A DNA stretch of 64,000 bases from Chryseobacterium sp. (GTDB lineage: Bacteria; Bacteroidota; Bacteroidia; Flavobacteriales; Weeksellaceae). Positions 1 through 64,000 of this stretch are shown piece after piece; positions within the stretch are counted from its first letter, which is position 1; the number at the start of each line of letters is the position of its first letter. The position numbers were made by a program, and so were the translations under genes. The notes under the pieces were generated by a model. That model was not told the origin of the DNA. It saw only the letters and a list, made by a program, of their open reading frames with translations, and did no database searches. The stretch covers positions 766,627 to 830,626 of the forward strand of contig NZ_VOXE01000001.1 of NCBI RefSeq assembly GCF_008014695.1. The letters are read 5' to 3'.

Positions 1-75
1 TTTAAAGAAAATTACACGTTTACGGAACTCGTTAATGAAAGCATACGAAGAATAAAGGATAATATTTCTTTTTAA
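1..75 (+). CDS. C-terminal end of an unidentified protein (partial)
   Basis: An open frame enters from the left edge and ends at TAA 73-75. The last 24 residues are charged and look helical (ending in RRIKDNISF). A strong hairpin terminator starts 5 nt after the stop, which supports this being a genuine gene end. Too little is visible to name a family. Confidence 0.6.
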   Translation, partial: FKENYTFTELVNESIRRIKDNISF

Positions 76-79
76 TTTT

Positions 80-110
80 AACCGCTTCAAACGAAGCGGT
101 TCTTTTATTT
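80..110 (+). terminator. Rho-independent terminator
   Basis: A 9-bp perfect stem (80-88 with 93-101, AACCGCTTC/GAAGCGGTT) with a 4-nt loop is followed by a T-rich tract. It lies directly after the partial gene that ends at 75. Confidence 0.8.
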
Positions 111-191
111 TAAACAATAAAAAAAAGGTCTGGACTCTTCTTGGGGTCTTATTTCCTTTAAAACAGTAGAGTAATATTATACACGACACGA

Positions 192-217
192 TTTGTCGCA
201 TGATCGTTTTATATTTG
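192..217 (+). promoter_or_regulatory. Probable promoter of the WYL regulator
   Basis: TATATTTG at 210-217 matches the Bacteroidota -7 consensus TAnnTTTG exactly. A TTTG lies at 192-195, with a spacer of only 14 nt, shorter than usual. The start codon at 237 would follow a short leader. Confidence 0.5.
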
Positions 218-236
218 GTTCACAAAGAAACCGCAG

Positions 237-1187
237 ATGAAAAAAGATTTTTTCCTTACCCGTTATGCACTCATCATCAAGAAACTGGAGGCTGCCCCTG
301 CAAATTACAGTCAGATATCGGATTACCTTCTGAATACCCATGAATTCCAGGATGCCGGTGTGACCAGTTATTCCGTGCGTACCCTGCAGCGCGACATCCT
401 GGAGATTTCCCGCCTTTTCAATCTTTCTATTCACAATAAGAAGAAAGGCGACAACCGGTATTATATTGAAAGCCGTCCGGTAATGGAAGTGGACGAGTAT
501 AACCAAAAGCTGCTGGAATCTTTTCAGATCAGCAACGTCATGAATATGCATCCCGATTTTTCAGAATTCATATTTTTTGAGAGCCGCAAGCCCACCGGTC
601 TTGAGTATTTCTACGACCTTTTTTTCGCGATCCGAAACAAAAGGATCATCACCTTCGATTATATTGTCTATAAAACCAAAGAGCGCACTTCCCGCAAAGT
701 TCATCCGCTCGCGCTGAAGGAGTCTAAAAATCGCTGGTACCTTATTGCCGTTGATACGAACGACAAAAAACTGAAATCCTTCGGTCTGGACCGGATCCAG
801 TATCTGGAGGTGTCAAAAGGCAGGTTTCGCGAGCGTTATCAGTATCAGTTTAAGGAACATTTCAGGCATTCCTTTGGAGTGATGAGCCCAACTGGAGTGA
901 GTCCTGAAAAAGTGGTCCTGAAATGCACGAAACAGCAGGGGGAATACATCCGGTCCTTCCCGATTCACCAGTCGCAGAAGTCTGTAAAAGAAACCCCTGA
1001 AGAGTCCTTCTTTGAATTCTTTCTCCATCCAACCTATGATTTTGTACAGGAAATCCTGTCCTACGGCAAAGAGGTGACGGTATTGGAGCCCCGGTCTTTA
1101 GTGGATGAAATCTACAGAACGCTTACCGCATCAGTTGAGAATTACCGCGACTTAAACAACACTGGCCCCGGTTCGCATGAGGAGTGA
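237..1187 (+). CDS. WYL domain-containing transcriptional regulator
   Basis: This is a 316-residue regulator of the YafY/WYL type. The N-terminal 70 or so residues resemble a winged helix-turn-helix (VRTLQRDI is typical of the recognition region). The central WYL domain carries its name motif at W167-Y168-L169, within a stretch that usually senses nucleic acids or nucleotides. A C-terminal WCX-like region follows. WYL proteins often control DNA damage or phage defence genes, but none lie nearby, so the target is unknown. The start at 237 fits a TAnnTTTG box 20 nt upstream. It appears monocistronic. Confidence 0.85.
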   Translation: MKKDFFLTRYALIIKKLEAAPANYSQISDYLLNTHEFQDAGVTSYSVRTLQRDILEISRLFNLSIHNKKKGDNRYYIESRPVMEVDEYNQKLLESFQISNVMNMHPDFSEFIFFESRKPTGLEYFYDLFFAIRNKRIITFDYIVYKTKERTSRKVHPLALKESKNRWYLIAVDTNDKKLKSFGLDRIQYLEVSKGRFRERYQYQFKEHFRHSFGVMSPTGVSPEKVVLKCTKQQGEYIRSFPIHQSQKSVKETPEESFFEFFLHPTYDFVQEILSYGKEVTVLEPRSLVDEIYRTLTASVENYRDLNNTGPGSHEE

Positions 1188-1543
1188 TTCCGATTTTCTA
1201 TTCTATAGTTTAGCATGCTTTCATACCATCAAATATATTTTAACCTACTGGAAGTGAAAATAAATACTGTATGAATAAAAGATAAATATTTATTCGTTTT
1301 CTTTTTTAAGGATAAAATTCCATAACACCTTGCTGTTATTAATGCCGAAAACTGAAAATATTTTTGTGCTAACTGGCCTATTCTCATTTACCTTATTCTT
1401 AGTAACTATGATTTGGAGTTTACGAAAAAGACATTTATACGCAATTGAATTACTTTATTTTGCTATTTTTACGAAGACCTGTTATAGAAATCACCACCAA
1501 CTGTAAAATCGGATCGTTAGTAGAACCCTTATTATAGAATGAA
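1188..1543. other. Intergenic region without recognisable gene
   Basis: This 356-nt AT-rich stretch separates the WYL gene from the DUF3667 gene. I see no convincing ORF, RNA or strong hairpin. TA-rich, TTTG-like sequence around 1455-1470 may be part of the promoter for the downstream gene. Confidence 0.4.
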
Positions 1544-2341
1544 ATGACAGATAAAAACTGCCTTAACTGCGGAAAAGAACTGACAGACAAATACTGTTCA
1601 GGTTGCGGACAAAAAGCCGCTACGCATCGAATTACATTCAAACACTTTATTTCCCACGATGTGCTGCACGGAACACTCCATCTTGAAAAAGGGATGTTTT
1701 TTACAGCCAAACAAGCTTTAATTCGCCCTGGTCAAGCTGCTTTGGATTACATTTCAGGAAAACGTGTAAACTACTACAATGTATTTTATTTCATATTGCT
1801 TTTAATAGGGTTCAATATTTTACTGACGCATTATTACAATGAAATTGCACTAAAAGTTGACCCGAGCAGGGCCCTAATCCCAACAACCAATGAAGCAGGT
1901 AAAACGATCGGCGAAATTTTGTTTAAATACGGCAAACTGTTTATATTTGCTTTAGTACCAGCAACCGCGTTAAACAGCTTTATGATATTCAAAAGAAAAA
2001 GCCTTAATTACACGGAGCATTTTATGATCAGTGGCTTATTGCTTTTGGGCATCTTCCTTATCACGACATTGGTTATTGTTTTTTCATTTTTAGAATTCGC
2101 AGGATTATCTCCTGACTTTTTCGACTTTATCCATCGCTACATCCCGCATCTGGTTATGATTTACATTATATTCGGTTATTACAATGCTTTTCGGGAAGAT
2201 TATTCCTTACCAGGATTTGGTTACAGAATGTTACTTTTTATATTAATCTGTTCTGCCGAAATCATCCTGTTCCTCTGCATCATTGCAGGTATTGCGACGG
2301 GCTGGAAATCGGATGAAATAGATATTCAATTTGTGTTTTAA
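1544..2341 (+). CDS. DUF3667 family zinc-ribbon membrane protein
   Basis: The 265-residue protein opens with a zinc ribbon (CLNCG at residues 6-10, CSGCGQ at about 18-23). The DUF3667 hallmarks LIRPGQAALDYISGKR and YYNVFYF follow. The C-terminal two-thirds holds about four to five hydrophobic helices, so it is an inner membrane protein with a cytoplasmic metal-binding head. The family is common in Flavobacteriia and has no established function. The ATG at 1544 was chosen because the ATG at 1539 opens only a two-codon frame. No partner gene is adjacent. Confidence 0.8.
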   Translation: MTDKNCLNCGKELTDKYCSGCGQKAATHRITFKHFISHDVLHGTLHLEKGMFFTAKQALIRPGQAALDYISGKRVNYYNVFYFILLLIGFNILLTHYYNEIALKVDPSRALIPTTNEAGKTIGEILFKYGKLFIFALVPATALNSFMIFKRKSLNYTEHFMISGLLLLGIFLITTLVIVFSFLEFAGLSPDFFDFIHRYIPHLVMIYIIFGYYNAFREDYSLPGFGYRMLLFILICSAEIILFLCIIAGIATGWKSDEIDIQFVF

Positions 2342-2420
2342 ACAGTGGCCGGGATGTGCTCCTGATGTTTTCCGGTACAAAGAAAAGCCCCTTGTCATTG
2401 ACTTCGAATTCTATTTATGA

Positions 2421-2546
2421 ATGGCGCGAAACATCATTGAGTTGGACACGCAGTTTCTAACGAGGAGGATCAGGGTTGAATTGTGGGACGGAAAAGTGCA
2501 TCAATTCTGTTTTCCGCCGCCGCGAATTACGGGAAAGCGTAAATAA
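2421..2546 (+). CDS. Possible 41-residue ORF, unsupported
   Basis: An ATG-initiated frame encodes 41 residues (it contains RRIRVELWDGKVHQFCF). It ends at TAA 2544-2546, next to the tRNA terminator on the opposite strand. I recognise no family and see no clear promoter. It is listed only because the stretch would otherwise be empty, and it may be chance. Confidence 0.2.
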   Translation: MARNIIELDTQFLTRRIRVELWDGKVHQFCFPPPRITGKRK

Positions 2547-2577
2547 AAAACGGGTTACCGTTTTCACAGTAACCCAT
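2545..2577 (-). terminator. Terminator of tRNA-Ala
   Basis: On the minus strand, a 7-bp stem (GGGTTAC/GTAACCC, arms 2552-2558 and 2569-2575) is followed by six T residues (the A run at 2545-2550 on the plus strand). It lies 10 nt past the tRNA 3' end. Confidence 0.65.
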
Positions 2578-2587
2578 TTGGAAGGAG

Positions 2588-2661
2588 TGGAGGATATCGG
2601 GATCGAACCGACCACCTTTAGACTGCCAGTCTAACGCTCTAGCCAGATGAGCTAATCCCCC
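2588..2661 (-). tRNA. tRNA-Ala (anticodon GGC)
   Basis: A full cloverleaf is readable on the minus strand. The acceptor stem is GGGGGAT/ATCCTCC, the D arm is GCTC/GAGC, and the anticodon stem TTAGA/TCTAA closes the loop CTGGCAG with anticodon GGC. The T arm is GTCGG/CCGAT with TTCGATC. The G3:U70 wobble that marks alanine tRNAs is present. CCA is not encoded. Confidence 0.93.
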
Positions 2662-2778
2662 ATTTCTTATTTCGATGTGCAATAATAAGAATTTTTTTTG
2701 GGTGTTGGGCCTGATTCAAAAACTTTTTTGGAAATTCTGCTGAAAAAGTATGTTCTTCAGTAAAAAATGGGAAGGTTG

Positions 2779-4191
2779 CTATCTCCAGCCCCCGCCCAAC
2801 GCCTGATACAATTCCACACCAGCCTTCATTTTCTCATATTGTGCATTCGAGATATTGAGTTCCGCATTCAGGGAATTGACACTTGCATTGATCACTTCCA
2901 GATAATTGGCCATGCCGTAGTTCACGAGTTCCTGAGAATAGGCCACCGATTTCTGATATGCCAGAAGTTCCTGTCTTTTGAAGGCGATAAACCGGTCCTG
3001 GGATTCATAGACCTTCAGCGCATCAGATACTTCTTTGCCCGCATTCAGAAGCGTTTTCCGGAAATCCAGATAGGCTTTCTCCTTGTTCGACAGGCTGACT
3101 TCGTACTCCGTTCTGATCTGCCGCTGGTTCAGCACCGGCTGCAGCAGTCCGCCCAAGACATTTGCGAAAAGGGAATTAATGCTGAAGAGGTGATCAATAT
3201 CCAGACTCTGAAAGCCACCGCTACCGGTTATCCTTAAAGTCGGATAAAACTGTGCTTTTGCCGCATTTGTGAGTTCGAAAGCCGACATCAGGCTGTATTC
3301 GGAAGCCATGACATCGGCCCTGTTCGAAAGCAGATTCGCCGAGAAGCCGAGCTGGTACTGAGCCGGCATTTTCTGCACGGCCAAGGTGCTGCGTTCTATT
3401 TTCTGGGAAGGAATGCCCATCAGCAGACTCATGGAGTTTTCCAGAAGTTCGATCTGGGTATCGATATCAATTAAAAGCGCTTCGGCATTGAAGACGAGTG
3501 CCTCGCTCTGCTGAACGGCTACCTCCGTAAGGGTGCCAGCTTCTTTCAAGGCTCTGGTCGTCTCCAGGTTTTTATTACGGAGCGTGATGGTTTCGGTAAT
3601 GATCCTTTTCTGCTCGTCAAACGTCAGCAACTGATAATATCCTGAAGCGATGGCGGCAACAAGATCGCTCTTCACCGCCTGATGGGCGGCTAAAGTGGCG
3701 TAATACTCTGCGAGCTGTGATTTCTCCTGTGCTTTGAGTTTGCCCCAGATATCGGCTTCCCAGGAGACATCAGCGCTCAGATCATAAATATTGTTGTACC
3801 TCCTGCCACCGGAAAGCTGACCCAACTGGGTATTCAGGGACTGGGTCTGGAACGTATACGACGGGCCTACAGAAAGCGTAGGGATGTAGGCGGCTTTGCG
3901 CTGCTTCAGATACGATTCTGCCGAGATAATATTCTGAAGGGCAATTCTGATATCAAGGTTGTTCTCCAGACCTTTCTGAATATGTTTCTGAAGAATGGGA
4001 TCTGTAAAAATCTCCCGCCAGGACATGGTAGCAATGCTGGTGGAATCCTTCGGAAGCCTGTCGGTCCGGAAGAGGTTTTCATTTACCACTTCAGCAGGAC
4101 GCTCATACTGCTGCCTCGTTTTACACGAAGACATGATTAGAAGGGCCGAGACCGACAGGAATACTATTTTTATGGGGAACTGTTTTTTCAT
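2779..4191 (-). CDS. RND efflux system outer membrane channel (TolC/OprM-like lipoprotein)
   Basis: This 470-residue outer membrane factor is the exit duct of the tripartite pump encoded upstream. The chosen ATG at 4191 gives a lipoprotein signal (MKKQFPIKIVFLSVSALLIM followed by SSC). A start at 4272 would prefix 27 charged residues and overlap the pump gene. Two OEP-type repeats are visible: alpha-helical hairpins rich in Ala/Gln and barrel strands (GPSYTFQTQSLN, TLRITGSGGFQSL). It ends with the NodT-family pattern NAQYEKMKAGVELYQALGGGW. It is the last gene of the operon, 23 nt after the RND gene. Confidence 0.9.
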   Translation of the reverse strand: MKKQFPIKIVFLSVSALLIMSSCKTRQQYERPAEVVNENLFRTDRLPKDSTSIATMSWREIFTDPILQKHIQKGLENNLDIRIALQNIISAESYLKQRKAAYIPTLSVGPSYTFQTQSLNTQLGQLSGGRRYNNIYDLSADVSWEADIWGKLKAQEKSQLAEYYATLAAHQAVKSDLVAAIASGYYQLLTFDEQKRIITETITLRNKNLETTRALKEAGTLTEVAVQQSEALVFNAEALLIDIDTQIELLENSMSLLMGIPSQKIERSTLAVQKMPAQYQLGFSANLLSNRADVMASEYSLMSAFELTNAAKAQFYPTLRITGSGGFQSLDIDHLFSINSLFANVLGGLLQPVLNQRQIRTEYEVSLSNKEKAYLDFRKTLLNAGKEVSDALKVYESQDRFIAFKRQELLAYQKSVAYSQELVNYGMANYLEVINASVNSLNAELNISNAQYEKMKAGVELYQALGGGWR

Positions 4192-4214
4192 TGGTTTGAT
4201 TGTAGCGGTCATCA

Positions 4215-7200
4215 TTATTCTGCTAAATGGATGTCTTTTGCTTTTATGGGCTTCACTTTCTCCTGCAGCCACTGGAAGATCACGTACAGTACCGGTATGG
4301 CGATCAGACCGAAAAATGTTCCGATAAGCAGTCCGGCTGCCGCACCGGTTCCGATGGAGCGGTTTCCGATGGATCCGATACCGGACGCAAATACAAGTGG
4401 CAGCATTCCAAAGATAAAGGCGAAAGAAGTCATCAGAATCGGTCTTAATCTTGCTTTGGCAGCGTTGATGGCCGACATGGCCAGACTTTCGCCGTGGTGC
4501 CTCCGCTGGATGGCAAATTCCACGATCAGGATGGCGTTCTTCGCCAAAAGTCCCACAAGCATGATCAGGGCAATCTGGAAATAAATATTGTTTTCGAGTC
4601 CGGCGATTCTCTGCCCAAAATACGCCCCTACCACTCCCAAAGGAAGCGAAATGATCACGGCCAGTGGCAGAAGGAAACTTTCATATTGCGCTGCAAGGAT
4701 GAAGTATACGAATACGAGACTCAGCATGAAAATAATGGCGGTCTGGGAGCCGGAACTCAGTTCTTCTTTCGAAAGACCGGTAAATTCCACAATGTAGTCT
4801 GCAGGCAGCTTTTCGGCAGCCACTTCCTGAACGGCTTTCAGGGCATCACCTGTTGAATAACCATCGTTGTTGGATCCTGAAATTGAAATAGAGGAAAAGA
4901 GGTTGTAGCGCTCCACCGATTTCGGGCCGAAGGTTTTTTCCATCGTTACAAACTGCGATATCGGTGTCATTTGCCCGGAAGCGGTTTTCACGAAAATGCT
5001 GCTAAGATCATCAGCCTGGTTACGGGAGTCAGGGAATGCCTGAACGGTTACCCGGAACTGTTTTCCGTACTTCGTGAAATCTGCCGCATACACTCCACCG
5101 ATATATCCCTGCATCGTGCTTAAAATATCGGAAACGGAAACTCCGGTTTCCTTCGCGCGCGGCACATCAATCACCATTTCGAACTGAGGATAATTGGTAT
5201 TGAAAGAGGTTGATGCAAACTGAATCTCCGGTCTTTCCATCAAAGCACCCAGGTAATCTCTGGCCACGCCGTCCAGCTGCTTTAAACTACCGCCCGACTT
5301 GTCGAGCAACACTGCGGAAAATCCGTCGCTTGTTCCGAATCCGGGGATACTTGGCGGGGAGAAAAACACAATTTTTGCATCAGGAAATTTATTGGTGAGA
5401 CCGAACAGCCTTTTGGTAATGGCTTCCACCGACTGTTCCGAATCTTTAGCCCTGTCTCCAAACGGTGCAAGCCTGATGAAAGCCTGCCCGGCATTGGAGC
5501 CGCTTCCGGACATAAATCCACGGCTGGCCGTAAATGTAACGTTTGCTACGCCGGGAACTTTCAGTACTTCTTTCTGCAAATCCTTCAGCACATTGTAGGT
5601 TCTTTCCAGGGAGGCTCCCGGTGGAAGTGCTACATCGGTAAAGATGATTCCACGGTCTTCTTTCGGAACAAATCCTGCAGGCATGGTGGAGTTTGACCAC
5701 CAGAAAAACAGCACGCCTACTGCAAAAATAATGAGGGTAACCCATTTATGGCGCAGTAAAAAGATGAAGAGTCTTCCGTAACGGTGCGTCGTGGTTTTAA
5801 ACGCGGCATTGAATTTATAAAAGAACTTCTGGAGGATGTTCATTTCGCGGTATTCCTTATGGTGTGCAGGATTCGGCTTTAAGAATAATGAACACAAAAC
5901 CGGACTCAATGTTAAAGCGTTAACCGCAGAAATCAGAATCGCGACAATCAGCGTAATTCCGAACTGCTGGTAAAATACCCCCGTTGGCCCTGTAATAAAT
6001 GTTACGGGAATAAATACCGCCGACATGACCAGTGTGATCGAGATAATCGCCCCAGTGATATCATCCATTGCACTTATCGTGGCTTTTTTGGCATCGCTGA
6101 AACCATGCTCCATTTTGGCGTGTACCGCTTCGACGACGACAATGGCATCATCCACCACAATTCCGATCGCGAGAACGAGGGCAAAAAGCGTGAGGAGATT
6201 CAGGGAATAGCCGAAAAGATTCAGGAAAAAGAAAGTTCCGACAATGGAAACCGGCACGGCAATCGCCGGAATCAGGGTCGACCGGAAATCCTGAAGGAAA
6301 AGATACACCACTAAAAACACGAGTATAAAAGCCTCGAGCAGCGTGGAAACCACTTTTCCGATGGACGCTTCGAGGAAGTCATTCGTGTCGAAATTGATGG
6401 TGTAGCCTACATTTTTAGGCAGTGTTTTTTCATTTTCCTTGAGGAAAACCTTGATGTCTTTGATGATCTGCTGCGCGTTAGAGCCGGGAGTCTGGAAAAT
6501 CCCCATACTCACCGAACGGCGGCCGTTATTCTCACCGATAGAATTATACGACTGTGCATCCAGTTTGATCTCCGCTACATCTTTCAGTTTTAAAAACTGT
6601 CCGTTTCCAAGGGATTTCAGGATGATATCGCCGTAGTCATTTGCCTCGTTGAATTTTCCTTTGTAGGTGATGATGTATTCGAAAGCGCTTCCGCTGTTCT
6701 GACCGAGTTGCCCTGCAGCTGCTTCGCGCGACTGTTCGTTGATCGCTGCAGTAACATCAGCCGGAACGAGACCATAAGCCGCCATTTTGGAAGGATCGAT
6801 CCATACCCGCATCGAAAAGTTCTTTCCGCCGAAAGCCTGGGCTTCCCCGACTCCGTTTACCCTTTTCAGTTCCGGAATCACATTGATATTCAGATAATTC
6901 TGAAGCCAAACCTCATCAAGATCCTTATTATCGGTATAAAACGAAAGGAACATTAACGCACTCGTCCGCTGTTTCTGTACCGTAACTCCGGATCGCGTCA
7001 CATCAGCAGGCAAAAGCGGCACTGCACGCTGTACTTTGTTCTGTACTTCTACCGCGGCAATATCAGCATCTACACCCTGTTTGAAAAAGATCTGGATTCT
7101 TGCAGAACCGTCGTTGCCGGCGGAGGAAGAAATATAGTCCATCCCTTCTACTCCGTTCACCTGTTCCTCGATCGGAATAACCACACTGTTCATCACGGTT

Positions 7201-7364
7201 TCCGCACTTGCGCCGGTGTAATTTGCAGAAATACTTACGGTAGGCGGTGCAATGTCAGGATACTGTGTAACGGGAAGTGCCCGCAAACCCAGAACACCGA
7301 GAATGACAATCAATATGGAAACTACGCTGGAAAGGACCGGCCTGTTTATGAAATGTTTTACCAT
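4215..7364 (-). CDS. RND multidrug efflux permease (HAE1/AcrB-like)
   Basis: The 1049-residue proton-driven inner membrane pump is full length for the HAE1 family (twelve helices and two large periplasmic loops). Family hallmarks are the N-terminal FINRPVLSSVVSI, the paired aspartates in helix 4 (GIVVDDAIVVVEAV, near residues 403-406), and the helix 10 lysine (GLLAKNAILIVEFA, near 936). By family it should export hydrophobic drugs, dyes or detergents through the adaptor and channel encoded on either side. Its ATG shares one base with the adaptor stop codon (TAATG), so translation is probably coupled. Confidence 0.93.
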   Translation of the reverse strand: MVKHFINRPVLSSVVSILIVILGVLGLRALPVTQYPDIAPPTVSISANYTGASAETVMNSVVIPIEEQVNGVEGMDYISSSAGNDGSARIQIFFKQGVDADIAAVEVQNKVQRAVPLLPADVTRSGVTVQKQRTSALMFLSFYTDNKDLDEVWLQNYLNINVIPELKRVNGVGEAQAFGGKNFSMRVWIDPSKMAAYGLVPADVTAAINEQSREAAAGQLGQNSGSAFEYIITYKGKFNEANDYGDIILKSLGNGQFLKLKDVAEIKLDAQSYNSIGENNGRRSVSMGIFQTPGSNAQQIIKDIKVFLKENEKTLPKNVGYTINFDTNDFLEASIGKVVSTLLEAFILVFLVVYLFLQDFRSTLIPAIAVPVSIVGTFFFLNLFGYSLNLLTLFALVLAIGIVVDDAIVVVEAVHAKMEHGFSDAKKATISAMDDITGAIISITLVMSAVFIPVTFITGPTGVFYQQFGITLIVAILISAVNALTLSPVLCSLFLKPNPAHHKEYREMNILQKFFYKFNAAFKTTTHRYGRLFIFLLRHKWVTLIIFAVGVLFFWWSNSTMPAGFVPKEDRGIIFTDVALPPGASLERTYNVLKDLQKEVLKVPGVANVTFTASRGFMSGSGSNAGQAFIRLAPFGDRAKDSEQSVEAITKRLFGLTNKFPDAKIVFFSPPSIPGFGTSDGFSAVLLDKSGGSLKQLDGVARDYLGALMERPEIQFASTSFNTNYPQFEMVIDVPRAKETGVSVSDILSTMQGYIGGVYAADFTKYGKQFRVTVQAFPDSRNQADDLSSIFVKTASGQMTPISQFVTMEKTFGPKSVERYNLFSSISISGSNNDGYSTGDALKAVQEVAAEKLPADYIVEFTGLSKEELSSGSQTAIIFMLSLVFVYFILAAQYESFLLPLAVIISLPLGVVGAYFGQRIAGLENNIYFQIALIMLVGLLAKNAILIVEFAIQRRHHGESLAMSAINAAKARLRPILMTSFAFIFGMLPLVFASGIGSIGNRSIGTGAAAGLLIGTFFGLIAIPVLYVIFQWLQEKVKPIKAKDIHLAE

Positions 7365-8590
7365 TAGAAAATCGGTTTTACAGCGTTAACAATCTCGTCG
7401 AAATCTGCAGGCTTGGTTTTTACCGGAGTTCCCGGCTTTAAAGTTCCTACACCCTCCGCCACAATTTTTTCGCCTTTCTTTACGCCGTCTTTGATGACCA
7501 CCAGGTTGTTGACCCTGTCGGTCACGCCGATCAGTACATTCTGTGCGGAATCTTTTACTACTTTATACACGTATACCAACCCTTGTTGTTCGAAAGTCGC
7601 ACTTTCAGGAACCACCAAAGCCTGATTGTAGATCTTCGGCACCCTGATGGTTCCGCTATTGCCGTTGCTCAGGAGTTTTTCGGCATTCGGAAATGAGACG
7701 CGGAACTGAATGGTTCCGGTCTGCGGATCGATCTGACCAGTAACCGCCTGAATCTTTCCTTTTTCAGGGTAGGTACTGCCGTTTGCGAGTTCCAGTTCCA
7801 CCATCGGCATGTTTCTAAGTTTTTCAGGCACTGTTGCGCCGTAAGCTTCTTCGAGAAAGTTAAAATATTCTTTTTCGTTCATGGAAAAATAGGCGAAGAC
7901 TTCGCTCGTATCTGACACCGTTGTTAAAGGTGACTGATCGCTTGGTCCCACCAAACTCCCTACTCTTAAGGGCAGTTTTCCGAGTACGCCGGAAATCGGC
8001 GCCCTGATCACGGAATAGTCAATATTGGCCTGAACCCCTTTAAAATTGGCAGAAGCCTGGGAAACACCCGCATTCGCCTGCTGCTGTGCTGCCCGTGCCT
8101 GGGAAAGCTGGGCCTGAGAACGGGCGAGATTGGCCTTCGCGGTCTCCAGCTGAACGTTGCTGATGATATTTTTCTGCACCAAAGGCAGTAATTTGTTCAC
8201 TTCCACCTGAGCAGCATTGACGCTTGCCTGAGCCGCACTTACATTTGCTTTTGCAGCGGCGACTCCTGACTGCGCAGCTCCGATTCCGGCGCGGGCGGCA
8301 TCTGCCGATTCGTTCAGGATATTGGTTTCCAGACGGAAGAGCGGCTGACCTTTTGTTACATACTGTCCTTCATCCACCAAAACCTGGGTAATATAGCCCT
8401 GAATTTTGGCACGCACCTCGTTGTTTACCCGTCCCTGAATGGCTGCAGGAAAACTTGTGTAACCCGTCACGTTTCTGACCTGAACCTCAACGACAGGAAC
8501 CTCCTTTGGTCCTTCCTTTTTTACTTCTTCCTTTTTACACGACAAAACAGAGAGCGCGGAAAGTGAGATGATAACTATTTTATTCTTCAT
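7364..8590 (-). CDS. RND efflux periplasmic adaptor (MFP) lipoprotein
   Basis: The 408-residue membrane fusion protein links the permease to the outer channel. It has a lipoprotein signal (SALSVLSC with Cys at about 18), a split lipoyl domain (VRAKIQGYITQVLVDEGQYV and the returning YSVIRAPISGVLGKL), a long Ala/Gln-rich coiled-coil hairpin between them (about residues 95-180), and beta-barrel and membrane-proximal domains after it. The start lies 2 nt after the regulator stop, which places it in the same transcript. Confidence 0.92.
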   Translation of the reverse strand: MKNKIVIISLSALSVLSCKKEEVKKEGPKEVPVVEVQVRNVTGYTSFPAAIQGRVNNEVRAKIQGYITQVLVDEGQYVTKGQPLFRLETNILNESADAARAGIGAAQSGVAAAKANVSAAQASVNAAQVEVNKLLPLVQKNIISNVQLETAKANLARSQAQLSQARAAQQQANAGVSQASANFKGVQANIDYSVIRAPISGVLGKLPLRVGSLVGPSDQSPLTTVSDTSEVFAYFSMNEKEYFNFLEEAYGATVPEKLRNMPMVELELANGSTYPEKGKIQAVTGQIDPQTGTIQFRVSFPNAEKLLSNGNSGTIRVPKIYNQALVVPESATFEQQGLVYVYKVVKDSAQNVLIGVTDRVNNLVVIKDGVKKGEKIVAEGVGTLKPGTPVKTKPADFDEIVNAVKPIF

Positions 8591-8592
8591 TT

Positions 8593-9048
8593 TTAAAGTT
8601 TAAGCAGGGTATCCTGAATATTGACAATATTGTTATTTAAGAGTGACTTGTAAATTTCGAAGCGCGGATTGGTGTCGGCACTTTTCGTTTTCCTGAAATC
8701 GTTCAGTTTATCCAGAATCTGAATCTCTCGTTTCATTTTTTCGATGATTTCCTCGAACCTCAGCACAATATAATTCTCGTTGATGAGAAAAAACCGTTTT
8801 CTTTCATCAATTTTATTAAAGTCGGTTATGAGATTGGCATTTAAAAGCAGGTTGAGGTTAGCGGAGACCGAACTTTTGCTTGCAGAAAGTATTTCTACAA
8901 ATTCCTCAAAACAGATGCCTTTTTTATCAAAATCAAAAATCAGGTAGGCATAAATTTTCGCAGCAAGTGGCGGCAGATTAAAGGTTTCCCCATAAAATTT
9001 AACCAAATCCTGAAAAGTATCCTGATCTATTTCTACAGAACTATTCAT
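8593..9048 (-). CDS. GbsR/MarR-like transcriptional regulator of the efflux operon
   Basis: The 151-residue winged-helix protein resembles GbsR-type MarR relatives. The ARSENAL-like core LAAKIYAYLIFDFDKKGICFEEF leads into the recognition helix SASKSSVSANLNLLLNANLI and a wing (DERKRFFLI). A C-terminal coiled helix probably forms the dimer. As first gene of the four-gene pump operon it most likely represses its own transcript. A TAnnTTTG promoter with a 9-bp palindrome in its spacer lies upstream. The inducing ligand is unknown. Confidence 0.8.
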   Translation of the reverse strand: MNSSVEIDQDTFQDLVKFYGETFNLPPLAAKIYAYLIFDFDKKGICFEEFVEILSASKSSVSANLNLLLNANLITDFNKIDERKRFFLINENYIVLRFEEIIEKMKREIQILDKLNDFRKTKSADTNPRFEIYKSLLNNNIVNIQDTLLKL

Positions 9049-9063
9049 TATTTACATTCAGCT

Positions 9064-9091
9064 GCAAAGATATGTATTAGTTCAGAACCAA
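9064..9091 (-). promoter_or_regulatory. Promoter and candidate operator of the efflux operon
   Basis: On the minus strand, TATCTTTG (9064-9071) is a perfect -7 box and TTG lies 17 nt upstream (9089-9091). The palindrome GTTCAGAAC (9080-9088) sits in the spacer, where a bound regulator would block polymerase. That the GbsR-like protein binds here is inference. Confidence 0.55.
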
Positions 9092-9147
9092 CCGAACCTT
9101 GCTATTGTATTTAACAATCGTTGTGATAGGGATTTTTAACAGTAAGT

Positions 9148-10722
9148 TTAACCCATGCCTATTTTCTCCTGTTGCAGATCCAAAAGCCTTAAGTGTTTGC
9201 GGATAATTTCTTCGTCGAGAAGCAGTTCCTGGCGGTTTTTATTGATGAGCCATTGCCGCTGGGCCTCAAGAATATCCTTATAGATTTTTTCATATTCGCC
9301 ATAATTGAAGATGATTTCGGAACTGTTCAAACGGGTTTCCCAGGCCTGCAACTGATCTTTCAGCACCGGAAACTTTTCGAGTTTTTCCGGGTACTCTTTA
9401 CGGATTTTATCAACGGCAATTTTCGCCAGTTCAATTTGGATTTCACTGTCGATCTGTTTCGCCGGTTTTGTAAAATCAGGATCCTGTATTTTAAACCGTT
9501 CAATCAGCAAAGGCAACGTGAGTCCCTGAACAACCAAAGTCAATAGGATGACTACAAAAGTGATGAACAAAATTAAATTCCGCTGCGGGAACGGGCTTCC
9601 GTCTTCCAAAGTCAGGGGAATTGAAAGTGCGGCAGCCAGGGAAACCACGCCGCGCATTCCGCTCCATCCCATAATCACCGGCGTTTTCCAACTCGGCATT
9701 TGCGGGTCGGCCACCGAAATGAAGTTTCTCATAACCACTGTGGTGATAACTGCCATATATGCGGCGAAGAAACGCACCACGATCAGCACGACCGTAACCA
9801 GCACTCCATATCCGAAAGCGGTATAAATGCTGGTCTCGCCCATTCCGCCTACAATTTGTGGCAAATTCAGGCCAATCAGCATAAATACGAGACCGTTGAG
9901 CAGGAAACAGAAACTTTCCCAGACATTTACGGTGCGGAGCCGCGCAGAACTGGAGAGGAAAGTATGGCTTCGGTTAGAAAGAAACAAGCCTCCGCTAACC
10001 ACGGCGAGTATTCCGGATGCGTGCAGTTCTTCGGCGGTGATGTACATAATGAAAGGGGTCATCAACGTCAGGATGATATCCATATTCACATCGGTGGGCA
10101 AAAGCTTATGCAATTTCATAAAGATGAAAGCAATTAAAGTCCCGATCGCGACTCCACCCAGACACATCCAGACAAAACTTCCTGCAGCATCCTGCCAAAT
10201 AAATTGTCCTGTTGCCGTTGCGACCATCGCAAAACGGAAGATGATCAGGGATGATGCATCATTCAGCAGACTTTCGCCTTCCAGAATTGAAGAGAAACGT
10301 TTCGGGATCTTCACAAATTTCAGAATGGCTCCAGCGCTTACCGCATCGGGAGGGGAAACAATTCCGCCGAGTAAAAAACCCAGAGCCAGAGAAAATCCGG
10401 GTATAAAATAATTGGCCACCAAACCTACAGATAAGGCCGTGAAAAATACCACGACAAAAGCAAAACTGAAAATGATCCGGCGCCAGCGCCAAAGTTCTTT
10501 CCAGGAGGTATTCCAGGCGGCTTCATACAGCAAAGGCGGCAGAAAAATCAAAAATATCAGTTCCGGCTCCACATGAACCACCGGAATTCCGGGAATAAAA
10601 CTGATTCCGAGGCCGGCGAAAACCAATAATATGGGATATGCCACTTTAATTTTATTGGCCAGCATGATCAGAAGCACGATGATGCCTACAATCACCAGAA
10701 AAAAGATAAAGTTTTGAAGCAT
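9148..10722 (-). CDS. Na+/H+ antiporter, CPA1 family
   Basis: This 524-residue inner membrane antiporter exchanges protons for Na+ (possibly K+) and so serves pH and salt homeostasis. About twelve hydrophobic helices occupy residues 1-420. The CPA1 ion-binding motif LEGESLLNDASSLI (ND pair near residues 154-155) is present, preceded by GGIVSPPDAVSAGAI. A hydrophilic cytoplasmic tail of about 100 residues, rich in Glu, Lys and Gln, ends the protein. It stands alone in its orientation block, with no obvious regulator. Confidence 0.9.
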   Translation of the reverse strand: MLQNFIFFLVIVGIIVLLIMLANKIKVAYPILLVFAGLGISFIPGIPVVHVEPELIFLIFLPPLLYEAAWNTSWKELWRWRRIIFSFAFVVVFFTALSVGLVANYFIPGFSLALGFLLGGIVSPPDAVSAGAILKFVKIPKRFSSILEGESLLNDASSLIIFRFAMVATATGQFIWQDAAGSFVWMCLGGVAIGTLIAFIFMKLHKLLPTDVNMDIILTLMTPFIMYITAEELHASGILAVVSGGLFLSNRSHTFLSSSARLRTVNVWESFCFLLNGLVFMLIGLNLPQIVGGMGETSIYTAFGYGVLVTVVLIVVRFFAAYMAVITTVVMRNFISVADPQMPSWKTPVIMGWSGMRGVVSLAAALSIPLTLEDGSPFPQRNLILFITFVVILLTLVVQGLTLPLLIERFKIQDPDFTKPAKQIDSEIQIELAKIAVDKIRKEYPEKLEKFPVLKDQLQAWETRLNSSEIIFNYGEYEKIYKDILEAQRQWLINKNRQELLLDEEIIRKHLRLLDLQQEKIGMG

Positions 10723-10744
10723 AAGTATGAATCTGGATTAAAGT

Positions 10745-10797
10745 TAAAAAAATCTTTGCTTCATTTGCTTTTTATCACAAACTCAACAAAGATTTTT
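10745..10797 (-). terminator. Probable terminator after the alcohol dehydrogenase gene
   Basis: On the minus strand, an 11-bp stem (AAAAATCTTTG with CAAAGATTTTT) encloses a loop of about 29 nt and runs into seven T residues. It starts about 27 nt past the stop. The large loop lowers confidence. Confidence 0.5.
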
Positions 10798-10823
10798 AAA
10801 TTATTTAAAAAGGTGAGCGTTTA

Positions 10824-11882
10824 TCAGGCCAGAGACTTCATATCGATCACGAAACGGTATTTCACGTCGCTTTTCAGCATTCTTCCGTAAGCCTCGTTGA
10901 TGTCCTGCATCTTGATGATTTCAATTTCAGAAGTGATTCCTTTTTCACCACAGAAATCAAGCATTTCCTGGGTTTCTTTGATGCCGCCAATTACAGAGCC
11001 GGCTACTGATTTACGTCCCAGAATCATCGGAACCGTATTCAGCATATCTTCCATTTTCCCAAGATAGCCCACCAAAACTAGCGTTCCGCTGATACCGAGT
11101 GTTGCAATGTATGGATTGATGTCGTGGTCGTAAGGAACCGTATCAATAATCAGATCGAATTTTCCTTTTACTGCGTTCATTTCGTTTTCGTAAGTGGAAA
11201 TCACCACTGAATCGGCGCCTAAATCCATGGCATCCTGAATCTTATCAGGACTACGGGAAAATAAAGTCACTTCTGCTCCCATTCCTTTTGCGAGCTTTAC
11301 AGCCATGTGTCCGAGACCGCCCAATCCAACTACAGCTACCTTGCTGCCTTCCGTAACATTCCAGTGCCTCAAAGGGGAATAGGTGGTAATACCGGCGCAC
11401 AGAAGCGGCGCTGTTGCTGCCAAATCCAGGTTTTCAGGGATTTTCAAAACAAAATCCTCATCCACAACCACGGTTTGGGAATATCCGCCGTACGTTCTCT
11501 GGTTCGCCATATAGCGGTCGGGACTGTTATACGTTCCTGTGAATCCGTTCATGCAGTATTGCTCCAGATCTTTTTTACAGCTTTCGCATTCTCTGCATGA
11601 ATCTACCATACATCCTACACCTGCCAGATCGCCGACTTTAAATTTGGTGACTTCCGGACCTACTTTCGTAATTTTTCCTATGATTTCATGGCCGGGAACT
11701 GCAGGATAAACCGATCCGCCCCAGTCGTTTCTGGCGGTGTGCAGGTCACTGTGACATACGCCACAATACAGAATATCAATTTCAACATCGTTGGGCTGAA
11801 CTTCGCGACGCATAATCGTCATTTCCTGTAAATCTTTATCTTTAGCTTCGGTTCCGAAGGCTTTTACGTGTGTTAGACTCAT
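10824..11882 (-). CDS. Zinc-dependent NAD(P) alcohol dehydrogenase (YahK/CAD-like)
   Basis: The 352-residue cytoplasmic medium-chain dehydrogenase probably reduces aldehydes to alcohols with NADPH, as YahK and cinnamyl alcohol dehydrogenases do. The catalytic zinc site is visible (CGVCHSDLH, then GHEIIGKI). The four-cysteine structural zinc lobe is CRECESCKKDLEQYC, and the Rossmann motif is GLGGLGHMAVKLAKGMGAEV. Length is typical. A perfect -7 box lies 28 nt upstream of the ATG. The physiological substrate cannot be read from the sequence. Confidence 0.9.
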   Translation of the reverse strand: MSLTHVKAFGTEAKDKDLQEMTIMRREVQPNDVEIDILYCGVCHSDLHTARNDWGGSVYPAVPGHEIIGKITKVGPEVTKFKVGDLAGVGCMVDSCRECESCKKDLEQYCMNGFTGTYNSPDRYMANQRTYGGYSQTVVVDEDFVLKIPENLDLAATAPLLCAGITTYSPLRHWNVTEGSKVAVVGLGGLGHMAVKLAKGMGAEVTLFSRSPDKIQDAMDLGADSVVISTYENEMNAVKGKFDLIIDTVPYDHDINPYIATLGISGTLVLVGYLGKMEDMLNTVPMILGRKSVAGSVIGGIKETQEMLDFCGEKGITSEIEIIKMQDINEAYGRMLKSDVKYRFVIDMKSLA

Positions 11883-11909
11883 ACTGTTTCTCTAATTTTT
11901 AATGAATGT

Positions 11910-11917
11910 CAAATTTA
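11910..11917 (-). promoter_or_regulatory. -7 promoter box of the alcohol dehydrogenase gene
   Basis: TAAATTTG on the minus strand matches TAnnTTTG exactly, 28 nt before the start codon. No clear TTTG element is seen upstream. Confidence 0.45.
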
Positions 11918-12005
11918 AGATAAAGGAAATAGAACACGCCAGAAACTGTCTTTTATTTTGATAGACATTCTATATCCTTTTCATTCATGAAGTCATCACC
12001 GGCAG

Positions 12006-12527
12006 TTATTTTGTAAGAATTTTTTCAAAAGCCATTCTTTCTCCGCCACTTACGTACACTTTTCCGCAATAGGTATAATGAAGCTTTTCGAGAATGGCAA
12101 GCATGGGATTATTATCGAAATTGGTATCCACTTTAATGCTGAAGACCTCATTCTTTACAGCATAATCTTCAAATAGCCGGAACATTTCCTTGATCACTCC
12201 CTTTCCGCGGAAATCCTCGGACACTGCGACCCGGTGAATCACCAAAAAGTTTCCGTCTGAAAGCCATTTTCCGTCGATGCTGCTGTACGCAGGTTCATCA
12301 TTAAAAATTAAGGCGGAATATGCAACAGTCTCCTCTCCGTTTTCAAGCACAAAGCCTGCTCCTTTTGCGATATCATTCTCTATCGTTTCCGGATTCGGGT
12401 AACCGTTCTGCCATTGAAGACTGCCGTCGATTCTGCGTTTTTCTATGGCCTGTTGCAGGATCTCCCAGATTTTTGGCGCATCAGTTGGGTTTGCTTTTCT
12501 TAATGTAAATTTCAGGTCTTGTGCCAT
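12006..12527 (-). CDS. GNAT family N-acetyltransferase
   Basis: The 173-residue protein has the GNAT fold order: an N-terminal beta-helix start (FTLRKANPTDAPKIWEIL), the acetyl-CoA motif A (IHRVAVSEDFRGKGVIKEMF, residues about 101-120, with the R/Q-x-x-G-x-G/A type loop RGKGV), and a C-terminal motif B region (LEKLHYTYCGKVYV). It should transfer an acetyl group to an amine; whether that is a small molecule or a protein is unknown. A TAGTTTTG box at 12544-12551 on the minus strand is the likely -7 element. It is probably monocistronic. Confidence 0.85.
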   Translation of the reverse strand: MAQDLKFTLRKANPTDAPKIWEILQQAIEKRRIDGSLQWQNGYPNPETIENDIAKGAGFVLENGEETVAYSALIFNDEPAYSSIDGKWLSDGNFLVIHRVAVSEDFRGKGVIKEMFRLFEDYAVKNEVFSIKVDTNFDNNPMLAILEKLHYTYCGKVYVSGGERMAFEKILTK

Positions 12528-12608
12528 TATTTCTGTATTTGATCAAAACTAATAATAAATAATAAAATGGGATTACGTACCGAAATAAGTTATTATTAAA
12601 TCATCATT

Positions 12609-12644
12609 AAAAAAAGCCGGATCCAATTGAATTGGATCCGGCTT
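12609..12644 (-). terminator. Terminator of the DUF2007 gene
   Basis: Perfect 15-nt inverted repeats (12614-12628 and 12630-12644, AAGCCGGATCCAATT and its complement) are followed on the minus strand by a T run. It lies 27 nt past the stop of the DUF2007 gene and also overlaps the promoter-side region of the acetyltransferase gene. Confidence 0.85.
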
Positions 12645-12670
12645 CTGTAAAACGAAAATTTAAATTATGC

Positions 12671-12928
12671 TCAATTATTTAAACTGTTGTGAAGATCTAA
12701 ATCGGTTTCCTTTAAATAGGCATCAATCACTTCAAAAGCTTTCTGTTCGTCCGGCAAGTTTACCATCAGTTTCACCGTATTTGCGGTGGGCGTGGTGGTA
12801 AAAGACATGTACTTATCATTTAAAAAACTTACAATATTCTGGGCATCCAGTTTTGATTTGATCAATTGAATTTCTGACGGTTTGTCGCTTTCAAAAACAG
12901 CGACTCTAGTTTCTCTTTCCATATTCAT
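12671..12928 (-). CDS. DUF2007-like putative signal-transducing protein
   Basis: This small cytoplasmic protein (85 residues from the ATG at 12928) resembles DUF2007 proteins. It has a ferredoxin-like pattern with a stress on position-specific hydrophobics: VAVFESDKPSEIQLIKSKLD, then VKLMVNLPDEQKAFEVIDAYL. The longer frame to 13006 adds 26 residues that run through a TACATTTA promoter-like box, so the internal ATG is preferred. The function of the family is not established. A strong terminator follows. It may be read with the lat gene upstream or on its own. Confidence 0.65.
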   Translation of the reverse strand: MNMERETRVAVFESDKPSEIQLIKSKLDAQNIVSFLNDKYMSFTTTPTANTVKLMVNLPDEQKAFEVIDAYLKETDLDLHNSLNN

Positions 12929-13044
12929 TTCTATTTTGATTCCTAAATGTACAAAAAAAATACGAATTTCAATGTGAACTTTTCTTAAAACTGGTTCAGT
13001 TTGCAAGAAAAAACTTCCGTAAAAGCTGATTAATGCAGTGAATT

Positions 13045-14379
13045 TTAAATCTTTGCAATATTGGCAGTAATTTTATCGAGCGCCATCTGAATTTCTTCTT
13101 TCGTCACATTCAAATGCGGACGGAAACGGATCGCACGGTCGCCACACGCCAAAATAATCAATCCATCGTCATAGAGGATTTCCCGCAGTCGGTCGCGTTC
13201 TGCACCAGTTGGCAAATCGATCGCGCACATTAAGCCGCGCCCTCTCGCATTGGAAATTTTCTCCGGGAACTGCTGTTCCACATTTTTCAGACCTTCCAAC
13301 AGATAATCACCAACGATTCTGGCGTTCTCTACCAGATCTTCCTTCTCAATCACCTCTAAAATCATCTGAAGGCGCAGCATATCCACAAAATTCCCGCCGA
13401 AAGTGGAATTGATCCTGGAACTTTCTCTGAATACATTATGTGGAACTTCGTCGAATTTTTCTTTATTGGCCAAAATTCCGCAGACCTGGGTTTTTTTACC
13501 GAATGAAATAACATCGGGAACTACACTGAAATGTTGGAAAGCCCACATTTTGCCTGTGAGGCCGATTCCGGTCTGTACTTCATCAAAGATGAGCAATACT
13601 TCATTCTCATCACAAATTTTTCTAAGACCAACGAAAAATTCATCGCGGAAGTGGTGATCCCCTCCTTCAGCCTGAATCGGTTCAATAATGATACAAGCAA
13701 CCTGATCAGGATTCGTTAAAATCGCTTCCTGAATATGCAGAAGTGCAAGATTTTCATTTTTTATGGTTTCTTCCAGATTCTCCTCTGTCACCGGGAAATT
13801 CAGATGAGGATTGATGATTCTAGGCCAGTCGAATTTCGGGAAATACTGATATTTTCTCGGATCAGATGTATTGGTTAAACTTAAAGTATAACCGCTTCTG
13901 CCGTGGAAAGCCTGCTTGAAATGAATGCAGATTCCGGCTTCCAGATTGAGTCCTTTTTCAAAATTCTTACGTGTTTTCCAGTCGAAACATGCCTTCATCG
14001 CATTTTCTACGGCCATAGTTCCACCTTCAATAAAGAACGCATACTGCAGTTCTGCCGGAATCGCAACTCTAGCAAAAACGTCTGTAAAGTCGGCAAATTC
14101 CTGAGAATACACATCAGCCAAAGTCGGCTTGTTGACGGCCATTCTTCCAAGCCAGGCCGATTTTTCCATTAAATACGGATGATTATAGCCGATTGATGCG
14201 GAAGCAAACATCGAAAACATGTCGAGAAAATCCCGTCCGGAATTCCGGTCATGAATCCAGCTTCCATGGGATTTTTCGAAATCCATGACGAAATCGAATC
14301 CGTCGGCAAGAAGATGTTTTGAAAGGGTTTCTTTTACTTTATTGGTAGTTTGTGGGTGAGAAGCAATTGCGTCGTTCAT
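13045..14379 (-). CDS. lat: L-lysine 6-transaminase (lysine epsilon-aminotransferase)
   Basis: The 444-residue class III PLP aminotransferase matches lysine 6-aminotransferases over its length. It has the family-specific N-terminal region (FDFVMDFEKSHGSWIHDRNS), FFIEGGTMAVENAMKACFDW, the PLP aspartate motif (LIFDEVQTGIGLTG) and the Schiff-base lysine in SFGKKTQVCG. It moves the epsilon-amino group of lysine to 2-oxoglutarate, giving 2-aminoadipate 6-semialdehyde, which cyclises to piperideine-6-carboxylate. The gene upstream encodes the matching dehydrogenase, so the pair forms a lysine-to-2-aminoadipate route as described in Flavobacterium lutescens. Confidence 0.9.
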   Translation of the reverse strand: MNDAIASHPQTTNKVKETLSKHLLADGFDFVMDFEKSHGSWIHDRNSGRDFLDMFSMFASASIGYNHPYLMEKSAWLGRMAVNKPTLADVYSQEFADFTDVFARVAIPAELQYAFFIEGGTMAVENAMKACFDWKTRKNFEKGLNLEAGICIHFKQAFHGRSGYTLSLTNTSDPRKYQYFPKFDWPRIINPHLNFPVTEENLEETIKNENLALLHIQEAILTNPDQVACIIIEPIQAEGGDHHFRDEFFVGLRKICDENEVLLIFDEVQTGIGLTGKMWAFQHFSVVPDVISFGKKTQVCGILANKEKFDEVPHNVFRESSRINSTFGGNFVDMLRLQMILEVIEKEDLVENARIVGDYLLEGLKNVEQQFPEKISNARGRGLMCAIDLPTGAERDRLREILYDDGLIILACGDRAIRFRPHLNVTKEEIQMALDKITANIAKI

Positions 14380-14401
14380 ATTGTGAAGGGTTAAGTGTTA
14401 G

Positions 14402-14432
14402 AATCAGATTTCAAACATGATAAAATCTGATT
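14402..14432. repeat. Inverted repeat between pcd and lat
   Basis: The 10-bp arms AATCAGATTT (14402-14411) and AAATCTGATT (14423-14432) are separated by 11 nt. It lies between the pcd stop and the lat start. The T-rich run lies on the plus-strand side only, so it is not a good terminator for pcd. An operator or mRNA-processing hairpin is possible. Confidence 0.5.
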
Positions 14433-14453
14433 TATTTTATTTTTTTATGGATA

Positions 14454-16004
14454 TTACAGATCGAATTTAATTCCCTGCGCCAATGGCAGACTCGTGGTGT
14501 AGTTGATTGTATTGGTCTGTCGGCGCATATAATATTTCCATACATCCGATCCCGATTCGCGGCCGCCGCCTGTTTCTTTTTCGCCGCCGAAAGCACCGCC
14601 GATTTCCGCACCGGAAGTTCCGATATTTACGTTCGCAATCCCGCAGTCTGATCCTGATTGGGAAAGAAAAAGTTCCGCCTCACGTAGATTCTGGGTCATA
14701 ATTGCAGAACTCAATCCTTGCGGAACATCGTTCTGCAATGCGATGGCTTCGTCTAAAGTACTGTATTTAATCAGATATAAAATCGGGGCGAAAGTTTCGT
14801 GCTGAACGATTTCATAAGAATTTTCAACTTCGGCGATACACGGTTTCACATAACAACCTGATTCGTAGTTGGCGCCTTCTAAAAGTCCGCCTTCAACAGC
14901 GAATTTTCCGCCTTCTTTTTTGCATTTTTTAATGGAATCGAGATACTGTTTTACTGCATCCTGATCGATTAACGGTCCAACATGGTTGTTTTCATCCAGA
15001 GGATTTCCTATTTTCAGCTGTCCGTACGCTTTTACAAGACGGTTTTTCACTTCATCGTAAACAGAATCGTGAATGATCAGACGCCTTGTGGAAGTACATC
15101 TTTGTCCGGCTGTTCCCACTGCGCCGAAGACCGCACCGATAATGGACATGTCGAGATCTGCATTTTCGGTAATGATAATGGCGTTGTTCCCGCCCAACTC
15201 GAGAATTGATTTCCCGAACCGTTCTGCCACATTTTTCCCGACAATTCTGCCGACTCTGGTTGACCCTGTAAAGGAAATCAGTGCGACATTTTTATCATTC
15301 ACGAGCAATTCCCCAATTCTATGGTCGCCCACGATCATTGTAGAAATTCCTTCGGGGAGATTATTTTCTTTTAAGACTTCATTAATGATGTTCTGGCAGG
15401 CAATAGCGCAAAGCGGTGTTTTCTCTGATGGTTTCCAAACCGTTACATTTCCGCAGATCCACGAAAGAGCAGTATTCCAGGCCCAAACTGCTACCGGAAA
15501 ATTAAAGGCCGAAATAATCCCAACAATTCCAAGCGGATGGTACTGTTCGTACATCCGGTGACCCGGTCTTTCAGAATGCATGGTGTAACCGTGCAACTGG
15601 CGTGAAAGACCTACGGCATAATCACAGATATCGATCATTTCCTGAACTTCGCCCAGACCTTCCTGGAGCGATTTTCCCATTTCGTAGGACACCAGTTTTC
15701 CCAGATCATCTTTATATTCCCGAAGCTTCAGCCCGAACTGGCGAACCATTTCGCCGCGTTTTGGAGAAGGAATCATGCGGAATTCCTTAAATGCTGCTTT
15801 AGCAGTCTCAATGACTTTGCTGTAATCATCAGCATCAGCTGTTTTTATCTTTGCAATGAGTTTACCGTCGGTAGGCGAATAACTTTCCAGAAGGTCGCCT
15901 CCGGCAAAATATTTCCCTCCTGAAGAGACTCCTTTGTTTTCTTTTGAAATTCCTAAATTTTTAAGCGATTTTTCGATACCGTAATCGTTGTTTTTTTTGG
16001 ACAT
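14454..16004 (-). CDS. pcd: Piperideine-6-carboxylate / aminoadipate-semialdehyde dehydrogenase (ALDH7 type)
   Basis: The 516-residue NAD-dependent aldehyde dehydrogenase belongs to the antiquitin (ALDH7) group. It has SERPGHRMYEQYHPLGIVG and the SAFNFPVAVWAWN stretch (catalytic Asn), WKPSEKTPLCA, the glycine motif FTGSTRVGRIVG, catalytic Glu in LELGGNNAI and catalytic Cys in GTAGQRCTSTRR. It oxidises aminoadipate semialdehyde to 2-aminoadipate, the step after Lat, whose gene lies 74 nt downstream on the same strand. The family assignment is strong; pathway assignment rests on the gene pair. Confidence 0.88.
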   Translation of the reverse strand: MSKKNNDYGIEKSLKNLGISKENKGVSSGGKYFAGGDLLESYSPTDGKLIAKIKTADADDYSKVIETAKAAFKEFRMIPSPKRGEMVRQFGLKLREYKDDLGKLVSYEMGKSLQEGLGEVQEMIDICDYAVGLSRQLHGYTMHSERPGHRMYEQYHPLGIVGIISAFNFPVAVWAWNTALSWICGNVTVWKPSEKTPLCAIACQNIINEVLKENNLPEGISTMIVGDHRIGELLVNDKNVALISFTGSTRVGRIVGKNVAERFGKSILELGGNNAIIITENADLDMSIIGAVFGAVGTAGQRCTSTRRLIIHDSVYDEVKNRLVKAYGQLKIGNPLDENNHVGPLIDQDAVKQYLDSIKKCKKEGGKFAVEGGLLEGANYESGCYVKPCIAEVENSYEIVQHETFAPILYLIKYSTLDEAIALQNDVPQGLSSAIMTQNLREAELFLSQSGSDCGIANVNIGTSGAEIGGAFGGEKETGGGRESGSDVWKYYMRRQTNTINYTTSLPLAQGIKFDL

Positions 16005-16176
16005 ACATCTAAATTTGAGTGTGCTTAAAGGTAAGAATTTCGTACAGATCTGACGGGCTGTTCAAGCACTTTTACCAAAAATTTAACATTTTATTATTGT
16101 CAGGACAGCAAAACCCATCCATTCACTGAGGATCTTATATTCTGCCAAAAGTATTTTCGAATTCAGGATATATAAT

Positions 16177-16184
16177 TATATTTG
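16177..16184 (+). promoter_or_regulatory. -7 promoter box of the small membrane protein gene
   Basis: TATATTTG is a perfect TAnnTTTG match 13 nt before the ATG at 16198. A TTTTCG near 16153-16158 could stand for the upstream element. The transcript leader would be about 9 nt. Confidence 0.55.
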
Positions 16185-16197
16185 AAAAAAGTTTAAA

Positions 16198-16362
16198 ATG
16201 ACCCCACAACATCCCGAAACCGACCGGAATTCGAAATTCAAGAAGTGGTTTAAACGTGTAGGAATCGGCGGACTGATTTTTTTTACGCTGAAAGGAATTG
16301 CCTGGCTATTTGTTTTTTATTTCGGCGCTGAAATGTTCAATGACTGCTCGGGACACCAATAA
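16198..16362 (+). CDS. Small single-helix membrane protein (54 residues)
   Basis: ATG at 16198 to TAA 16360-16362 encodes 54 residues. A polar N-terminus (about 20 residues, basic just before the helix: FKKWFKR) precedes one membrane helix (GLIFFTLKGIAWLFVFYF) and a short tail with Cys50. The positive-inside rule puts the N-terminus in the cytoplasm. A perfect promoter box sits 13 nt upstream. I do not recognise a characterised family. It converges on the ribbon-helix-helix gene with 12 nt between the stops. Confidence 0.6.
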   Translation: MTPQHPETDRNSKFKKWFKRVGIGGLIFFTLKGIAWLFVFYFGAEMFNDCSGHQ

Positions 16363-16374
16363 AAAAGGCAGAGA

Positions 16375-16575
16375 TCACTCTTTGCCTTTGCTGTTTTTTT
16401 TAAGATCTGGTTTTTCCTCACTTTCGCCTTTCTTTTTCCTCCCGGAGTTTATCAGGCTTTCGTGAAGCAGGAATTCGATCTGACCATTCACGGAGCGGAA
16501 TTCATCATTGGCCCATTTTTCCAGAAGTTTATACGTGGATTCCTCCATTCTTAGGACAAAACTTTTTTTACTCAT
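16375..16575 (-). CDS. Arc-like ribbon-helix-helix protein
   Basis: The 66-residue protein begins with a beta strand and two helices typical of Arc-type ribbon-helix-helix DNA binders (KSFVLRMEESTYKLLEKWA, then FRSVNGQIEFLLHESL with the GQIE-type second helix). A Lys/Glu/Ser-rich disordered tail of about 20 residues follows. It starts 36 nt after the SPFH gene, in the same orientation, so they may be cotranscribed. Its target and any partner are unknown. No toxin gene is adjacent. Confidence 0.7.
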   Translation of the reverse strand: MSKKSFVLRMEESTYKLLEKWANDEFRSVNGQIEFLLHESLINSGRKKKGESEEKPDLKKNSKGKE

Positions 16576-16611
16576 TTACATTTTACTTTTTAGGAATTTC
16601 CTCTGCTGCAT

Positions 16612-17478
16612 TTAGTTGTAAAGGGTTCCGGCATTTAAAATCGGCTGTGCTGCTTTTTCTCCGCACAATACCACCATCAGGTTGGAAACCATTGCGGCCT
16701 TTCTTTCATCATCCAGTTCCACAATATTTTCTGCAGAAAGTTTTTTCAGTGCCAAATCAACCATTCCCACGGCACCCTCCACAATCTTCGTCCTAGCTGC
16801 AACAATAGCCGTTGCCTGCTGTCTCTGCAGCATAGCGCCGGCAATTTCTGAGGCGTAAGCCAGATGCGAAATGCGGGCTTCCTGAATTACAATTCCCGCT
16901 TTCATGAGGCGTTCAGTTAGTTCCTGCTCCAGTATTGCGTTGATTTTTTCTCCTCCTTCCCGTAAAGTGATGGCAGCGTGTTCATCTTCCAGATTATCAT
17001 ACGGAAAACTCATGGCTAAATGCCTTACTGCGGCTTCACTCTGCATTTTTACAAAATCCATATACCTTTCTACATCAAAAGCTGCTTTGTAAGTATCGCC
17101 TACTTTCCACACAATCACTACTCCTATTTCAATGGGATTACCCATTTTATCGTTTACCTTCAGCGTTTGCCCCTGAAGGTTTTCGGAGCGCAGAGAGATT
17201 TTCTGCGACGAATACAAAGGGTTGATGAAAAACAGACCATTTTCCTTTACCGAACCTACATATTTTCCAAAAAAATTGAGGACGCGGGAATGATTCGGTT
17301 GAATGATCATCAGACCTTTTATGAAAAACGCAAAGGCGATGAAACAGATAATTCCCAGGATTACATAGGTCATATTTTCATCGATTCCGTTAATAAACAG
17401 GTACAAACCCGCTACAAACAACAGGAGACAAATTACCAGAGCAATATATCCGGACATTGGTTTCAGAATTTTTTCCAT
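16612..17478 (-). CDS. SPFH (band 7/stomatin-like) membrane protein
   Basis: The 288-residue protein has two hydrophobic segments at the N-terminus (about residues 10-30 and 37-58). A band 7 domain follows (IIQPNHSRVLNFFGKYVGSV, GVVIVWKVGDTYKAAFDV, AAVRHLAMSFPYD), with a helical C-terminus containing AGIVIQEARISHLAYASEI and ML-QRQQATAIVAART. SPFH proteins form ring-like oligomers that organise membrane microdomains and proteases. The role here is not fixed by context. It is followed by an Arc-like gene. Confidence 0.88.
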   Translation of the reverse strand: MEKILKPMSGYIALVICLLLFVAGLYLFINGIDENMTYVILGIICFIAFAFFIKGLMIIQPNHSRVLNFFGKYVGSVKENGLFFINPLYSSQKISLRSENLQGQTLKVNDKMGNPIEIGVVIVWKVGDTYKAAFDVERYMDFVKMQSEAAVRHLAMSFPYDNLEDEHAAITLREGGEKINAILEQELTERLMKAGIVIQEARISHLAYASEIAGAMLQRQQATAIVAARTKIVEGAVGMVDLALKKLSAENIVELDDERKAAMVSNLMVVLCGEKAAQPILNAGTLYN

Positions 17479-17602
17479 AGTATTGATTTTTAAAATTGAT
17501 ATTAATTTGATATCATAAAGTTATAAATTATTTTAATTATTCTAAAATAATTTTTGAAATAATTTCATCAATTTTTCAATACATAGGAACAACGAAACAG
17601 CC

Positions 17603-17640
17603 AAAAAAACACCCCGAAAGCAATTACTTTCGGGGTGTTT
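17603..17640 (-). terminator. Terminator of the ccsBA gene
   Basis: A 14-bp perfect stem (17607-17620 with 17627-17640, core ACCCCGAAAG/CTTTCGGGGT) and a 6-nt loop are followed on the minus strand by seven T residues. It lies 18 nt past the stop of the gene ending at 17658. Confidence 0.9.
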
Positions 17641-17657
17641 GGATATTTGAAAACCTA

Positions 17658-20600
17658 CTAAGAAGGAATTTCGAGTGATTTCTTTAAAATCTTAAATTTG
17701 AAGAACGAAACAACAGATAAAGTCAGCATTGTTGCCAAACCGATGTATACCCAGGCCGGAACCGGAACCGGATCACCAGCTGCATAAGAGTGAAGTCCAC
17801 TCAGATAATAGTTCACTCCAAAATAAGTCATGACCATGGAGCAGAAGGCAAACATTGCCGCTACGTGGAAAGACCATCTGCTGCGAAGACCGGGAACGAG
17901 ACGCATGTGCAGCACGAATGCATACACCATGATTGAAATAAAGGCCCAGGTTTCCTTCGGATCCCAGCTCCAGTATCTTCCCCACGATTCATTCGCCCAG
18001 ATTCCGCCGAGAAAATTTCCGACTGTTAAAGCAAAGAGTCCAATCGTTAATGACATTTCAGAAACAATCGTCAGTTCCTTGATCGTTGTATCATGATGAA
18101 TTCTATACATTCTTTTACCTGAAATGATAAAGAACACCAGTGTAATAACTGCGATGATCATGGAGAGGGCAAAAAAGCCATAACTGGAAGTGATAATTGC
18201 TACGTGAATGATGAGCCAGTACGATTTCAGAACCGGAACAAGCGGCGTAATCTGCGGATCCAGAGCAGAACCGCCATGTGCAAAACCCATCATAATTACG
18301 GCTACCATAAAACCGGCGGCAGGGATCAATGCATTTGAATTCCTGTACAGGATTAATCCGGCCGTAATTCCGACCCAGGAAATGAAGATAATGGCTTCGT
18401 AGCCGTTACTCCACGGTGCGTGTCCGGAAATGTACCATCTTGCGACCAATCCGAGAAAATGGGCAAAATATCCCACCGCACCAATTGCGATAATGGCTTT
18501 AATAACGGTGTTTAAGATTCTGTGGGGTTTAAAAAGTTCTATAAAACCCAATACCAGAAGTAAACCTCCGATTAACGTATAAAAAATCAGCAGTTTGAAG
18601 TTCAGATTTACTTTGTTCATGAATACCTCCAGATTTACTTTTGATTCAGACGGAACTACATTTTTGCCCCATGTCTGCTGATAATCTGAAAGTTTTTTGA
18701 GTTCTTGATCGGCTGTACTCCAGTTTCCTGTCTGCTGCGCTTCCAGAACACTTGAGAAATACGGACCCATCACTTTTTGTGAAACCTCGTCCGGCTCAAA
18801 ATTCTGGTCGAGCCAGGAGTGCCAGGTTTGGTTGGGGTCGTTCTGTACCGGAACGATCCGCATAAACTGTCCGCTGAAGAATTCATTGAAAACCTGGACC
18901 CTGTCATTTACTGCAATTACTTCTTTATCATAATTCGACTGGTCTGCCGGTTTTTTCCGGAATGCCGCCTGGTAATCCTGTTCAAGAACATAATGAAGCT
19001 GACCGTTGGCATCCGCAGGGAACATGGACATTAATGTTGTGTATCCCTCTTCGTTGGCCTTGGTTTTTTTCATGAGTTCGTCACCACCTTTTGTTCCTAC
19101 TTTGATAATCGGAACCATCGTCCAGCTGGCGGTATCGGTATTCACGGAGAGGAACCACTGGTTGGCTGTAAGTGATTTGCCGTCAGAGCCTCTGAATGCG
19201 TCTTTTTTATACAGTTTTCTCAAGACATCCAGAGCCTGAGTGTTCATCGGAACAATACGTCCTTCGTAATTCTGGACGAGCAGATAGCCAAATTTATCGG
19301 CGTGTTCTTCTGAGATTTTATTTCTTGCAATAATCTCGTCGGCGGTGATGGGTTTAGGAGATTTTAATGCTAAAGAATTCTGCTGCGGTTTTGTCGGAGC
19401 CGGTTCTGCCATCATCACATCAGCATTTCCATGATTATGGCCGTCGCTTTCAGAATGAGATTGCTGCACCGAACCGTCCGTTCCATGAGTATCAATTGTC
19501 TGCGCGCTGAAATTCAAACTCAAAAGCAGCAATAAAACCATTACGGCTCTTTTCTGGTTCACCGATTTTAAATTTTTATTCAGTTTCCAGAAATGGGATC
19601 CTTTCCAGAAGAAGGTCACGAACATTCCTAAAAACAAAAAGAAGTATCCGATATAGGTCACTATAGTTCCCCAGAAATCGTGGTTGACGGAAAGCACCGT
19701 TCCTTTTCTGTCTGGATCAAAACTTGCCTGGAAAAAGCGGTAGCCGCCGTGATTGAGCACATGATTCATATAAATTTTATACGGGGTCTGTTTTCCCTGA
19801 TCAATGATCTGAACGTGGCTTTCATAAGCACTTGGCGAAGAACTTCCGGGATAGGTTTCCATTACAAATTTTTCAAGTTTTAATGCAAAAGGCGTATTGT
19901 AAATTTTAGGTCCGAAACCGAGCATCAAATTCATACCGTCGAGCGAAATCTGTTTGTATGCATTCGGGTTCCCTTTTTCAACAGACAGGTCAACCAGCTG
20001 TTTTGTTTTCGGCCCCTGAACTTCTACCGTCAACTGGTCCGGCAGATCTTTGTCTTTTTTTCTGTCGCCTTCAAATGCGATGAGTTTTCCTTTTTTCAAA
20101 CCTTCGGGAACCACCAGTTTCAGATCATTGATGGTGTATAAACTCCTCAAAACCAATGGCTGAATTTGGTCTTTTTTGGCAGTTCCGGTCGCCTGGGTGG
20201 CCATGGTCATGAAATTGGCGTCCACCGGTGTTTTGATCATAAGTTTTCCTCCTTCATTCCAGAATTCCACTGCACCTTCAATCGCCCGGTTAAAGGAAAC
20301 CAGCGTTCCGTTGACGGATTTGGCTTCTCCCGGTTTAATGTAAATATTTTCTCTCCCGGTCTGCCCGGCAGAAACCACATGAAGGTATTCAGTACCCGAA
20401 TTGCCCACGACCAGACTGTCTTTTTTGCGCTGAATATAATCGGTCGCTTTTACAGAAATCTGTTTGCCGTGATAGTCATAACCAGCTTTGAAATCTTTGT
20501 GAAGCGGAGACATCAGGTAAGGTACGTCCTGATAATTGAGAATGTCTCCCTTTTCTTCGATCTGGATTTTAAAGAAATTTTTATCCGTAATCACTTCATT

Positions 20601-20936
20601 CGATGTTTCGCCTTCGCGGATGTGCATGGTTCCTTCATAACTGATGTAACGCGTAATTGCTCCTCCGATAAAAATAAGGATAAAAGCCAGGTGGAAAACC
20701 AAAACCGGCCACTTTTCGCGTCTCCAGAGACGGTATCGGGAAATATTGCCGACGAAGTTGAAAATCAGCAGCAACATTACTGCCTCAAACCATTTCGCTT
20801 CATAAATCAAAGCTTTCGCCGTGGGAGTTCCGTAATCATTTTCCAGAAAAGTGGCATAGGCCATTGAAAATGCAAAAATAATCAGCAAAACAGCCATTGT
20901 TCGCGTAGAAATAAAAATACTCTGGATTTTCTTCAT
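17658..20936 (-). CDS. ccsBA: CcsBA fusion: cytochrome c biogenesis protein (System II)
   Basis: The 1092-residue protein fuses both halves of the System II cytochrome c synthetase. The N-terminal CcsB/ResB half has membrane helices near residues 10-30, 45-65 and 75-95 plus a long periplasmic domain. The C-terminal CcsA half carries about eight helices and the tryptophan-rich haem motif WGRYWSWDPKETW near residue 985. His-containing segments GHAPWSNGYEA and FGVNYYLSGLHSYAAG bracket it. It exports haem and attaches it to CxxCH motifs of apocytochromes. An internal hydrophobic stretch followed by a His-rich stretch (about residues 470-520) marks the junction. Divergent from ftsK. Confidence 0.92.
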   Translation of the reverse strand: MKKIQSIFISTRTMAVLLIIFAFSMAYATFLENDYGTPTAKALIYEAKWFEAVMLLLIFNFVGNISRYRLWRREKWPVLVFHLAFILIFIGGAITRYISYEGTMHIREGETSNEVITDKNFFKIQIEEKGDILNYQDVPYLMSPLHKDFKAGYDYHGKQISVKATDYIQRKKDSLVVGNSGTEYLHVVSAGQTGRENIYIKPGEAKSVNGTLVSFNRAIEGAVEFWNEGGKLMIKTPVDANFMTMATQATGTAKKDQIQPLVLRSLYTINDLKLVVPEGLKKGKLIAFEGDRKKDKDLPDQLTVEVQGPKTKQLVDLSVEKGNPNAYKQISLDGMNLMLGFGPKIYNTPFALKLEKFVMETYPGSSSPSAYESHVQIIDQGKQTPYKIYMNHVLNHGGYRFFQASFDPDRKGTVLSVNHDFWGTIVTYIGYFFLFLGMFVTFFWKGSHFWKLNKNLKSVNQKRAVMVLLLLLSLNFSAQTIDTHGTDGSVQQSHSESDGHNHGNADVMMAEPAPTKPQQNSLALKSPKPITADEIIARNKISEEHADKFGYLLVQNYEGRIVPMNTQALDVLRKLYKKDAFRGSDGKSLTANQWFLSVNTDTASWTMVPIIKVGTKGGDELMKKTKANEEGYTTLMSMFPADANGQLHYVLEQDYQAAFRKKPADQSNYDKEVIAVNDRVQVFNEFFSGQFMRIVPVQNDPNQTWHSWLDQNFEPDEVSQKVMGPYFSSVLEAQQTGNWSTADQELKKLSDYQQTWGKNVVPSESKVNLEVFMNKVNLNFKLLIFYTLIGGLLLVLGFIELFKPHRILNTVIKAIIAIGAVGYFAHFLGLVARWYISGHAPWSNGYEAIIFISWVGITAGLILYRNSNALIPAAGFMVAVIMMGFAHGGSALDPQITPLVPVLKSYWLIIHVAIITSSYGFFALSMIIAVITLVFFIISGKRMYRIHHDTTIKELTIVSEMSLTIGLFALTVGNFLGGIWANESWGRYWSWDPKETWAFISIMVYAFVLHMRLVPGLRSRWSFHVAAMFAFCSMVMTYFGVNYYLSGLHSYAAGDPVPVPAWVYIGLATMLTLSVVSFFKFKILKKSLEIPS

Positions 20937-21114
20937 CAGAATTTAATTTTTTTAGTGATAAATTTTTACCACATTTTTATGACGTTTAGGGGCAGTTTCC
21001 TACCCGTAACTCAGGTTGGGCAAAAATACAACCTATAATTCTAAAAGACGAATTAAAAAACGATTTATTGCTTTTATTTGACTTTTTAAATATGATATTT
21101 TGCATAAAAAATAT

Positions 21115-21122
21115 TAAATTTG
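21115..21122 (+). promoter_or_regulatory. -7 promoter box of ftsK
   Basis: TAAATTTG matches the -7 consensus exactly and lies 14 nt before the ATG at 21137. It also rules out the in-frame ATG at 21068, which would lie upstream of the transcription start. Confidence 0.6.
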
Positions 21123-21136
21123 CCCTCATTCACATT

Positions 21137-23602
21137 ATGGAAAAGAACACCAAAATCCCAAAAGCTGCACAACCTGAAAACGGTAAAACCCTTTCGAAAC
21201 CACGCATTTTTTTCGGCGTTTTATTCGTACTGACTTCAGTGGTCCTTACCTTCTCCTTCATTTCGTATCTCATGAACTGGAAAGGCGACCAGAGTCAGGC
21301 CGGAACCATGCTCGACAAAACGGTAAAATCTTCCAACTTTTTCGGTAAGATCGGAGACTGGCTCGGAAACATCTTTATTTTTGAAAGCATTGGGATCGCG
21401 GCATTTATAGTGGCATTTCTTTTTTTTGTGTTCGGAATGCTGATTCTGAAAAAAAACTACTTCAAAACCTGGAAAACTGTAGGTCATTCCCTGTTCTTCA
21501 TTTGCTGGCTTCCTATTTTCATGGGTGCAGTGACTAACGGCGAAGGCGTTCTGAGCGGTGTTTACGGTTTTCAGATTTCAGATTTTTTGAATGCGGTGAT
21601 CGGAACTGTGGGTCTTTGGCTGGTCCTTTTTGTAAGTATAGCCCTCTACTTTGTCCTTGAATTTAATCTGAATCCCAATAATGTAAAATCGAAACTAAAT
21701 GATTTGAACGACAATACTTTGGGAAGAGTTAAGGCCATGATGCCGAGCTCTGAAAATTTTGAAGCAGATGAAGAACTGGAGGAAATGGCAAACGACGTTT
21801 CCGGAACAGAAACTGCGACTGTTCAGAAAACGGCCTCGATTCCCGCTGAAATTCCGGTCAAAGGCTTTCCGGAAGTTGAAATTTCCAATGATTTCGAAAC
21901 CATTTCCACTCCCAATCAAACCTCTTTTGATGACGCTGAAGCAGCCAATTCAGTAACGTTAAATCCGGAATCCGTATCCCCGAATGTGATGGTTACCGAT
22001 CATATTGATTTTAAAGTGGAAGTGGCGAAAACGGTGGATGTTTTGGATGCGTCTGACCAGAAATCACAGGAGCTGGTGGAAAAACACGGACTTTATGACC
22101 ATAAACTGGATCTTGCAAAATTCCAAATGCCTACGATTGATCTTTTAAGGGATTATGGCAACGAAGAAATCTCCATCAACAAAGAAGAACTCGAAGAAAA
22201 TAAGAATAAAATTGTCGGCCTGCTCAAAAATTTCAATGTCGGAATTGCAGAAATCAAAGCAACGATTGGGCCCACCGTAACTTTATATGAAATTGTACCG
22301 GAAGCCGGAATCCGTGTAGCTTCGATTAAAAAACTTCAGGATGATATTGCGCTGAATCTTTCTGCTTTGGGGATCCGGATCATCGCGCCAATGCCCGGAA
22401 AAGGAACCATCGGGATTGAAGTTCCACGCAAAAACCCTTCCATGGTTTCGATGCGGAGTGTGATTGCATCGCATAAATTTCAGAATACCGACATGGATCT
22501 GCCTGTGGTTTTCGGGAAAACCATTTCGAATGAAATCTTCATGGCCGATCTGGCGAAAATGCCCCACCTTTTAATGGCCGGAGCAACCGGGCAGGGAAAA
22601 TCAGTTGGCATCAATGCCATCCTGACTTCTCTACTTTATAAAAAACATCCGAGCGAACTGAAATTCGTGATGGTGGATCCCAAAAAAGTGGAACTTTCGC
22701 TATATTCTAAAATTGAAAGACATTATCTCGCAAAACTGCCGGATGGTGAAGACGCGATCATTACCGATACGCATAAAGTGATCAACACGCTGAATTCACT
22801 CTGTATCGAGATGGATAACCGCTATGATCTGCTTAAAAATGCATTTTGTAAAAATATTAAAGAATACAACAAGAAATTTTCGGAAAGAAAACTGAATCCT
22901 GATAACGGCCACCGGTATCTGCCGTATATCGTTTTGGTCGTGGATGAATTTGCCGACCTTATTATGACGGCCGGTAAAGAAGTTGAACTGCCGATTGCCC
23001 GCCTCGCGCAGTTGGCAAGGGCAGTGGGAATTCATTTAATTGTAGCTACCCAAAGGCCTTCCGTAAACGTAATTACCGGAATGATTAAAGCGAATTTCCC
23101 TGCGAGAGCAGCTTTCCGTGTGATTTCGAGTGTGGATTCGCGAACGATTCTGGATTCCCCGGGAGCCGATCAGCTGATCGGAAAAGGAGATATGCTTTAT
23201 TTCAACGGAAATGAAATCATGCGTCTGCAGTGTGCATTTGTGGATACCCCGGAAGTTGAAAAAATTGCGGAATTTATCGGCGAACAGAAAGGTTATGCGA
23301 CGGCGTTCATGCTTCCGGAATATTCAAGTGAAGAAACGACTTCAACGGTTGGTGCCTTTGACCCGAATGAAAAAGACCAGCTTTTTGAAGATGCGGCGAG
23401 AATCATCGTTTCTACCCAACAGGGCTCTACTTCCATGCTTCAGCGGCAGCTGAAACTCGGTTACAACCGTGCGGGAAGGATTATGGATCAGCTGGAAGCG
23501 AGCGGAATTGTGGGTGGATTCAACGGGGCAAAAGCGAGAGAAGTCATGATCAGCGATTTAAATTCACTGGAAAACTTCCTGAATGATCTTAAAAAGCTTT
23601 AG
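21137..23602 (+). CDS. ftsK: DNA translocase FtsK
   Basis: The 821-residue septal DNA pump uses ATP to clear chromosome termini through the closing septum. Four membrane helices lie near residues 25-45, 85-105, 120-140 and 160-180. A Glu/Thr/Ser-rich linker follows, and then the motor: FtsK alpha domain (VKSKLN to PMPGKGTIGIEVPRKNP), Walker A GATGQGKSVG near residue 481, Walker B YIVLVVDEFADLI, and the C-terminal gamma winged helix (STSMLQRQLKLGYNRAGRIM) that reads KOPS sites. The start at 21137 was preferred over 21068 because of the promoter box at 21115. Confidence 0.95.
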   Translation: MEKNTKIPKAAQPENGKTLSKPRIFFGVLFVLTSVVLTFSFISYLMNWKGDQSQAGTMLDKTVKSSNFFGKIGDWLGNIFIFESIGIAAFIVAFLFFVFGMLILKKNYFKTWKTVGHSLFFICWLPIFMGAVTNGEGVLSGVYGFQISDFLNAVIGTVGLWLVLFVSIALYFVLEFNLNPNNVKSKLNDLNDNTLGRVKAMMPSSENFEADEELEEMANDVSGTETATVQKTASIPAEIPVKGFPEVEISNDFETISTPNQTSFDDAEAANSVTLNPESVSPNVMVTDHIDFKVEVAKTVDVLDASDQKSQELVEKHGLYDHKLDLAKFQMPTIDLLRDYGNEEISINKEELEENKNKIVGLLKNFNVGIAEIKATIGPTVTLYEIVPEAGIRVASIKKLQDDIALNLSALGIRIIAPMPGKGTIGIEVPRKNPSMVSMRSVIASHKFQNTDMDLPVVFGKTISNEIFMADLAKMPHLLMAGATGQGKSVGINAILTSLLYKKHPSELKFVMVDPKKVELSLYSKIERHYLAKLPDGEDAIITDTHKVINTLNSLCIEMDNRYDLLKNAFCKNIKEYNKKFSERKLNPDNGHRYLPYIVLVVDEFADLIMTAGKEVELPIARLAQLARAVGIHLIVATQRPSVNVITGMIKANFPARAAFRVISSVDSRTILDSPGADQLIGKGDMLYFNGNEIMRLQCAFVDTPEVEKIAEFIGEQKGYATAFMLPEYSSEETTSTVGAFDPNEKDQLFEDAARIIVSTQQGSTSMLQRQLKLGYNRAGRIMDQLEASGIVGGFNGAKAREVMISDLNSLENFLNDLKKL

Positions 23603-23724
23603 ATAGAGTTTTAACATCCTTTATCTTTTCTTGGAACGCTTTTTGAAATTACTGGTTCGGAAAACATTCAATTTTAAACAGAAGTTTAACTTTAAGTGTT
23701 AATCGAATCTAAAAACAAAAGAAA

Positions 23725-24384
23725 ATGAAATTAATCAGCAAGAAATTTTTATCAAAAATTATATTAGGTAGTTTAATTACAGGAACCTTTGGATTTGCTT
23801 CAGCTCAAAAAATCGATGCAAAATCCAAAACAATTCTTGATGCGGTGACTTCCAATTACAATTCAAAAGACAATACGTATTTCAAGTTTACATTCGGTTC
23901 GGGAACGAACGGACAGGTCAGCAAAACCGAAACCGGTATTTTTTATGCGGCCGGCCCAAAATATAAGCTGAAGATCATGGAAACTGAACAGATCTTCGAC
24001 GGAAATAAAATCTACAACATCAATGTTGAAGATCAGGAAGTGACGGTTGCAAAGCCTAATGGCACGGATGTAATGTTTTCACCTATCAATTATTTAACGA
24101 CCTACCGAAAAGACTATAACGTAACTTACTACGGTAAAAAAACGGTGAACGGCGTGCAGACGGATTTCATCAAACTGACACCTGTAAAATCCAACGGACT
24201 GAAATACGTGTATCTTTTCGTGGATTCTGCAAAAAAACAAATGGTAAAACTCGAGCAGCATGGCAGCAATAAAGATGTGTCGGTAATCGCAATCAAAGAG
24301 TACAAGGAAAACCAACCGTTGAGTTCGGACATGTTCGTTTTCGATAAAAGCAAATACAAAAACTTTCTTGTCACTGAACTTTAA
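23725..24384 (+). CDS. LolA-like outer membrane lipoprotein carrier protein
   Basis: The 219-residue protein has a Sec signal peptide (ILGSLITGTFGFASAQ, cleavage near residue 27). A LolA-like half-barrel follows: SKTILDAVTSNYN, YFKFTF, GIFYAAGPKYKLKIMETEQIFDG, and FIKLTPVKSNGLKYVYLFVD. LolA carries lipoproteins across the periplasm to the outer membrane. In Bacteroidota several LolA paralogues exist, so this one may act in general lipoprotein transport or be specialised. It lies between ftsK and an LptF/G-type permease and ends at a strong terminator. Confidence 0.85.
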   Translation: MKLISKKFLSKIILGSLITGTFGFASAQKIDAKSKTILDAVTSNYNSKDNTYFKFTFGSGTNGQVSKTETGIFYAAGPKYKLKIMETEQIFDGNKIYNINVEDQEVTVAKPNGTDVMFSPINYLTTYRKDYNVTYYGKKTVNGVQTDFIKLTPVKSNGLKYVYLFVDSAKKQMVKLEQHGSNKDVSVIAIKEYKENQPLSSDMFVFDKSKYKNFLVTEL

Positions 24385-24403
24385 TCAAATAATATTTAAA
24401 TTG

Positions 24404-24434
24404 AAGCCACAAAGCACAACTTTGTGGCTTTTTC
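24404..24434 (+). terminator. Rho-independent terminator after the LolA-like gene
   Basis: An 11-bp stem (24404-24414 with 24420-24430, core GCCACAAAG/CTTTGTGGC) with a 5-nt loop is followed by T residues. It ends 14 nt before the next start, so that gene either depends on read-through or has a promoter overlapping the hairpin. Confidence 0.8.
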
Positions 24435-24448
24435 ATTAATTTTGGCAG

Positions 24449-25903
24449 ATGTTAAAAAAACTCGACCAGTATATTATCAAAACTTTTTTCGGTCCTTTTT
24501 TCTTCATATTCAGTGTGCTGTTCTTTATTTTTATTGTCAACATCATCTGGATTCAGCTCGGGCAGTTTATGGGAAAGGGTTTGAGTTACTGGGAAATCCT
24601 AAAACTTTTATTTTACCTCGGAGTCAGCGTTGTGAGTATGGTTCTGCCGCTTACGATCCTGCTTTCTTCAATTATGACCTTTGGCGAATTTGGAGAACGG
24701 TATGAACTGGCAGCCATGAAGGCCGCGGGAATATCGCTTACCCGTGTCATGATGCCACTTTTTGTAGTGGTGGCGATTCTTTCGGCTATGCTTTTCTTCT
24801 TTTCCAACAATATCATTCCCGATTTTCAGAAAAAAGCGAGAAATATGCTCTATAATATTGCGGCAACGAAACCCGCACTGAATTTCACACCCGGACAGTT
24901 TATTGATCAGATTCCGAATTACCTTGTGAAATTTGATAAAATATACGGAGAAAACGGAGAAAATATTGAAGGTGTTTTTGTCCACAAAAAAGCCAGTGCT
25001 TTCGAAAACCAACAGTCGATTGTGGCACAGAAAGGCAAATTTGTACAGGCCGACAACAAAAATTATCTGAAACTGGTTCTGTATAACGGCTATATTTTCG
25101 ATGAAAATGTCGCTAATATGGATTACAACGCGCGGCTGAAACAACCGGATCAGGCCATTAAATTTGATACGCTTACCTCGCATTTCGACATCAGCGAAGT
25201 AATCAATAAAGCGATTGAAAAGGAACAGATTACGGATGATTATCGTTTTCAGACCTTCAATCAACTCAATAAAACCATCGTTAAAACGAAAAAAGAAAAT
25301 ACCCAAACATTCAGCAACATGAATGATGAAATGCTGATACAGGGTAACAGTTACATCGGTTATATTGACAAAGCAAAATTTATCGGCACACCCAAGGAGC
25401 AGTTTAAATTGGATACGCTGAAGAAAGACAAGAGAATGGATATCCTGTATTCTGCTTTCAGCAAACTGGAAACCCAGAGAAAGGTTGCTGAAAATAAGGA
25501 AACGGAGCTTACCCCCGTAATCAAAAATTACAGTAAAATCGTCATTTATCAGCAGAGAATTATTTCCTATTCGTTCACCTGTATGATCTTTTTCATGATT
25601 GGCGCCAGTTTGGGTTCTATTATCAGAAAAGGAGGAATGGGACTTCCGGTGGTGATTGCCATTGTAATTTTTATTATTTTCTATGTCATGAACCTTTCCA
25701 TTGAAAATTTTGCATGGACCGGAAAAATAAATCCAAAACTTGCGGCCTGGCTTCCCAATCTCATCCTGCTTCCTTTCGGAGTCTGGATGACATACAAGGC
25801 GCTCACCGATTCACAGCTGTTTGATATTGAAAAATACAGGACGTTTTTTAAACCCCTGATTAATAGGTTTTCAAAAAAGAAAGAACATCAGCGGTATCAG
25901 TAA
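24449..25903 (+). CDS. LptF/LptG family permease (YjgP/YjgQ)
   Basis: The 484-residue inner membrane protein has the LptF/G layout. The N-terminus is diagnostic (KKLDQYIIKTFFGPFFFIFS), three helices precede a periplasmic beta-jellyroll domain (about residues 130-360), and three helices end the protein (SYSFTCMIFFMIGASLGSII, PVVIAIVIFIIFYVMNL, PNLILLPFGVWMTYKAL). With LptB it extracts lipopolysaccharide or a related lipid from the inner membrane. Whether it is the F or the G partner cannot be told from the sequence alone. Convergent with frr. Confidence 0.88.
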   Translation: MLKKLDQYIIKTFFGPFFFIFSVLFFIFIVNIIWIQLGQFMGKGLSYWEILKLLFYLGVSVVSMVLPLTILLSSIMTFGEFGERYELAAMKAAGISLTRVMMPLFVVVAILSAMLFFFSNNIIPDFQKKARNMLYNIAATKPALNFTPGQFIDQIPNYLVKFDKIYGENGENIEGVFVHKKASAFENQQSIVAQKGKFVQADNKNYLKLVLYNGYIFDENVANMDYNARLKQPDQAIKFDTLTSHFDISEVINKAIEKEQITDDYRFQTFNQLNKTIVKTKKENTQTFSNMNDEMLIQGNSYIGYIDKAKFIGTPKEQFKLDTLKKDKRMDILYSAFSKLETQRKVAENKETELTPVIKNYSKIVIYQQRIISYSFTCMIFFMIGASLGSIIRKGGMGLPVVIAIVIFIIFYVMNLSIENFAWTGKINPKLAAWLPNLILLPFGVWMTYKALTDSQLFDIEKYRTFFKPLINRFSKKKEHQRYQ

Positions 25904-25913
25904 AATACTGAGC

Positions 25914-25948
25914 AAAAAAAAACTTCAGATATTTTCTGAAGTTTTTTA
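25914..25948. terminator. Bidirectional terminator between lptF/G-like gene and frr
   Basis: A 10-bp stem (25920-25929 with 25935-25944, AAACTTCAGA/TCTGAAGTTT) has A-rich and T-rich flanks on both sides, so it serves both convergent genes. Confidence 0.8.
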
Positions 25949-25952
25949 TTTT

Positions 25953-26510
25953 TTATCCGATTTTCATGATGTCTGCTTCTTTCTGTTTAAAGTGTTCGTC
26001 GCAGATTTTTACGTATTTGTCGGTCATTTCCTGAATATCCGCTTCCACACCTTTGATCAGGTCTTCGGATACGCCTTCGAGCTTTCTCAGTTCCTTCATG
26101 CCGTCCTGACGGGCGTTTCTGATGGTTACTTTGGTTGCTTCACTTTCTGTTTTGGCCTGTTTTGCGAGGTCTCTTCTTCTTTCCTCGGTTAATGGGGGTA
26201 CATTCAGGATGATGCTGTCTCCGTTATTCGACGGCGCAAATCCTAGATTTGAATTGATGATGGCTTTTTCGATGGCACCAATTGCCGTTCTGTCCCATGG
26301 TTGAATGGAAATCGTCATCGCATCGGGAACCATAACATTCGCTACCTGATTCAGCGGAGTCGGCGCACCGTAATACTCTACCATCACATCCTGAACCATT
26401 GATGTAGAGGCTCTACCGGCACGAATTTTCTGAAATGCATGCTCCAAATGTTTGATTGCAGCATCCATTTCCTGCTGCACCATATTTACAATCAGTTCTA
26501 ATTCTTCCAT
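25953..26510 (-). CDS. frr: Ribosome recycling factor
   Basis: The 185-residue cytoplasmic protein splits post-termination ribosomes together with EF-G. It is full length with the expected landmarks: KIRAGRASTSMVQDVMVEYYG near the N-terminus, TPLNQVANVMVPDAMTISIQPWD, PLTEERRRDLAKQAK and a C-terminal KYVKICDEHFKQKEADIM. The ATG at 26510 was chosen because it gives the usual family length; the frame extends upstream to 26540. It follows pyrH by 58 nt, the common pyrH-frr order. Confidence 0.96.
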   Translation of the reverse strand: MEELELIVNMVQQEMDAAIKHLEHAFQKIRAGRASTSMVQDVMVEYYGAPTPLNQVANVMVPDAMTISIQPWDRTAIGAIEKAIINSNLGFAPSNNGDSIILNVPPLTEERRRDLAKQAKTESEATKVTIRNARQDGMKELRKLEGVSEDLIKGVEADIQEMTDKYVKICDEHFKQKEADIMKIG

Positions 26511-26568
26511 TGTATATTTAAAATTTGATAGTTGACACATTATTTTAACGGAACAAACACCTTATCCA

Positions 26569-27276
26569 TTAGATATTGACTAAAGTTCCGATGTTTTCAC
26601 CTTCTACGATTTTGAGGAGGTTTCCTTCCTTATTCATATCGAAGACAATTATAGGAAGGCTGTTTTCGTGACTTAATGTAAATGCGGTCATGTCCATTAC
26701 TTTCAGACCTTTTTCAAAAACCTCAGTAAAAGTCAGGGAATTGTATTTAACAGCATTTTCATTTTTTTCAGGGTCCATATCATAGATCCCGTCAACGCGT
26801 GTTCCCTTTAAGATCACATCGGCGCCGATCTCAATGGCTCTCAAGGTTGCAGCCGTATCGGTCGTGAAATAAGGATTCCCTGTTCCAGCTCCGAAAATTA
26901 CGACTCTTCCTTTTTCAAGATGTCTTACTGCCCTTCTTTTAATGAAAGGTTCAGCGACTTTATCCATTTCTATGGCGGACTGTAGCCTTGTTTTAATGCC
27001 TGCATCTTCCAAAGCGCCCTGCAATGCCATCCCGTTGATCACCGTTGCAAGCATTCCCATGTAATCTCCCTGAACGCGGTCCATTCCTTTTGCAGCACCG
27101 GCCAATCCTCTGAAAATATTTCCTCCTCCAATGACGATGGCAATCTCGCAGCCTTTTTCGACCACCTTTTTTATTTCTGCGGCATACTCAACGAGTCTGT
27201 CATTGTCGATTCCATAGGATCTGTTACCCATCAATGCTTCGCCGCTCAGTTTCAGAAGGATTCTTTTATATTTCAT
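26569..27276 (-). CDS. pyrH: Uridylate kinase (UMP kinase)
   Basis: The 235-residue hexameric enzyme phosphorylates UMP to UDP with ATP. Motifs of the amino-acid-kinase fold are clear: [13 protein letters not shown] at the start, [18 protein letters not shown], the UMP site [17 protein letters not shown], and [18 protein letters not shown] at the end. It heads the pyrH-frr operon. A perfect -7 box lies 50 nt upstream, in the region shared with divergent porQ. Confidence 0.97.
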
Positions 27277-27325
27277 TTTGAATTTTAGCTCTAATTTTAT
27301 TTTTTGTGTACTATTTTAATCGATG

Positions 27326-27333
27326 CAAATATA
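27326..27333 (-). promoter_or_regulatory. -7 promoter box of pyrH
   Basis: TATATTTG on the minus strand, a perfect TAnnTTTG match, lies 50 nt before the pyrH start. No TTTG element is obvious at the expected distance. Confidence 0.5.
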
Positions 27334-27393
27334 ATGATTCAGGCATAATTTCGTTAATGATTTATATTTATCTGCAAATAAATTAAGAAAAAC

Positions 27394-27423
27394 TTTGATA
27401 AGTATTAAAAAGAATTATTTTTG
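27394..27423 (+). promoter_or_regulatory. Promoter of porQ-cmk
   Basis: TTTG (27394-27397), an 18-nt spacer and TATTTTTG (27416-27423) form one of the two best Bacteroidota promoter matches in the window. The predicted transcript starts near 27430, just ahead of the TTG codon at 27444. Confidence 0.75.
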
Positions 27424-27443
27424 CATTAACTATATATCTCACA

Positions 27444-28433
27444 TTGAAGAAAGTTTTGTTTTTCTCCCTCCTTCTTTCAGAATTCGTTTGCTATGCGCAG
27501 AGCGGAACTAGGGTTTATCCTTTCCTGAATATTCCGGTTTCGGCAAGACAGGCTGCTTTGGGTGGCGATGCGATTTCGATACGGGATTATGACGTCAGTT
27601 TTTCTGCCGTAAACCCAGCCTTGATGAATGCAGAAATGCACCATAAAATAGCGCTGAATGCAGCATCTTACTTAGCAGGTTCTAATTACGGAACCATCAG
27701 TTATGCAAGGGATCTGGAAAACGGAAATCTTGTGTCTGCAAATATCCGGTATATGGATTACGGCAAAATGCCGCGAACCGATGAAGCCGGTTTTGAAAAC
27801 GGAGAATTTGGAGCACTTGATGCTTCTGTGGGTGTAGGTTATGCGCTGCAGTTTGAAGATGAATGGACGATTGGTGCGAATGTAAATTATATCACCTCAA
27901 AAATAGACTCTTATTCTTCCATGGCCATTTCAGGAAATGCGGGGGTGAGTTATCATTTTTCAAAAACAAATGAGACGGTTTCGCTGGTCGCCAGAAATTT
28001 CGGCTATCAGATCAAGCCCTTCAACGGTGAAAGAGAAAAAATGCCTTTCCGGGTAGATCTCGGTTATACAAGAATCCTGAAGGAATTTCCTGTGGCAATT
28101 ACTGTTACTGCGCATGATCTGCAGCAGATTAATATTTCTTCAGAATTTAACAACAATGGTCAGGAAGTGAAGCTGCCGAGAAAAGTTCTGGATCATCTCT
28201 CGTTGGGTGCAGAACTTTTCCCCGAAAGAAACTTCAATATCAGATTGGGTTATAATGTGAAACGCGGGAACGAACTTGCAGTCCTCGACCAAAGGAGTTT
28301 TGCAGGTTTATCTGCAGGATTTGGATTTAAAATCTCCACTTTCCGAATCGACTTTGCACATGTGAGGTATCATAATGCTTCAAACTCAAACCAAATCGGT
28401 ATTTCTCTGGATCTCACCGGCAACCGCTATTAA
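27444..28433 (+). CDS. porQ: Type IX secretion system protein PorQ
   Basis: The 329-residue outer membrane beta-barrel protein belongs to the PorV/PorQ family. A signal peptide (VLFFSLLLSEFVCYAQ) precedes the family landmark YPFLNIPVSARQAALGGDAIS, NPALMN, and repeated amphipathic strands ending in RLGYNVKRGNEL and GISLDLTGNRY. PorQ works with the type IX secretion apparatus (A-LPS attachment in Porphyromonas gingivalis). The start is TTG: no in-frame ATG lies upstream of the signal peptide and the promoter sits only 20 nt away. cmk follows 41 nt later. Confidence 0.9.
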   Translation: MKKVLFFSLLLSEFVCYAQSGTRVYPFLNIPVSARQAALGGDAISIRDYDVSFSAVNPALMNAEMHHKIALNAASYLAGSNYGTISYARDLENGNLVSANIRYMDYGKMPRTDEAGFENGEFGALDASVGVGYALQFEDEWTIGANVNYITSKIDSYSSMAISGNAGVSYHFSKTNETVSLVARNFGYQIKPFNGEREKMPFRVDLGYTRILKEFPVAITVTAHDLQQINISSEFNNNGQEVKLPRKVLDHLSLGAELFPERNFNIRLGYNVKRGNELAVLDQRSFAGLSAGFGFKISTFRIDFAHVRYHNASNSNQIGISLDLTGNRY

Positions 28434-28474
28434 AAATTCTGTTTTCAGTTTCAGAAATTGAAAAAATCCTTTAA

Positions 28475-29149
28475 ATGAAAAAACCTGTTATTGCTGTCGA
28501 TGGATACTCCTCTACCGGGAAAAGTTCCATTTCAAAACTTATCGCCAAAGAACTGGGGCTCATCCATATGGATACCGGTGCATTATATCGCGCTGTCACT
28601 TTTTATGCCATACAAAACTGCCTAAATGACAGAAATGAGATTGACCTCGCCAAACTTTTAAAAAATTTAGATCAGATTCATCTGGATTTCCGCTCAGAGA
28701 ACGGAGAACTCGTACTTTATCTCAATAACGAGAATATTACTGATAAGATAAGAACTTCGGATATTTCAGAGAACGTGAGTTTTGTAGCAAAACAGCCTGA
28801 AATAAGAGATTTCCTTCTCCATATCCAACGATCCAGAGCTCAGCAAGGGGGAATTATTATGGATGGAAGAGATATAGGCACCGTAGTGTTACCGGACGCC
28901 GATTACAAATTCTTCTTAACTGCCAGTGCTGATGAAAGAACGAAAAGACGTTTTCTCGAAATGCAGTCATTGGGTTTGACCACAGATGAAAAATCGGTAA
29001 AAGAAAACCTCATCAAGAGAGATAAAATTGACAGCGAAAGAACTGTAGCACCATTAAAAAAAGCAGATGACGCAATCCTTATCGACAATACAAATCTAAA
29101 TAAAAATGAGACTCTGGCTTTGATTTTGTCCTATATCACAAACATTTAA
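28475..29149 (+). CDS. cmk: Cytidylate kinase
   Basis: The 224-residue kinase phosphorylates CMP and dCMP. The P-loop AVDGYSSTGKSSISK lies at residues 6-20, the substrate motif MDTGALYRAVTFYA near 34-47, the diagnostic MDGRDIGTVVLPDA near 129, and the lid arginines in ERTKRRFLEMQ. The P-loop has Tyr-Ser-Ser where many Cmk proteins have Pro-Ala-Gly, a variation common in Bacteroidota. It is probably cotranscribed with porQ. Confidence 0.95.
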   Translation: MKKPVIAVDGYSSTGKSSISKLIAKELGLIHMDTGALYRAVTFYAIQNCLNDRNEIDLAKLLKNLDQIHLDFRSENGELVLYLNNENITDKIRTSDISENVSFVAKQPEIRDFLLHIQRSRAQQGGIIMDGRDIGTVVLPDADYKFFLTASADERTKRRFLEMQSLGLTTDEKSVKENLIKRDKIDSERTVAPLKKADDAILIDNTNLNKNETLALILSYITNI

Positions 29150-29257
29150 CATATTTTTAAGAACAGTAAAACTTTTTTGGTATGCTTGTTGTTGAAATTG
29201 GGATATAAAAGATTCGTTCTTTTTCTCAAGAATCATTAACTATTAAAAATATATACG

Positions 29258-29641
29258 ATGTCAAAAAAAGGTAATAACGCAGCAGGAGTTTTAGCAGGAT
29301 TGTTAGCAGGTGCTGCAGCAGGAGTTATTTTAGGAATGCTTTATGCTCCTGAAGAAGGAAAAGAAACAAGAAAAAAAATCAAAACCAAAGCGAATGACCT
29401 GAAAGATCAGGCTGTAGATCAGTACGGTAAAGTAACTGAAATCGCAAAAGAAAAATTCGAAGATGTTTCAGGTAAGGTAAAAGATAAATATGGCAACATT
29501 TCATCTACTTTCAAAGAAACAGCTCAAAACCTGTCTTCTTCAGTAAAAGAAGGATACGACAAGTATAAAGACAGAGCGGTTGATACAGCTGCAAACGTTG
29601 CGAAAGACGTAGAGGAAAAATTAGACGGATTACAATCTTAA
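29258..29641 (+). CDS. YtxH domain-containing protein
   Basis: The 127-residue protein starts with a short hydrophobic Gly/Ala-rich helix (AGVLAGLLAGAAAGVILGML) followed by the YtxH signature YAPEEGKETRKKIKTKANDL. A long amphipathic Lys/Glu helix like those of LEA-type stress proteins makes up the rest. The family is linked to general stress responses and envelope association, without a defined biochemical role. It heads a cluster of three small membrane-related genes, although a strong terminator separates it from the next. Confidence 0.85.
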   Translation: MSKKGNNAAGVLAGLLAGAAAGVILGMLYAPEEGKETRKKIKTKANDLKDQAVDQYGKVTEIAKEKFEDVSGKVKDKYGNISSTFKETAQNLSSSVKEGYDKYKDRAVDTAANVAKDVEEKLDGLQS

Positions 29642-29664
29642 TAGTTTCCGTTATTTGATATAAA

Positions 29665-29698
29665 AAAGGAACTTAAAAACATTTAAGTTCCTTTTTTT
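29665..29698 (+). terminator. Rho-independent terminator after the YtxH gene
   Basis: A 13-bp perfect stem (29665-29677 with 29682-29694, core GGAACTTAAA/TTTAAGTTCC) with a 4-nt loop runs into T residues. Confidence 0.9.
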
Positions 29699-29721
29699 GT
29701 AACTTTATAAAAATTTAAGCC

Positions 29722-30030
29722 ATGTTAGATATTCTTAAAGACTACGCCTACAAAAGAGCCGACCTGCTGAAAATGGAAGTCACTGAAAAATCCGTTACGA
29801 TTATCGGAATGATTACTTTTCTGCTTCTGGCTTCGTTAACAGCCTTGTTTTTTATCATTCTGCTCTTGTTTGGATTAGGCTTTTTAATCGGAACCTACCT
29901 TAACAATTATGGCTACGGACTGCTGATTGTGGCAGGATTTTACCTATTGGTACTTATTGTACTTTTCGTAAAAAGAAACGCCATTAAGAATATGGTGGCC
30001 AATAAAATTCTTGAGTCATTAAACGACTGA
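29722..30030 (+). CDS. Holin-X/DUF1469-like two-helix membrane protein
   Basis: The 102-residue protein has a short amphipathic N-terminus (DYAYKRADLLKMEVTEKSV). Two membrane helices follow (about residues 33-60 and 70-90) with a short charged end. This matches the phage-holin-like, Actinobacterial Holin-X type family (DUF1469), which is widespread in chromosomes without phages. In Flavobacteriia it commonly follows a YtxH gene. The next gene starts 4 nt later, so the two are cotranscribed. I see no prophage context and infer an envelope role. Confidence 0.75.
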   Translation: MLDILKDYAYKRADLLKMEVTEKSVTIIGMITFLLLASLTALFFIILLLFGLGFLIGTYLNNYGYGLLIVAGFYLLVLIVLFVKRNAIKNMVANKILESLND

Positions 30031-30034
30031 AATT

Positions 30035-30532
30035 ATGGGAAATAAATATGAAAGTTTAGAGGAACTTCGCAGAAAGAAAGCACTGTTAAAAGCCGATATT
30101 TCAGGTCTTGAAGACTTGCTTTCCTTTGAAAATACTAAAGAAAGCCTGAGTGCATTTACGAACGGATTTACTGATAAATATCTTAAACAAGTGCCTACTG
30201 AAGACGGCGGGACAAAAACCACGCTTAAGACAGATGCTATTTTCGACGAAGTGAAGAATGAAGTTAAAGAAAATATCGTTGGCAAAAGTGCGGTTCTCGG
30301 TTTTGCGAGCTCTGCTGTAAAAACCGGGCTTATTGAAGACGCGATCCGTCTTGGAGCTACTGCATTCGTCACCAATTTAGCCGTGAAACATGTGAATGGC
30401 ACCAGCTGGAAGAAAAAAATCATCGGTTTGGCCTTAATTTATCTGGCTCCCATGCTCCTCAGAGTGATCCGCAAAAAACTGGAAAATTACCAGAAAAACA
30501 GAAGTGTTTCCAGTATGGAACAACTTATTTAA
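30035..30532 (+). CDS. Uncharacterised membrane-associated protein
   Basis: The 165-residue protein has a Leu/Lys-rich N-terminal helix (LEELRRKKALLKADISGLED). A polar middle follows, then an amphipathic section (KSAVLGFASSAVKTGLIEDA) and one membrane helix (KIIGLALIYLAPMLLRVI, about residues 132-150). It is translationally coupled to the holin-like gene (4-nt gap) and precedes a terminator. No characterised family is recognised. The arrangement suggests a partner of the upstream two-helix protein. Confidence 0.7.
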   Translation: MGNKYESLEELRRKKALLKADISGLEDLLSFENTKESLSAFTNGFTDKYLKQVPTEDGGTKTTLKTDAIFDEVKNEVKENIVGKSAVLGFASSAVKTGLIEDAIRLGATAFVTNLAVKHVNGTSWKKKIIGLALIYLAPMLLRVIRKKLENYQKNRSVSSMEQLI

Positions 30533-30538
30533 AATATC

Positions 30539-30562
30539 AAACCGCTTTTCAGCGGTTTTTTT
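30539..30562 (+). terminator. Rho-independent terminator
   Basis: The stem AAACCGCT/AGCGGTTT (30539-30546 with 30551-30558) with a TTTC loop is followed by T residues. It overlaps the 3' end of the convergent methyltransferase gene. Confidence 0.75.
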
Positions 30563-31292
30563 ATGATCTTTTAGAATAAATCTGACCCAGAATAATTCCT
30601 GCGGCCATTGAAACATTCAGGCTTTCAGTGGCCTTGCTATTTCCGAACCGGGGTATCGTGATTTTACGGTGAAGAAGCTCCTCTGTTTCCGGACGGATTC
30701 CGTTGCCCTCGTTTCCTAAAATAAGGTTGATTTTTTCGGGGAAATCAATATTATACAGATTCTCCCCTTCCATGTCGGTACCGATGTTGACATTCTCAGA
30801 ATTTTCAAGAATATCATTCAGATTTCTATAAACAATATTTACCCTTGTAAAAGAACCCATGCTCGCCTGAATCACTTTCGGATTATAAAAATCGACAGTG
30901 TCTTCGCTGCAGATAATCTGCTCAATCCCAAACCAATCGGCCAGTCGGATCAGCGTTCCTAAATTGCCCGGATCCTGAATTCCGTCTAAGATCAGCTGAA
31001 CCGGGCAGTTTTCCAGAAATATTTCTGAATTTATTTCGCAAACCGCGACTGAATCCTTCGGATGCTGTAAAAAACTGATCTTTTTTAATTCATTTTCGGA
31101 AATCGGAGTAATTTCACTCAATCCCGATGGCAAACTGTCAGGCTGACAGGAAAATATTTCCTGGATGATGTATGGAGAAGCCTGCAGTTCCGCTATATTT
31201 TTATTACCCTCAACCAAAAACAATTTGTATTTTTGTCTGAATTTCTTTTTATCCAAGGACTGTAATATCTTAATTTTATGAGTGGTAAGCAT
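30561..31292 (-). CDS. TrmH/SpoU family RNA methyltransferase
   Basis: The 243-residue protein has the N-terminal substrate-binding motif (KIKILQSLDKKKFRQKYKLF, VEGNKNI) and a SPOUT catalytic domain. The latter carries ILDGIQDPGNLGTLIRLADW (motif 1), INLILGNEGNGI (motif 2) and TESLNVSMAAGIILGQI (motif 3), which form the S-adenosylmethionine knot. It 2'-O-methylates rRNA or tRNA; the target cannot be deduced. The ATG at 31292 is preferred to 31310 because the -7 box TATTTTTG occupies 31308-31315. Its 5' end overlaps the divergent TamL gene by 15 nt. Confidence 0.88.
   Translation of the reverse strand: MLTTHKIKILQSLDKKKFRQKYKLFLVEGNKNIAELQASPYIIQEIFSCQPDSLPSGLSEITPISENELKKISFLQHPKDSVAVCEINSEIFLENCPVQLILDGIQDPGNLGTLIRLADWFGIEQIICSEDTVDFYNPKVIQASMGSFTRVNIVYRNLNDILENSENVNIGTDMEGENLYNIDFPEKINLILGNEGNGIRPETEELLHRKITIPRFGNSKATESLNVSMAAGIILGQIYSKRS
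31228..31235 (+). promoter_or_regulatory. -7 promoter box of tamL, inside the methyltransferase gene
   Basis: TATTTTTG on the plus strand is a perfect match and lies 42 nt upstream of the tamL ATG at 31278, within the coding region of the divergent gene. Confidence 0.5.
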
Positions 31293-33872
31293 TTTAATAA
31301 ATATCTTCAAAAATATCGATTATTCATTAGTTTCGCAATCATTTCTGTGTTTCTTTATGCGTGCAGCACCACCAAAAAAGTCCCTGACGGCGAATTTCTG
31401 CTTACAAAGAATAAATTCAAATACGAAGACGGTAAAATCTTCGATGATGAACTCCCTAATTACGTTAGCCAGAAACCCAATAAAAAACAGCTTTTTCTCC
31501 TGCCGGTCGGTTTATGGATGTATAATTTCGCAAATCCTAAATACGATTCCATCCTTAACGAATACATGACCTATCCAGGCGAAATGCGGAACCAGAACCT
31601 TAGAGATTCGCTTTTCATCAAATATGAACATCCTGAATATGTGGGGAAAGGTCTTTTCTGGGACCGTTTTTTTCATACCGTAGGCAAAGCACCGGTAATC
31701 CTGGAACAGGGACGCACAGAAACCAGCGCAAATTCCATCAGGAAAAGACTTGTATACCGTGGGTATTGGGATTCAGAAGTTAAATTCAATCATGATCTTG
31801 ATTCTGCCGCAAAAAAAGCACAAGTAACTTATTTGATTACCCATAAAGACCCGACTTACATTCAGGATTATTATTACAATATTCCCGATCCCAATATCAA
31901 AAGAATTTATGAGGAAGATTTGCGTAAAAGTCTCGTGAAATCAAAAGAAATTCTGGATCAAACCAATTTGGAAAAAGAAATTAAGCGGTTGAGCGATCTG
32001 ATGAAAGAAAGAGGTTATTACCGTTTCAATAATGCGGGTGATGAAATATTTTATACTGCAGATACGTTAACGAGTCGTAAGCAGGTTCCGTTGATCATGG
32101 ACATTCACAAAGATTCTGCTGATACCCCCTATAAAGTTGCCACAATTGGTAATATTGATGTTGCCATCGTGGAAAACGCCAGTGATTTTCCAAAAAATAC
32201 TGAAAAAGATTCCCTTCGCGGGATCCGTTTCCATAAAATTGACAATCAGTTTAAGACACGTGCCATGTGGAGGGCACTGACCATTACGCCCAAAGATGTA
32301 TTTAACCAAAAAGATCTGGACCTTACGAAAAGGAATATTCTGGCCATGAATAATTTCAGTATTCTGAAATCCCGGGATTCCCTTAGACGGGACGGTTTAG
32401 GCTCACCCAACGACAGTATTGTTGACGTTCTCTACTTACTGAAACCGCTCCCGAAATTTGAACTGAAACTTGCCACAGACATTAATTATTCCCAAATCCT
32501 GAATTTTGGTATTTCACCTTCAGCCGATTTAACAACAAGAAATGTTTTTGGCGGAGCAGAAAATTTATCGACGAGCGTTTCCGGAATTTTCGGTTCAGTA
32601 CGGGATCCAAAAAACACCGACAAAAGGCTTTTCGCCTACGAAATTTCAGCACAGGCCAATTTAAGTTTCCCGAGGTTGCTTCTGCCGTTTACTTATTACA
32701 AACTCATCCCGAAAAGGTATTCTCCTACTTCTTCCATTAGTTTGGGGGTTTCTAAACAGAATAATGTAGGAATGGACAGGATGAATTTCAACACCGGACT
32801 TAACTATTTTGCTAACGTAAATGATATTGTTTCGCACAAGCTTACGCTGTTCAACACGCAGTTGAGTTTAACAAAAAACAAGGACCGTTATTTCGAGTTT
32901 TTTCCGGCCGAAGGCGAAATTAAAGACAGGATGTTCAAACTCTATTTTGAAAATAATCCTGCTGTTGCAGCGCAATACAACAGTCAGCAGATCTCCTCGG
33001 ATCAGGTTTCAGGCCTTATTCTAAATGACGTTGGTTTTCAGACCGCTTTAAATACTGTTGAAATGAATGATTTCAATGCTTTCAGTCAGTCGGTGATCAA
33101 TAAAAACAGACAGACACAGGATGTCTTGATTTCATCAATCGTATACAATTTTATTTATAACGAAATCGGTAAAAAAAATTATCAAAACCCCTTTTATTTC
33201 AGTGGAAAAATAGAGAGCGCAGGAAATATTTTCAGCCTTTTCAATTCTAAAAACAGACAGGAAAACCTTCTTTCTGAACAGCAGAAAACCATTTTTAACA
33301 TTCCCTATTCACAGTTTGTAAAATTTGATTTTGATGTGAGAAAGTATTATACGTTTGCAAACGGAAAACATACGCTCGCTTTAAGACAGTTTATCGGATT
33401 GGGAATTCCTTACGGAAATTCTTCGCAAATGCCGTTCGTACGATCTTATTTTAACGGAGGTTCGAATGACATCCGGGCATGGACTGCGTTTGGCGGTCTC
33501 GGTCCTGCAGATTCTCAGCTGGATGAAAGAGTCCGTTCTTATGTGATGGATAATGTAAAACTCACTACCAACATTGAATACAGGATTCCGTTTACCGACA
33601 TGTACGAAGGAGCTGTTTTTACAGATATGGGAAATATCTGGAGTCTTAAAGATTCAGGGTTCGGCGATCAGTTTAAATTCAATAAATTCCTGAGCCAGAT
33701 GGGAGTCGGAAGCGGTTTTGGACTGCGGATTAATGTTGCCTATATTACCTTACGACTCGATCTTGCCTATAAAATCTATGATCCTAACAAACCGGACGGT
33801 GAAAGATGGCGATTCAGCAAGATCCAGCCATTGAAACCCACGCTGAACTTTGCCTTTGGTTATCCGTTCTAA
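31278..33872 (+). CDS. tamL: TamL-like BamA/TamA family outer membrane protein
   Basis: The 864-residue lipoprotein resembles TamL, the Bacteroidota relative of TamA. The signal peptide ends in a lipobox (SVFLYACS, Cys at about 29). POTRA-like repeats occupy about residues 30-380, and a sixteen-strand barrel of the Omp85 type makes up the rest, with the lid-lock-like FVRSYFNGGSNDIRAWTAFG near residue 720 and the terminal strand LKPTLNFAFGYPF. It inserts or folds outer membrane proteins, or assists envelope lipid transport with a TamB partner that is not in this window. No upstream in-frame ATG exists. Confidence 0.88.
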   Translation: MSGKHFNKYLQKYRLFISFAIISVFLYACSTTKKVPDGEFLLTKNKFKYEDGKIFDDELPNYVSQKPNKKQLFLLPVGLWMYNFANPKYDSILNEYMTYPGEMRNQNLRDSLFIKYEHPEYVGKGLFWDRFFHTVGKAPVILEQGRTETSANSIRKRLVYRGYWDSEVKFNHDLDSAAKKAQVTYLITHKDPTYIQDYYYNIPDPNIKRIYEEDLRKSLVKSKEILDQTNLEKEIKRLSDLMKERGYYRFNNAGDEIFYTADTLTSRKQVPLIMDIHKDSADTPYKVATIGNIDVAIVENASDFPKNTEKDSLRGIRFHKIDNQFKTRAMWRALTITPKDVFNQKDLDLTKRNILAMNNFSILKSRDSLRRDGLGSPNDSIVDVLYLLKPLPKFELKLATDINYSQILNFGISPSADLTTRNVFGGAENLSTSVSGIFGSVRDPKNTDKRLFAYEISAQANLSFPRLLLPFTYYKLIPKRYSPTSSISLGVSKQNNVGMDRMNFNTGLNYFANVNDIVSHKLTLFNTQLSLTKNKDRYFEFFPAEGEIKDRMFKLYFENNPAVAAQYNSQQISSDQVSGLILNDVGFQTALNTVEMNDFNAFSQSVINKNRQTQDVLISSIVYNFIYNEIGKKNYQNPFYFSGKIESAGNIFSLFNSKNRQENLLSEQQKTIFNIPYSQFVKFDFDVRKYYTFANGKHTLALRQFIGLGIPYGNSSQMPFVRSYFNGGSNDIRAWTAFGGLGPADSQLDERVRSYVMDNVKLTTNIEYRIPFTDMYEGAVFTDMGNIWSLKDSGFGDQFKFNKFLSQMGVGSGFGLRINVAYITLRLDLAYKIYDPNKPDGERWRFSKIQPLKPTLNFAFGYPF
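31308..31315 (-). promoter_or_regulatory. -7 promoter box of the methyltransferase gene, inside tamL
   Basis: TATTTTTG on the minus strand lies 15 nt before the ATG at 31292 and within the tamL signal peptide region. Confidence 0.55.
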
Positions 33873-33882
33873 TAGTAAAAAT

Positions 33883-33913
33883 AAATTCTGCCTTGAAAAA
33901 GCAGAATTTTTTG
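33883..33913. terminator. Bidirectional terminator after tamL
   Basis: The 9-bp stem AAATTCTGC/GCAGAATTT (33883-33891 with 33901-33909) is flanked by T residues on the plus side and A residues on the other. It separates the convergent tamL and YdcF-like genes. Confidence 0.75.
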
Positions 33914-33940
33914 TGTCCTCAATAATGATCTGAAAAATCA

Positions 33941-34558
33941 TTAATCGCTGTCAATGCCCAAAAGATAATAAACTACCGCCATCACTCTGGCCAGAAACTC
34001 TCTGGATTGGTTTCGGTAATAACTCTGGTTGCTCAGTACATCGTGGGCATCAAAACCCAGTGCATTCATGTCATTATTTCGCGCATAAAAAAGTGCCCTG
34101 AGATTATGGAATCCCTGAGAAACAATAATGACATTGTTCTGCTCGAAAACTTTTTTACAGTTGCTGATGCTCGTCTGCGTTTTGAAACCTTTGGGATCTT
34201 CTATAATGATATTTTCCGGCACGCCTTCCTGATAAACCAGATAGTTTTTCATAGCCAAAGGCTCATCATAACCCGGGCTCTTCTCCCCGCTTACAATAAT
34301 TTTTTTAATTTTTCCGTGATGATAAAGCAGTGCAGTGGCATCCATTCTTGAAGTAAAATAAGGGTTTGACAGTCCGGACCTCATTCTGGGAGAGGTTCCC
34401 AGGACCAAAGCGGTTTCTCTTGGCGGAATTTTTGAAATTTTGGTGTAAGTGCGTCCGTTGGTCAGTGCAAAAACCCAGATATTTGCCAAAATCATCAGCA
34501 AAATCCCGATTTCAACAAGGTTGAAAAATGATTTCAGAAAATCCAGTATTTTTTTCAA
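33941..34558 (-). CDS. YdcF/SanA-like DUF218 membrane protein
   Basis: The 205-residue protein has one N-terminal membrane helix (VEIGILLMILANIWVFAL) followed by a DUF218 domain: ALVLGTSPRMRSGLSNPYF, KIIVSGEKSPGYDEPLAMKNYLV and NVIIVSQGFHNLRALFYARN. SanA of Escherichia coli is tied to vancomycin tolerance at high temperature and to envelope barrier function. By homology this protein sits in the inner membrane facing the periplasm. It lies 28 nt after the reductase gene in the same direction and may share its transcript. Confidence 0.85.
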   Translation of the reverse strand: MKKILDFLKSFFNLVEIGILLMILANIWVFALTNGRTYTKISKIPPRETALVLGTSPRMRSGLSNPYFTSRMDATALLYHHGKIKKIIVSGEKSPGYDEPLAMKNYLVYQEGVPENIIIEDPKGFKTQTSISNCKKVFEQNNVIIVSQGFHNLRALFYARNNDMNALGFDAHDVLSNQSYYRNQSREFLARVMAVVYYLLGIDSD

Positions 34559-34586
34559 ATGTTATTCATTTACATTTATCGGGCAA

Positions 34587-35711
34587 TTAGATCAGATCAA
34601 AGTTAACCTTTATTTTTTTGCTTAAAACCACCGACATGCAGGCCAGGATATGGCCTTTCTTTTCTTCTTTTTCCGTTAAATATTCATTTTCCAGTAGTTC
34701 CACTTTACCTTCTTCCAGAATACATTCACAACTGCCGCAGATTCCGGATTTGCAGGAGTAAGGCACCGGAAATTTCTGTACCAGCAGCTGATGAAGAAGC
34801 CGTGACCTGTTATCTGGAAGTTCTGTAGCATAATTCCTTCCGAAAAGTTTAAAATCCACCTCAATGTCCTCTATCAGTGGAAACTCTTTTTCCTGAGGAT
34901 AAATATCTTCATTATATTCTTCAAAAAGTTCGAAATGGATATTTCTTTTCGGAATTCCATTGCTATAACATGCATTGGCTAGCGATTTGATCATCTCCCC
35001 TTTTCCGCAGATCAGCACTTCATCCACCGCATCCCAAATGGTACTCTCTTCATCGGTGTCATCCAAATGAAGGATTTGGTTGATGATTAATTTCAGTTTT
35101 CTTTCATCAAGACGGCCGTGAAACAAATTATCCGATCCGGTTTCCTGTGAAAAAAAATAGAAAATCTGAAGGCGGTTTCCATATTTTTTAGCCAATGCAT
35201 CAAGTTCATTTTTAAACGCAATTTCCTCCGATTTTCGGTTTCCGTAAAAAAGGAAAAGCCGCGTTCTCGGTTCATTGTACAAAATGTTTTTGAAATGACT
35301 GATCAACGGCGTAATGCCAATTCCGCCCGCGAAACCGATGATAGTCCTGAATTCATGCGGCTTCGATACCAAAGTAAAGCGGCCTTTCGGCTCAGAAATT
35401 TCCACTTCATCGCCGATTTCGAAATCATTGTATAAATCCTTTGTGGAACTGTTTTCGTCGTTGATCTTGATCCCCAAAGAAATTTTATGTTCAAATGGAG
35501 CTGAAGTCATGGAAAAATCATTCTGAAAAACCCTTCCTTTGGACGGATATTTTACGGTCACATACTGCCCGGCTTCAAACTTGAAATTCGGTTTCAGCAC
35601 CTCGGGAATCTCAAATTCCATTTCAAAAGTGTTTTTGGTCAGTTGTCGCTTTTTCGTTAATTTTAGGCGGTGAAATTCTGCCTGCTTCGCTCTGGGTAAA
35701 AGATTTTCCAT
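34587..35711 (-). CDS. Flavin / 2Fe-2S ferredoxin reductase (PaaE/HmpA-like)
   Basis: The 374-residue electron-transfer protein is built of three parts. An FAD domain comes first (FEAGQYVTVKYPSKG, NDFSMTSAP, the last corresponding to RxYS). An NAD domain follows (FAGGIGITPLISHFKNIL, LFLFYGNRKSEEIAF, LICGKGEMIKSL). A C-terminal plant-type 2Fe-2S domain carries cysteines in CKSGICGSC and a fourth in HILACMSV. It passes electrons from NAD(P)H to an oxygenase or another partner; no oxygenase gene lies nearby. The ATG at 35711 fits a -7 box at 35725-35732; the longer frame overlaps the divergent tlpA-like gene. Confidence 0.85.
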   Translation of the reverse strand: MENLLPRAKQAEFHRLKLTKKRQLTKNTFEMEFEIPEVLKPNFKFEAGQYVTVKYPSKGRVFQNDFSMTSAPFEHKISLGIKINDENSSTKDLYNDFEIGDEVEISEPKGRFTLVSKPHEFRTIIGFAGGIGITPLISHFKNILYNEPRTRLFLFYGNRKSEEIAFKNELDALAKKYGNRLQIFYFFSQETGSDNLFHGRLDERKLKLIINQILHLDDTDEESTIWDAVDEVLICGKGEMIKSLANACYSNGIPKRNIHFELFEEYNEDIYPQEKEFPLIEDIEVDFKLFGRNYATELPDNRSRLLHQLLVQKFPVPYSCKSGICGSCECILEEGKVELLENEYLTEKEEKKGHILACMSVVLSKKIKVNFDLI

Positions 35712-35724
35712 ATCAATATTGTTC

Positions 35725-35732
35725 CAAAAATA
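35725..35732 (-). promoter_or_regulatory. -7 promoter box of the reductase gene
   Basis: TATTTTTG on the minus strand lies 13 nt ahead of the ATG at 35711, within the 32-nt gap to the divergent thioredoxin gene. Confidence 0.5.
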
Positions 35733-35743
35733 ATAAAAATAAA

Positions 35744-36316
35744 ATGAAAAAAATACTCCTGAGTGTACTTCTAATAGCATCACTTTCTTCATGTAAAAAA
35801 GAAACCAAGGTTGCCGAAAGCTCCGAAAATTACCAAACGGATTCGGTTACAGTTCCTGAATCCAACGAACCTGCGGAAAGCATCGTTCCTTTCAAACAAA
35901 CCGAATTGACGAGGGAACAGACTTCGAAAATGCTGGGAAAACAAAACAACGACACCCTTTATATCACGAACTTTTTTGCGACCTGGTGCGGACCGTGTAT
36001 GAGGGAAATCCCTCATTTCAAAGAAAAAATGCAGGAACTGAAATCGCAACCGGTAAAATTTACTTTTGTAAGTCTTGATGCCAAAGAAGACTGGAAAACC
36101 AAAGTGAAAAAGTTTGCTGAAGACAATAATCTTTCAGAAAACATCGTTCTGGTGGACGGAGAAAAACTCTCGCCCGAATTTTTCCCTGCAAATTTCAAAA
36201 AGTGGGACGGCGGCTCGATTCCGTTTACCATGATGCGGAAAGGCGACAAAACCGATGAAACCGTTGGGATGATGAGCAAAGAAATGCTTTCTGAAAAAAT
36301 AAACGCGTTTAAATAA
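35744..36316 (+). CDS. TlpA-like thioredoxin lipoprotein
   Basis: The 190-residue protein has a lipoprotein signal (LLIASLSSCKK, Cys at about 17) and a Ser/Glu-rich linker. The thioredoxin domain follows with the active site TWCGPCMREIPHF (CGPC near residues 84-87) and the cis-proline region GGSIPFTMMRKG. It reduces or isomerises disulfides at the periplasmic face of a membrane, as TlpA does in cytochrome maturation. The FecCD-type permease gene starts 42 nt after it, so it may be cotranscribed with the importer. Confidence 0.87.
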   Translation: MKKILLSVLLIASLSSCKKETKVAESSENYQTDSVTVPESNEPAESIVPFKQTELTREQTSKMLGKQNNDTLYITNFFATWCGPCMREIPHFKEKMQELKSQPVKFTFVSLDAKEDWKTKVKKFAEDNNLSENIVLVDGEKLSPEFFPANFKKWDGGSIPFTMMRKGDKTDETVGMMSKEMLSEKINAFK

Positions 36317-36358
36317 ATTAAAGCCCTCAAGGTTATAAAATCCTGAAGGTTTATTATT

Positions 36359-37333
36359 ATGAGCAAAAACTTCAAAATCATTTGCCTGCTCATTATGATC
36401 GGGATTATTTTATCAGTCGCCGTCAATCTGAATATCGGATTTCTGAAACTCACTTTTTCTGATTATATCGCTTCCGATTCAGTAAACTCCCAAATCGCGC
36501 AATTGCGCATGAACCGCGTTTTGGCGATGCTTTTGGCCGGGATTTCGATTCCAACCTCGGGGTTTCTGCTGCAGGAATATTTCCAGAATCCTTTAGCAGG
36601 TCCGTCGGTTTTGGGAATTACTTCAGTGGCGAGTTTAAGTGTAGCCTTTTATATCTTTTTCGCTCAGGATTTTGTGCTTCCGGAATTTCTGCAGAACAGT
36701 TTCCTGAGCATTTCGGCCATTGCCGGAAGCTTGATGCTGATGTTTATTCTGCTTGCATTTTCCGGCAGATTTCAGGATAAATCTTTTCTGATCATTTTCG
36801 GGTTTCTGATTTCCGCACTGGCGGGAGCGGTGGTTTCTATCCTCCAGTTTTATGCGGAAAACCAGAGTCTGAAAAACTATATTTTATGGAGTTTCGGGGC
36901 GAATAACCAAGTATCAACCAATCAGATTTGGGTGTTAACGCTTATCGTGATCGTTGGTTTATTGATCAGTTTCAAAGCGATAAAACCGCTGATCGGAAAT
37001 TCTTTGGGAACGTCTTATGCCCAAAGTCTCGGCGTGAATCTTAACCGGCTGAAACTTTTTGTAATTGTAGCATCATCACTTCTTTCGGCTTCTGTGACGG
37101 CATTCTTAGGGCCCATTCTGTTTATAGGAATTGTGGTTCCACATTTTTCAAGAATGATTTTCAATCCCGCAAAACTTTGGCAGCAGTGGATTCTGAATAT
37201 GCTCCTCGGAATATTCATCATGGAGTTTTTCTCTATCGTTTCCGAGACAAGTCAGTTTCCTTTGAATGTCATTACATCGCTGTTCGGAATTCCGGTGATT
37301 TTAATGATGATGTTGCACAAAAGAACGGTATAG
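36359..37333 (+). CDS. FecCD-type ABC transporter permease (iron/haem/corrinoid)
   Basis: The 324-residue inner membrane permease has about ten helices and the BtuC/FecCD landmarks: MNRVLAMLLAGISIPTSGFL near the N-terminus, NPLAGPSVLGITSVASL, and VTAFLGPILFIGIVVPHFSR, the coupling region that contacts the ATPase. It imports siderophore-bound iron, haem or cobalamin, depending on its binding protein. No binding protein or outer membrane receptor lies next to it. The ATPase gene starts 1 nt after its stop. Confidence 0.9.
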   Translation: MSKNFKIICLLIMIGIILSVAVNLNIGFLKLTFSDYIASDSVNSQIAQLRMNRVLAMLLAGISIPTSGFLLQEYFQNPLAGPSVLGITSVASLSVAFYIFFAQDFVLPEFLQNSFLSISAIAGSLMLMFILLAFSGRFQDKSFLIIFGFLISALAGAVVSILQFYAENQSLKNYILWSFGANNQVSTNQIWVLTLIVIVGLLISFKAIKPLIGNSLGTSYAQSLGVNLNRLKLFVIVASSLLSASVTAFLGPILFIGIVVPHFSRMIFNPAKLWQQWILNMLLGIFIMEFFSIVSETSQFPLNVITSLFGIPVILMMMLHKRTV

Positions 37334-37334
37334 A

Positions 37335-38258
37335 ATGTTTTTAGAACTAAAAAATACAACAATTGGTTACAAAACTCCTTTAATCGAAGGCGTCCAAACT
37401 TCTTTGGATCAAGGTGACATCGGTCTGCTGATCGGAAATAATGGAGTCGGAAAAACGACGTTAATCAAAAGTATTCTGCATCAGCTTCAGGTTTTGGACG
37501 GTGAAGTTTTGATGAATCGAAAAAATGTTAAAAACCTCTCCAATAAAGAGATTGCAGAACAGGTTGCTGTGGTTTTTTCGAAATCCCATATTCCGGCCAA
37601 TTATACGCTGACTGATCTAGTCTGTTTGGGCAAATATATTCATTATCCGTACTATTTCGAACTCACAAAATCAGACAAACTGGAAATTGAGGAAATTATT
37701 GAAAGTCTTAATTTAAGTCAGTACCGTGATTTTCCGCTGCAGAAACTCTCCGACGGAAACCTTCAGAAAGCATTTATAGGAAGAGCTTTAGCACAGAATT
37801 CCCCGATGATCATCCTGGATGAGCCCACCACTCATCTGGATGAGGAAAATAAAATCATCATTCTGAAATTACTTCGGGAACTGGCAAAAAATCAAAACAA
37901 AATCATTCTTTTTTCTTCCCACGACTGGAGACTTTCAAAGGAGTTCGCAGATAAAATCTGGTTAATCAACGACAAAAAACTGGATGCGGGAATTACAGAA
38001 GATATTCTGCTGCGGCATGATGAATTGCTGAATCCAAAAATCTTTCATTTCAGCGATGAATTTGTTCCGCCACAGATTTTTGCACCGGATTTAGAGAAAG
38101 AAATGCTCTACTCTTTTCTCCAGAAAAACTGCAGGAAAAACCTCTCTGATCTTAAATTTGTGTTTAAAACACCTTTTTGGGAGATTTCAGATGAAAATTT
38201 TCATGAAAAATGCACATCTTTTAAAGAAATGTTAAGTTTAATTGATAACTTTCATTAA
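37335..38258 (+). CDS. FecE/BtuD-type ABC transporter ATPase with C-terminal extension
   Basis: The 307-residue ATPase energises the FecCD permease. Walker A is GNNGVGKTTLI (residues about 34-44). The ABC signature is altered (LSDGNLQKAFIGRAL instead of LSGGQ), Walker B is MIILDEPTTHLD and the H-loop is FSSHDW. About 70 residues follow the core and contain FSDEFVPPQIFAPDLEKEM and a C-terminal acidic/aromatic part, longer than in Escherichia coli FecE. The gene is coupled to the permease (1-nt gap). Confidence 0.88.
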   Translation: MFLELKNTTIGYKTPLIEGVQTSLDQGDIGLLIGNNGVGKTTLIKSILHQLQVLDGEVLMNRKNVKNLSNKEIAEQVAVVFSKSHIPANYTLTDLVCLGKYIHYPYYFELTKSDKLEIEEIIESLNLSQYRDFPLQKLSDGNLQKAFIGRALAQNSPMIILDEPTTHLDEENKIIILKLLRELAKNQNKIILFSSHDWRLSKEFADKIWLINDKKLDAGITEDILLRHDELLNPKIFHFSDEFVPPQIFAPDLEKEMLYSFLQKNCRKNLSDLKFVFKTPFWEISDENFHEKCTSFKEMLSLIDNFH

Positions 38259-38357
38259 ATCGCTACTCACGTATTCTGTTTAATTTTTTTAAGGCGGTTT
38301 TATTATGCTTCTCATATGAGTTAGCACCCACACAATCAACACTTTATAATTTACAAG

Positions 38358-38385
38358 AAAAATACTATGCATGCATAGTATTTTT
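38358..38385. promoter_or_regulatory. 28-bp perfect palindrome, candidate MarR operator
   Basis: Positions 38358-38385 read the same on both strands; the centre is ATGCAT and the arms include AATACT/AGTATT. It ends 3 nt before the -7 box of the marR-fad operon, over the place of the upstream promoter element. A repressor bound here would shut the promoter, and the MarR protein encoded by the first gene is the likely binder. Confidence 0.75.
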
Positions 38386-38388
38386 TGC

Positions 38389-38396
38389 TATATTTG
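38389..38396 (+). promoter_or_regulatory. -7 promoter box of the marR-fad operon
   Basis: TATATTTG is a perfect -7 match 21 nt before the marR ATG at 38418. No TTTG element exists at the usual distance because the palindrome occupies it, so the promoter may be weak without an activator. Confidence 0.65.
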
Positions 38397-38417
38397 TGAT
38401 ACACCCAATGGAAAAAT

Positions 38418-38870
38418 ATGGAAAAGAAAAAAATTGAGAAGGTTGAAAATATTGATTTGCTGCTGAAATCCACTTGGTTGTCGGTTTCTAAAATGTACTC
38501 CGACCTTGCGCACGACCACGATGCAACTGCAGTACAGGCATTGACACTTTTGAAAATTGATCCTAAAGAAGGGACGAGAAGTACGAACCTGGGACCTAAA
38601 ATGGCGATCGAACCTACTTCTCTCACCAGAATCATTAAACTTCTTGAAGACAACGGATATATCTACAAAGAGAAAACCACAAGCGACAAACGCGAAGTCA
38701 TTATAAAATTAACGGATAAAGGTTTGAACAGCAGAAATTTATCGAAAGAAGTGGTGGTAAATTTCAATAAAACAGTGGTGGACAGTATTTCTCAGGAAAA
38801 AATGGACGTTTTCAAGGAAGTAATGTCTGAAATTATGAAAATTGCCAACAATCTGAACAACAAAAAATAA
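38418..38870 (+). CDS. MarR family regulator of the beta-oxidation operon
   Basis: The 150-residue winged-helix repressor has the MarR topology: an N-terminal dimerisation helix, ATAVQALTLLKIDPKEG, recognition helix TNLGPKMAIEPTSLTRIIKL, a wing with SDKREVIIKLTDKGL (the DKR motif) and a C-terminal helix. It lies 5 nt ahead of fadN, so both are on one transcript. Fatty acyl-CoA is the likely ligand, by analogy with regulators of fatty acid degradation; that is inference. A 28-bp palindrome upstream is its probable site. The overlapping ATG at 38408 opens only nine codons. Confidence 0.88.
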   Translation: MEKKKIEKVENIDLLLKSTWLSVSKMYSDLAHDHDATAVQALTLLKIDPKEGTRSTNLGPKMAIEPTSLTRIIKLLEDNGYIYKEKTTSDKREVIIKLTDKGLNSRNLSKEVVVNFNKTVVDSISQEKMDVFKEVMSEIMKIANNLNNKK

Positions 38871-38875
38871 AAAAT

Positions 38876-41269
38876 ATGAAAAGAAGAATCAAACACGTTA
38901 CGGTTCTCGGTTCGGGGATTATGGGTTCCGGAATTGCGGCGCACTTCGCCAATATCGGTGTTGAAGTGCTTCTGCTCGACATTGTCCCGTTTGAACTGTC
39001 CGAAACCGAACAGAAAAAAGGACTGACAAAAGACGATAAATCAGTGCGGAACAGAATCGCTTCTGAAAATTTTGAAAAACTTAAAAAGGCAAGTCCGGCT
39101 CTTTTATATACTCCAAAATTTGCGGAAAGAATTAAGGTTGGAAACTTTGATGATGACCTTCCGAAAATAAAAAACACCGACTGGATCATTGAAGTGGTAG
39201 TTGAAAGACTCGACATCAAGAAATCGGTATATGAAAAGATCGAGCAGTTCAGAAAGCCCGGAACGTTGGTTTCCTCAAATACCTCCGGAATTCCGATCCA
39301 CTTCCTGATTGAAGGACGGAGTGATGATTTCAAGAAACATTTCGCCGGCACACACTTCTTTAATCCGGTAAGGTATTTACCGCTGCTCGAAGTCATTCCG
39401 ACTCCGGAAACCGATCCTGAAATCGCCAGATTTTATATGGAATACGGCGCGAAGTTTTTAGGGAAAACTACGGTTCTTGCAAAAGATACTCCTGCATTTA
39501 TCGCCAACCGGATCGGCGTGTTCTCCATGATGAACCTGCTGCATGAAGTAAAAGATTTGGGACTGAATGTAACGGATATTGATAAACTGACCGGCCCGGT
39601 GATCGGCCGGCCCAAATCGGCCACATTCAGAACAGCTGACGTAGTTGGGTTGGATACGTTGGTCATGGTTGCCAATGGCGTTAACCAAAGCGGTGTTGAA
39701 GCCAATGATTTCAACAATGTCTTCTCGCTTCCGGATTACATCCAGAAAATGGTCGATAACAAATGGCTCGGTTCTAAAACTGAGCAGGGTTTCTACAAAA
39801 AAATCAAAAACGCGGAAGGCAAATCGGAGATTCACGGACTTAACCTGGACACGATGGAGTATGAACTCCAGGGAAAATCAAACTTCCCTACTCTGGAACT
39901 TACAAAGAATATCGACAAACCGATTGACCGTTTCAAAGTGCTCATCGGCGGAAAAGATAAAGCCGGAGAACTCTACCGGAAATCTTTGGGTGCCCTCTTC
40001 GCTTACGTTTCGCATAAAGTTCCTGAAATTTCGGATGAAGTGTATAAAATAGATGATGCGATGCGTGCCGGTTTCGGCTGGGAGAACGGGCCTTTTGAAA
40101 TCTGGGACGCTGTTGGCGTTCAGAAAGGAATTGAACTCGCAAAAGAAGCCGGCTACGAAGTATCGGACTGGGTGAAGAATGTGGAAACTTTTTATAAAGT
40201 GAATGACGAAGGTCAGAGCATCTTCTACGATAAAAATTCAGGAAACTACAGTAATATTCCTGGAAAGGAATCTTTCATCATTCTCGATAATATCCGGAAA
40301 AACAAAACGCTTTGGAGGAATTCAGGTTCTGCGATTCAGGATCTGGGCGATGGAATCATCAATTTCGAGATCCGCTCCAAAATGAATTCTCTGGGCGGCG
40401 AAGTTCTGGATGGCCTGAACAGAGCCATCGACCTCGCAGAAAAAGAGTACGACGGGTTGGTTATTGGAAATCAGGGTTCAAATTTCTCTGTTGGAGCCAA
40501 TTTGGCAATGATTCTCATGATGGCGATCGAACAGGACTGGGATGATCTGAATATGGCGATTGCCTATTTCCAGAAATCCATGATGAGAGTCCGTTATTCA
40601 TCAATTCCTGTCGTAGTTGCTCCTCACGGAATGACTTTGGGCGGCGGCTGCGAAATGACCATGCACGCCGACCGCGTTGTTGCGGCGGCAGAAACGTATA
40701 TCGGACTTGTTGAAACAGGAGTTGGCGTAATTCCTGGCGGCGGTGGAACAAAAGAACTGGCCATCAGAACTTCGCGTGAATTCCACAGCGATGATGTGAA
40801 AAACAACCGTCTCCGTGATGCATTTATGAATATCGCGATGGGAAAAGTGGCTACTTCAGCGTATGAAGCATACGATATGGGAATTCTGGAAGAACATAAA
40901 GACATTGTTGTTATTGACAAAAACCGTCAGATCATGACTGCTAAAATGCTGGCAAAAAGCTTGGCTGAACACGGTTATACGCAGCCAATCGAACAGAAAG
41001 TCAAAGTTTTAGGTAAAGACGCGCTTGGAATGTTTTATGTTGGAACAGACCAGATGCTGACCGGAAAATACATTTCGGCACACGACAAACTCATTGCGGA
41101 TAAACTTGCCAACGTTTTGGTCGGCGGAAATCTTTCGGAACCTACGATTGTAACAGAACAGTATCTGCTGAACCTTGAAAGAGAAACCTTCCTTCAGCTT
41201 TGCGGCGAAAGAAAAACCCTGGAAAGAATTCAGTACATGCTGCAGAACGGGAAACCGCTGAGAAACTAA
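38876..41269 (+). CDS. fadN: 3-hydroxyacyl-CoA dehydrogenase / enoyl-CoA hydratase (FadN-like)
   Basis: The 797-residue two-domain enzyme carries out hydration and dehydrogenation in beta-oxidation. The dehydrogenase part comes first (HVTVLGSGIMGSGIAAHFAN at residues 7-26, GTHFFNPVRYLPLLEVIPT, and the second domain AMRAGFGWENGPFEIWD). The crotonase fold comes last (SVGANLAMILMM, MTLGGGCEMTMHADRVVAAA). This order is the reverse of Escherichia coli FadB and equals Bacillus subtilis FadN, whose length is also about 790. fadA and fadE follow, as in the Bacillus fadNAE operon. Confidence 0.92.
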   Translation: MKRRIKHVTVLGSGIMGSGIAAHFANIGVEVLLLDIVPFELSETEQKKGLTKDDKSVRNRIASENFEKLKKASPALLYTPKFAERIKVGNFDDDLPKIKNTDWIIEVVVERLDIKKSVYEKIEQFRKPGTLVSSNTSGIPIHFLIEGRSDDFKKHFAGTHFFNPVRYLPLLEVIPTPETDPEIARFYMEYGAKFLGKTTVLAKDTPAFIANRIGVFSMMNLLHEVKDLGLNVTDIDKLTGPVIGRPKSATFRTADVVGLDTLVMVANGVNQSGVEANDFNNVFSLPDYIQKMVDNKWLGSKTEQGFYKKIKNAEGKSEIHGLNLDTMEYELQGKSNFPTLELTKNIDKPIDRFKVLIGGKDKAGELYRKSLGALFAYVSHKVPEISDEVYKIDDAMRAGFGWENGPFEIWDAVGVQKGIELAKEAGYEVSDWVKNVETFYKVNDEGQSIFYDKNSGNYSNIPGKESFIILDNIRKNKTLWRNSGSAIQDLGDGIINFEIRSKMNSLGGEVLDGLNRAIDLAEKEYDGLVIGNQGSNFSVGANLAMILMMAIEQDWDDLNMAIAYFQKSMMRVRYSSIPVVVAPHGMTLGGGCEMTMHADRVVAAAETYIGLVETGVGVIPGGGGTKELAIRTSREFHSDDVKNNRLRDAFMNIAMGKVATSAYEAYDMGILEEHKDIVVIDKNRQIMTAKMLAKSLAEHGYTQPIEQKVKVLGKDALGMFYVGTDQMLTGKYISAHDKLIADKLANVLVGGNLSEPTIVTEQYLLNLERETFLQLCGERKTLERIQYMLQNGKPLRN

Positions 41270-41308
41270 TTTTCTCTGTAAAATGTAAAAAGTATTCATG
41301 TATTTACG

Positions 41309-41662
41309 ATGCATAATTTTAGAGATTTAGAAGTTTGGAGCAAATCAATGAAGCTTTGTAAAATATTTTACTTGGCATCCTTAAATTTTCCAAAAGATGA
41401 ATTGTTCGGACTTACCTCTCAGGCCAGGAGAAGTCTTTATTCGATTCCTTCAAATATTGCTGAAGGTGCAGGCAGAGATACAAATGCTCAGTTCTCCCAT
41501 TTTTTGAACATCGCTTTGGGTTCCTCATTTGAATTTGAAACTCAGATTTTAATTGCTAGGGACTTGAACTTTTTCACAAATGATAATTTTGAGACCATTT
41601 ATTCTGAAATCAAACATATTCAGAATATGCTGGTAAAGCTGAAGCAAAAATTTAATACTTAA
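41309..41662 (+). CDS. Four-helix-bundle protein (23S rRNA IVS / Avd-like), copy 1
   Basis: The 117-residue protein matches the four-helix-bundle (IVS, S23-like) family: FRDLEVWSKSMKLCKIFY, LTSQARRSLYSIPSNIAEG with the conserved SNIAEG, and LNIALGSSFEFETQI. Relatives include proteins encoded inside 23S rRNA intervening sequences and the Avd accessory of diversity-generating retroelements, which forms a positively charged pentamer. No reverse transcriptase or template repeat occurs here. It sits between fadN and fadA, 39 nt and 49 nt from each, in the same direction. Its function in this position is unknown. Confidence 0.85.
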   Translation: MHNFRDLEVWSKSMKLCKIFYLASLNFPKDELFGLTSQARRSLYSIPSNIAEGAGRDTNAQFSHFLNIALGSSFEFETQILIARDLNFFTNDNFETIYSEIKHIQNMLVKLKQKFNT

Positions 41663-41711
41663 ACATTTAAAATCATTAATACATTTTACTTTAATACTTT
41701 AATACAACAAA

Positions 41712-42890
41712 ATGAGACAAGCATATATAATAAAGGGATACAGAACTGCGGTGGGTAAAGCTCCGAAAGGATCACTCCGTTTTACACGTCCCGACGTGTT
41801 AGCAGCAACCGTCATCGAAAAATTAATGGCTGCCGTTCCTCAACTCGACAAAAACCGGGTTGACGATCTGATCGTTGGTAACGCAATGCCTGAAGCAGAA
41901 CAGGGCTTGAATGTCGCGCGTTTAATTTCATTGATGGGACTGAACACCGACAAAGTTCCCGGCGTAACAGTAAACAGATACTGTGCGTCAGGTTCTGAGG
42001 CCATCGCGATTGCTTCGGCAAAAATTCAGGCAGGCATGGCCGACTGCATTATTGCCGGTGGAACGGAATCCATGAGTTACATTCCGATGGGCGGTTACAA
42101 GCCGGTTCCGGAAACAGAAATCGCAAAGACCAATCCCGATTATTACTGGGGAATGGGTTATACTGCAGAAGAAGTCGCGAATCAGTACAAAATTACCCGC
42201 GAAGAGCAGGATCTGTTTTCATTTGAGTCGCACATGAAAGCTCTGAAAGCGAATGAAGAAGGCCGGTTTGCAAACCAGATTGTTTCCATTCCGGTAGAAT
42301 ACAATTTCCTGGATGAAAACCAGAAGATGCAGACCAAGAAATTCGATTTCTCGGTTGATGAAGGTCCAAGAAAGGATACGAGCCTGGAAGGATTGGCGAA
42401 ACTCCGTCCCGTTTTTGCAAACGGTGGAAGCGTAACGGCTGGAAACTCCTCACAGATGAGCGACGGTGCTGCTTTCGTTATCGTCATGTCCGAAGAAATG
42501 GTAAAAGAATTGGGACTGGAACCAGAAGCCAGACTGGTGGCATACGCTGCAGCAGGTTTAGAGCCGAGAATCATGGGAATGGGACCTATTTATGCCATTC
42601 CAAAGGCTTTGGAGCAGGCAGGTCTCGAACTCAAAGACATTGAACTGATTGAATTGAACGAAGCTTTCGCTTCCCAATCGGTTGCAATTAAAAAAGAACT
42701 GGATCTGAATCCCGAAATCCTGAACGTAAACGGGGGCGCGATCGCGCTCGGGCATCCGCTTGGCTGTACCGGAACGAAGCTGACGGTTCAGCTTCTGGAC
42801 GAGATGCGGAAACGTGGCAACAAATACGGAATGGTGACCATGTGCGTAGGAACCGGACAGGGAGCTGCTTCTATATTTGAACTTCTTTAA
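41712..42890 (+). CDS. fadA: Acetyl-CoA C-acyltransferase (3-ketoacyl-CoA thiolase)
   Basis: The 392-residue thiolase cleaves 3-ketoacyl-CoA to acetyl-CoA and a shortened acyl-CoA, the last step of the cycle. The nucleophile is Cys91 in VNRYCASGSEAIA. Other landmarks are ELNEAFASQSVAIKKEL, GGAIALGHPLGCTGTK with the catalytic histidine, and the C-terminal CVGTGQGAASIFELL. The length equals that of Bacillus FadA (about 391). It lies between two four-helix-bundle genes in the fad operon. Confidence 0.95.
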   Translation: MRQAYIIKGYRTAVGKAPKGSLRFTRPDVLAATVIEKLMAAVPQLDKNRVDDLIVGNAMPEAEQGLNVARLISLMGLNTDKVPGVTVNRYCASGSEAIAIASAKIQAGMADCIIAGGTESMSYIPMGGYKPVPETEIAKTNPDYYWGMGYTAEEVANQYKITREEQDLFSFESHMKALKANEEGRFANQIVSIPVEYNFLDENQKMQTKKFDFSVDEGPRKDTSLEGLAKLRPVFANGGSVTAGNSSQMSDGAAFVIVMSEEMVKELGLEPEARLVAYAAAGLEPRIMGMGPIYAIPKALEQAGLELKDIELIELNEAFASQSVAIKKELDLNPEILNVNGGAIALGHPLGCTGTKLTVQLLDEMRKRGNKYGMVTMCVGTGQGAASIFELL

Positions 42891-42924
42891 TTGATTGTGG
42901 ATTCTGAATTATAAATGTTGAATT

Positions 42925-43308
42925 ATGCAAAAAAATAATTTAATAAAAGACAAGACCTTCAGTTTTGCGCTGATGATTATTGAGTTATATAAAACATGCA
43001 GACTTCAGAATGAATATGTTCTATCAAAACAGTTGTTACGAAGCGGTACCTCAATCGGCGCTAATGTTCAGGAAGCTATTGCGGGTTTTTCTCAAAAGGA
43101 CTTCCTGTACAAAATGTCGGTTGCCAGCAAAGAAGCAAGAGAAACACAGTACTGGGTCGAACTTTTATCAAGATCCGGAATTGTGAAATTCGATGAGCAG
43201 CAGTACAAAAACGAAATTGACAGCATTGTAAAGATCTTAACCTCAATTGTCAAAACTCTTCAGGAAAAACAGAATACAGCAATTCAAAATCCATCATCTA
43301 AAATCTAA
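42925..43308 (+). CDS. Four-helix-bundle protein (23S rRNA IVS / Avd-like), copy 2
   Basis: The 127-residue relative of the copy between fadN and fadA has the same fold markers: SFALMIIELYKTCRLQNEYV, LLRSGTSIGANVQEAIAGFSQ, and the TQYWVELLSRSGI motif. The two are clearly diverged, with different N-termini, a GANVQEA box instead of SNIAEGA, and a longer C-terminus, so this is not a recent tandem copy. It lies 34 nt after fadA and 19 nt before fadE, in the operon direction. Function unknown. Confidence 0.85.
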   Translation: MQKNNLIKDKTFSFALMIIELYKTCRLQNEYVLSKQLLRSGTSIGANVQEAIAGFSQKDFLYKMSVASKEARETQYWVELLSRSGIVKFDEQQYKNEIDSIVKILTSIVKTLQEKQNTAIQNPSSKI

Positions 43309-43327
43309 AATTAAAAAAATACGACCC

Positions 43328-45106
43328 ATGAGCGATACAAAAACAACCCTGATAGGCGGCGATTTCCTGATTACAGAAACGCCGGCCAAAGACATCTTCA
43401 CGCTTGAAGACCTGTCTGATGAACAAAAAATGATGCGCGACTCTGCGAAAGAATTTATTGAAAGAGAAGTCATTCCGCACCGCGAAAGATTTGAGCAGAA
43501 AGACTATGCCTTAACCGAAGAAAAAATGCGTCAGCTCGGGGAAATGGGCTTTCTGGGTGTAACCGTACCGGAAGAATATGGCGGTCTCGGAATGGGATTC
43601 GTAACTACCATGCTGACCTGCGATTATATTTCAGGAGCCAACGGTTCGCTGGCAACAGCATACGGCGCGCACACGGGAATTGGCACTCTTCCAATCCTTC
43701 TTTACGGAACGGAAGAGCAAAAGAAAAAATATTTGCCGGATTTAGCTACAGGAAAAAAATTCGGAGCGTACTGTCTGACGGAACCGGATGCCGGATCAGA
43801 TGCCAATTCCGGGAAAACGAGAGCCAAACTCTCGGAAGACGGAGAACATTATATCATCAACGGACAGAAAATGTGGATCTCGAATGCAGGTTTTGCTGAG
43901 ATTTTCATTGTCTTTGCGAAAATTGATGACGACAAGAACATCACCGCCTTTATTGTCGAAAGGACTGGGACTGAAGGGCTTTCTTTTGGCGCTGAAGAGC
44001 ACAAACTCGGCATCCGCTCCTCTTCTACCCGTCAGGTTTTCTTCAATGACATGAAGGTTCCAGTGGAAAATCTTCTGGGCGAAAGAAATAACGGTTTCAA
44101 AATCGCTTTAAATTCCCTGAATGTGGGAAGAATTAAACTCGCAGCCGCGAATCTGGACGGACAGAGAAGGATTCTGGGTCTTGCTACCAAATATGCCAAC
44201 GAAAGAAAACAGTTTGGCGTGGCAATTTCCACTTTCGGTGCGGTTCGGAAGAAAATCGCAGAGATGGCGACAGGCATTTTCGTTGCTGAAGCCGGATCTT
44301 ACCGCGCAGCAAAAGATGTACAGGATAAAATCGATGAACTCATTGCAGGAGGCATGAACCATCAGCAAGCCGAACTGAAAGGTGTAGAAGAATTTGCTGT
44401 TGAAGCTTCTATTTTAAAAGTTTTTGTATCTGATTTAACGCAGCATACTGCCGACGAAGGAATCCAGATTTATGGAGGAATGGGCTTCTCTGAAGACGCA
44501 CCGATGGAATCAGCGTGGAGGGATTCGCGTATTTCCAGGATTTATGAAGGAACCAACGAAATCAACCGTTTGTTGGCCGTAGGAATGCTGATCAAACGAG
44601 CCATGAAAGGCGAAATCGATTTAATGAGTCCTGCCATGGCCATCGGGAAAGAACTGATGGGCATCCCGTCCTTCGAAGTTCCCGATTATTCAGAACTCTT
44701 AAGCGAGGAAAAAGCGGTGATCGTAAACCTGAAAAAAGTCTTTTTAATGGTTTCCGGCGCGGCGCTTCAGAAATACATGATGGAAATGGAGAAGCAGCAA
44801 CACCTGTTGCTGAACGCTTCCGAAATCCTGAACCAGATTTATATGGCTGAATCGGGAATTTTAAGAGCCGAAAAACATTTCAGTGCAGATTCTGTAGAAG
44901 TGGCGATGGCCCAGCTGAACCTGTACAAGGCGGTTGAAAAGATCATTGCTGCGGCTAAAGAAGGAATTGTTTCTTTTGCAGAAGGAGACGAGCAGAGAAT
45001 GATGCTTTCAGGCTTAAGAAGATTCACGAAATACACCAACCAACCCAATGTGATTGCGCTTACTGAGAAGGTAGCTGCACATTTTGTGGAGAAAGGATCG
45101 TACTGA
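43328..45106 (+). CDS. fadE: Acyl-CoA dehydrogenase (FadE type)
   Basis: The 592-residue FAD enzyme introduces the trans-2 double bond in acyl-CoA, the first step of beta-oxidation. It has the acyl-CoA dehydrogenase core (FLGVTVPEEYGGLGMGF, YCLTEPDAGSDANSG, MWISNAGFAEIFIVFAKI, YGGMGFSEDAPMESAWRDSR) with the catalytic base in IYEGTNEINRLL. A C-terminal helical extension of about 150 residues follows, as in Bacillus FadE (594 residues). The ATG at 43328 was preferred over 43247, which lies inside the preceding gene. A strong terminator ends the operon. Confidence 0.93.
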   Translation: MSDTKTTLIGGDFLITETPAKDIFTLEDLSDEQKMMRDSAKEFIEREVIPHRERFEQKDYALTEEKMRQLGEMGFLGVTVPEEYGGLGMGFVTTMLTCDYISGANGSLATAYGAHTGIGTLPILLYGTEEQKKKYLPDLATGKKFGAYCLTEPDAGSDANSGKTRAKLSEDGEHYIINGQKMWISNAGFAEIFIVFAKIDDDKNITAFIVERTGTEGLSFGAEEHKLGIRSSSTRQVFFNDMKVPVENLLGERNNGFKIALNSLNVGRIKLAAANLDGQRRILGLATKYANERKQFGVAISTFGAVRKKIAEMATGIFVAEAGSYRAAKDVQDKIDELIAGGMNHQQAELKGVEEFAVEASILKVFVSDLTQHTADEGIQIYGGMGFSEDAPMESAWRDSRISRIYEGTNEINRLLAVGMLIKRAMKGEIDLMSPAMAIGKELMGIPSFEVPDYSELLSEEKAVIVNLKKVFLMVSGAALQKYMMEMEKQQHLLLNASEILNQIYMAESGILRAEKHFSADSVEVAMAQLNLYKAVEKIIAAAKEGIVSFAEGDEQRMMLSGLRRFTKYTNQPNVIALTEKVAAHFVEKGSY

Positions 45107-45146
45107 TACTATTAAGGGGAACGGAGCAATCCATCTCCTAAAAAGC

Positions 45147-45177
45147 AAAACGCCTCAGTTTCCTGAGGCGTTTTTTT
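45147..45177 (+). terminator. Terminator of the fad operon
   Basis: A 12-bp stem (45147-45158 with 45163-45174, core CGCCTCAG/CTGAGGCG) with a TTTC loop and a T run lies 41 nt past the fadE stop. Confidence 0.9.
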
Positions 45178-45247
45178 ACGTCCTGCGGCATCCGGCGAAA
45201 CGCCCTTCAGCACACCATTTCACCACAGCAAGGCTGATGGCAAAAAA

Positions 45248-45357
45248 TGACAGGCTTGTCGTGACCCCATGACAGGCTTGTCGTGACCTCGTGACAGGCC
45301 TGTCATCACTCCGTCCCAAGCCTGTGATCGTTTGACGACAGGCCTGTCGTATAGCAA
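45248..45357. repeat. Array of five 22-bp units with a palindromic core
   Basis: Units start at 45248, 45270, 45292, 45314 and 45336, exactly 22 nt apart. Four share a core GACAGGCYTGTC (a perfect palindrome in units 3 and 5); unit 4 is degenerate. The period is not a multiple of three and the array lies in intergenic DNA, upstream of the HD-domain gene and its promoter at 45411. The cores face the same side of the helix roughly every two turns. Confidence 0.85.
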
Positions 45358-45410
45358 TTATAAGTCTTGCCCTCCTATTTAGGAACGTATCAATTTATTG
45401 AAAGAAATCC

Positions 45411-45441
45411 TTTGCACAGTTCCTGCATTTCCCTATTTTTG
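45411..45441 (+). promoter_or_regulatory. Promoter of the HD-domain gene
   Basis: TTTG at 45411-45414, a 19-nt spacer and TATTTTTG at 45434-45441 form a textbook Bacteroidota promoter. The transcript would start near 45447 with a 60-nt leader. The 22-bp repeat array ends 53 nt upstream. Confidence 0.75.
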
Positions 45442-45509
45442 AGACAGGCATCGCACCGAAAGGCTAAGAACACGGATGCCGCTGAAAAACATCGAGATAC
45501 CGAAATCAA

Positions 45510-45953
45510 ATGACCAAAGAAGAACTGCTGAACAAAGCCATTAAAATCGCGAATAAGGCCCACCGGGGGCAGACAGATAAATTCGGTGCGCCTTATATCG
45601 GCCACGTGATCCGGGTCATGAATTCCGGCAACACTTACGATGAAAAGATGGTAGGCGTACTGCATGATACGGTGGAAGACTGCCCTGAAATTACGTACGA
45701 ATACCTTTTGGCAGAGGGATTCCCGAATGATGTCGTCTTCGCCATCGAATGTCTCACCAAGGATCCGCCGGATCAGGACTACACTGAATTCATCAGACAG
45801 ACCGAGCGGTCTGCACTGGCAGTTGCCGTGAAGATGAATGACCTGCAGGACAATATGGACCTGACCCGCTTTACGAAACCACTTACCGAAAAGGATATGA
45901 AAAGGCTCAACAAATATCTGACGGCCTATCTGTACCTGAAAGAAAAGTATTAA
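45510..45953 (+). CDS. Small HD-domain hydrolase (RSH/MESH1-like)
   Basis: The 147-residue stand-alone HD protein resembles the hydrolase domain of RelA/SpoT and small alarmone hydrolases. It has AHRGQTDKFGAPYIGHVIRV, the metal-binding HDTVEDCP with the HDxxED signature, a third segment FAIECLTKDPPDQDYTEFIR, and VKMNDLQDNMDLTRF with the final Asp. It may cleave (p)ppGpp or another nucleotide; substrate is inferred. It has a textbook promoter. Its stop codon overlaps that of the convergent DUF2490 gene by 4 nt. Confidence 0.82.
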   Translation: MTKEELLNKAIKIANKAHRGQTDKFGAPYIGHVIRVMNSGNTYDEKMVGVLHDTVEDCPEITYEYLLAEGFPNDVVFAIECLTKDPPDQDYTEFIRQTERSALAVAVKMNDLQDNMDLTRFTKPLTEKDMKRLNKYLTAYLYLKEKY

Positions 45954-46666
45954 TCTGCCCCCGGAAACTCGTAATGTTTCTCTTCGGCACCGTCAATGGT
46001 GATGTTCAGGGCCAGATAAAGAAAGTGCAGGTTTTTGTTCCCCGACTGTGCAAACTCTCTCTGCCAAAGGTAGCCTGAGGCGATCCCAAAGGTGTGGTCG
46101 ATTTGATAGCCGAATCCGCCATACACCCTGTTTCTGGCAAACAGTGGGTTTTCAGTCGTTATAAAAAATACTTCATCATATGCATTCGCGAAAAGAGTTC
46201 CCGGCTTTACCGATTCGGCATTCAGCGGAACAGAGATGTTCATGCGGTATCTTAAGCGGATCCTGTCGGAATGGCGGTCCTTTTGCGGTTCGTAGAACCA
46301 GCTTTTCTCGGCCCGGAAACGGTTTTCGAATTTGAATTTTCCCGCTTTCACATCAATCACATCCTGCAGCCAAACGCGGAATTCTTCCTTGTCCATAAGC
46401 TGGTTTTTGTAATTGCCATAGCGCCCGAGTCCGATGAAAGGCTTGTGGTTTTTGGTCAGGTTATAACCGATTCCGCCTTTAATCTCGTAGTAATCCGGAT
46501 ACGAATAGTCTTCGATCCCCCGAAGCTGGCCTTCACCGTACAGAAAGAATTTCGGGTGAAACTTATACGTAACGGTAAGCGTACTGAAACTGGAAATGTG
46601 ATTTTCCTGAGCTGAAACCTTAAAAAAGAAAAAAAGAATGAGGACAAAGGCGACGCGTTTTTTCAT
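45950..46666 (-). CDS. DUF2490 family outer membrane protein
   Basis: The 238-residue protein has a signal peptide (VAFVLILFFFFKVSAQ) followed by alternating amphipathic beta strands (LTVTYKFHPKFFLYGEGQLR, FRVWLQDVIDVKAGKFKFENRFR, IDHTFGIASGYLWQREFA). It ends with a strand containing LALNITIDG. That layout and the motifs match DUF2490, predicted small barrels of the outer membrane with no known function. Its stop overlaps the stop of the convergent HD gene. A TATTTTCG box just upstream of the start is a 7/8 match. Confidence 0.82.
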   Translation of the reverse strand: MKKRVAFVLILFFFFKVSAQENHISSFSTLTVTYKFHPKFFLYGEGQLRGIEDYSYPDYYEIKGGIGYNLTKNHKPFIGLGRYGNYKNQLMDKEEFRVWLQDVIDVKAGKFKFENRFRAEKSWFYEPQKDRHSDRIRLRYRMNISVPLNAESVKPGTLFANAYDEVFFITTENPLFARNRVYGGFGYQIDHTFGIASGYLWQREFAQSGNKNLHFLYLALNITIDGAEEKHYEFPGAD

Positions 46667-46734
46667 GCCGCGAAAATAATGCTTTTTACGAATATGAACA
46701 GAATTTAATATACATGATATTATATTTTATACTT

Positions 46735-48543
46735 TTACAGAGGGATCTCATAGGTAAAACCTACATGAAACCAACGTTTCGGCATCGGAACACCGTAGGT
46801 TTCTGTGTACCCGGCATTCGTGATGTTGTTGATGAGCACATACAGATTCAGCTTACGGAAGTCGTAACTTAATTTCTCGTCCAGGATCTGGTAGCTTCCG
46901 GTAGAGACCCTTTCCTGATAGCGGTAAATCAGCTGGTTGGTTAGCTTCCCGAAGAGCTGGTTCTCCAGTTTCGCCACGAACTGATGCTTAAGGTTTTCCA
47001 TCACATAGCGCGAAAGCAGATTGGCGGGCTGCTGAGAATGGTTCTCTAAAAAGGTATATCCCACCGAATAGGACTTTACAAACGAATTGAAATGCTGCCC
47101 CAGCTCAACTTCGATCCCTTTCGTATCAAGATTACCGATGTTTCCGGCACGCCAGATGTCGGCTTGGTTCTGCTTCACCCAGTCGATGGAACTCTCCGAA
47201 TTGCGTAGGAATCCGCTTACTTTCAGAAGCATATTGTTTTTCTGATAACGGTAACCCACCTCCGCTGAAATGGCATGTTCCGGTTTTAAGCCTGGGTTTC
47301 CGGCTTCAGTGTTACTCACGTAATACAGATCAGTAAAGGTTGGAATTCTGCTGACTTTGGAGACATTCCCGTAGATTTTATGGTTGTTATTGAAGTCATA
47401 GCCGGCTTCGAGACCGGGATAGAAAAAATTCCCTTCTTCGCTGTAATTGGCCCATGAAACTCCGGGAACGATATTCAGTTTATTCTGGAAAAACGAAAAG
47501 TGGTGTATAAAAAACACCTGAGTGACGAATCTTTCGCGGTGTCCCAGGTTGTTGCTGGCCAGAAACTCCTTGCGCAGTTCCACACCAAGTCCCGTTGTTC
47601 CCCATGTTGAGGAGTAACTCCCGTTGATCTCTCCGCCGATGTTATTGCCGATGTGCATGTTCCGGTAGACTTCCGGCTTGTTGCGAATGTACTCGTACAT
47701 ATCCTGCCCTCTCCGCCAGTATACATTCGAATTGAGGCTCCATCTTCCTGTTCTTTTGTCGATTCCGAGACTCACTACGGAAGCCTGTGTTTCCTCGTAC
47801 TGGTCTTTGGCTGCAGGCGTTGCGTAAAACCCATTTGCTCCGAACTTTTTCTCCTGAATCCCCGCCTGAAACCGGATATTTCCGTTCTCCAGCCGGTATT
47901 GGTTCTGATAATAAATATTGTTGATTTTGTAATCGGTATTGTAGCGGTAACCTTCCGAACCGGAAGAACTGATCTGCATGAAATTCGACAGTCTTTCATT
48001 TCCGAAATTCAGGCCCAGACCTAAGGAGTACGTATCAAAATCTCCACCGCTCGCGGAAACGGTCGCCTTCTCATCGGCACTGGGTTTGGTAATGATGTTG
48101 ATGACGCCTGCAAAGGCATTGTTCCCGTAACGTCTTGCAGCCGGTCCTTTGATGATTTCAATTTTCTCGACAGAAACCAGATCAAACGGAATGCTCATGG
48201 AATTGTGTCCGGTTTGCGAATCACTCATCCGGATTCCGTTGACGAGGATCAGAACCTGCTCGAAACTGCTTCCGCGGAGCGTAATATCTGCCTGAACACC
48301 GTTTCCGCCCCTCCTTCTGATATCGAGACCGGTAAACTGCGCCAGAACTTCCTCGATGCTTTTTGCAGGAGAATTTTCGATTTCTTTTCTGGAAATAACG
48401 GTGATGTTTTCATTCACGCTTTCGAGCGGGAGCGTAACAAATTTCCCCTGAATGGTAATTTCCGGGATTTTACTTTCGTTTTCCTGTGCCGAAATCCCGG
48501 CTGCACTTCCTAAACAAAACAAAGAGAGAAGAATATTTTTCAT
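46735..48543 (-). CDS. TonB-dependent outer membrane receptor
   Basis: The 602-residue receptor has a signal peptide (about residues 1-19) and a short N-terminal segment resembling a TonB box region (IPEITIQGKF). A plug domain follows (VISRKEIENSPAKSIEEVLA, GLDIRRRGGNGVQADITLRG, ILVNGIRMSD, IEIIKGPAARRYGNNAFAGV), then a 22-strand barrel ending in RWFHVGFTYEIPL. The size and plug are BtuB-like, but no corrinoid motif or riboswitch is seen, so substrate is unknown. No carboxypeptidase-like extension is present. A perfect -7 box lies 63 nt upstream. Confidence 0.88.
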   Translation of the reverse strand: MKNILLSLFCLGSAAGISAQENESKIPEITIQGKFVTLPLESVNENITVISRKEIENSPAKSIEEVLAQFTGLDIRRRGGNGVQADITLRGSSFEQVLILVNGIRMSDSQTGHNSMSIPFDLVSVEKIEIIKGPAARRYGNNAFAGVINIITKPSADEKATVSASGGDFDTYSLGLGLNFGNERLSNFMQISSSGSEGYRYNTDYKINNIYYQNQYRLENGNIRFQAGIQEKKFGANGFYATPAAKDQYEETQASVVSLGIDKRTGRWSLNSNVYWRRGQDMYEYIRNKPEVYRNMHIGNNIGGEINGSYSSTWGTTGLGVELRKEFLASNNLGHRERFVTQVFFIHHFSFFQNKLNIVPGVSWANYSEEGNFFYPGLEAGYDFNNNHKIYGNVSKVSRIPTFTDLYYVSNTEAGNPGLKPEHAISAEVGYRYQKNNMLLKVSGFLRNSESSIDWVKQNQADIWRAGNIGNLDTKGIEVELGQHFNSFVKSYSVGYTFLENHSQQPANLLSRYVMENLKHQFVAKLENQLFGKLTNQLIYRYQERVSTGSYQILDEKLSYDFRKLNLYVLINNITNAGYTETYGVPMPKRWFHVGFTYEIPL

Positions 48544-48605
48544 TGCAAAAAGATATCATGAACCGCCATCTTTTCAGCGGTAAAGTTTTCATTAAAAAGA
48601 AGCGG

Positions 48606-48613
48606 CAAATATA
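48606..48613 (-). promoter_or_regulatory. -7 promoter box of the TonB receptor gene
   Basis: TATATTTG on the minus strand lies 63 nt before the start. A small hairpin (ACCGC/GCGGT, around 48563-48582) lies in the leader. Confidence 0.5.
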
Positions 48614-48700
48614 AATAAGAAATCTGCAGAAGAAAAGTTATTATGAAGAAGAGTAAAAGAAATATTAAAATTCCCGGTCTGCATTTTCGGTTAAAAACCG

Positions 48701-48708
48701 TAATTTTG
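48701..48708 (+). promoter_or_regulatory. -7 promoter box of uvrA
   Basis: TAATTTTG is a perfect TAnnTTTG match 17 nt before the uvrA ATG at 48726. Confidence 0.55.
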
Positions 48709-48725
48709 TAGGTCTTAATTTACCC

Positions 48726-51509
48726 ATGGCTACTATGACCGATATAGATATCAAGAAACAGATTTTCGTAAAAAATGCACACCTCAATAACCTCAAACAT
48801 ATTGATGTATTGCTCCCGAAGAATAAACTGATCGTTATTACCGGAGTTTCCGGCAGCGGCAAATCTTCTCTGGCTTTCGACACCATTTATGCTGAAGGAC
48901 AGCGCAGGTATGTGGAAAGTTTAAGTTCCTATGCGCGGCAGTTTCTTGGAAAACTGGAAAAACCCAAAGTCGATGACATCAAAGGTCTGGCGCCATCTAT
49001 CGCGATTCAGCAGAAGGTGATTTCCTCCAATCCGCGTTCTACAGTCGGGACTTCTACTGAAGTTTACGATTATCTGAAACTGTTTTTTGCACGGGTCGGA
49101 AGAACTTATTCGCCTGTATCCGGAAATGAGGTGAGAAAAGATTCGGTAACAGATGTCATCAATTTCATCAAAGCTTCCGAAAAGGAGACTTTCCTGTTGA
49201 GAAGTCCGCTGAATTTTGAAGTTTCGCATTTTTCGGAAATGATCAAAACCTTGAAGGTTTCAGGTTTTACACGTCTGGAAGTCAACGGAAATGTAGCCGG
49301 GATTGAAGATCTCGAAAGTTTTGGTTTCGTTCCGGAAAAAGATATGGAAATTCATCTGGTCATCGACCGTTTCAGTTATGAAGAGGATGAAAGTTTCCTT
49401 CAGCGGCTTGCCGATTCCATTCAGATGGCGTTTTATGAAGGACACGGTTACTGCTCGCTGAAGAATATTGAAAGCGGAAAAATCACCGATTTCTCGAATA
49501 AATTTGAACTCGACGGCATGGAGTTCATGGAACCGAATGTACACTTTTTCAGTTTCAACAATCCGTATGGCGCCTGTCCGGAATGTGAAGGTTACGGAAA
49601 AGTTATCGGGATCGATGAAGATCTCGTGATTCCGAATAAAAATCTTTCCGTTTTCGAGGAAGCCGTTGCGAGCTGGAAAGGCGAAAGCATGAGTGCCTGG
49701 AGAAAAGATTTTATTAAAAAAGCAAATGACTTCCCTATTCACAAACCTTATCATCAGCTTACAAAAGAGCAGAAGAATTTTTTATGGAAAGGTGATAATA
49801 CCCGGAACTTCCCTTCCATCAGCAGTTTTTTCAAGATGCTGGAAGAAAATTTATATAAAATCCAGTACCGTGTGATGCTTTCACGATACCGCGGAAAAAC
49901 TACGTGTTCCACTTGTGAAGGCCTTCGTTTGCGTGAGGAGACCAAATGGGTGAAAATCGGCGGACATAACATTCAGTCGATGATCGAACTGCCGCTGGAC
50001 GAACTTCTGCCCCTTATCAAATCGCTCAAACTCAATAAACACGACGCCGAAATTGCGAAAAGGCTGCTCTACGAAATCACGACGCGTCTGGAGTTCCTGG
50101 AGAAAGTCGGTTTGGGATATCTAACGATCAACAGAACTTCCAACACCCTTTCCGGAGGCGAATCGCAGCGGATCAACCTGGCGACCAGTCTTGGAAGTTC
50201 ACTCGTCGGTTCCATTTATATTCTGGACGAACCGTCTATTGGTTTGCACTCCCGCGATACCGAAAATCTGATTGAGGTCTTAAAAAACCTCCGTGACTTG
50301 GGAAATACCGTAATTGTGGTGGAGCATGATGAAGATGTCATGAAAGCCGCAGATTATATCATCGATATTGGCCCGGAAGCCGGCTATTTGGGAGGCGAAC
50401 TGGTGTTTGCGGGCGATTTCAAAGCTCTGAAACATTCCGAATCCCTGACTGCGAAATACCTGACCGGCAAACTGGAGATAAAAGTCCCTTCATCCAGAAG
50501 AAAAGCAAAAGAATGGATCAAGATCAAAGGCGCGCGGCAAAATAACCTGAAAAATATCGATGTGGATATTCCTTTGGAAAGCCTTGTCGTAATTTCCGGC
50601 GTTTCCGGAAGCGGAAAATCAACTTTGATGAAGGAAATCCTGACCAATGAACTCCAGATTCAGTTAGGAATGGGCGGCAAGAAGGGCGATTACGATTCAG
50701 TGGAATTCCCGAAAAAACTCATTAAAAACATTGAACTCATCGACCAGAATCCGATCGGGAAATCGTCGCGTTCCAATCCGGTTACCTATCTAAAAGCGTA
50801 TGACGACATCCGTGACCTGTTTTCAAAACAGAAAATGGCGACCGTTCAGGGCCTGAAACCGAAACATTTTTCATTTAACGTGGATGGCGGGAGATGCGAT
50901 GATTGTAAAGGCGAAGGGGTGATCAACGTCTCCATGCAGTTTATGGCCGACATTGAACTGGAATGTGAAACGTGTAAAGGAACCCGTTTTAAAAACGAAA
51001 TTCTCGAGATTAAATTTGACGAAAAAAACATCTCCGACATCCTTCACATGACCGTGGATGAAGCGCTGGACTTTTTTAAGGAAAATCTTCAGGAAAAAAT
51101 TGTGACCAAACTGAAACCGCTGCAGGAAGTTGGTTTGGGTTATCTGCAACTTGGGCAAAGTTCCTCAACGCTCTCCGGCGGTGAGGCGCAGCGCGTAAAA
51201 TTGGCTTCGTTTCTGGTGAAAGGAGCCACAACCGACAAAACGCTGTTTATTTTTGACGAACCTTCCACAGGACTGCATTTTCACGACATCAACAAGCTGC
51301 TGACTTCTTTGCAGGCGCTTATTGAACTGGGGCATTCCGTGATTGTGATTGAACATCAGCCCGACATTATCAAATCCGCGGATTACATCATTGATATTGG
51401 TCCTGAAGCCGGAAAACACGGTGGTGAGGTGGTTTTTGCCGGAACGCCGGAAGATCTGATTAAGAATAAAAAAAGCCATACGGCGAAATTTCTGAAGGAA
51501 AAATTATAA
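48726..51509 (+). CDS. uvrA: Excinuclease ABC subunit A
   Basis: The 927-residue DNA damage sensor of nucleotide excision repair is built of two ABC ATPase halves. Walker A motifs are [14 protein letters not shown] near residue 40 and [14 protein letters not shown] near 625. Signatures are [12 protein letters not shown] near 475 and [12 protein letters not shown] near 815. Zinc-binding cysteines appear in [30 protein letters not shown] and [11 protein letters not shown]. It loads UvrB at lesions. The promoter box lies 17 nt upstream. Gram-negative Bacteroidota often encode two UvrA proteins; whether this is the only one cannot be seen here. Confidence 0.96.
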
Positions 51510-51518
51510 ATTAAGTCT

Positions 51519-52073
51519 ATGAAAATTTTCTTTCAAATCTTGCTCATGACTTTAATAATTACTTCTTGTAAAGGAGATGATAAGAAAAGTAGTGAAAAGA
51601 AAGTATTCATCGTTTCTAAATTTAATAATGATCTTGAAAAACATTCTCAGGACACAAAATATAAAAATCCAGATTTATCTTCTGTAAAAGAAGTAAAACA
51701 ATTTGATTATCCAAAAGGAGCTATAAATTTTATAATTTTGAAAGACAACTCGGTTTATTATTACAATGAAAAATTAATATCGAATTGGTGCGGTTGGGGC
51801 TCAAATAAAATTCAACCTATGAAAAGATTATTGCAGAAGGACAGTTTACATCTAATAAGTTTTAACCAAATCTATCCTTTATTACAATCGAAATCTTTAG
51901 ATAAAAACATGAGGGATTATTCGGATAGATTATATCATGTGTCCTTCTCTTTTGATAATGATACTATTAAAAATTCCAATATCTACAAATTATTGCATGA
52001 CATTGAAAGTTTGGGTTACCATTCTTACAACGTAAGACGAATAGCGCAATTCGAAATTGAAGCTTTGAAATAA
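51519..52073 (+). CDS. Uncharacterised lipoprotein
   Basis: The 184-residue protein has a lipoprotein signal (LLMTLIITSCKG, Cys at about 17) and a Lys/Ser/Asp-rich linker. The rest is AT-rich in codon choice and contains a SNWCGWGSNKI stretch. It starts 9 nt after uvrA and may be transcribed with it, although its base composition differs. No known family is recognised. Three hairpins follow, two of which end this region's transcripts. Confidence 0.65.
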   Translation: MKIFFQILLMTLIITSCKGDDKKSSEKKVFIVSKFNNDLEKHSQDTKYKNPDLSSVKEVKQFDYPKGAINFIILKDNSVYYYNEKLISNWCGWGSNKIQPMKRLLQKDSLHLISFNQIYPLLQSKSLDKNMRDYSDRLYHVSFSFDNDTIKNSNIYKLLHDIESLGYHSYNVRRIAQFEIEALK

Positions 52074-52249
52074 AAAATAAGTAAATCACTTATCCACAAA
52101 AAAATGTGGATAAAGTGTGAATTTTAACATTTGGTTTACATTTCGTATTGAAATATTATTTACATTTACAGTGAAATAAGACTGAAGTGAAGATCAAACT
52201 CTTTTCTGAAACCTATAGAATTACTTTTAAATTTAGTATAAAAATTTAA

Positions 52250-52276
52250 GCACAGCACCGTCGGCTGTGCTTTTTT
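52250..52276 (+). terminator. Rho-independent terminator
   Basis: The 7-bp stem GCACAGC/GCTGTGC (52250-52256 with 52264-52270) with a 7-nt loop is followed by six T residues. It lies 177 nt past the lipoprotein stop. Confidence 0.75.
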
Positions 52277-52317
52277 AGTGGTGTTTAACTAAAAAATGAG
52301 ATGTATTTATCTACTGG

Positions 52318-52348
52318 ATCCGCTGCTAAACAGCGGATTCTTTTTATT
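52318..52348 (+). terminator. Second rho-independent terminator
   Basis: The 8-bp stem ATCCGCTG/CAGCGGAT (52318-52325 with 52331-52338) with a CTAAA loop is followed by a T-rich tract. It insulates the tRNA promoter from upstream transcription. Confidence 0.75.
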
Positions 52349-52405
52349 GAGTATTGGTCCGGCGATAAATTACAAACACCTCCTCTTTCGTTAAGGATTT
52401 CTTCT

Positions 52406-52413
52406 TATTTTTG
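52406..52413 (+). promoter_or_regulatory. -7 promoter box of tRNA-Arg
   Basis: TATTTTTG lies 12 nt before the tRNA 5' end, which fits a short 5' leader. TTTCG at 52386-52390 could act as the upstream element. Confidence 0.55.
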
Positions 52414-52424
52414 TAATGCATTTC

Positions 52425-52496
52425 AGCTTCATAGTTCAACGGATAGAATGGGAGTTTCCTAAACTTTTGATCCGGGTTCGATTCCCGGTGAAGCTA
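52425..52496 (+). tRNA. tRNA-Arg (anticodon CCT)
   Basis: The cloverleaf reads AGCTTCA/TGAAGCT for the acceptor stem, GTTC/GAAT for the D stem, GGAGT/ACTTT for the anticodon stem and CCGGG/CCCGG for the T stem. The anticodon loop TTCCTAA gives CCT (codon AGG). The discriminator is A73 and CCA is not encoded. A hairpin terminator follows 13 nt later. Confidence 0.92.
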
Positions 52497-52508
52497 CTGT
52501 TCCACAAA

Positions 52509-52535
52509 AAAGCCGGGCAAATTTTGCCCGGCTTT
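52509..52535. terminator. Bidirectional terminator between tRNA-Arg and the M28 gene
   Basis: A perfect 13-bp inverted repeat (AAAGCCGGGCAAA and its complement, 52509-52521 and 52523-52535) lies after the tRNA and before the stop of the convergent peptidase gene. Confidence 0.8.
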
Positions 52536-52552
52536 CATATTTATGAAATTCT

Positions 52553-53566
52553 TTATTTTTTATCGACCATAATTCGGTCTTTTCTGTTGGCCAGTTCCCA
52601 GGCTGTAGCGAAGACCAGCTGCGCACGTTTCTGAAGCGCTGCATAATCAATCTTATTGGGATCATCGGTTGGTTTGTGATAGTCTTCATGAATTCCGTCG
52701 AAGAAAAAAACAACCGGCACGCCGTTTTTGGCAAAATTATAATGATCCGAGCGGTAATACAGTCTTTGCGGATCGCTTGGATCGTCGTATTTGTAATTAA
52801 GTTCAAGTTTTGCGGTTTTGTTGTTGGCTTCCACATTGATCTTTTTCAGATCTGAACTCAGCATTTCCGACCCGATGACATACACATAATCTTTTCCACA
52901 GTTTCCGGCATCACATCTCCCGATCATGTCGATATTTAAATCCACAACCGTATTTGCCAAAGGGAAAACGGGATTTTCAGCATAATATTCCGACCCAAAA
53001 AGCCCATGCTCCTCGCCTGTTACATGTAAAAACAAAACCGAACGTTTCGGGCCATGACCGGCTTTTTTGGCTTTCTGGAATGCTTCTGCAATTTCCATCA
53101 CCGCCACCGTTCCGCTTCCGTCATCGTCGGCACCGTTGTACACCACGCCGTTTTTGGTTCCCACATGATCATAATGTGCGGATATGACGATAATTTCATT
53201 CGGCTTTTCGCTTCCGGGAATATAGGCCATGATATTTTCAGAATCCGGCAGGGTCTCGCCTCTGCTTTTTGCGTTCATAAAAGATGCAGGCACTTTCTGG
53301 TAGTAGGAATTCATGGGTGTTGGATAAGAAACTCCCATATTCTGGTACTGTTTCACCATGTATGCTCCGGCTCTTTTCTGTCCTGCACTTCCGGTGTCGC
53401 GGCCCTCCATATCATCGGCAGCGATTACAAAAAGGTTCCTCTTCAGGTCATCCTGCGAAATGGAATTGTAGGATTCTTTGAAGGCGTTTCCTTCGTAGGA
53501 ATAGTTTACAGATGCACAGCTTGTAAGGATTACAGCAGAAAACAGCGGTATAAGGATTTTTTTCAT
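52553..53566 (-). CDS. M28 family zinc peptidase lipoprotein
   Basis: The 337-residue lipoprotein (lipobox AVILTSCAS, Cys at about 18) belongs to peptidase family M28. Zinc-ligand motifs are in order: VISAHYDHVGTK (His and Asp), NGADDDGSGTVAVMEIAEAF, the catalytic Glu pair in HVTGEEHGLFGSEYY, LNIDMIGRCDAG, and YYRSDHYNFAKNGVPVVFFF with the final His. It probably removes N-terminal residues from peptides at the outer membrane or surface. Convergent with tRNA-Arg. Confidence 0.9.
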   Translation of the reverse strand: MKKILIPLFSAVILTSCASVNYSYEGNAFKESYNSISQDDLKRNLFVIAADDMEGRDTGSAGQKRAGAYMVKQYQNMGVSYPTPMNSYYQKVPASFMNAKSRGETLPDSENIMAYIPGSEKPNEIIVISAHYDHVGTKNGVVYNGADDDGSGTVAVMEIAEAFQKAKKAGHGPKRSVLFLHVTGEEHGLFGSEYYAENPVFPLANTVVDLNIDMIGRCDAGNCGKDYVYVIGSEMLSSDLKKINVEANNKTAKLELNYKYDDPSDPQRLYYRSDHYNFAKNGVPVVFFFDGIHEDYHKPTDDPNKIDYAALQKRAQLVFATAWELANRKDRIMVDKK

Positions 53567-53654
53567 AGATCTAATTTTGGAATTTTAAAAGTACAATTAT
53601 TTTTCAAAATCTGCCCATCATTTTGTTGCAGCCATATTATAACCGTACAATGGT

Positions 53655-54000
53655 TCTAACATCTTGCGAAGCCATCGGAGAAACCTCCAATGTCCCAAAC
53701 ATTCTGCGGGAGCCATCGGAGAAACCTCCAACGCCTCAAACATTTTGCGGGAGCCATCGGAGAAACCTCCAATGTCCCAAACATTCTGCGGGAGCCATCG
53801 GAGAGACCTCCAACGCCTCAAACATTTTGCGGGAGCCATCGGAGAAACCTCCAATGTCCCAAACATTCTGCGGGAGCCATCGGAGAAACCTCCAATGCCT
53901 CGAACAACTTGCGTGAGCCATCGGATAAATGCCCAACGCCTCAAACATCCTGCGGGAGCAATCGGGTAAATGCCCAACGCCTCAAACATCTTGCGGGACG
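53655..54000. repeat. Array of eight 41-bp units, two alternating variants
   Basis: Units begin at 53673, 53714, 53755, 53796, 53837, 53878, 53919 and about 53960, exactly 41 nt apart, with a partial unit before the first. Units 1, 3 and 5 carry one variant of the central part, units 2 and 4 the other (AATGTCCCAAACATTC against AACGCCTCAAACATTT). Unit 6 is a hybrid, and units 7-8 share a GATAAATGCCC or GGTAAATGCCC change. All three forward frames stay open, because the unit has no stop, so it looks non-coding. Each unit contains GGAG-AAAC-CTCC, a small hairpin. Confidence 0.9.
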
Positions 54001-54017
54001 GAGTGACCCGCATGAAA

Positions 54018-54042
54018 AAAGCCGGAGAACATCTCCGGCTTT
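54018..54042 (-). terminator. Terminator of the hppA-ompA fusion gene
   Basis: The stem AAAGCCGGAGA/TCTCCGGCTTT (54018-54028 with 54032-54042) with a 3-nt loop is preceded by A residues on the plus strand, giving T residues on the minus strand. It lies 24 nt past the hppA stop and directly after the 41-bp array. Confidence 0.85.
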
Positions 54043-54065
54043 AATTCTAATTTTTGGCTGACTTC

Positions 54066-56822
54066 TTAAAAGTTCAGAACTCGAACATCAATCCTTCTGT
54101 TCTGAGCCATACACTCATCGGTATCATTCGCGGCACAAACCGGGAACTGCGATCCGTAACCTTCGGCCTCAATCCGGTCGCCGGCGATTCCGAGTTCCAG
54201 GAGTTTCAGTTTGGCCGTCTGTGCCCTTAAGCTTGAAAGTTTCAGGTTGGTGTCCTCATTTCCGGTATTGTCGGTATAACCTCCGAGTTTTATTCTCATT
54301 GTCGGATAAGCAGTCATCATTTCTGCAAGATTGTTCAGCGGCGTCTCGGAACCCATTTTCAGGTCGCTGCTTCCGCTTCTGAAATAAAGATTTTCAAGCG
54401 TGTACCACGAATTTGTATCCAATACTGTTTTATCCTGAAGTTGAACTCCCTGATAAAGATGATAAAGTTGGCTTCCTTTGCCCAGTGCAATCGATTTGTT
54501 GTTGAGTTTCACTTCCTGCATTTCTCCGGTTTCGTAAACAAAATCACCATCTTCATTCAGATGTCCTTTTACTGCAGTGTTTGCAATGGAATCTGAAGTT
54601 CCGAGGTTCATTCCTGTTACAGCATTTACATCAGTTCCATAACCCGCAGCTGAGGAGGAGTGTTTCAACAGACTTTCGATTTTAGCCGCTCTGTTGGCTT
54701 CAATCTGATCTTTATGCATGATGGCCAAAGTTGGTGCAATCACCAAAGAAACAATGGACATCAGTTTGATGAGGATATTCATCGACGGTCCGGAAGTATC
54801 CTTGAAAGGATCTCCCACCGTATCTCCTGTTACTGAAGCTTTGTGAGGTTCGGAACCTTTGTAATAGGTTTCTCCGTTGATTTCGGCGCCTTTTTCGAAG
54901 GATTTTTTAGCGTTATCCCACGCACCGCCGGCATTGTTCTGAAACATTCCCATCAGAACACCACAAACCGTAGCTCCAGCCAGGAATCCTCCCAATACTT
55001 CAGGTCCGAAAATAAATCCTACCAAAAGCGGTGAAACAATAGCGATGGCTCCCGGCAAAAGCATTTTTTTAATGGAAGCATCCGTGGAGATGGCTACACA
55101 TTTTTCATATTCAGGAACGGCTTTTCCTTCCAGAATTCCAGGGATTTCGCGGAACTGACGTCTCACTTCTTCCACCATGGCCATAGCAGCCTGTCCCACT
55201 GCGGTAATCGCCAGCGATGAGAAGATGAAAGGAATCATTCCTCCCACAAAAAGTCCGGCCAGAACATCGGCGCGGTAAATATCAATTCCGTCGATTCCTG
55301 CGATTCCTACGAAAGCCGCAAACAACGCCAATGCAGTTAAAGCTGCGGAAGCGATGGCAAAACCTTTTCCGGAAGCAGCAGTAGTATTTCCAACAGCATC
55401 CAGAATATCCGTTCTTTCGCGCACTTCTTTCGGAAGTTCGCTCATTTCAGCAATTCCGCCTGCATTATCTGCAATCGGGCCAAAAGCATCAATCGCCAAC
55501 TGCATGGCAGTAGTGGCCATCATTCCGGCAGCTGCAATCGCAACTCCGTAAAGACCGGCGCAGAGATACGATCCGTAAATCCCGCCTGCTAAAACCAAAA
55601 TCGGGAGTAAAGTGGATTCCATACCTACTGCAAGTCCGCCGATGATATTGGTGGCGTGACCGGTAGAAGACTGTTTGATGATACTTTTTACGGGTCTCTT
55701 ACCCATTGCGGTATAATATTCTGTAATGATACTCATGAGTGTTCCCACGACAAGACCCACCATGATCGCACCGAATACACCCATTTTGGTGAATTCAAAA
55801 TCCCGCAGAACCATTGTGTCCGGCAAAAGATAATTTACCAAGAAGTAAGAAGAAATAGCAGTAAGGACAATACTTCCCCAGTTTCCTAAATTCAAGGCAT
55901 TCTGTACTCTAGAAGTATCCAGATCTGAATCTTCACTGATTTTCACGAAAAATGTGGCGATGATCGAGTAAATAATTCCAGTTCCAGCAATAAGCATCGG
56001 GAGTAGAATCGGTGCAAAACCACCGAAAGCATCGTTTGAAAAAGTTTCTCGTCCCAAAACCATTGTGGCGAGAACCGTTGCGACATAAGAACCGAATAAA
56101 TCCGCTCCCATTCCGGCAACATCACCCACATTGTCTCCTACGTTGTCAGCAATCGTGGCTGGATTTCTTGGATCGTCTTCCGGAATTCCGGCTTCCACTT
56201 TTCCAACGAGATCAGCGCCTACGTCGGCAGCTTTGGTATAAATTCCGCCGCCTACTCTTGCAAAAAGGGCAATGGATTCGGCACCCAGTGAAAATCCGGT
56301 AAGGATTTCGATGGCTTTTTCCATTTCATGGGTATCCACCCCTGAATGCGGTGCAAAAACCTGTTTGATGATGAGATACACCGATCCCAAACCGAGGACC
56401 GCCAGACCTGCAACACCCATTCCCATTACGGAACCTCCGGTAAAAGAGACTTTAAGGGCTTTTGATAGCGATGTTTTGGCGGCTTCTGCGGTTCTGACAT
56501 TGGATTTTGTAGCGATTTTCATCCCGATAAATCCGGCTAAAGCGGAGAGGAAAGCTCCCACAACAAATGACAAACCGATTGACCAGTGGGAATTGGCGTT
56601 TGAGGCGCCCATAATACCCAGCAACACAGCAACAATTACCACGAAATACATCATGATTTTGTATTCCGCCTTCAGGAATGCCATTGCGCCGTCAGCAATA
56701 TGTCCGCTGATTTCTTTCATCCGGTCACTGCCTGCATTCTGCTTGCTCACCCACGCGCTTTGCACGAAAGTATAGATCAATGCAATAACCCCAAAAACCG
56801 GCACTAAATAAAATAAGTCCAT
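54066..56822 (-). CDS. hppA: Membrane pyrophosphatase fused to a C-terminal OmpA-like domain
   Basis: The 918-residue protein couples pyrophosphate hydrolysis to cation transport across the inner membrane. Residues 1 to about 710 form the 16-helix pump, with [37 protein letters not shown], and GNTTAA at 478-483 (Ala482 fits the K+-dependent group). A Glu in GAESIALF (E182) and DLFGSY (no Glu there) fit the Flavobacterium johnsoniae-type subgroup. A linker of about 75 residues leads to an OmpA-like domain: [22 protein letters not shown] with Asp851, [12 protein letters not shown] with Arg866, and [11 protein letters not shown]. Asp and Arg lie 15 apart, as in Acinetobacter OmpA (D271/R286), where they bind peptidoglycan diaminopimelate. 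Family topology puts this end in the periplasm. Confidence 0.92.
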
Positions 56823-56925
56823 AGATCATTTAAGTTTTAATAGTTAATAATGTGTTAAATATAGTAAAATTCACACGTACTTTTACCTATTTTTAAAAAA
56901 TCGTTATCAATGGGCTTAAAAAACA

Positions 56926-56958
56926 AAAAAGCAGGTAAAAATATTTTACCTGCTTTTT
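56926..56958 (-). terminator. Terminator between ppa and hppA
   Basis: A perfect 15-nt stem (56926-56940 with 56944-56958, core GCAGGTAAAA/TTTTACCTGC) with a 3-nt loop and A/T flanks ends the ppa transcript on the minus strand. hppA therefore needs its own promoter; TATATTTA (7/8) lies upstream of its start. Confidence 0.85.
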
Positions 56959-56978
56959 GTTTTTGTTAAATATGTTAT

Positions 56979-57590
56979 TTAGCCGCCGAACTTGCTGGCA
57001 TAATCTTCCTGAGAAGCCAATATCACTTTCTTGGCGTGTTCGGAACCGTACACTTCCTCAATTCTGCATTTTGCAGGCTCGTCCGGAAGATTTTTGTAGG
57101 TTAAGAAGTAATGCATTAATCGTTTTACTTCCGCCTGCGGCAGTTCTGTAATATCTCTAAAATGCCCGAATGCGTGATCGCCTTTCATTACGGCAACAAT
57201 TTTGTCATCGGCTTCACCTTTGTCGATCATTTTAAAACCACCAATTGGGATGGCTTCCATGAGCATTCCTCCTGAGTGGATGTTATGCGAACTCAGTACA
57301 CAAATATCAAGTGGATCCAAATCTCCCGTCATTACATCGGTTGCACCTCTTTCAATTGCTAGTTTCAGGACTTCATCATGACAGTAGGTTCTCGGGATAA
57401 ATCCGTAAAGCGCAGGAATAATATTTGAAAACTGCTGCGGACGATCAACTTTAAGATAACCACTTTGTTTATCGATTTCATATTTGATCGTATCACTCGG
57501 CACAATTTCCACAAAAACATTTACAACATCCGGAGCCTCCTCACCTGCTGAAATTCCGTGCCATGGGTGGGCTTTAAAATTTGGTATCAT
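56979..57590 (-). CDS. ppa: Soluble inorganic pyrophosphatase (family I)
   Basis: The 203-residue cytoplasmic enzyme hydrolyses pyrophosphate to phosphate with Mg2+. The signature is GDLDPLDICVL (the DxDxxD metal motif near residue 90); further markers are IKYEIDKQSGYLKVDR, IPALYGFIPRTYCHDE and DDKIVAVMKGDHAFGHFRDI. It lies 28 nt after the DUF7935-like gene in the same direction and may share the radC transcript. Just past its terminator comes the membrane pyrophosphatase gene. Confidence 0.93.
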   Translation of the reverse strand: MIPNFKAHPWHGISAGEEAPDVVNVFVEIVPSDTIKYEIDKQSGYLKVDRPQQFSNIIPALYGFIPRTYCHDEVLKLAIERGATDVMTGDLDPLDICVLSSHNIHSGGMLMEAIPIGGFKMIDKGEADDKIVAVMKGDHAFGHFRDITELPQAEVKRLMHYFLTYKNLPDEPAKCRIEEVYGSEHAKKVILASQEDYASKFGG

Positions 57591-57618
57591 TTATCTATTC
57601 TAATTTTTTTAATTACTA

Positions 57619-58134
57619 TTATTTTGCGGTCAGGAACAAAGCATCCTTTTTCAGCAGTTGAAGACTGTCTGAAATAAAATCCTCACCTTCCACATAATTC
57701 ATCAGGAAAACGGTTTTAAAATCTTTCAGATCTGCATTATCGCCAAGCGTTTCATAAGTGCTGTGCAACAATTTAATAATCATATTTTTGCACTCTACAA
57801 TATTCTGCCATGAATTTTTGCTGATGTATAGCTGCTGCGAGGAATTGTAGTCGTATTCTTCGGAAATGCTTTTTTCCAGAAGGAAGATATATTCGTGCAC
57901 GTTCAGATCGCTGTTGAATTTCGCAACAAGATTCGAAGGTTTCAGACGTTCCAGAAAAAGTGTCATTCTTTCGTAGGCCTGCAGATTGTTTTCGTTATTT
58001 GATTTTACCGACAGGATCTCGAGTTCCTTATTCTTCAAATCAATATAAGTGAACACGAACAGGCGGAACAAAACCAAAAGCGGAACTGCAATGAGGAGCG
58101 CAAAAACGTACGGGTAATATGGTTCGAAATTCAT
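57619..58134 (-). CDS. Single-helix membrane protein (DUF7935-like)
   Basis: The protein has 171 residues from the ATG at 58134. A hydrophobic helix (YYPYVFALLIAVPLLVLFRLFVF) is followed by a cytoplasmic Asn/Leu/Glu-rich helical section (residues about 30-110) and a C-terminal region with FLMNYVEGEDFISDS. A TTG at 58164 would add ten residues; the ATG was preferred as it places a clean helix at the N-terminus. It resembles a conserved Flavobacteriia family without function. It starts 31 nt after the stop of the preceding gene and ends 28 nt before ppa. Confidence 0.65.
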   Translation of the reverse strand: MNFEPYYPYVFALLIAVPLLVLFRLFVFTYIDLKNKELEILSVKSNNENNLQAYERMTLFLERLKPSNLVAKFNSDLNVHEYIFLLEKSISEEYDYNSSQQLYISKNSWQNIVECKNMIIKLLHSTYETLGDNADLKDFKTVFLMNYVEGEDFISDSLQLLKKDALFLTAK

Positions 58135-58164
58135 CTGCCTGTTTGAGGTTGCAAAAATAAGCAA

Positions 58165-59049
58165 TTATTGCTGGTTGGGGAAGATGTTCGTGAAAATTTT
58201 GAGTTTTGAAGGCTGTACAATCGGATATTCCTGCAGTTGGGCACCGAAACTTTTGAAAAAGACTTCAATTCCCCGGATATTCCCGCCCATAAAATCGAAT
58301 GACCTTTCATGAAGATATTCCTTAAGAATGCGGTCGATAAGAAATGAGGATCCGTTTTCTTTCATAAACTCATCATCATTCATCAGTCCAAGTAGCGAAA
58401 AAGAGGAACCGGAATCAGTAATTAGAGCCAGATTGGTTAATTTTACTTCTTTAAAACTGCCGAAGATTCTGAGTTTTTCTTCCTGATTCAAATATGTAAC
58501 ATATGTGAGAAATTTATTTCGATCAGCCGATTTATCAAGGCCTTTAAAATGTTTTTCTATAAAAGCAAGCAGTTCAGAATCCAGCTGAAGTTCTTTAAAA
58601 ATAAGATGTTGTGCCGATTTAACAGTTGATTTTCGGCCTTTGAAATAATTCTTTCGGTTTAAAGCATAATCGCCCTTTCCGAGGAAATAGTTTTTTTTGG
58701 TAACAGCGTAGTTTCTGATGGTATTTTTACAGTTAAAAGCATAGATCACCGTTCTGAAATTGTTCTGTAAAAAAGTCAGAAATTCAAGGTTAATCTCCGG
58801 ACAATCTTTTTTTCCGAAAACACCTAATTGCTGACAAAACAAAGGTATATGCACGAATCGAAGACCAAATTTTTTCACAAATGGGACCGGCATTACAAAT
58901 TCATAATCGCCGTACACCAGAATTTCCCAGTTTCCACTTAAAAAATCAAGTATTTCCCTGTGGGCATAGAAATTCTTCTGCACAGAAGTATCAATACAGT
59001 TTTCATATTTTTTGAAGTCAATTTCCTTGTATTTCAGTCTTTTGATCAT
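58165..59049 (-). CDS. FemAB/GNAT-like acyltransferase-type protein
   Basis: The 294-residue protein shows the two-domain pattern of FemAB/GNAT-like proteins. The first half has WEILVYGDYEFVMPVPFVKK and GLRFVHIPLFCQQLGVFG, which suggest a substrate-recognition strand. The second half has LALITDSGSSFSLLGLMNDD, FLIDRILKEYLHERSFDFMG and RGIEVFFKSFGAQLQEY, which resemble the acyl-CoA or aminoacyl-binding half. The fit is by pattern only. Its ATG overlaps the radC stop (ATGA), so the two are translationally coupled. Confidence 0.6.
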   Translation of the reverse strand: MIKRLKYKEIDFKKYENCIDTSVQKNFYAHREILDFLSGNWEILVYGDYEFVMPVPFVKKFGLRFVHIPLFCQQLGVFGKKDCPEINLEFLTFLQNNFRTVIYAFNCKNTIRNYAVTKKNYFLGKGDYALNRKNYFKGRKSTVKSAQHLIFKELQLDSELLAFIEKHFKGLDKSADRNKFLTYVTYLNQEEKLRIFGSFKEVKLTNLALITDSGSSFSLLGLMNDDEFMKENGSSFLIDRILKEYLHERSFDFMGGNIRGIEVFFKSFGAQLQEYPIVQPSKLKIFTNIFPNQQ

Positions 59050-59723
59050 AATAAATTTTCATCAGCAAAACTGAAATAGGCATTTTGGGTGATTATCAAA
59101 TGATCGAGCAACTGAATATTGAGTAACTTTCCGGCATCTGCAATCTGACGGGTGATTTTAATATCTTCTTGGCTGGGTTTTAGGTTTCCGGACGGATGGT
59201 TGTGGGCAATAATAATTCCCGTGGCGAAATTTTCGAGCGCATCTTTAAACAGAATTCTGATATCTACTACCGACTGGTTAATTCCGCCGGAACTGAGTTT
59301 CGTTTTCGAAATGACCCTGTTGTTCTGATTCAGAAATAAGGCCCAGAATTCCTCCGTCTGCAGATCGGATAAGAAAGGAGAAAGCATCCGGTAGCTTTCG
59401 GTACTGCTGCTGATCTGAATTTTTTCCGGCACTTCCTGAGAAGCTCTTCGGCGTCCCATTTCAAGGGCTGCCGCAATGGAAATCGCTTTCGCTTCACCCA
59501 CTCCTTTAAATTTCATCAGATCAGAAATCCGGAGCAATGATAAATTATGCCAGTTGTTACCGACAGATTTCAGAATTTTCCTTCCCAGTTCCACCGCCGA
59601 TTCGTCGCGGTTGCCGCTTCCCATAATGATTGCCAGAAGTTCGGCATCTGAGAGTGAATCTTTGCCCTTCAGCAGAAATTTTTCTCTGGGTCGGTCATCT
59701 TCAGCAAGGAATTTAAGGGACAT
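59046..59723 (-). CDS. radC: RadC family JAB-domain protein
   Basis: The 225-residue protein has an N-terminal helix-hairpin-helix region (LLRISDLMKFKGVGEAKAISIAAALEMGRR). A JAMM/JAB-like metalloprotein domain follows: EFWALFLNQNNRVISKTKLS, GIIIAHNHPSGNLKPSQEDI (HNHPSG near residue 177). RadC was once linked to recombination repair; its true role is unsettled. It is the first of a run of three or four same-strand genes. No promoter of the exact consensus is visible; TAAATTTA (7/8) lies upstream. Confidence 0.92.
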   Translation of the reverse strand: MSLKFLAEDDRPREKFLLKGKDSLSDAELLAIIMGSGNRDESAVELGRKILKSVGNNWHNLSLLRISDLMKFKGVGEAKAISIAAALEMGRRRASQEVPEKIQISSSTESYRMLSPFLSDLQTEEFWALFLNQNNRVISKTKLSSGGINQSVVDIRILFKDALENFATGIIIAHNHPSGNLKPSQEDIKITRQIADAGKLLNIQLLDHLIITQNAYFSFADENLL

Positions 59724-59802
59724 TGGATTTGAATAAGTGGATTCAGGATATAAATTTATAACAAAAAGTTAAAAACAGAATGAATCGCTTCAATAACATG
59801 AT

Positions 59803-60471
59803 CTAATAAATAATCTGCCCGTCCTTCATCACCAGCTTTCGGTCAGTGGTATCTGCCAGATGGATGTTGTGTGTGACGATTACAAAAGTCTGCCGGTATT
59901 TGTCTCTTAGGTCGAAAAAAAGCTGGTGAAGATCATCGGCATTCTTGGAATCCAGATTTCCGGTGGGTTCATCAGCAAAAATAATCTTCGGGGAATTGAT
60001 CAGCGCCCGGGCAACTGCAGCGCGCTGCGCTTCCCCGCCCGACATTTCATTGGGTTTATGGTGCAGCCTGTGTGCGATATGCAGGTCCTCGAAAAGAGAA
60101 TAGGCCTTGTCCAGAGATTCTTTTTCGTTTTTTCCGGAAATTCTGGTTGGCAGAAGTACATTCTCCAGCGCGGAAAACTCAGGTAAAAGCTGATGGTATT
60201 GGAATACAAATCCTATATTTTCATTCCTGAATTTTGAAAACTGCTTGTCGCTCATATTGATGAAGGACTGTCCATCCAGCATAATTTCAGTATCGAAATT
60301 TTTAGGATTAGTGGGGGCATCCAAGGTTCCTAAGATCTGGAGCAGTGTTGATTTTCCTGCACCCGATTCCCCGACTATGGAGACCACTTCCCCTTCTTTA
60401 ATGTGAATATCAACGCCTTTGAGGACTTCTAAATCACCGTATGATTTATGAATGTTTTTTGCTTTTATCAT
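59803..60471 (-). CDS. LolD-like ABC transporter ATPase
   Basis: The 222-residue ATPase is of the MacB/LolD class. Walker A is GESGAGKSTLLQILGT near residues 34-49, the Q-loop is VFQYHQLLPEFSALENVLLP, the signature is MSGGEAQRAAVARALINS, Walker B is IIFADEPTGNLD and the H-loop is VTHNIHLAD. It would power a lipoprotein-releasing or MacB-type mechanotransmission permease (LolCE, FtsX-like). No such permease gene lies beside it here. The XRE pseudogene lies only 5 nt upstream in the same direction. Confidence 0.88.
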   Translation of the reverse strand: MIKAKNIHKSYGDLEVLKGVDIHIKEGEVVSIVGESGAGKSTLLQILGTLDAPTNPKNFDTEIMLDGQSFINMSDKQFSKFRNENIGFVFQYHQLLPEFSALENVLLPTRISGKNEKESLDKAYSLFEDLHIAHRLHHKPNEMSGGEAQRAAVARALINSPKIIFADEPTGNLDSKNADDLHQLFFDLRDKYRQTFVIVTHNIHLADTTDRKLVMKDGQIIY

Positions 60472-60476
60472 AGGAT

Positions 60477-60870
60477 TTAAAAAAACTTTTTTTTGAGCAG
60501 TTTTTCTATTAGACGGTTTTGCGATTCTACTAATTGCGTAATTTGATCCTGATTTTGTATGAAATCTTTTAACAAACTATCAGAAATTTCATTATTTTTT
60601 GTTTCTGCACTATAAATATTACCTACAGCTCCATTGTGAATATTTCAGTGTTATTTTGAAAAACATGATTATCTAAAAAATACTGCGGCTCCACTTTAAA
60701 ATAAATCAGCCACTTTCTGCATAAAAATAAAATTTAACTTTTCGACTGTTCCGTTTTCTATCTTTGAAAGGTAACTTTGCGAAATGTCCAACTCATATGC
60801 AAGTGCCTCCTGAGTAACTTCATTCTGTTCTCATTAGCTTCTTTATCTTGAATCCGATATTATTATTCAT
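60477..60870 (-). pseudogene. XRE-family transcriptional regulator, disrupted by frameshifts
   Basis: Reading the minus strand from ATG 60868-60870 gives NNIGFKIKKL, then a shift; a helix-turn-helix (EVTQEALAYELDISQSYLSK, IENG) follows in another frame. It shifts after KVADLF to FKVEPQYFLDNHVF, and again to GAVGNIYSAETKNNE and a Gln-rich C-terminal helix (SLLKDFIQNQDQ, TQLVESQNRLIEKLL). At least three frameshifts are needed, so it is dead. Restored length is about 130 residues. Binding sites seen upstream may be its former operators. Confidence 0.8.
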
Positions 60871-60926
60871 TATGATGAGATACAAAATTCAAGCGTAAAG
60901 ATAAAATATTAATATTAAATAAGATT

Positions 60927-60966
60927 ATTCCAAATGGAATATCATTTTATTCTATTTGGAATTCCA
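60927..60966. promoter_or_regulatory. Paired dyads upstream of the XRE pseudogene
   Basis: ATTCCA-AA-TGGAAT at 60927-60940 and TGGAATTCCA at 60957-60966 are two dyads. ATTCCAAAT (60927-60935) and ATTTGGAAT (60954-60962) also form a larger inverted repeat. Such pairs are typical operators of XRE regulators. They lie between the pseudogene and the small ORF at 61059. Confidence 0.5.
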
Positions 60967-61058
60967 TACTATAAAAGTGCTTATTATTTTAGTATTCTAA
61001 AAAATACAAATACTCTTATTTGTATTTACTTCATTAAAACCTCACTAAATAAAAAAAC

Positions 61059-61166
61059 ATGCTAAAAAAATTACTAATCTTCGAGACTCTTCCCAAACAG
61101 TCTTCATTAAAAACTGTGTGGGGAAAATATTTAAGACCAATTATCAAGAATATTAACATTAAATAA
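61059..61166 (+). CDS. Possible 35-residue ORF ahead of the glycine-zipper gene
   Basis: ATG 61059 to TAA encodes 35 residues, basic and rich in Lys, Leu and Ile (contains KKLLIFETLPKQ and KYLRPIIKNIN). It ends 8 nt before the ATG at 61175. No family is recognised and coding status is uncertain. It could be a leader peptide or a remnant. Confidence 0.3.
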   Translation: MLKKLLIFETLPKQSSLKTVWGKYLRPIIKNINIK

Positions 61167-61174
61167 ACATAAAA

Positions 61175-61252
61175 ATGAAAAACACATTTTTTTACAAATA
61201 TTTTTTTATTCTAATACTAAGTTTTTAACTTTGTCTTCGTGTCAAAAATGAG
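61175..61252 (+). other. Interrupted lipoprotein signal peptide of the glycine-zipper gene
   Basis: ATG 61175 starts KNTFFYKYFFILILSF, then hits TAA at 61226-61228, in the same frame as the ATG at 61253. If the T run at 61222-61226 had one more T and the A run at 61244-61248 one fewer A, the frame would read SFLTLSSCQNEMNSEDEF. That has a good lipobox (LSSC) leading straight into the downstream protein. Two compensating homopolymer errors, or a genuinely dead gene, explain this equally well. Confidence 0.65.
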
Positions 61253-62104
61253 ATGAATTCTGAAGATGAATTTCAAAATATTAATTCTTCAGATTTAAAA
61301 TCACGAAACAGTCAGAATTATGACTCGGAAGTTTTCAGTACTGAAAATTTTGATTTTTTTGGTCAAGAACATAACAACGCATTAAATTATGCACTTACAC
61401 AAATTTTCGATGACGATCATCTAACTTATGAGGATATTGAAAATAACACTAACTATTATTTTAGTAACATTTATGAACCAACGTCAAATTTCAATGATGA
61501 GTTAAATGGTATTTCATATAAAGATGCTTTCGAAGAACATATTAATAATCCAGAAACATCTTTAGCAAATTTGTTTAAATTAAAAAATGGATATGCATAC
61601 CCTCAAATTGAATCCCATCTTTCCACTTTGGATGAAATTTTAAATTCGTCTGAAACTTATGAGAAGAAAATGGAATTAATATTAAATATGGATTCAAATA
61701 TTGGAAATAGTGAAAATTTATTGGATGAAGATAAGACTTATTTATTATTGACTACAAGTATTGCAAGAAATTCAATTGAATACTGGAATACTTCACTTTC
61801 TGATGGATGGAGAGATTTAATAGATATTCAAGTTATAAATCAGCCTGAGAATCCCGCCCAAACACAGGGCATTGATTGGGATAAAGTTGCTGTAGCTGAT
61901 ATAGCTGGATTTATTAGAAATTTTGGAAGAGGTGCCGTGACTGGTGCTGTAAGAGGTGCAATTATTGGTGCATTATCTTCGGGAGGCACAGGTGCTATAC
62001 CAGGTGCAATTATTGGTGCTTTAGGATGGGGAGCCGCTTCAGGTGCTCAACGTGCAGCAGCGGCATCAGGTGCAGTAGCCGTAGCGTCTTGGATTTGGGA
62101 TTAA
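61253..62104 (+). CDS. Glycine-zipper C-terminal protein, probable former lipoprotein
   Basis: As it stands the frame encodes 283 residues from ATG 61253; the natural start is likely ATG 61175, with a signal peptide broken by frameshifts. Residues 1-60 are acidic and Asn/Ser/Asp-rich, and the middle is helical. The C-terminus (about residues 225-275) is a long Gly/Ala zipper (GRGAVTGAVRGAIIGAL, GAIPGAIIGALGWGAASGAQ), as seen in pore-forming bacteriocins and membrane-inserting toxins, ending in SWIWD. A small membrane protein gene follows 19 nt later. I know of no named family, and the toxin idea is inference. Confidence 0.6.
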   Translation: MNSEDEFQNINSSDLKSRNSQNYDSEVFSTENFDFFGQEHNNALNYALTQIFDDDHLTYEDIENNTNYYFSNIYEPTSNFNDELNGISYKDAFEEHINNPETSLANLFKLKNGYAYPQIESHLSTLDEILNSSETYEKKMELILNMDSNIGNSENLLDEDKTYLLLTTSIARNSIEYWNTSLSDGWRDLIDIQVINQPENPAQTQGIDWDKVAVADIAGFIRNFGRGAVTGAVRGAIIGALSSGGTGAIPGAIIGALGWGAASGAQRAAAASGAVAVASWIWD

Positions 62105-62123
62105 AAATAAAAATTACATTATT

Positions 62124-62363
62124 ATGGATAGGGAGAAGAAATACAAAAATTTGGAGCTTATATTAGGAGGTTTTTTTAACTTTATAGGAGCAGTTTTATT
62201 GACACTACTTTTCTTAAGTTACTATCCGGATATTGCATTCATTGCTCCGCTTTTCTTTTTAAGTTCAATTGGTAAATTGAGGTTTCAGGATTTTAATTTT
62301 AGAAATTTTAAAGAAGAGATCAATGATATTCGTAATTTAAAGAAAAATTCTGCAAAGGATTAA
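62124..62363 (+). CDS. Small two-helix membrane protein, candidate immunity protein
   Basis: The 79-residue protein has a charged N-terminus, two membrane helices (LILGGFFNFIGAVLLTLLFL and DIAFIAPLFFLSSIG) and a charged C-terminal tail (FRNFKEEINDIRNLKKNS). Size, layout and the 19-nt spacing after the glycine-zipper gene fit an immunity protein paired with a membrane-active toxin. No sequence family is recognised, so this is inference. A terminator follows. Confidence 0.55.
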   Translation: MDREKKYKNLELILGGFFNFIGAVLLTLLFLSYYPDIAFIAPLFFLSSIGKLRFQDFNFRNFKEEINDIRNLKKNSAKD

Positions 62364-62380
62364 TAAACTAACTATGCAAA

Positions 62381-62410
62381 AATCCTCTTAAGGCTCAGCT
62401 TAAGAGGATT
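62381..62410. terminator. Bidirectional terminator between the accessory genes and pdhC
   Basis: A perfect 12-bp stem (62381-62392 with 62399-62410, AATCCTCTTAAG/CTTAAGAGGATT) with a 6-nt loop has T-rich flanks on both strands, separating the convergent genes. Confidence 0.85.
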
Positions 62411-62430
62411 ATTCTTATTATTTCTAATTA

Positions 62431-64000
62431 TTACAGCAATAAAGTAAGCGGCTGCTCCAAGTATATTCTTAAAGTCTGCAGAAACTGCGCTCCGGTTGCA
62501 CCGTCAACCACTCTGTGGTCGCACGCGAGGGAAAGTTTCATGGTATTTCCCACAACAATCTGCCCGTCTTTTACAATCGGTTTTTCGATAATCGCTCCGA
62601 CGGATAAAATCGCTGAATTCGGCTGGTTGATGATGGAAGTGAACGTTTCGATCCCAAACATTCCCAGGTTGGAAACAGAGAACGTTGAACCTTCCATTTC
62701 ATTGGCTTTCAAACCTTTTGATTTTGCCCTTCCTGCCATATCTTTTACCGAAGCAGAGATCTGGTTGTAATTCATCTGGTCTGCATTTTTCAGTACCGGA
62801 ACCACGAGTCCGTCCGGAATTGCCACTGCAACACCAACGTTAATGTTCCCATGATGAACAATTTTATCTGCATGCCACGTGGAATTTACCTGTGGATGTT
62901 TGCGTAAAGCCATTGCGGTAGCCTTGATCACCATATCGTTGAAGGAAATTTTGGTATCGGGCAAAGAATTGATTTCTTTTCTGGCTTCAATCGCTTTATC
63001 CATATTGATTTCAACGATGAGATAATAATGTGGTGCGGTGAATTTGCTTTCTGCAAGTCTTTTCGCGATGATATTTCTAACCTGCGAATTCGGTGTTTCA
63101 GAATCCTCTCCCTGAACAAAATTTATTGCCGGTTGAGTTTGCTTCGCTTCGGCTGCAACAGCAGGTTTTGAATCAGCTGCCGGAGCATTTTGAGCAGAAG
63201 GTGTGAAATTTTCCACATCTTTTTTTACGATTCTTCCGTTTTCGCCGGTTCCTTTCAGCGCCTGAACATCAATTCCTTTGTCTTCCGCCATTTTTCGGGC
63301 TAAAGGAGAGATGGCGACTCTTTCGCCTGATGAAGCTGCAGCGACTGGAGCTGATTCTTTCACTTCAGTTTGAGCAGCCGGTTTCGCTTTGCCTTCTGTT
63401 TCTGAAGTTTTGGTTTCTGCTTTTTTCGTGCCACCGGAAATAATTCCGGAAACATCAGTTCCTTCCGGTCCGATGATGGCTAAAACAGTATCTACCGGAC
63501 TTGCGCCGCCTTCGTCGGTGCCGATGTACAGCATCGTTCCGTTGAATTCAGATTCGAAATCCTGAACAGCTTTATCGGTCTCAATTTCTGCGAGAATATC
63601 ACCTTCTTTAACCGAATCTCCGACTTTTTTATGCCATTTCGCGACTTTTCCTTCCGTCATTGTGTCGGAAAGGCGGGGCATTGTAATGACTTCCACTCCC
63701 TCCGGAATATCCGCCGAAGTTTCTGCTGCGGATGCTGATCCTTCTTTTTCAACCGGCTTGTCGGTTTCTACAGCGGTAGCATTGTTTTCTGTTTTATTTT
63801 CTTCAGGAATTCCTTCACTTTTTGTTTCGGATGTCTCAACGGCTTTTTCAGTTTTCGAGTCTCCTCCTTTTAAAGAGGAAATATCTTCACCTTCTTCACC
63901 AATGATCGTCAGAACAGAATCTACAGGCGCAGAACTTCCTTCTTCAGTGCCGATATATAAAATTGTTCCGTTGTATTCCGATTCGAAATCCTGCACGGCT
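62431..64000 (-). CDS. pdhC: Pyruvate dehydrogenase E2, dihydrolipoamide acetyltransferase (partial)
   Basis: The gene runs off the right edge; 523 residues are visible, the first being the tail of a lipoyl domain whose lysine (DKAV) lies just beyond 64000. A second lipoyl domain follows (MPRLSDTMTEGKVAKWHKK, IETDKAVQDFESEFNG), then a Pro/Glu/Thr/Ala linker and the E3-binding domain (ISPLARKMAEDKGIDVQALK, GTGENGRIVKKDVE). The catalytic domain comes last (SLACDHRVVDGATGAQFLQT, with HRxxDG). It moves acetyl groups from E1 to CoA. Two tandem lipoyl domains match Flavobacteriia E2. Confidence 0.94.
   Translation of the reverse strand, partial: AVQDFESEYNGTILYIGTEEGSSAPVDSVLTIIGEEGEDISSLKGGDSKTEKAVETSETKSEGIPEENKTENNATAVETDKPVEKEGSASAAETSADIPEGVEVITMPRLSDTMTEGKVAKWHKKVGDSVKEGDILAEIETDKAVQDFESEFNGTMLYIGTDEGGASPVDTVLAIIGPEGTDVSGIISGGTKKAETKTSETEGKAKPAAQTEVKESAPVAAASSGERVAISPLARKMAEDKGIDVQALKGTGENGRIVKKDVENFTPSAQNAPAADSKPAVAAEAKQTQPAINFVQGEDSETPNSQVRNIIAKRLAESKFTAPHYYLIVEINMDKAIEARKEINSLPDTKISFNDMVIKATAMALRKHPQVNSTWHADKIVHHGNINVGVAVAIPDGLVVPVLKNADQMNYNQISASVKDMAGRAKSKGLKANEMEGSTFSVSNLGMFGIETFTSIINQPNSAILSVGAIIEKPIVKDGQIVVGNTMKLSLACDHRVVDGATGAQFLQTLRIYLEQPLTLLL

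Follow-up and report, generated by a model that had tools for sequence, protein, structure and literature searches.

A membrane pyrophosphatase fused to an OmpA domain in Chryseobacterium: a candidate wall-tethered pump and one carrier of a recurrent envelope module

A single open reading frame of 918 amino acids (96.5 kDa), located at positions 54066-56822 on the minus strand of the window, the 64,000-nucleotide stretch of Chryseobacterium DNA that was analysed, encodes a membrane pyrophosphatase (mPPase) that continues in frame into an OmpA domain. From comparisons with related proteins, we consider it rather probable that the product is a K+-dependent mPPase whose OmpA domain anchors to peptidoglycan and tethers the pump, and that it represents one carrier of a mobile module. 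An OmpA-mPPase fusion as such is already in print: a study of Paucibacter and other Burkholderiales (PMC11210485, PeerJ 2024) describes OmpA-like C-terminal domains on the mPPases of these bacteria and leaves their role open. The architecture is the same, an mPPase followed by a C-terminal OmpA domain, but the Burkholderiales protein appears there as a predicted K+-insensitive pump of 810 aa with a handful of related entries, whereas the 918-aa protein considered here is of the probable K+-dependent type and belongs to the Bacteroidota; a term search of the study returned neither 'Flavobacteri' nor 'Bacteroidetes'. Another paper (PMC4602150) mentions an mPPase as well as an OmpA protein; the two come from separate clones. 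In a literature search that covered few subscription papers, no title or abstract among the papers listed dealt with YceI- or FKBP-tailed mPPases (FKBP by name lying outside the search terms), or with OmpA-bearing SecDF or oxidase subunit IV. The pattern of tail exchange across the mPPases of Bacteroidia, described below, seems to be new.

The fused gene and its domains

The locus contains the following features.

54066-56822, minus strand: fused gene, mPPase plus presumably periplasmic OmpA module (open reading frame list, Pfam, NCBIfam)
54738-56789, minus strand: mPPase core, residues 12-695 (PF03030, profile positions 1-645 of 645)
54588-54722, minus strand: fast-evolving linker, residues 701-745 (pairwise identity of 11 genes)
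54408-54587, minus strand: segment before the OmpA domain, residues 746-805 (partly common with DUF937-TM-OmpA proteins)
54114-54386, minus strand: OmpA domain, residues 813-903 (PF00691, profile positions 1-92 of 98)
54270-54272, minus strand: codon of D851, equivalent by register to D271 of Acinetobacter OmpA
54225-54227, minus strand: codon of R866, equivalent by register to R286 of Acinetobacter OmpA
54018-54042, minus strand: terminator-like hairpin right after the stop of the pump gene (read from the sequence; the hairpin scan gives the plus strand)
56979-57590, minus strand: soluble inorganic pyrophosphatase gene, the immediate upstream neighbour of the pump gene (open reading frame and Pfam)
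56926-56958, minus strand: hairpin with a T-run between the soluble pyrophosphatase gene and the pump gene (hairpin scan)

Pfam places H_PPase (PF03030) at residues 12-695, with 903.6 bits and the whole profile covered, and OmpA (PF00691) in the same frame at residues 813-903, with 49.4 bits against a cut-off of 27.2, which bears out the proposal of an earlier sequence-only reading that a full OmpA domain follows the pump core in frame. NCBIfam gives a pump match at 3-713 and OmpA-type matches between residues 793 and 917. The full-length PF03030 match and the conserved Asp/Lys motifs identify the core as an mPPase; the residues that are invariant over 88 aligned mPPases include the Asp-rich motifs. 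Apart from the fused pump, nothing in the 2.77-Mb genome matches PF03030. Behind the core follow a loose linker (701-745), a segment (746-805) and the OmpA domain, which occupies the rest of the protein; there is no hydrophobic segment after residue 705, the highest 19-residue Kyte-Doolittle mean being 0.56.

At the positions that define pump subtypes, the core carries E182 at 5.43, no Glu at 6.53 or 6.57 (G244 and A248) and A482 and G485 at 12.46 and 12.49. This is the pattern of the 5.43-Glu subtype of K+-dependent H+-PPases (Glu at 5.43, none at 6.53/6.57, Ala at 12.46), and A482 occupies the position at which K+-insensitive pumps have Lys. E182 aligns with S235 of the Vigna enzyme and lies seven residues before R189 (Vigna R242), which we take to be the 5.50 anchor, placing E182 at 5.43; the TM6 and TM12 registers that underlie the numbering of 6.53, 6.57, 12.46 and 12.49 are likewise assumed. 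In the tables of PMC6882861 and PMC10897367, the residues of the window pump fit the K+-dependent, Flavobacterium johnsoniae-like H+-pumping type, and the former lists the H+-PPase of F. johnsoniae itself as K+-dependent, with this pattern at 5.43, 6.53/6.57 and 12.46. On this evidence, the window pump is probably a K+-dependent, H+-pumping mPPase; the NCBIfam label 'sodium-translocating' is one that is applied there to many mPPase models. The tail sets it apart from the F. johnsoniae-type enzyme, with which, as far as those tables go, it shares its subtype residues: OmpA is found on none of the Flavobacteriaceae-like (f2) pumps fetched.

A sequence search of the PDB with the tail returned solved domains of the OmpA type: 2lbt (Rv0899, E = 1.6e-15), 2k1s (YiaD, 2.4e-15), 3td3 (Acinetobacter Omp38, 8.8e-10) and 6top (9.8e-10). 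The OmpA relatives matched in the NCBIfam and PDB sequence searches include MotB, MotY and YfiB. The sequence-only reading had singled out Asp851 and Arg866, 15 residues apart, as the counterparts of D271 and R286 of Acinetobacter OmpA. Both residues and their spacing are confirmed by codon reading, and the equivalence was set by the register between tail residues 112-213 and chain residues 16-117, the two ranges aligned. With a score above the profile cut-off and a D/R pair at this spacing, the domain belongs by sequence with the OmpA-C peptidoglycan-binding domains. The two columns are invariant in 19 aligned fused pumps, the window's included and a decayed copy (L082) left out, and their equivalents are kept in 59 of 59 aligned OmpA modules, whatever the partner protein, a set that we chose from the hits on all partners, again leaving out L082. 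Acinetobacter OmpA depends on D271 and R286 to bind diaminopimelate (PMC6572160), and PMC7192894 reports the OmpA-C domain of Porphyromonas PorE crystallised with a peptidoglycan fragment. MotB, Pal and PorE, the last of the type IX secretion system, are OmpA-C anchors with the same domain by sequence and the same D/R pair.

Among 11 Weeksellaceae fused genes, the mean pairwise protein identity is 0.92 in the core, 0.51 (0.514) in the linker, 0.56 in the segment and 0.80 in the OmpA domain. The dN/dS ratios, which are rough because many pairs approach saturation at synonymous sites, amount to 0.03-0.06 over residues 806-918 in the three pairs, out of five, that allow dS to be computed, to 0.01-0.02 in the core, and to 0.10-0.35 in the linker in the five pairs shown. 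The OmpA domain is under purifying selection and plainly constrained, the linker much less so.

Distribution of the fusion and diversity of pump tails

The window's family accounts for 20 of the 148 genomes in a sample of the order, and the fusion is present in all 15 of its pump-bearing genomes, three from the window's genus and 12 from a second genus; PF03030 has no match in the five genomes of a third genus. The 15 matches of the order sample that run through the OmpA domain all fall in this one family, and none of the 33 pump loci fetched from the other families of the order bears OmpA. This homologue survey, which had been suggested along with the sequence-only reading, also disposes of the worry raised there that nearly all HppA proteins of Flavobacteriia might carry the domain. 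Among the matches listed for named genomes, one Flavobacteriaceae MAG (L138) has an OmpA-fused pump, two Chryseobacterium relatives (L135 and L137) belong to the window's clade, and OmpA-fused pumps also occur in Taibaiella helva, in UBA2364, in a Chitinophagaceae MAG and in a MAG with the label Phycisphaerales. A class sample of 295 genomes contains at least seven with the module on an mPPase at E <= 1e-28, a threshold that more divergent ones would escape. In the other classes of the phylum, frames are mostly ~690-745 aa long among the matches listed; eight of these pumps were fetched, three of them OmpA-fused (L286, L287 and L288) and five with tails of 0-40 aa (L289-L292 and L296). The tail of L288 consists of BON plus OmpA, and L286 and L132 have the same module. 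Neither in the class nor in the order is the fusion universal; in the class sample, 83 of the 90 pumps, the best of the 295-genome draw, are without OmpA. The carrier labelled Phycisphaerales (L134) lies on a 9-kb contig and its core groups next to that of Taibaiella; it may be misbinned or reflect a transfer, and is not taken here as evidence for the fusion in planctomycetes.

Among the pump cores, those of Weeksellaceae fall together with those of Chitinophagaceae (30-row set, 97) and apart from those of Flavobacteriaceae. Together with the third genus of the family that has no such gene, this grouping in an unrooted FastTree tree makes horizontal transfer of the pump into an ancestor of the Weeksellaceae lineage likely.

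The sequence-only reading further held that most H+-PPases end soon after the last helix. That is correct for nearly all examples examined outside Bacteroidota and fails in the Bacteroidia, where 88 of the 90 class-sample pumps have tails of at least 20 aa and 67 have tails of at least 60 aa, the 90 being the better-scoring part of the 295-genome draw and not a random subset of it. These 67 tails comprise 34 that are Cys-rich, 22 YceI, 7 OmpA (L082, decayed, among them), 2 FKBP and 2 others. The named set is poorer in tails than the class sample: among the matches listed, 27 of its 59 Bacteroidota pumps have tails of at least 60 aa and 57 have at least 20 aa, with 32 assigned to the class 'none'. 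In all, 131 loci from Bacteroidia genomes (130 with an mPPase) and 80 from named genomes yielded 210 classified rows, one of them a duplicate (L001 = L002), which divide into OmpA (21), YceI (23), FKBP (3), Cys-rich (42), other tails of at least 50 aa (42) and none (79), where by our own rules 'Cys-rich' requires at least 6 Cys and 'none' means fewer than 50 aa. A Pfam search of the 101 Bacteroidia tails of at least 60 aa found YceI in 22, OmpA in 12 and both FKBP_C and FKBP_N in 3. Three mPPases (L053, L055 and L114) end in an FKBP-type prolyl isomerase. Seven unnamed or Cys-rich tails had no Pfam match above the cut-off. The Cys-rich tails of L012 and L113, neither of which has such a match, share with those of L037, L054, L068 and L072 a recurring motif like CDMxKCxxMTKEECAxxCDxxGC, which may bind metal. 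The decayed OmpA tail of L082 (genome G154) has lost the TDNTG motif, and its Pfam score is under the cut-off. In four genomes of family f44 (G258, G116, G205 and G177), the mPPase match has one stop codon inside the matched stretch.

Of the 21 named loci outside Bacteroidota by title among the matches listed, three of which lack a phylum in the taxonomy table, 20 have tails of 0-38 aa, the remaining one being the doubtful L134. In the class of a genome titled Gammaproteobacteria, where 155 of 274 genomes have an mPPase, eight pumps taken from the longest frames listed have C-terminal tails of 0-4 aa and carry their extra length on the N side. Long tails are not common to all mPPases, since the non-Bacteroidota pumps nearly all have short ones, and OmpA is not the only fusion at the mPPase C-terminus, as YceI, FKBP and Cys-rich tails occur at the same spot. 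In a FastTree tree of 205 cores (the duplicate and four short rows left out), the six tail classes need at least 52 changes, gains and losses counted alike; OmpA needs 7, of which 6 are forced by well-supported branches, and YceI needs 15, of which 10 are forced. Even a single GTDB family, f29, shows three classes among the six members fetched (none 3, FKBP 2, YceI 1). By these comparisons, a long, presumably periplasmic tail is common in Bacteroidia and rare elsewhere among the pumps examined, and its content has been exchanged.

Other carriers of the module and its origins

The sequence-only reading missed that OmpA is one of several fusions at this site and that related modules are present on other envelope proteins. 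The closest relative of the tail in its own genome (L213) is a DUF937 protein with one membrane helix, followed by the segment and OmpA; it aligns from tail residue 43 (residue 743 of the window protein) and is 38% identical to the pump tail over tail residues 43-215. Like the window tail, it has a related segment and OmpA domain behind a transmembrane helix, but its carrier is a single-helix protein rather than a pump. In G118, a genome whose pump is OmpA-fused, the nearest relative is a prokaryotic cytochrome c oxidase subunit IV (COX4_pro, Pfam E 7.5e-13) that bears the module too. This gene, seen in one genome (L277:5362-6300, minus strand), follows two COX3 genes and a UbiA-family gene, all in the same orientation, in what is a genuine oxidase gene cluster. 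SecDF contains the module in four genomes of a single GTDB genus (g13 of family f10; L257, L259, L260 and L261). Pfam puts it after the first P1 segment and ahead of the P1 head in L257 and L260, and L259 and L261 were judged by sequence; the P1 region of SecDF is periplasmic. Further modules of this kind are borne by DUF937 proteins, by proteins with one helix and by a predicted lipoprotein. Around five of the single-TM carriers, inspected by eye over the first 70 residues of the encoded proteins, no respiratory gene was recognised.

The history of the module was examined in a tree of 59 rows of our choosing, without L082, from which eight long-branch rows were dropped to leave 51. On this tree the label 'on an mPPase' needs 9 changes, 7 of them forced, and in none of 200 bootstrap trees does one change suffice. 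The AU test rejects a single clade, and with it a single origin, of mPPase-borne OmpA modules (p = 1.4e-5; log-likelihood lower by 132.5). In three genomes the pump module has as its sister a module on another protein of that genome: that of COX IV in G118 (100/98), that of a lipoprotein in G436 (99/94) and that of a DUF937 protein in G434 (96/93). For the pump module of G184, the sister group lies within its own genus, g13, and consists of the modules inside SecDF of four further members (97/92). These pairings are best explained by local capture or gene conversion. The Weeksellaceae modules, the window's included, form one clade (100/99), and their nearest group consists of the pump of the Flavobacteriaceae MAG L138 with its lipoprotein L232 (99/83). 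As this group includes a lipoprotein, the Weeksellaceae module may have come from a lipoprotein instead of an inner-membrane protein, which speaks against regarding the module as strictly borne by the inner membrane; the predicted lipoprotein L232 may itself be located in the outer membrane.

Proposed role, alternatives and gene neighbourhood

In the solved mPPases, which work as homodimers, the C-terminus is periplasmic, and YceI, FKBP, OmpA and BON domains are mostly extracytoplasmic in Gram-negatives; the occurrence of all four as tails at the same terminus fits with a periplasmic C-terminus. This terminus would bear the OmpA domain through a flexible linker of ~45 residues and a short segment, which would let the domain reach the cell wall. 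There, D851 and R866 would clasp the diaminopimelate of the wall, as in Acinetobacter OmpA, and tether the pump, with two OmpA domains per homodimer making it a wall-anchored one. Given the OmpA domain, its contact pair, the expected periplasmic terminus and the purifying selection, a wall tether is the natural reading; the sequence-only reading had named it, next to placement at growth sites, as a possible role. In the same reading, the window pump is one carrier of a mobile OmpA module found on several Bacteroidota envelope proteins, including the energy machines mPPase, cytochrome oxidase subunit IV and SecDF. MotB offers a parallel: this inner-membrane protein, the partner of an ion channel, is fixed to the wall. 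The window carrier is a many-helix primary ion pump, unlike MotB and Pal, a motor stator and a lipoprotein, and pumps of this class are commonly depicted as floating freely in the membrane. It counts against an anchor that OmpA domains also act as protein-protein hubs, as in YfiB. The decay of the domain in L082 argues that the anchor is dispensable there, and the many class-sample pumps without OmpA, often with unlike tails, argue that the pump has no general requirement for a wall tether.

A free periplasmic C-terminus might instead accept almost any export-competent domain, the pump being a mere, if well-made, inner-membrane anchor for cargo with a job unrelated to pumping, a reading to which we give somewhat less than an even chance. 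It would accommodate the unlike tails at one site (YceI, OmpA, FKBP, Cys-rich and unnamed), the large number of tail-class changes over the 205 cores and the presence of OmpA modules on DUF937-TM, lipoprotein and single-TM proteins; on the other hand, the COX IV and SecDF carriers hint at some preference for energy machines. The broader proposal that in Bacteroidota a mobile peptidoglycan-binding module has been captured repeatedly by proton-motive-force machines (pyrophosphatase, cytochrome oxidase and SecDF), fixing energy conversion and protein export to the wall, and that the mPPase C-terminus is a general docking site for domains of the periplasm, is offered tentatively, as a possibility that we would not bet on. 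By analogy with MotB or YfiB, the OmpA domain could also be a regulator or docking hub that senses the wall or envelope, or binds an envelope protein, and alters pump activity. Its position on a flexible linker beside an ion pump and the match to MotB, MotY and YfiB speak for such a role, which we nevertheless judge unlikely: the peptidoglycan contact residues are fully kept in the aligned rows, and the soluble pyrophosphatase gene, the sole neighbour tested, is beside the pump in part of the loci. It is quite improbable that the tail is released by proteolysis as a free periplasmic peptidoglycan-binding protein, with the pump as its delivery vehicle; the linker does evolve fast, but its alignment, inspected by eye, contains no conserved cleavage motif, and the same genome already has an OmpA lipoprotein-like gene (YiaD-like, L214). 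An assembly or annotation artefact, for which nothing was found, can be dismissed, since the same fusion recurs in every pump-bearing genome of the family, in several of them on one contig.

If the wall-tether reading is true, the wall-binding domain of the pump, with the related modules of a respiratory oxidase and SecDF, would imply that some bacteria hold energy machines in fixed positions with respect to the wall. The YceI, FKBP, Cys-rich and OmpA tails at one site are natural evidence for a periplasmic, cargo-accepting mPPase C-terminus, which would be useful to those imaging or engineering these pumps.

The soluble pyrophosphatase gene adjoins the pump gene, on its upstream side, in 10 of the 11 Weeksellaceae fused loci and lies beside it in 27 of the 210 rows overall, many of them Flavobacteriaceae, within the flanks fetched; a dissipating and an energy-conserving pyrophosphatase are here encoded by neighbour genes. 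The hairpin at 56926-56958 with its T-run suggests that the two are transcribed separately. The scan found 5 hairpin sites against 4.3 expected by chance, which lends weak support to a terminator at 54018-54042. The space separating the pump gene from an M28 peptidase gene contains a tandem array (window positions 53658-53998) of about eight copies of a 41-bp unit, with 87% matches; the 23-base core of the unit, searched with up to 2 mismatches, occurs at six sites in the genome, all of them within this array.
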